Assembly: GCA_017464045.1 (NCBI GenBank)
Contig: JAFUEG010000091.1
Span: 1 to 9,343, forward strand
Direction: 5' to 3'
From: Lachnospiraceae bacterium
GTDB lineage: Bacteria > Bacillota_A > Clostridia > Lachnospirales > Lachnospiraceae
Length of the DNA: 9,343 nt
The translations under genes and the position numbers were made by a program. Positions within the stretch are counted from its first letter, which is position 1; every line of letters begins with the position of its first letter. The notes beneath the pieces are model-generated. The model did not search any database. It saw only the letters and a program-made list of their open reading frames with translations, and had not been told where the DNA came from. Below, one piece after another: positions 1 to 9,343 of this stretch.

Positions 1-26
1 ACAATATATAATTTGCGAAAATAAAA

Positions 27-97
27 AGCGGGTGATGGGAATCGAACCCACGTATCTAGCTTGGAAGGCTAGTGTTCTACCATTGAACTACACCCGC
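27..97 (-). tRNA. tRNA-Gly (anticodon UCC)
   Basis: The minus strand folds into a complete 71-nt cloverleaf. The acceptor stem pairs GCGGGTG (91-97) with CACCCGC (28-34), with discriminator U at 27. The D arm is GTTC...GAAC. The anticodon stem is CTAGC/GCTAG with loop CTTCCAA, giving anticodon UCC, which reads glycine GGA codons. The T arm is GTGGG-TTCGATT-CCCAT with one G-U closing pair. No 3' CCA is encoded (24-26 are AAA on the plus strand), so CCA must be added after transcription. It lies 30 bp downstream of tRNA-Pro and probably shares its transcript. No terminator is visible in the 26 bp left of it, so the tRNA operon may continue beyond the window. Confidence 0.97.
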
Positions 98-127
98 ATG
101 TTATATATGCATATAAGTGCTTTTTAG

Positions 128-202
128 TCGGGGTGACAGGATTCGAACCTGCGACCTCCTGATCCCAAATCAGGCGCTCTAGCCAAGCTGAGCCACACCC
201 CG
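128..202 (-). tRNA. tRNA-Pro (anticodon UGG)
   Basis: This is a 75-nt cloverleaf on the minus strand. The acceptor stem pairs CGGGGTG (196-202) with CACCCCG (129-135), with discriminator A at 128. The D arm is GCTC...GAGC. The anticodon stem is CCTGA/TCAGG with loop TTTGGGA, giving anticodon UGG, the wobble-reading proline tRNA. The T arm is GCAGG-TTCGAAT-CCTGT. No CCA is encoded (the complement of 125-127 is CTA). It is the first gene after the consensus promoter at 257-285 and is followed by tRNA-Gly, so the two probably form a short tRNA operon processed by RNase P and the 3' maturation enzymes. Confidence 0.97.
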
Positions 203-256
203 ATGGAATCTTTATGTTAAACGATTTTATGTATCCCATCGCTTGACGCAAGACAT

Positions 257-285
257 ATTATATTATAACCAAATATTATTGTCAA
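257..285 (-). promoter_or_regulatory. Perfect-consensus sigma-A-type promoter of the tRNA-Pro/tRNA-Gly operon
   Basis: On the minus strand the -35 box TTGACA (280-285) and the -10 box TATAAT (257-262) both match the housekeeping consensus at all six positions, with an exact 17-bp spacer. A second overlapping TATAAT sits 5 bp nearer the -35 box, at a poor spacing of 12. Transcription should start near 250, leaving a leader of about 48 nt before the 5' end of tRNA-Pro at 202. The DNA just upstream (289-304) is an A/T tract of the kind that works as an UP element. Such promoters are typical of stable RNA operons. Confidence 0.9.
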
Positions 286-288
286 CAA

Positions 289-304
289 CTTTTTTTAAAA
301 AAAG
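289..304. repeat. 16-bp perfect A/T palindrome upstream of the tRNA promoter
   Basis: CTTTTTTT followed by AAAAAAAG forms a perfect palindrome starting 4 bp upstream of the tRNA promoter -35 box. The surrounding 286-322 is almost pure A/T. It is best read as an UP-element-like or intrinsically bent activating tract. It is not a terminator for the upstream gene, which already has one at 352-386. Confidence 0.5.
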
Positions 305-351
305 CAAAGTTTTTTATACCACTTTCTTTTCTCAAGACGTCATTATTTTAT

Positions 352-386
352 AAAGAAAAACAGGAGGGTAATTTCTTATCCTCCTG
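352..386 (-). terminator. Intrinsic terminator of the small membrane protein gene (422-703)
   Basis: A 10-bp stem with one G-T wobble (361-370 with 377-386; core CAGGAGG/CCTCCTG) encloses a 6-nt loop. On the minus strand it is followed directly by TTTTTCTTT (352-360). It lies 36 bp downstream of the stop codon at 422 and separates that gene from the tRNA promoter. Confidence 0.9.
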
Positions 387-421
387 CTATATAGATGATT
401 ATTTAATTATATACTTATAAA

Positions 422-703
422 TTACTCTTCAGTATCTTCCTTAGGCTCTTCTGCAGGAGCTTCGTCATCCTCGTCATCAAAGAAACTGTCATCGAAATCA
501 TCATCGAAATCATCAAAATCATCAAGATAATCCGGTGTAAGATACTTATAAACCGCTACACAGATTCCTACAATTATAGTAATAACACCTACGATAATAG
601 CTACAGCTAAAAACGCATTTTTAGCTTCTTCAACACAATCATCCTTCTGTACAATCTTAACTTCATCACAATTTCTGCACATAACCAAATACCTCTCTTT
701 CAT
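422..703 (-). CDS. Small single-pass membrane protein with CxxC N-terminus and DDF-repeat acidic tail
   Basis: This is a 93-residue protein that I do not recognise as a named family. The N-terminal 28 residues carry C9-R-N-C12 and C23, a possible half zinc knuckle. Residues 29-52 are a clear hydrophobic helix (rich in A, I, V and G). Residues 58-93 are strongly acidic, with DDF units at 61-72 and then a D/E-rich stretch. There is no cleavable signal, so it is probably a membrane-anchored protein; which side the acidic tail faces is not decidable here. The start at 703 has AAGGA 9 nt upstream. A second start at M8 (682) has its own GAGAGG about 9 nt upstream and would give a protein beginning MCRNC. 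It has its own promoter (748-776) and terminator (352-386), so it looks monocistronic. Its position downstream of pcrA says nothing about function. Confidence 0.75.
   Translation of the reverse strand: MKERYLVMCRNCDEVKIVQKDDCVEEAKNAFLAVAIIVGVITIIVGICVAVYKYLTPDYLDDFDDFDDDFDDSFFDDEDDEAPAEEPKEDTEE
461..523 (-). repeat. Low-complexity 9-bp repeat encoding the DDF acidic tail
   Basis: Within the small membrane protein gene, codons for residues 61-72 are near-tandem copies of GAT-GAT-TTC/T, followed by Asp/Glu/Phe codons up to residue 81. Such arrays can gain or lose in-frame units by slippage, so tail length may differ between strains. Confidence 0.6.
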
Positions 704-747
704 ACATTTTTATCCTTGTTCTTGTCCAAACAAAGAACCATGGACGT

Positions 748-776
748 ATTATAACATATTTTTTCTATTATTTCTA
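748..776 (-). promoter_or_regulatory. Promoter of the small membrane protein gene, extended -10
   Basis: On the minus strand TATAAT (748-753) is preceded by TG plus one base, an extended -10 element. At 17 bp upstream is TAGAAA (771-776), a 4-of-6 match to TTGACA. The expected start point near 741 gives a leader of about 38 nt. The 704-919 spacer otherwise shows no gene. Confidence 0.7.
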
Positions 777-856
777 CTCAAAATAATATTATTTTATTAA
801 AATATAAGTAATATAAGATTATTGCCTGTTATTTATGCATTTAAATCATTATGAGC

Positions 857-885
857 AAAGATATTCCGCTTATATAAATATCTTT
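857..885 (-). other. Inverted repeat downstream of pcrA, possible weak terminator
   Basis: AAAGATATT (857-865) and AATATCTTT (877-885) form a perfect 9-bp stem around an 11-nt loop, 34 bp after the pcrA stop. On the minus strand no U-tract follows (GCTCATAATG), so it is not a canonical intrinsic terminator. It may act as a 3'-end stabiliser or a weak, factor-assisted terminator. Confidence 0.35.
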
Positions 886-953
886 TATTTTCACAAATGA
901 AGTAAACTATATCTTATACTTAAAGTTTCTTCATTTTCACAAGTGAAGCAAAC
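884..953 (-). repeat. Partial direct repeat of the pcrA 3' end beyond its stop codon
   Basis: Positions 884-907 match 930-953 at 21 of 24 bases, with a period of 46 bp. The right copy encodes the last residues of PcrA (763-771, FASLVKMKK). The left copy lies past the stop codon (920-922) and would read FTSFVKIKD, but it is out of frame because 46 is not a multiple of three. It looks like a small decayed tandem duplication. Confidence 0.6.
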
Positions 954-3238
954 ATTTTCTTTTCTCCAACTCTTTCAAAATCAACAGTAATCTCCTTATC
1001 ACTTCCGGCAGGAACAACCGATACAATCGTTCCGGTTCCGAATTTGATATGTCTCACCTTATCTCCTACTGCATAATCCAAGGATGATGAATCTCCCATT
1101 GGAAATGCTTTTCCAAATCCGGGATTGGCTGAAGGATTACTTCCAAAAGATTTTTTAGCATAAGGATTATTTTTTCCGTAATCATTCTGATTTGTTTTTG
1201 GCCTGCCAAATCCTATATTGGATATAGGTTTTTTAATTACACTTTGACCAAATCCTCCACCAAAACCTATACTGAAGCTTCCTCCTCTTATGTCATCAGA
1301 GTCTTCCGACAAGTCACCGGATTTATCTATATATTCATCTGATATTTCATCTATAAATCTTGAAATATTGGAATAGCAGGTATTTCCTCTTATCATCCTC
1401 TGACGGGCTGCCGAAAGATAAAGTTCCTTCATCGCTCTAGTTATACCGACATAGCAGAGTCTTCTTTCCTCTTCCACAGCATCCGGATCATCAGAATCCA
1501 TAGACATCTGACTTGGGAAAAGACCTTCCTCCATGCCACCTATAAATACACAGGAAAACTCAAGTCCCTTTGCACTATGAAGTGTCATAAGCGTGACCTT
1601 TTCTCCATCCTCATCACCTTCATCTACATCCGCAACTAAAGATATATCCTCAAGAAGCTCGGTTAGATTAGGGTTTTCTGCCTCTTCCTCATATTTAACA
1701 ATTTTATTTTTAAGTTCCTCTATATTTTCTATACGCGCCTTTGCCTCGGCAGTTCCTTCTGCCAAAAGTTCCTCCATATAACCGGTCTTTTCAAGCAATG
1801 CATCATAGACCTCGCTTATAAATACTCCCTCTTCATCAAGCATACCCTTAAGCTCATCTATAAGAGAAGCAAATTTCTTGATTTTATCTGCTGCCCTTGA
1901 CATGCCCGGTACCTCATCTATATCAACAACCACATCATAAAAATTAATGCCATTATCTATAGCAAAATCATTCATCTTATTTATCGTTGTATCTCCTATA
2001 CCTCTCTTTGGCACATTTATAACTCTCTTAACTGCAGTATCATCACTTGGATTTACAAGTATCTTTAGATAACTGACCATATCCCTGATTTCTCTTCTGG
2101 AATAAAAGTTTGTACCACCATAAAGTTTATACGGAATGTTTTCATATATAAGTTTTTCTTCAAATACACGTGATTGATTATTGGTTCTGTAAAGAATTGC
2201 TATATCATCGAAACTTATCCCCTGTCTGTTTAATGAGCGTATTTTCATGGCAATCCTTTCAGCCTCATCATACTCATTGGCATACCTTGTAAATTTTACT
2301 TTTTCACCCTCTTCGTTTTCAGTCCAAAGTTTCTTTTCTTTTCTGCCTTCATTATTGGCTATAACACTATTTGCAGCATTTAATATATTAGATGTGGAGC
2401 GATAATTTTGCTCAAGTCTTATAACCTTGGCATCAGGATATGTATCCTCAAAATTAAGTATATTATAAATATTGGCACCTCTAAATTTATATATACTCTG
2501 GTCATCGTCTCCTACCACACAAAGGTTTTTATACTTTGCGGCAAGCTGTTTTACCAATATAAACTGTGTGTGATTTGTGTCCTGATACTCATCTACCATA
2601 ATATACCTAAATCTCTCCTGGTATTCTGCAAGTGCATCAGGATTTGTTTCAAATAAAAAAATAGTCTGATATATTAAATCATCAAAATCAAGAGCATTAT
2701 TACTCTTTAATCTCTTTTGATATTCTCTGTATATATTGGCAATCTGCTGATCACGAAAGCTTGCGGCATGCTCACGTTCATAATCATCAGGTGACATATA
2801 ATTTTCTTTTGCCTTTGATATAACTGCAAGCATAGCTTTTTCCGGATATAGTTTTGGGTCAAGGTTAAGATACTTTACAACCTCTTTCATAACAACCTTT
2901 TGCTCATCGGTATCATATATGGAAAAATCTCTTGTTCCTCCAATTTTATCAATATGCTTTCTTAAAATCCTTACGCACATCGAATGAAATGTGCTTACCC
3001 ATATACTTTCTGAACCATACCCTACCAGATTATCTACTCTTTCGCGCATTTCATTTGCTGCCTTGTTTGTAAATGTGATGGCAAGAATATTATATGGATT
3101 AACCCCAACTTCATCTATAAGATATGCGATTCTATGTGTAATCACCCTTGTTTTTCCACTTCCTGCTCCCGCAAGTATAAGGAGCGGACCTTCTGTATAA
3201 CAGCATGCCTCCTGCTGTTTGTCATTTAATCCCTGCAA
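920..3238 (-). CDS. pcrA: ATP-dependent DNA helicase PcrA (UvrD/Rep, superfamily 1A)
   Basis: This is a 3'-to-5' DNA helicase of 772 residues acting in nucleotide-excision repair, replication-transcription conflict relief and removal of RecA filaments. All SF1A motifs are present in order: Q motif (L4-C12), Walker A GAGSGKT (24-30), Ia TFTNKAA (55-61), Ib STFHSMC (82-88), II VDEYQDTN (215-222), III VVGDDDQSIYKFRGA (241-255), IV LEQNYRS (275-281), V VTLMTLHSAKGLEF (548-561) and VI EEERRLCYVGITRA (589-602). A Gly/Asn/Phe-rich linker (about 645-715) with four GFG motifs leads to a C-terminal Tudor-like domain (about 720-772, VGDKVRHIKFGTGTIVSV), which in PcrA/UvrD binds RNA polymerase. The start is TTG, with AGGAGG 6 nt upstream; the next in-frame Met (63) would cut off the Q motif and Walker A. 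The length is slightly above the usual 720-750, owing to the linker. It lies directly downstream of the purE terminator with no clear promoter of its own. Confidence 0.97.
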   Translation of the reverse strand: MQGLNDKQQEACCYTEGPLLILAGAGSGKTRVITHRIAYLIDEVGVNPYNILAITFTNKAANEMRERVDNLVGYGSESIWVSTFHSMCVRILRKHIDKIGGTRDFSIYDTDEQKVVMKEVVKYLNLDPKLYPEKAMLAVISKAKENYMSPDDYEREHAASFRDQQIANIYREYQKRLKSNNALDFDDLIYQTIFLFETNPDALAEYQERFRYIMVDEYQDTNHTQFILVKQLAAKYKNLCVVGDDDQSIYKFRGANIYNILNFEDTYPDAKVIRLEQNYRSTSNILNAANSVIANNEGRKEKKLWTENEEGEKVKFTRYANEYDEAERIAMKIRSLNRQGISFDDIAILYRTNNQSRVFEEKLIYENIPYKLYGGTNFYSRREIRDMVSYLKILVNPSDDTAVKRVINVPKRGIGDTTINKMNDFAIDNGINFYDVVVDIDEVPGMSRAADKIKKFASLIDELKGMLDEEGVFISEVYDALLEKTGYMEELLAEGTAEAKARIENIEELKNKIVKYEEEAENPNLTELLEDISLVADVDEGDEDGEKVTLMTLHSAKGLEFSCVFIGGMEEGLFPSQMSMDSDDPDAVEEERRLCYVGITRAMKELYLSAARQRMIRGNTCYSNISRFIDEISDEYIDKSGDLSEDSDDIRGGSFSIGFGGGFGQSVIKKPISNIGFGRPKTNQNDYGKNNPYAKKSFGSNPSANPGFGKAFPMGDSSSLDYAVGDKVRHIKFGTGTIVSVVPAGSDKEITVDFERVGEKKMFASLVKMKKL

Positions 3239-3250
3239 TTTTTTCCTCCT
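3236..3250 (-). promoter_or_regulatory. Strong ribosome binding site and TTG start of pcrA
   Basis: AGGAGG (3245-3250) lies 6 nt upstream of TTG (3236-3238) on the minus strand. This spacing, and the need to include the Q motif starting at residue 4, fixes TTG as the start. A perfect Shine-Dalgarno with a weak initiator suggests deliberately moderate translation. Confidence 0.85.
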
Positions 3251-3271
3251 TAAATTATAATCTTTCCCACT

Positions 3272-3300
3272 AAAAAACCGGGTCAGTAATCACTAACCCG
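3272..3300 (-). terminator. Intrinsic terminator of purE
   Basis: The minus strand forms a 9-bp stem, CGGGTTAGT with ACTGACCCG (3279-3300), with one U-G wobble and the 4-nt loop GATT. It is followed by G and then TTTTTT (3272-3277). It lies 22 bp after the purE stop and only 33 bp before the pcrA start, so it also limits read-through into pcrA. Confidence 0.9.
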
Positions 3301-3322
3301 ATTAATGATTAACTAACAATAC

Positions 3323-3811
3323 CTAAGAAAATTTTGCAATTATTTCTTCATTTGCCTTCATTGCATCATTTTCCATCTGCTTACGATAATCAATAAGCTT
3401 TGCCTTTAACTCCTCATGCTTTATCGCCATAATCTCCAATGCGAGATATGCCGCATTTTTTCCTCCGTTTATCGCAACAGTTGCAACAGGGATTCCTGAC
3501 GGCATCTGCACTATGGAATAAAGTGCATCTGTTCCATCAAGAACAGAACCCGAAAGCGGGACTCCTATTACAGGAAGTACGGTCATACTTGCAACAACTC
3601 CAGGAAGTGCTGCCGCCATACCTGCTGCTGCTATTATTACCTCTGTACCATTTGAATTTGCTTCTTCAATAAACGTCGCAAGACCCGCATGCGCCCTGTG
3701 TGCTGAAAGGCACCTTACATCTACATCAACGCCATAATCCTTAAGTATACTTACTGCCGGCTCAATCTTGCTCATATCACTTGTTGAACCCATAATAACT
3801 GCTGCTCTCAT
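3323..3811 (-). CDS. purE: N5-carboxyaminoimidazole ribonucleotide mutase, PurE class I
   Basis: This 162-residue cytoplasmic enzyme of de novo purine synthesis converts N5-CAIR to CAIR, using the N5-CAIR made by PurK. The length is normal for class I. Visible family motifs are the N-terminal phosphate-binding loop GSTSDM (8-13), SAHR (36-39) with the catalytic-site histidine H38, AAGMAAALPGVVA (62-74), GVPLSG (83-88), and DALYSIVQMPSGIPVATVAI (95-114), followed by NGGKNAAYLA (115-124). After SAHR it reads AHA where many homologues have TPD. ATG at 3811 has GGAG 7 nt upstream. The upstream neighbour on the same strand is the unknown gene at 3916-4467, 104 bp away with no terminator between, so the two may be cotranscribed. 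No other pur gene is visible in the window, and I see no PurBox or purine riboswitch in the leader. Confidence 0.96.
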   Translation of the reverse strand: MRAAVIMGSTSDMSKIEPAVSILKDYGVDVDVRCLSAHRAHAGLATFIEEANSNGTEVIIAAAGMAAALPGVVASMTVLPVIGVPLSGSVLDGTDALYSIVQMPSGIPVATVAINGGKNAAYLALEIMAIKHEELKAKLIDYRKQMENDAMKANEEIIAKFS

Positions 3812-3915
3812 AAAATTACTCCTAACACATTTTTATTCTACTTCAGTTTCATACAAGCCAGTCCATAAAAATCATAATTTATCCACTCGCTTATCTTAAA
3901 ATAATGTTCATATTA

Positions 3916-4467
3916 CTACATCGTCTGCCCGCCGTTTCTTGCATCTACAGACTGAACAACGCTTGCAAAATTACTCTTAACGGCATTGGCAACCTGATCT
4001 GAATATCCGAAAATTATGCCCGGCCTTACAGGTGAAAGTACCTGCTGAAGTTCAGTAATTGCCACATCACATGGACGTTTCTTTGAAAAACCTCCTGTTG
4101 TTGCCAAACCAAGATTATGAGATTCTCCATCTCTTGTAACAGCCAATAGACTATGCTGCTTGCTGTATGGTATAAAATTCATACGCATGGTTGTTATACT
4201 TCCGTAAACCCAGATTAAATTTCTTGTAGGTATTACAAATAAAGCATGATTAGTCATATAAAGAATTGCTGTCTGTGTAACATACGCATTCATAATCTTT
4301 TTAGCATACGGAACCTGCTGTTCAAGACTCACAACTTCTTCCTGAGTAATGGTTCTCCAGCTTTCCTCTGATCTTTCCAACAGCTTTTTATTGAGTGCCG
4401 CTTTTCTGACTCCGCCAAGACTATTGGCAAAATTATTTAAATTAGGATAATTTGATAAATCTATCAT
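3916..4467 (-). CDS. Soluble protein of unknown function, DUF6709 / PH-like resemblance
   Basis: This 183-residue protein has no signal peptide or membrane helix. An N-terminal helical, charged part (about 20-60) precedes a segment with alternating strands (about 64-125): TQTAILYMTNHALFVIP, then NLIWVYGSIT, then NFIPYSKQHSLLAVTRDG and SHNLGLATTG. The pattern of a display strand followed by IP.xxLIWVY and NFIP resembles, from memory, the clostridial DUF6709 group and bacterial PH-like folds, but without the membrane segment I associate with that group. The tail (about 133-175) looks helical. The function is unknown and I do not assign one. ATG at 4467 is preceded by GGTGAGGG at about 7 nt. A good promoter lies at 4539-4568, and purE follows 104 bp downstream. 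Confidence 0.75.
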   Translation of the reverse strand: MIDLSNYPNLNNFANSLGGVRKAALNKKLLERSEESWRTITQEEVVSLEQQVPYAKKIMNAYVTQTAILYMTNHALFVIPTRNLIWVYGSITTMRMNFIPYSKQHSLLAVTRDGESHNLGLATTGGFSKKRPCDVAITELQQVLSPVRPGIIFGYSDQVANAVKSNFASVVQSVDARNGGQTM

Positions 4468-4538
4468 TGTTTTTCCCTCACCTTTTCATATTGTACATAC
4501 AAAACATATATGTCAGATTTTACAATTAGACATGTCCT

Positions 4539-4568
4539 ATTATAATACTTTATGTACTGATATTTCAA
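4539..4568 (-). promoter_or_regulatory. Promoter of the 183-residue gene (and probably purE)
   Basis: On the minus strand TTGAAA (4563-4568, 5 of 6) and TATAAT (4539-4544, 6 of 6) are separated by 18 bp. The start point would fall near 4532, inside the 8-bp palindrome GACATGTC (4529-4536). This gives a leader of about 65 nt that also contains a second palindrome, ACATATATGT (4504-4513). Palindromes at and just after the start point are possible operator sites, but no regulator can be named. Confidence 0.75.
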
Positions 4569-4594
4569 TAAATATATTTTTTTTGTTTCAACTT

Positions 4595-4623
4595 AATAAT
4601 TGCTTTGGCTCAAAGCAATTATT
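4595..4623. repeat. Perfect 13-bp inverted repeat in the divergent intergenic region
   Basis: AATAATTGCTTTG (4595-4607), a 3-nt spacer GCT, and its exact reverse complement CAAAGCAATTATT (4611-4623). It lies 26 bp upstream of the -35 box of the minus-strand promoter and about 80 bp upstream of the plus-strand -10 box. Neither strand has a T-tract after the stem (minus: AAGTTGAAAC, plus: GATATATAAC), so it does not look like a terminator. An operator or a small palindromic insertion are the remaining readings. Confidence 0.65.
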
Positions 4624-4702
4624 GATATATAACATACTTAGAACAAAACCTACTTTTTGAATATACAAAGTATATATTTTACTTCTTATTTCCTTAATTA
4701 TA

Positions 4703-4711
4703 TGTTAAAAT
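4703..4711 (+). promoter_or_regulatory. Weak extended -10 promoter of the GGDEF-EAL gene
   Basis: TG-T-TAAAAT (TG at 4703-4704, hexamer 4706-4711) is an extended -10 with a 5-of-6 hexamer. The -35 position at 17 bp spacing is only TTCTTA (4683-4688, 3 of 6), so activity would rest on the extended -10 or an activator. The predicted leader is about 47 nt. No c-di-GMP riboswitch fold is apparent in it. Confidence 0.4.
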
Positions 4712-4764
4712 ATAAATGTTATTTATTTCTTTAAACAATTACAAAAAAATTTTGGGGTGTTACA

Positions 4765-6729
4765 ATGGGTGATAAAATAAAATACAGCCTTGGGCTTAAC
4801 AAACATGATTCATATACCAAAAATCATATGGAGCTTGCTAATATGAAGGCAGTTATCTATTTGTCTGTATTTATTGTGTTCGTTGAGCTTTGGATCATTG
4901 AACGTATTATCACCATAGTTTTGTTTGACAGTGAACCACGAACTACCCGATGGATCATCACCCATCTTCGTTCTTATGTTATTCTTCTTTCAGCAGCTGT
5001 ATTCATGCTTGTACATGCAACCCGTTATCTGAAGGGCAAACGTCTTTCTCACAGCACAAATCTGATTATTCTTGCTGTTTATTCAGCTATCTGCATATAT
5101 TTTGGTATGTATGTTTCATACCTTGATTACATAAAGGGCGAACAGATTTTAAGCTTCATAACAATGATTCTATTTTCCTGTTGTCTTTTGGTTTGGCGCC
5201 CTATCATATCTTTTATAGTTCTCTCTGCAACATTTTTGCTCTTTTATCATATATGCTCCAATGAAGTACCTGCAACAGTAGCTACCAATATCAATCTTTT
5301 TACAACCTGGATGGCATGTCTTATGATAAGTATAAGTATGTACCACCAGCGTATGTCCGAAGCAAGAAAAGATGCAAAGCTTGAAAAAGCAAATAACGAA
5401 CTTCATATTACAAATGAAAAGCTTGAGGAAAGCAATTCCCATCTGGAGCGTGTTTCAAGACGCGATGAATTAACCGGCATTGCCAATATGAGACAGTTCG
5501 GTAAAACCGCAAAGCTGATGTTAAAGGAGGCTTTTGAAAAGGGACAGGATTTATATTTCTTATATTATGATATAGAGCATTTCAAAACCTATAATGAGCA
5601 ATACGGCTTTGAAGAAGGCAATAATCTGCTTCGTGATATAGCCAGTGAGCTATCTGTATTATATGAAGGAAGCGCTTACGCAAGGTATTCTGATGATCAT
5701 TTTATCGTCCTTACCTCCGAAACAGATGCACACGAAAAGACCGAGGCTCTTGCCAACTGGCTTCACGAACACCAGGGTGAAGCATTTCTTGATTTAAAGG
5801 TTGGTGCTTATAAGGCAGAAGAAGGTGTCGGAGTATCCATCTCAATTGACCATGCGCGTTTTGCCTGCAACAGCATCAAGATGAACGCCGAAAAGCATTT
5901 TTGTATATATGATAATTCACTTTATGAGAAACAAAAGCGCAAGCAGTACATAATAAATCACCTTGATTTTGCGATTGAAAACGAATATATAGAAGTATTT
6001 TATCAGCCTGTCATATGGACTAAAAATAAAAAGGTATGCGGACTTGAAGCCTTATCACGCTGGAGAGATCCGGAGTACGGTCTTCTTCCTCCGGGCGAAT
6101 TTATAGAAACTCTTGAGGATGTCTGTATGATTCATAAGCTTGATAAATATGTTGTCGAGAGGGTTTGTAAGGATTATAACGAAGCAAAAAAATCCGGCAA
6201 AAAACTTTTGCCGATTTCACTTAATTTTTCACAGCTTGATTTTAATCTATGCGATATGGTTGATTACGTTATCGATACCGCAAAAAAATACAATGTTCCA
6301 AAAGAATATCTGGAGATAGAAATTACCGAAAGCGCCCTTTCCAAGGAGCATGAGCTTTTAAAGGACGCCATGCAGCGATTTCGTGAGAAAGGCTTTAATA
6401 TATGGCTTGATGATTTCGGAAGCGGTTACTCTTCACTTAATGTTCTTAAGGATTTTGATTTTGATGTTCTTAAGATTGATATGCTCTTCCTTGACAACTT
6501 TGAAGAAAATGCCAATACCAAGCCTATCATCAACATAATAATAAATCTTTGTAAAAGACTTAACATACGCTCTCTCACTGAGGGAGTTGAAACCGAAGAA
6601 GAATTTGAATTCTTAAAGGAAATCGGCTGTGAAAGAGTCCAAGGCTACTATTTCAGCAAGCCGGTACCAAAATCCGAACTTGAAAGTCTTATTGAAAGCA
6701 ATAAGCTTATTTTATCCGATGAATTATAG
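4765..6729 (+). CDS. Membrane-anchored c-di-GMP phosphodiesterase with degenerate GGDEF (GGDEF-EAL protein)
   Basis: This 654-residue protein probably hydrolyses c-di-GMP to pGpG at the inner face of the membrane. The N-terminal part has about six hydrophobic helices (near 27-54, 63-85, 98-118, 125-144, 146-164, 172-192), forming a sensor-like membrane domain of unknown ligand. A charged coiled coil (about 195-230) links it to a GGDEF domain (about 231-385: RDELTGIAN 233-241, YYDIEHFKTYNEQYG 267-281). The signature there is S309-D-D-H-F313 instead of GGDEF, so cyclase activity is unlikely; such domains often serve as GTP-sensing or structural partners. The EAL domain (about 392-645) keeps E428-A-L, N487, E519-I-T-E522, DDFGSGYSSL (549-558), K570-I-D, E606-G-V-E609 and QGYYFSKP (626-633), as expected of an active enzyme. 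GGGGTG sits 5 nt before ATG. It is the only plus-strand gene here and converges on atpC. Confidence 0.93.
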   Translation: MGDKIKYSLGLNKHDSYTKNHMELANMKAVIYLSVFIVFVELWIIERIITIVLFDSEPRTTRWIITHLRSYVILLSAAVFMLVHATRYLKGKRLSHSTNLIILAVYSAICIYFGMYVSYLDYIKGEQILSFITMILFSCCLLVWRPIISFIVLSATFLLFYHICSNEVPATVATNINLFTTWMACLMISISMYHQRMSEARKDAKLEKANNELHITNEKLEESNSHLERVSRRDELTGIANMRQFGKTAKLMLKEAFEKGQDLYFLYYDIEHFKTYNEQYGFEEGNNLLRDIASELSVLYEGSAYARYSDDHFIVLTSETDAHEKTEALANWLHEHQGEAFLDLKVGAYKAEEGVGVSISIDHARFACNSIKMNAEKHFCIYDNSLYEKQKRKQYIINHLDFAIENEYIEVFYQPVIWTKNKKVCGLEALSRWRDPEYGLLPPGEFIETLEDVCMIHKLDKYVVERVCKDYNEAKKSGKKLLPISLNFSQLDFNLCDMVDYVIDTAKKYNVPKEYLEIEITESALSKEHELLKDAMQRFREKGFNIWLDDFGSGYSSLNVLKDFDFDVLKIDMLFLDNFEENANTKPIINIIINLCKRLNIRSLTEGVETEEEFEFLKEIGCERVQGYYFSKPVPKSELESLIESNKLILSDEL

Positions 6730-6730
6730 T

Positions 6731-6895
6731 GAGTTATAGGGCGTGAGCCTTGTCACATAAGAAGTATAAAATCGAGAACACCAAAAAGTTACTAAGCAAA
6801 GCGTGAGCGCCAGTGAGCTTTGCGTGTAACTATTTTGGTGTTCTCGATTTTTATACCATAATATTGGGTATGACAAGGCTCACGCCCTATGACTC
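6731..6895. repeat. 165-bp nested palindromic element filling the convergent gap
   Basis: The outer arms 6731-6755 and 6871-6895 pair over 25 bp with one G-U wobble (6735/6891); the core word is GGGCGTGAGCCTTGTCA. After an asymmetric internal loop (8 nt left, 14 nt right) a 23-bp middle stem follows (6764-6786 with 6833-6856, one bulged T in the T-run 6848-6852). A 6-bp stem (6787-6792 with 6826-6831, A6832 bulged) and a 7-bp apical stem GCAAAGC/GCTTTGC (6796-6802 with 6817-6823) close on a 14-nt loop. In all, about 60 pairs form within 165 nt. It begins 1 base after the stop of the GGDEF-EAL gene and ends 2 bases before the stop of atpC. GCGTGAGC occurs in the left outer arm and again at the apex. 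It contains no ORF of note. It could be a composite bidirectional terminator, a non-autonomous palindromic mobile repeat, or both. Confidence 0.9.
6764..6856. terminator. Bidirectional intrinsic terminator core inside the palindrome
   Basis: The middle stem, built on TCGAGAACACC / GGTGTTCTCGA, is followed by a T-tract on both strands: GATTTTTATAC on plus (6846-6856) and GATTTTATAC on minus (complement of 6764-6773). It can therefore terminate the plus-strand GGDEF-EAL transcript and the minus-strand atp operon. A further plus-strand T-tract, TCTTTT (6894-6899), follows the outer stem. Confidence 0.75.
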
Positions 6896-6897
6896 TT

Positions 6898-7311
6898 TTA
6901 ATCAACTTTATGGCCGCCGTCTCTAAGGCCTGCCATGGCTCTTTGCATCATAAGCTCAGCCTCGAGATATTCTTCTACACTTTTCTTTTGAAGTCTTGCT
7001 TCGATAAGCTCCTCTTCCTTTTCTCTGGCACGGTTTATCTCTACCTCATCCGGTCTTTCGGCATGATTAATGAGGATTAATACATCGTTATTTTCAACCC
7101 TCATCATGCCCTCGGAGACGATAACATATTCTACTGTGCCATCCGGTAAAGTATAGTGCATATTTCCCGGAACGATAGCTATAACGACATTTCTGTGGTT
7201 AGCCAATACACCATACTCTCCGTCTATCGCAGGGACTACTACCGAAGTAAGCTCCCCTTCAAAAAACGGACTGTCCGCCTCATATATTCTTGCTTTAAAT
7301 GTATGCTCCAC
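6898..7311 (-). CDS. atpC: F1F0 ATP synthase subunit epsilon
   Basis: This is the central-stalk epsilon subunit (137 residues) of the F1 sector, which couples to gamma and restrains ATP hydrolysis. Residues 1-85 form the beta-sandwich domain, with the family pattern FFEGELTSVVVPAIDGEYGVLANH (16-39) and PDGTVEYVIVSEGMMRVENNDVLIL (56-80). Residues 88-132 are the charged helical hairpin (ERPDEVEINRAREKEEELIEARL and following). The length is normal for the family. The start codon is GTG (7309-7311) with AGAGGTGA 7 nt upstream. It is the last gene of the operon, 88 bp after atpD; that spacer shows no promoter or terminator. The stop codon lies 2 bp from the long palindrome at 6731-6895. Confidence 0.96.
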   Translation of the reverse strand: MEHTFKARIYEADSPFFEGELTSVVVPAIDGEYGVLANHRNVVIAIVPGNMHYTLPDGTVEYVIVSEGMMRVENNDVLILINHAERPDEVEINRAREKEEELIEARLQKKSVEEYLEAELMMQRAMAGLRDGGHKVD

Positions 7312-7399
7312 TAAAATATCACCTCTTTATAGCCTGCTTTACAATTTTATGCTTATTAATCTCTATAAAAATCTTTTTGAATTTAATTTATCTGACTAA

Positions 7400-9343
<1,944 letters not shown>

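Follow-up and report, generated by a model that had tools for sequence, protein, structure and literature searches.

The window is a stretch of 9,343 nucleotides from a Lachnospiraceae bacterium (assembly GCA_017464045.1, contig JAFUEG010000091.1). Positions 6731-6895 form a nested palindrome, a hairpin within a hairpin, that fills the gap between a gene with GGDEF and EAL domains and atpC. Two tRNA genes are located on the minus strand at 27-97 and 128-202. The features of the locus are as follows.

3916-4467, minus strand: DUF6709-type gene, whose counterpart directly follows atpC at two related loci (L001 and L006)
4765-6729, plus strand: gene with GGDEF and EAL domains (ORF, Pfam), stop codon TAG at 6727-6729 abutting the palindrome
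6731-6755, plus strand: left outer arm, with the repeat core GGGCGTGAGCCTTGTCACAT at 6739-6758
6764-6856, no strand: inner stem, interior class S, an exchangeable cassette
6788-6830, no strand: apical hairpin GTTAC...GTAAC, a putative compact bidirectional intrinsic terminator, with an A-tract (6783-6787) and TATTTT (6831-6836) on either side
6871-6895, minus strand: right outer arm, inverted, with the 20-nt core at 6868-6887
6898-7311, minus strand: atpC, F0F1 ATP synthase epsilon (Pfam ATP-synt_DE_N), stop codon TAA at 6898-6900, 2 nt from the palindrome

The outer arms (6731-6755 and 6871-6895) are 25 nt long and 96% complementary, with 24 of 25 positions paired. The inner arms were placed at 6768-6802 and 6817-6851 by an inverted-repeat search, in which the outer and inner repeats were the two longest of six inverted repeats of the window (arms within 300 bp). 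Folding of 6725-6900 gave -96.7 kcal/mol for the plus strand (z -14.65; shuffle mean -37.94) and -92.1 kcal/mol for the minus strand (z -15.81), and none of 200 dinucleotide shuffles per strand was as good. A sequence-only reading had described a nested palindrome that fills a convergent gap and leaves flanks of 1 and 2 bases to the two stops; the inverted-repeat search, the folds on both strands and the stop codon positions (TAG 6727-6729, minus-strand TAA 6898-6900) confirm this. Its four stems of 25, 23, 6 and 7 bp hold for the outer one and are only close for the inner ones, as 6764-6856 folded alone gives 29 pairs interrupted by two one-base bulges, followed by helices of 7 and 2 pairs. 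The palindrome matches no Rfam family at the Rfam threshold, while the two tRNAs elsewhere in the window did match. A simple terminator scan gave no entry at the palindrome, because the loop and stem limits of the scan do not fit it. Origin of the window DNA from a plasmid or phage was rejected, there being no match in either collection at E 1e-5.

The window DNA matched 8 of the 8 closest genomes at E up to 10 and 8 of 37 genomes of the genus at E 0.001. A 17-nt core of the outer arm occurs 28, 50, 29, 2, 2, 10, 0 and 0 times in genomes G001 to G008, in this order (≤ 2 mismatches), and the reversed core, used as control, occurs once over all eight. The arm-rich genomes G001, G002, G003 and G006 are related rumen Lachnospiraceae draft genomes. 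The G004 contig with arm matches (L233, G004 C46) is 99.6% identical to G002 C48 over 8.7 kb and was probably misbinned or cross-assembled between two roe deer MAGs; because of this identity the two G004 matches were dropped as evidence. Across 299 genomes of the family, sampled from a larger group and not containing G001, G003 or G006, a 19-nt core is abundant only in G002 (45 matches), and the single matches in each of four other genomes are not above the reversed control (three single matches in three genomes). The arm family is thus dispersed and restricted to a small clade of rumen bacteria. About 1.85 Mb of fetched sequence, window included, contains 41 inverted pairs and 44 single arms (≤ 3 mismatches); the stretches of the four arm-rich genomes were fetched mostly around matches, some matches are not included, and the element density in them is therefore not representative. 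The multicopy palindromic family that had been asked of related genomes is found in these core matches (28, 50, 29 and 10 in G001, G002, G003 and G006) and inverted pairs, and the copy number of the core in relatives rules out an ordinary single-copy terminator. No earlier description of the arm family was found in the literature searched.

In a profile of the arms the core is accompanied by a looser outer stretch of the GTGTGTCAY kind and lies about 10 nt inside the apparent edge of the element. The arm unit fits the 20-40 nt palindromic extragenic type, single or in inverted pairs. Paired cores are 11-268 bp apart, and a pair measures 45-302 bp across both cores. Direct copies in tandem, spaced by 33-35 nt, occur at about 9917 and 9952 of L154 (G001 C11) and at about 94 and 127 of L100 (G003 C1). 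Clustering of the interiors, for which 280 nt behind the arm were used with single arms, gave class L with 32 members, mostly about 235 nt in pairs, class S with 22 members of about 100 nt, window copy included, and a remainder of small or single groups. Among 37 genomes of the genus, 9 contain matches to a class-L interior taken from G002 (weak in G018), at least 10 of them in G007 and at least 21 in G008 (the palindrome can match both strands), and neither of the latter two genomes has an arm match. The middle 143 bp of this interior occur at no fewer than 31 places in G002 (40 of 44 candidates scored). The class-L core is found again at loci L197-L216, where G001 and G003-G008 carry it with other outer arms that are nearly perfect; folding of the entire stretches, of up to about 470 nt, gave -150 to -195 kcal/mol in some cases. 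Another giant nested palindrome lies after atpC at 4414-4800 of both L004 and L005 (-173 and -186 kcal/mol over about 390 nt) and is repeated in G004 and G005; among 17 copies examined, the 15 with both neighbours called comprise 10 in codirectional, 5 in convergent and 0 in divergent gaps. A rare interior of the arm family (G003 C3, G006 C104) shares just a 38-nt stretch with the giant palindrome (79%, E 5e-5). L004 also carries two small adjoining ORFs at 5795-6420, with Pfam matches to RelB antitoxin and ParE toxin.

After the dropping of 13 three-mismatch single arms and the collapsing of orthologs, the elements occupy 51 distinct sites, of which 33 are in codirectional and 15 in convergent gaps, none in a divergent one, 2 within a called ORF and 1 at an edge. 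The distinct sites with an inverted pair are 18 codirectional, 12 convergent, 0 divergent and 1 at an edge. Background gaps of at least 100 bp in the same stretches, element-bearing ones included and with ORFs called by length only, number 420 codirectional, 76 convergent and 125 divergent, and against these the pair sites are enriched in convergent gaps (Fisher, p 2e-4) and depleted in divergent ones (p 0.003). The expectation of copies mainly between convergent genes was too strong, since 18 of 30 classified pair sites are codirectional, though convergent gaps are enriched. Both neighbours are called at 19 of 20 separately fetched class-L loci, which comprise 10 codirectional, 8 convergent and 1 divergent; one ORF at the divergent locus, L208, has just 62 aa.

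The arms lie close behind genes. Counted over all 126 arms, orthologs not collapsed, 78 face a stop codon at no more than 40 nt, and in 40 of the 78 the distance is 8-11 nt. Of the single arms with ≤ 2 mismatches (n = 31), 22 have the same sense as the nearest gene end and 7 are antisense to it, and 2 have no gene end within 600 nt. This spacing and strand bias would suit an arm that acts as a strand-specific RNA signal of the 3'-UTR (stabiliser, RNase or ribosome-related), the inverted pair giving both convergent mRNAs the same tail, and the single arms of G002 C34 and G002 C132 stand between a stop and the next gene with no interior. Such a role has an outside chance, as the distal arm of a pair in a codirectional gap is present yet serves no upstream gene, Rfam gave no match and pairing within the arm has no covariation support. 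Over the 126 arms, positions 2/9 read GC 98, GT 14, AC 13 and TC 1 times, and positions 3/8 read CG 93, TG 18, CA 10, AG 4 and CT 1 times. No covariation of an intra-arm hairpin was found among them, and a self-folding arm as a conserved RNA hairpin was rejected, as no compensated A-T or T-A occurs at 2/9 or 3/8.

The build of an intrinsic terminator, a hairpin followed by a T-rich tract, is present in the window copy and in the interiors of the family. Inspection by eye bears out the earlier statement that the inner stem supplies T-tracts in both directions: TATTTT (6831-6836, plus strand) and TTTTT (from 6783-6787, minus strand) lie behind the apical hairpin, and further T-tracts lie behind the longer stem on both strands. 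Among the 39 interiors that reach 60 nt (two pairs with shorter interiors were left out), 37 have terminator-like tails on both strands, compared with 64 of 195 mononucleotide-shuffled controls, so that about a third of shuffled interiors satisfy the same criterion. Two orthologous class-M interiors have such a tail on one strand only. At G003 C12/G001 C33 the element has a separate plain terminator as its neighbour, which counts against the mosaic terminator repeat proposed below. In the window copy only 1 and 2 bases are left to the stops, so that no other terminator fits there, and the element appears to be the sole evident terminator of atpC and the GGDEF/EAL gene. Judged by its sequence, it would end transcription in both directions by intrinsic termination, and it probably serves as a stop signal behind genes in both directions. 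With termination at the inner T-tracts, RNA polymerase would not reach the distal outer arm, and the outer stem would then be a matter of DNA or of read-through RNA. The proposal of a mobile palindromic family with its own bidirectional terminator is accordingly upheld in part: multiple copies, tails on two strands (37/39), enrichment in convergent gaps, the lack of any divergent gap among classified sites and relatives' sites without the element speak for it, and only its expectation on gap type is at odds with the 18 codirectional sites among the 30 classified pair sites.

Orthologous gaps differ in what they contain. Twelve ortholog alignments were made, one of which (number 53) was put down to chance, the match having three mismatches and lying within a coding gene. 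In 4 of the 12 a plain short terminator occupies the place that the element has in the other genome (G001 C39, G001 C31, G002 C19 and G003 C1, by eye); among these gaps, at G001 C1/G002 C4, the other genome holds one arm plus a hairpin and not a full element. At the gap that holds a pair in G002 C38, G001 C44 is without a hairpin, and the flanks join uncleanly. G003 C16 carries a 32-bp single arm that G001 C22 lacks. Partial and full forms also correspond: a single arm in G006 C8 to full elements in G001 and G003, an arm with hairpin in G001 C40 to a full element in G002 C22, and a single arm in G001 C5 to a pair in G002 C48. At G001 C39/G002 C19 the single arms agree. In a comparison outside the 12 alignments, arms enclose a core in G003 C31 and G006 C14, and G001 and G002 have at the same place the core with other inner arms and no outer arm. 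The window and G002 contain the same copy, with one compensatory change and two one-sided changes in the arm core. Scanning genomes with atpC as the query gave 12 loci. The GGDEF/EAL gene and the palindrome both follow atpC in the window and in L002, neither does so in L001 and L006, and L003 has another gene after atpC. Sites in relatives without the element, which the sequence-only reading had named as a check, thus exist for the family, as a plain terminator or as absence at orthologous gaps; for the window copy a clean empty site was not obtained, since L001 and L006 are also without the EAL gene and L003 has a different gene.

Paired positions change jointly. A sequence alignment of 14 class-S elements has standard pairing in 590 of 621 pair cells, and both sides have changed in 25 of its 45 pairs, a count made without shuffled control, on a structure predicted from the same alignment and with two row pairs being orthologs. 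The two arms of an element tend to carry the same variants, with 79 mismatches as compared to 123 on average and 105 at the least in 2000 shuffles, in a shuffle that takes no account of relatedness among elements. Over the whole family, 28 departures of arms from the consensus are shared by both arms and 76 are one-sided; when arm cores were compared directly between orthologs, both sides had changed at 4 positions and a single side at 20. Three of 9 ortholog comparisons, at 3 of 8 sites (52/16, 48/75 and 37/20), show interiors that face opposite ways, and at site 48/75/80 two genomes agree in orientation and G003 differs. The flipped interiors may instead be copies replaced from elsewhere in the other orientation, as some paralogous interiors are equally similar. 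In yeast, template switching homogenises the arms of inverted repeats and inverts their spacers (PMC8604942), and both patterns are seen here. On this ground the palindrome could be a strong terminator of the ordinary kind that became symmetrical at a single place through template-switch mutation, with no mobile family behind it; this is very improbable with the same core at 51 distinct sites in the fetched stretches. Template switching is refuted as a full account by copy number, yet it may explain the symmetry of the arms.

Candidates for a mobilising enzyme were also considered. The roughly 30-nt imperfect palindromic unit, its single, tandem and inverted-pair arrangements and its 3'-end location would agree with RAYT-mobilised REP/REPIN elements, in which a Y1 tyrosine transposase moves inverted REP units by single-strand transposition. 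The RAYT gene (PF01797) was found in none of G001, G002, G003 and G006, which are draft MAGs and may be incomplete; it is present in 2 of the 8 genomes (G004 and G008) and in 5 of 14 control genomes. A position profile of 105 arms (≤ 2 mismatches) revealed no GTAG or CGTC tag at the unit ends, and the intra-arm hairpin is without covariation. RAYT mobilisation was rejected as improbable on the absence of PF01797 from the arm-rich genomes. An autonomous element with these arms was looked for between seven +/- arm combinations 1.6-4.2 kb apart, and of the ORFs of at least 80 aa in the six intervals so defined in the fetched stretches none resembles a transposase by eye. A transposase-like ORF at L149:3349-4797 (G003 C43; 483 codons with stop, Pfam HTH_38), which we take to be of the IS30 kind, is located beside an element. 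It was rejected as mobiliser because it lies outside the arms and is absent from the orthologous gaps of G001 and G002. The ortholog alignments fixed no target-site duplication; one single-arm case of 32 bp is clean and lies in an A/T run, and the others are unclean.

The family is a variant within the dispersed palindromic 3'-end repeats and is assigned to none of the known systems compared. Nearest in behaviour is the pneumococcal SPRITE, described in PMC3049150 with 30 copies in the genome. Both are dispersed short terminator-like repeats near 3' ends with enrichment in convergent gaps, and for both no matching IS ends were found and no target-site duplication was established. SPRITE has one 18-bp stem with a U-rich tract and AAAA/TTTT ends, and is set apart here by description and not by sequence. 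The arm family, by contrast, is nested and has a conserved GC-rich arm core and a number of unrelated interiors; at orthologous sites it alternates with plain terminators, and its interiors occur in both orientations there. Nearest in build are REP and BIME (PMC3733652). The REP/BIME/REPIN literature (PMC3733652, PMC12306157) describes a 20-40 nt imperfect palindromic unit, single, tandem or in inverted pairs, mainly in unidirectional and convergent gaps, as in the present family; PMC2817692 and PMC3116915 belong to the same literature. The present family lacks the GTAG/CGTC tag, numbers tens of copies and has a bidirectional terminator-like cassette as its interior, and its arm-rich genomes yielded no Y1 transposase; in these points it is unlike REP/REPIN. 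The MITEs BOX, RUP and the bcr repeats share terminal inverted repeats, shortness and variable modules (PMC10969869, PMC3049150, PMC3446304). The 41 pairs are MITE-like in being short, with terminal inverted repeats and no transposase gene. They differ from these MITEs in that no parental IS with these ends was found, no target-site duplication was seen and the core lies about 10 nt inside the edge. The uptake-sequence terminators of Neisseria and Pasteurellaceae also combine a short repeat, complementary pairs and transcript ends, and are built from closely spaced complementary uptake sequences (PMC1852404). By this analogy the arm might be a binding or uptake site (DUS-like or operator-like) used secondarily in terminators. 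This is extremely unlikely, as a genome usually has 1,000 or more uptake sequences and their pair is itself the terminator stem (PMC1852404), whereas the arms number tens, are found mainly at 3' ends, are 11-268 bp apart and do not themselves form the terminator stem. The compared literature further included PMC2267715, PMC1525189 and PMC8355165, and the family was placed under none.

The window palindrome is probably a clade-restricted, non-autonomous mosaic repeat of BIME/MITE-like kind that carries a putative bidirectional intrinsic terminator. Roughly 30-nt REP-like units (core GGGCGTGAGCCTTGTCACAT), inverted, flank one of several exchangeable hairpin interiors. Each interior would end RNA synthesis both ways by its inner hairpin, with an A-tract before it and a T-tract behind. 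The element tends to lie directly behind stop codons, and at some sites it holds the position of a plain terminator in relatives. Copies may spread through transposition that relies on an enzyme acting in trans, or through ectopic copying, and template switching or recombination between the arms would keep them complementary and flip the interior. As a DNA feature, the complementarity of the outer arms could provide ends for a mobilising enzyme or reflect homogenisation by template switching. A wider reading, put forward tentatively and with less confidence than the mosaic repeat itself, is a self-remodelling mobile terminator system, in which clade-specific outer arms take up and exchange a common pool of bidirectional terminator cores, overwrite plain terminators of the host behind genes, stay palindromic and flip by recombination or template switching between their own arms. 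On this reading, the class-L interior in G007 and G008, where no arm was found, and the giant palindromes of L004 and L005 suggest that different clades use the same scheme with different outer arms.

If such a self-remodelling system exists, part of the transcript-end signals of the genome would be mobile DNA. Terminators are usually seen as static and local in origin, and here they might be supplied or replaced by a dispersed palindromic family. The orthologous gaps provide natural before/after pairs, a plain terminator versus an element in the same gap and an interior in either orientation, which bear on the effect of extra hairpin layers on termination, antisense read-through and mRNA 3' ends. 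The family also offers a bacterial case for how long palindromes stay symmetrical, whether by selection on RNA or by template switching in DNA.
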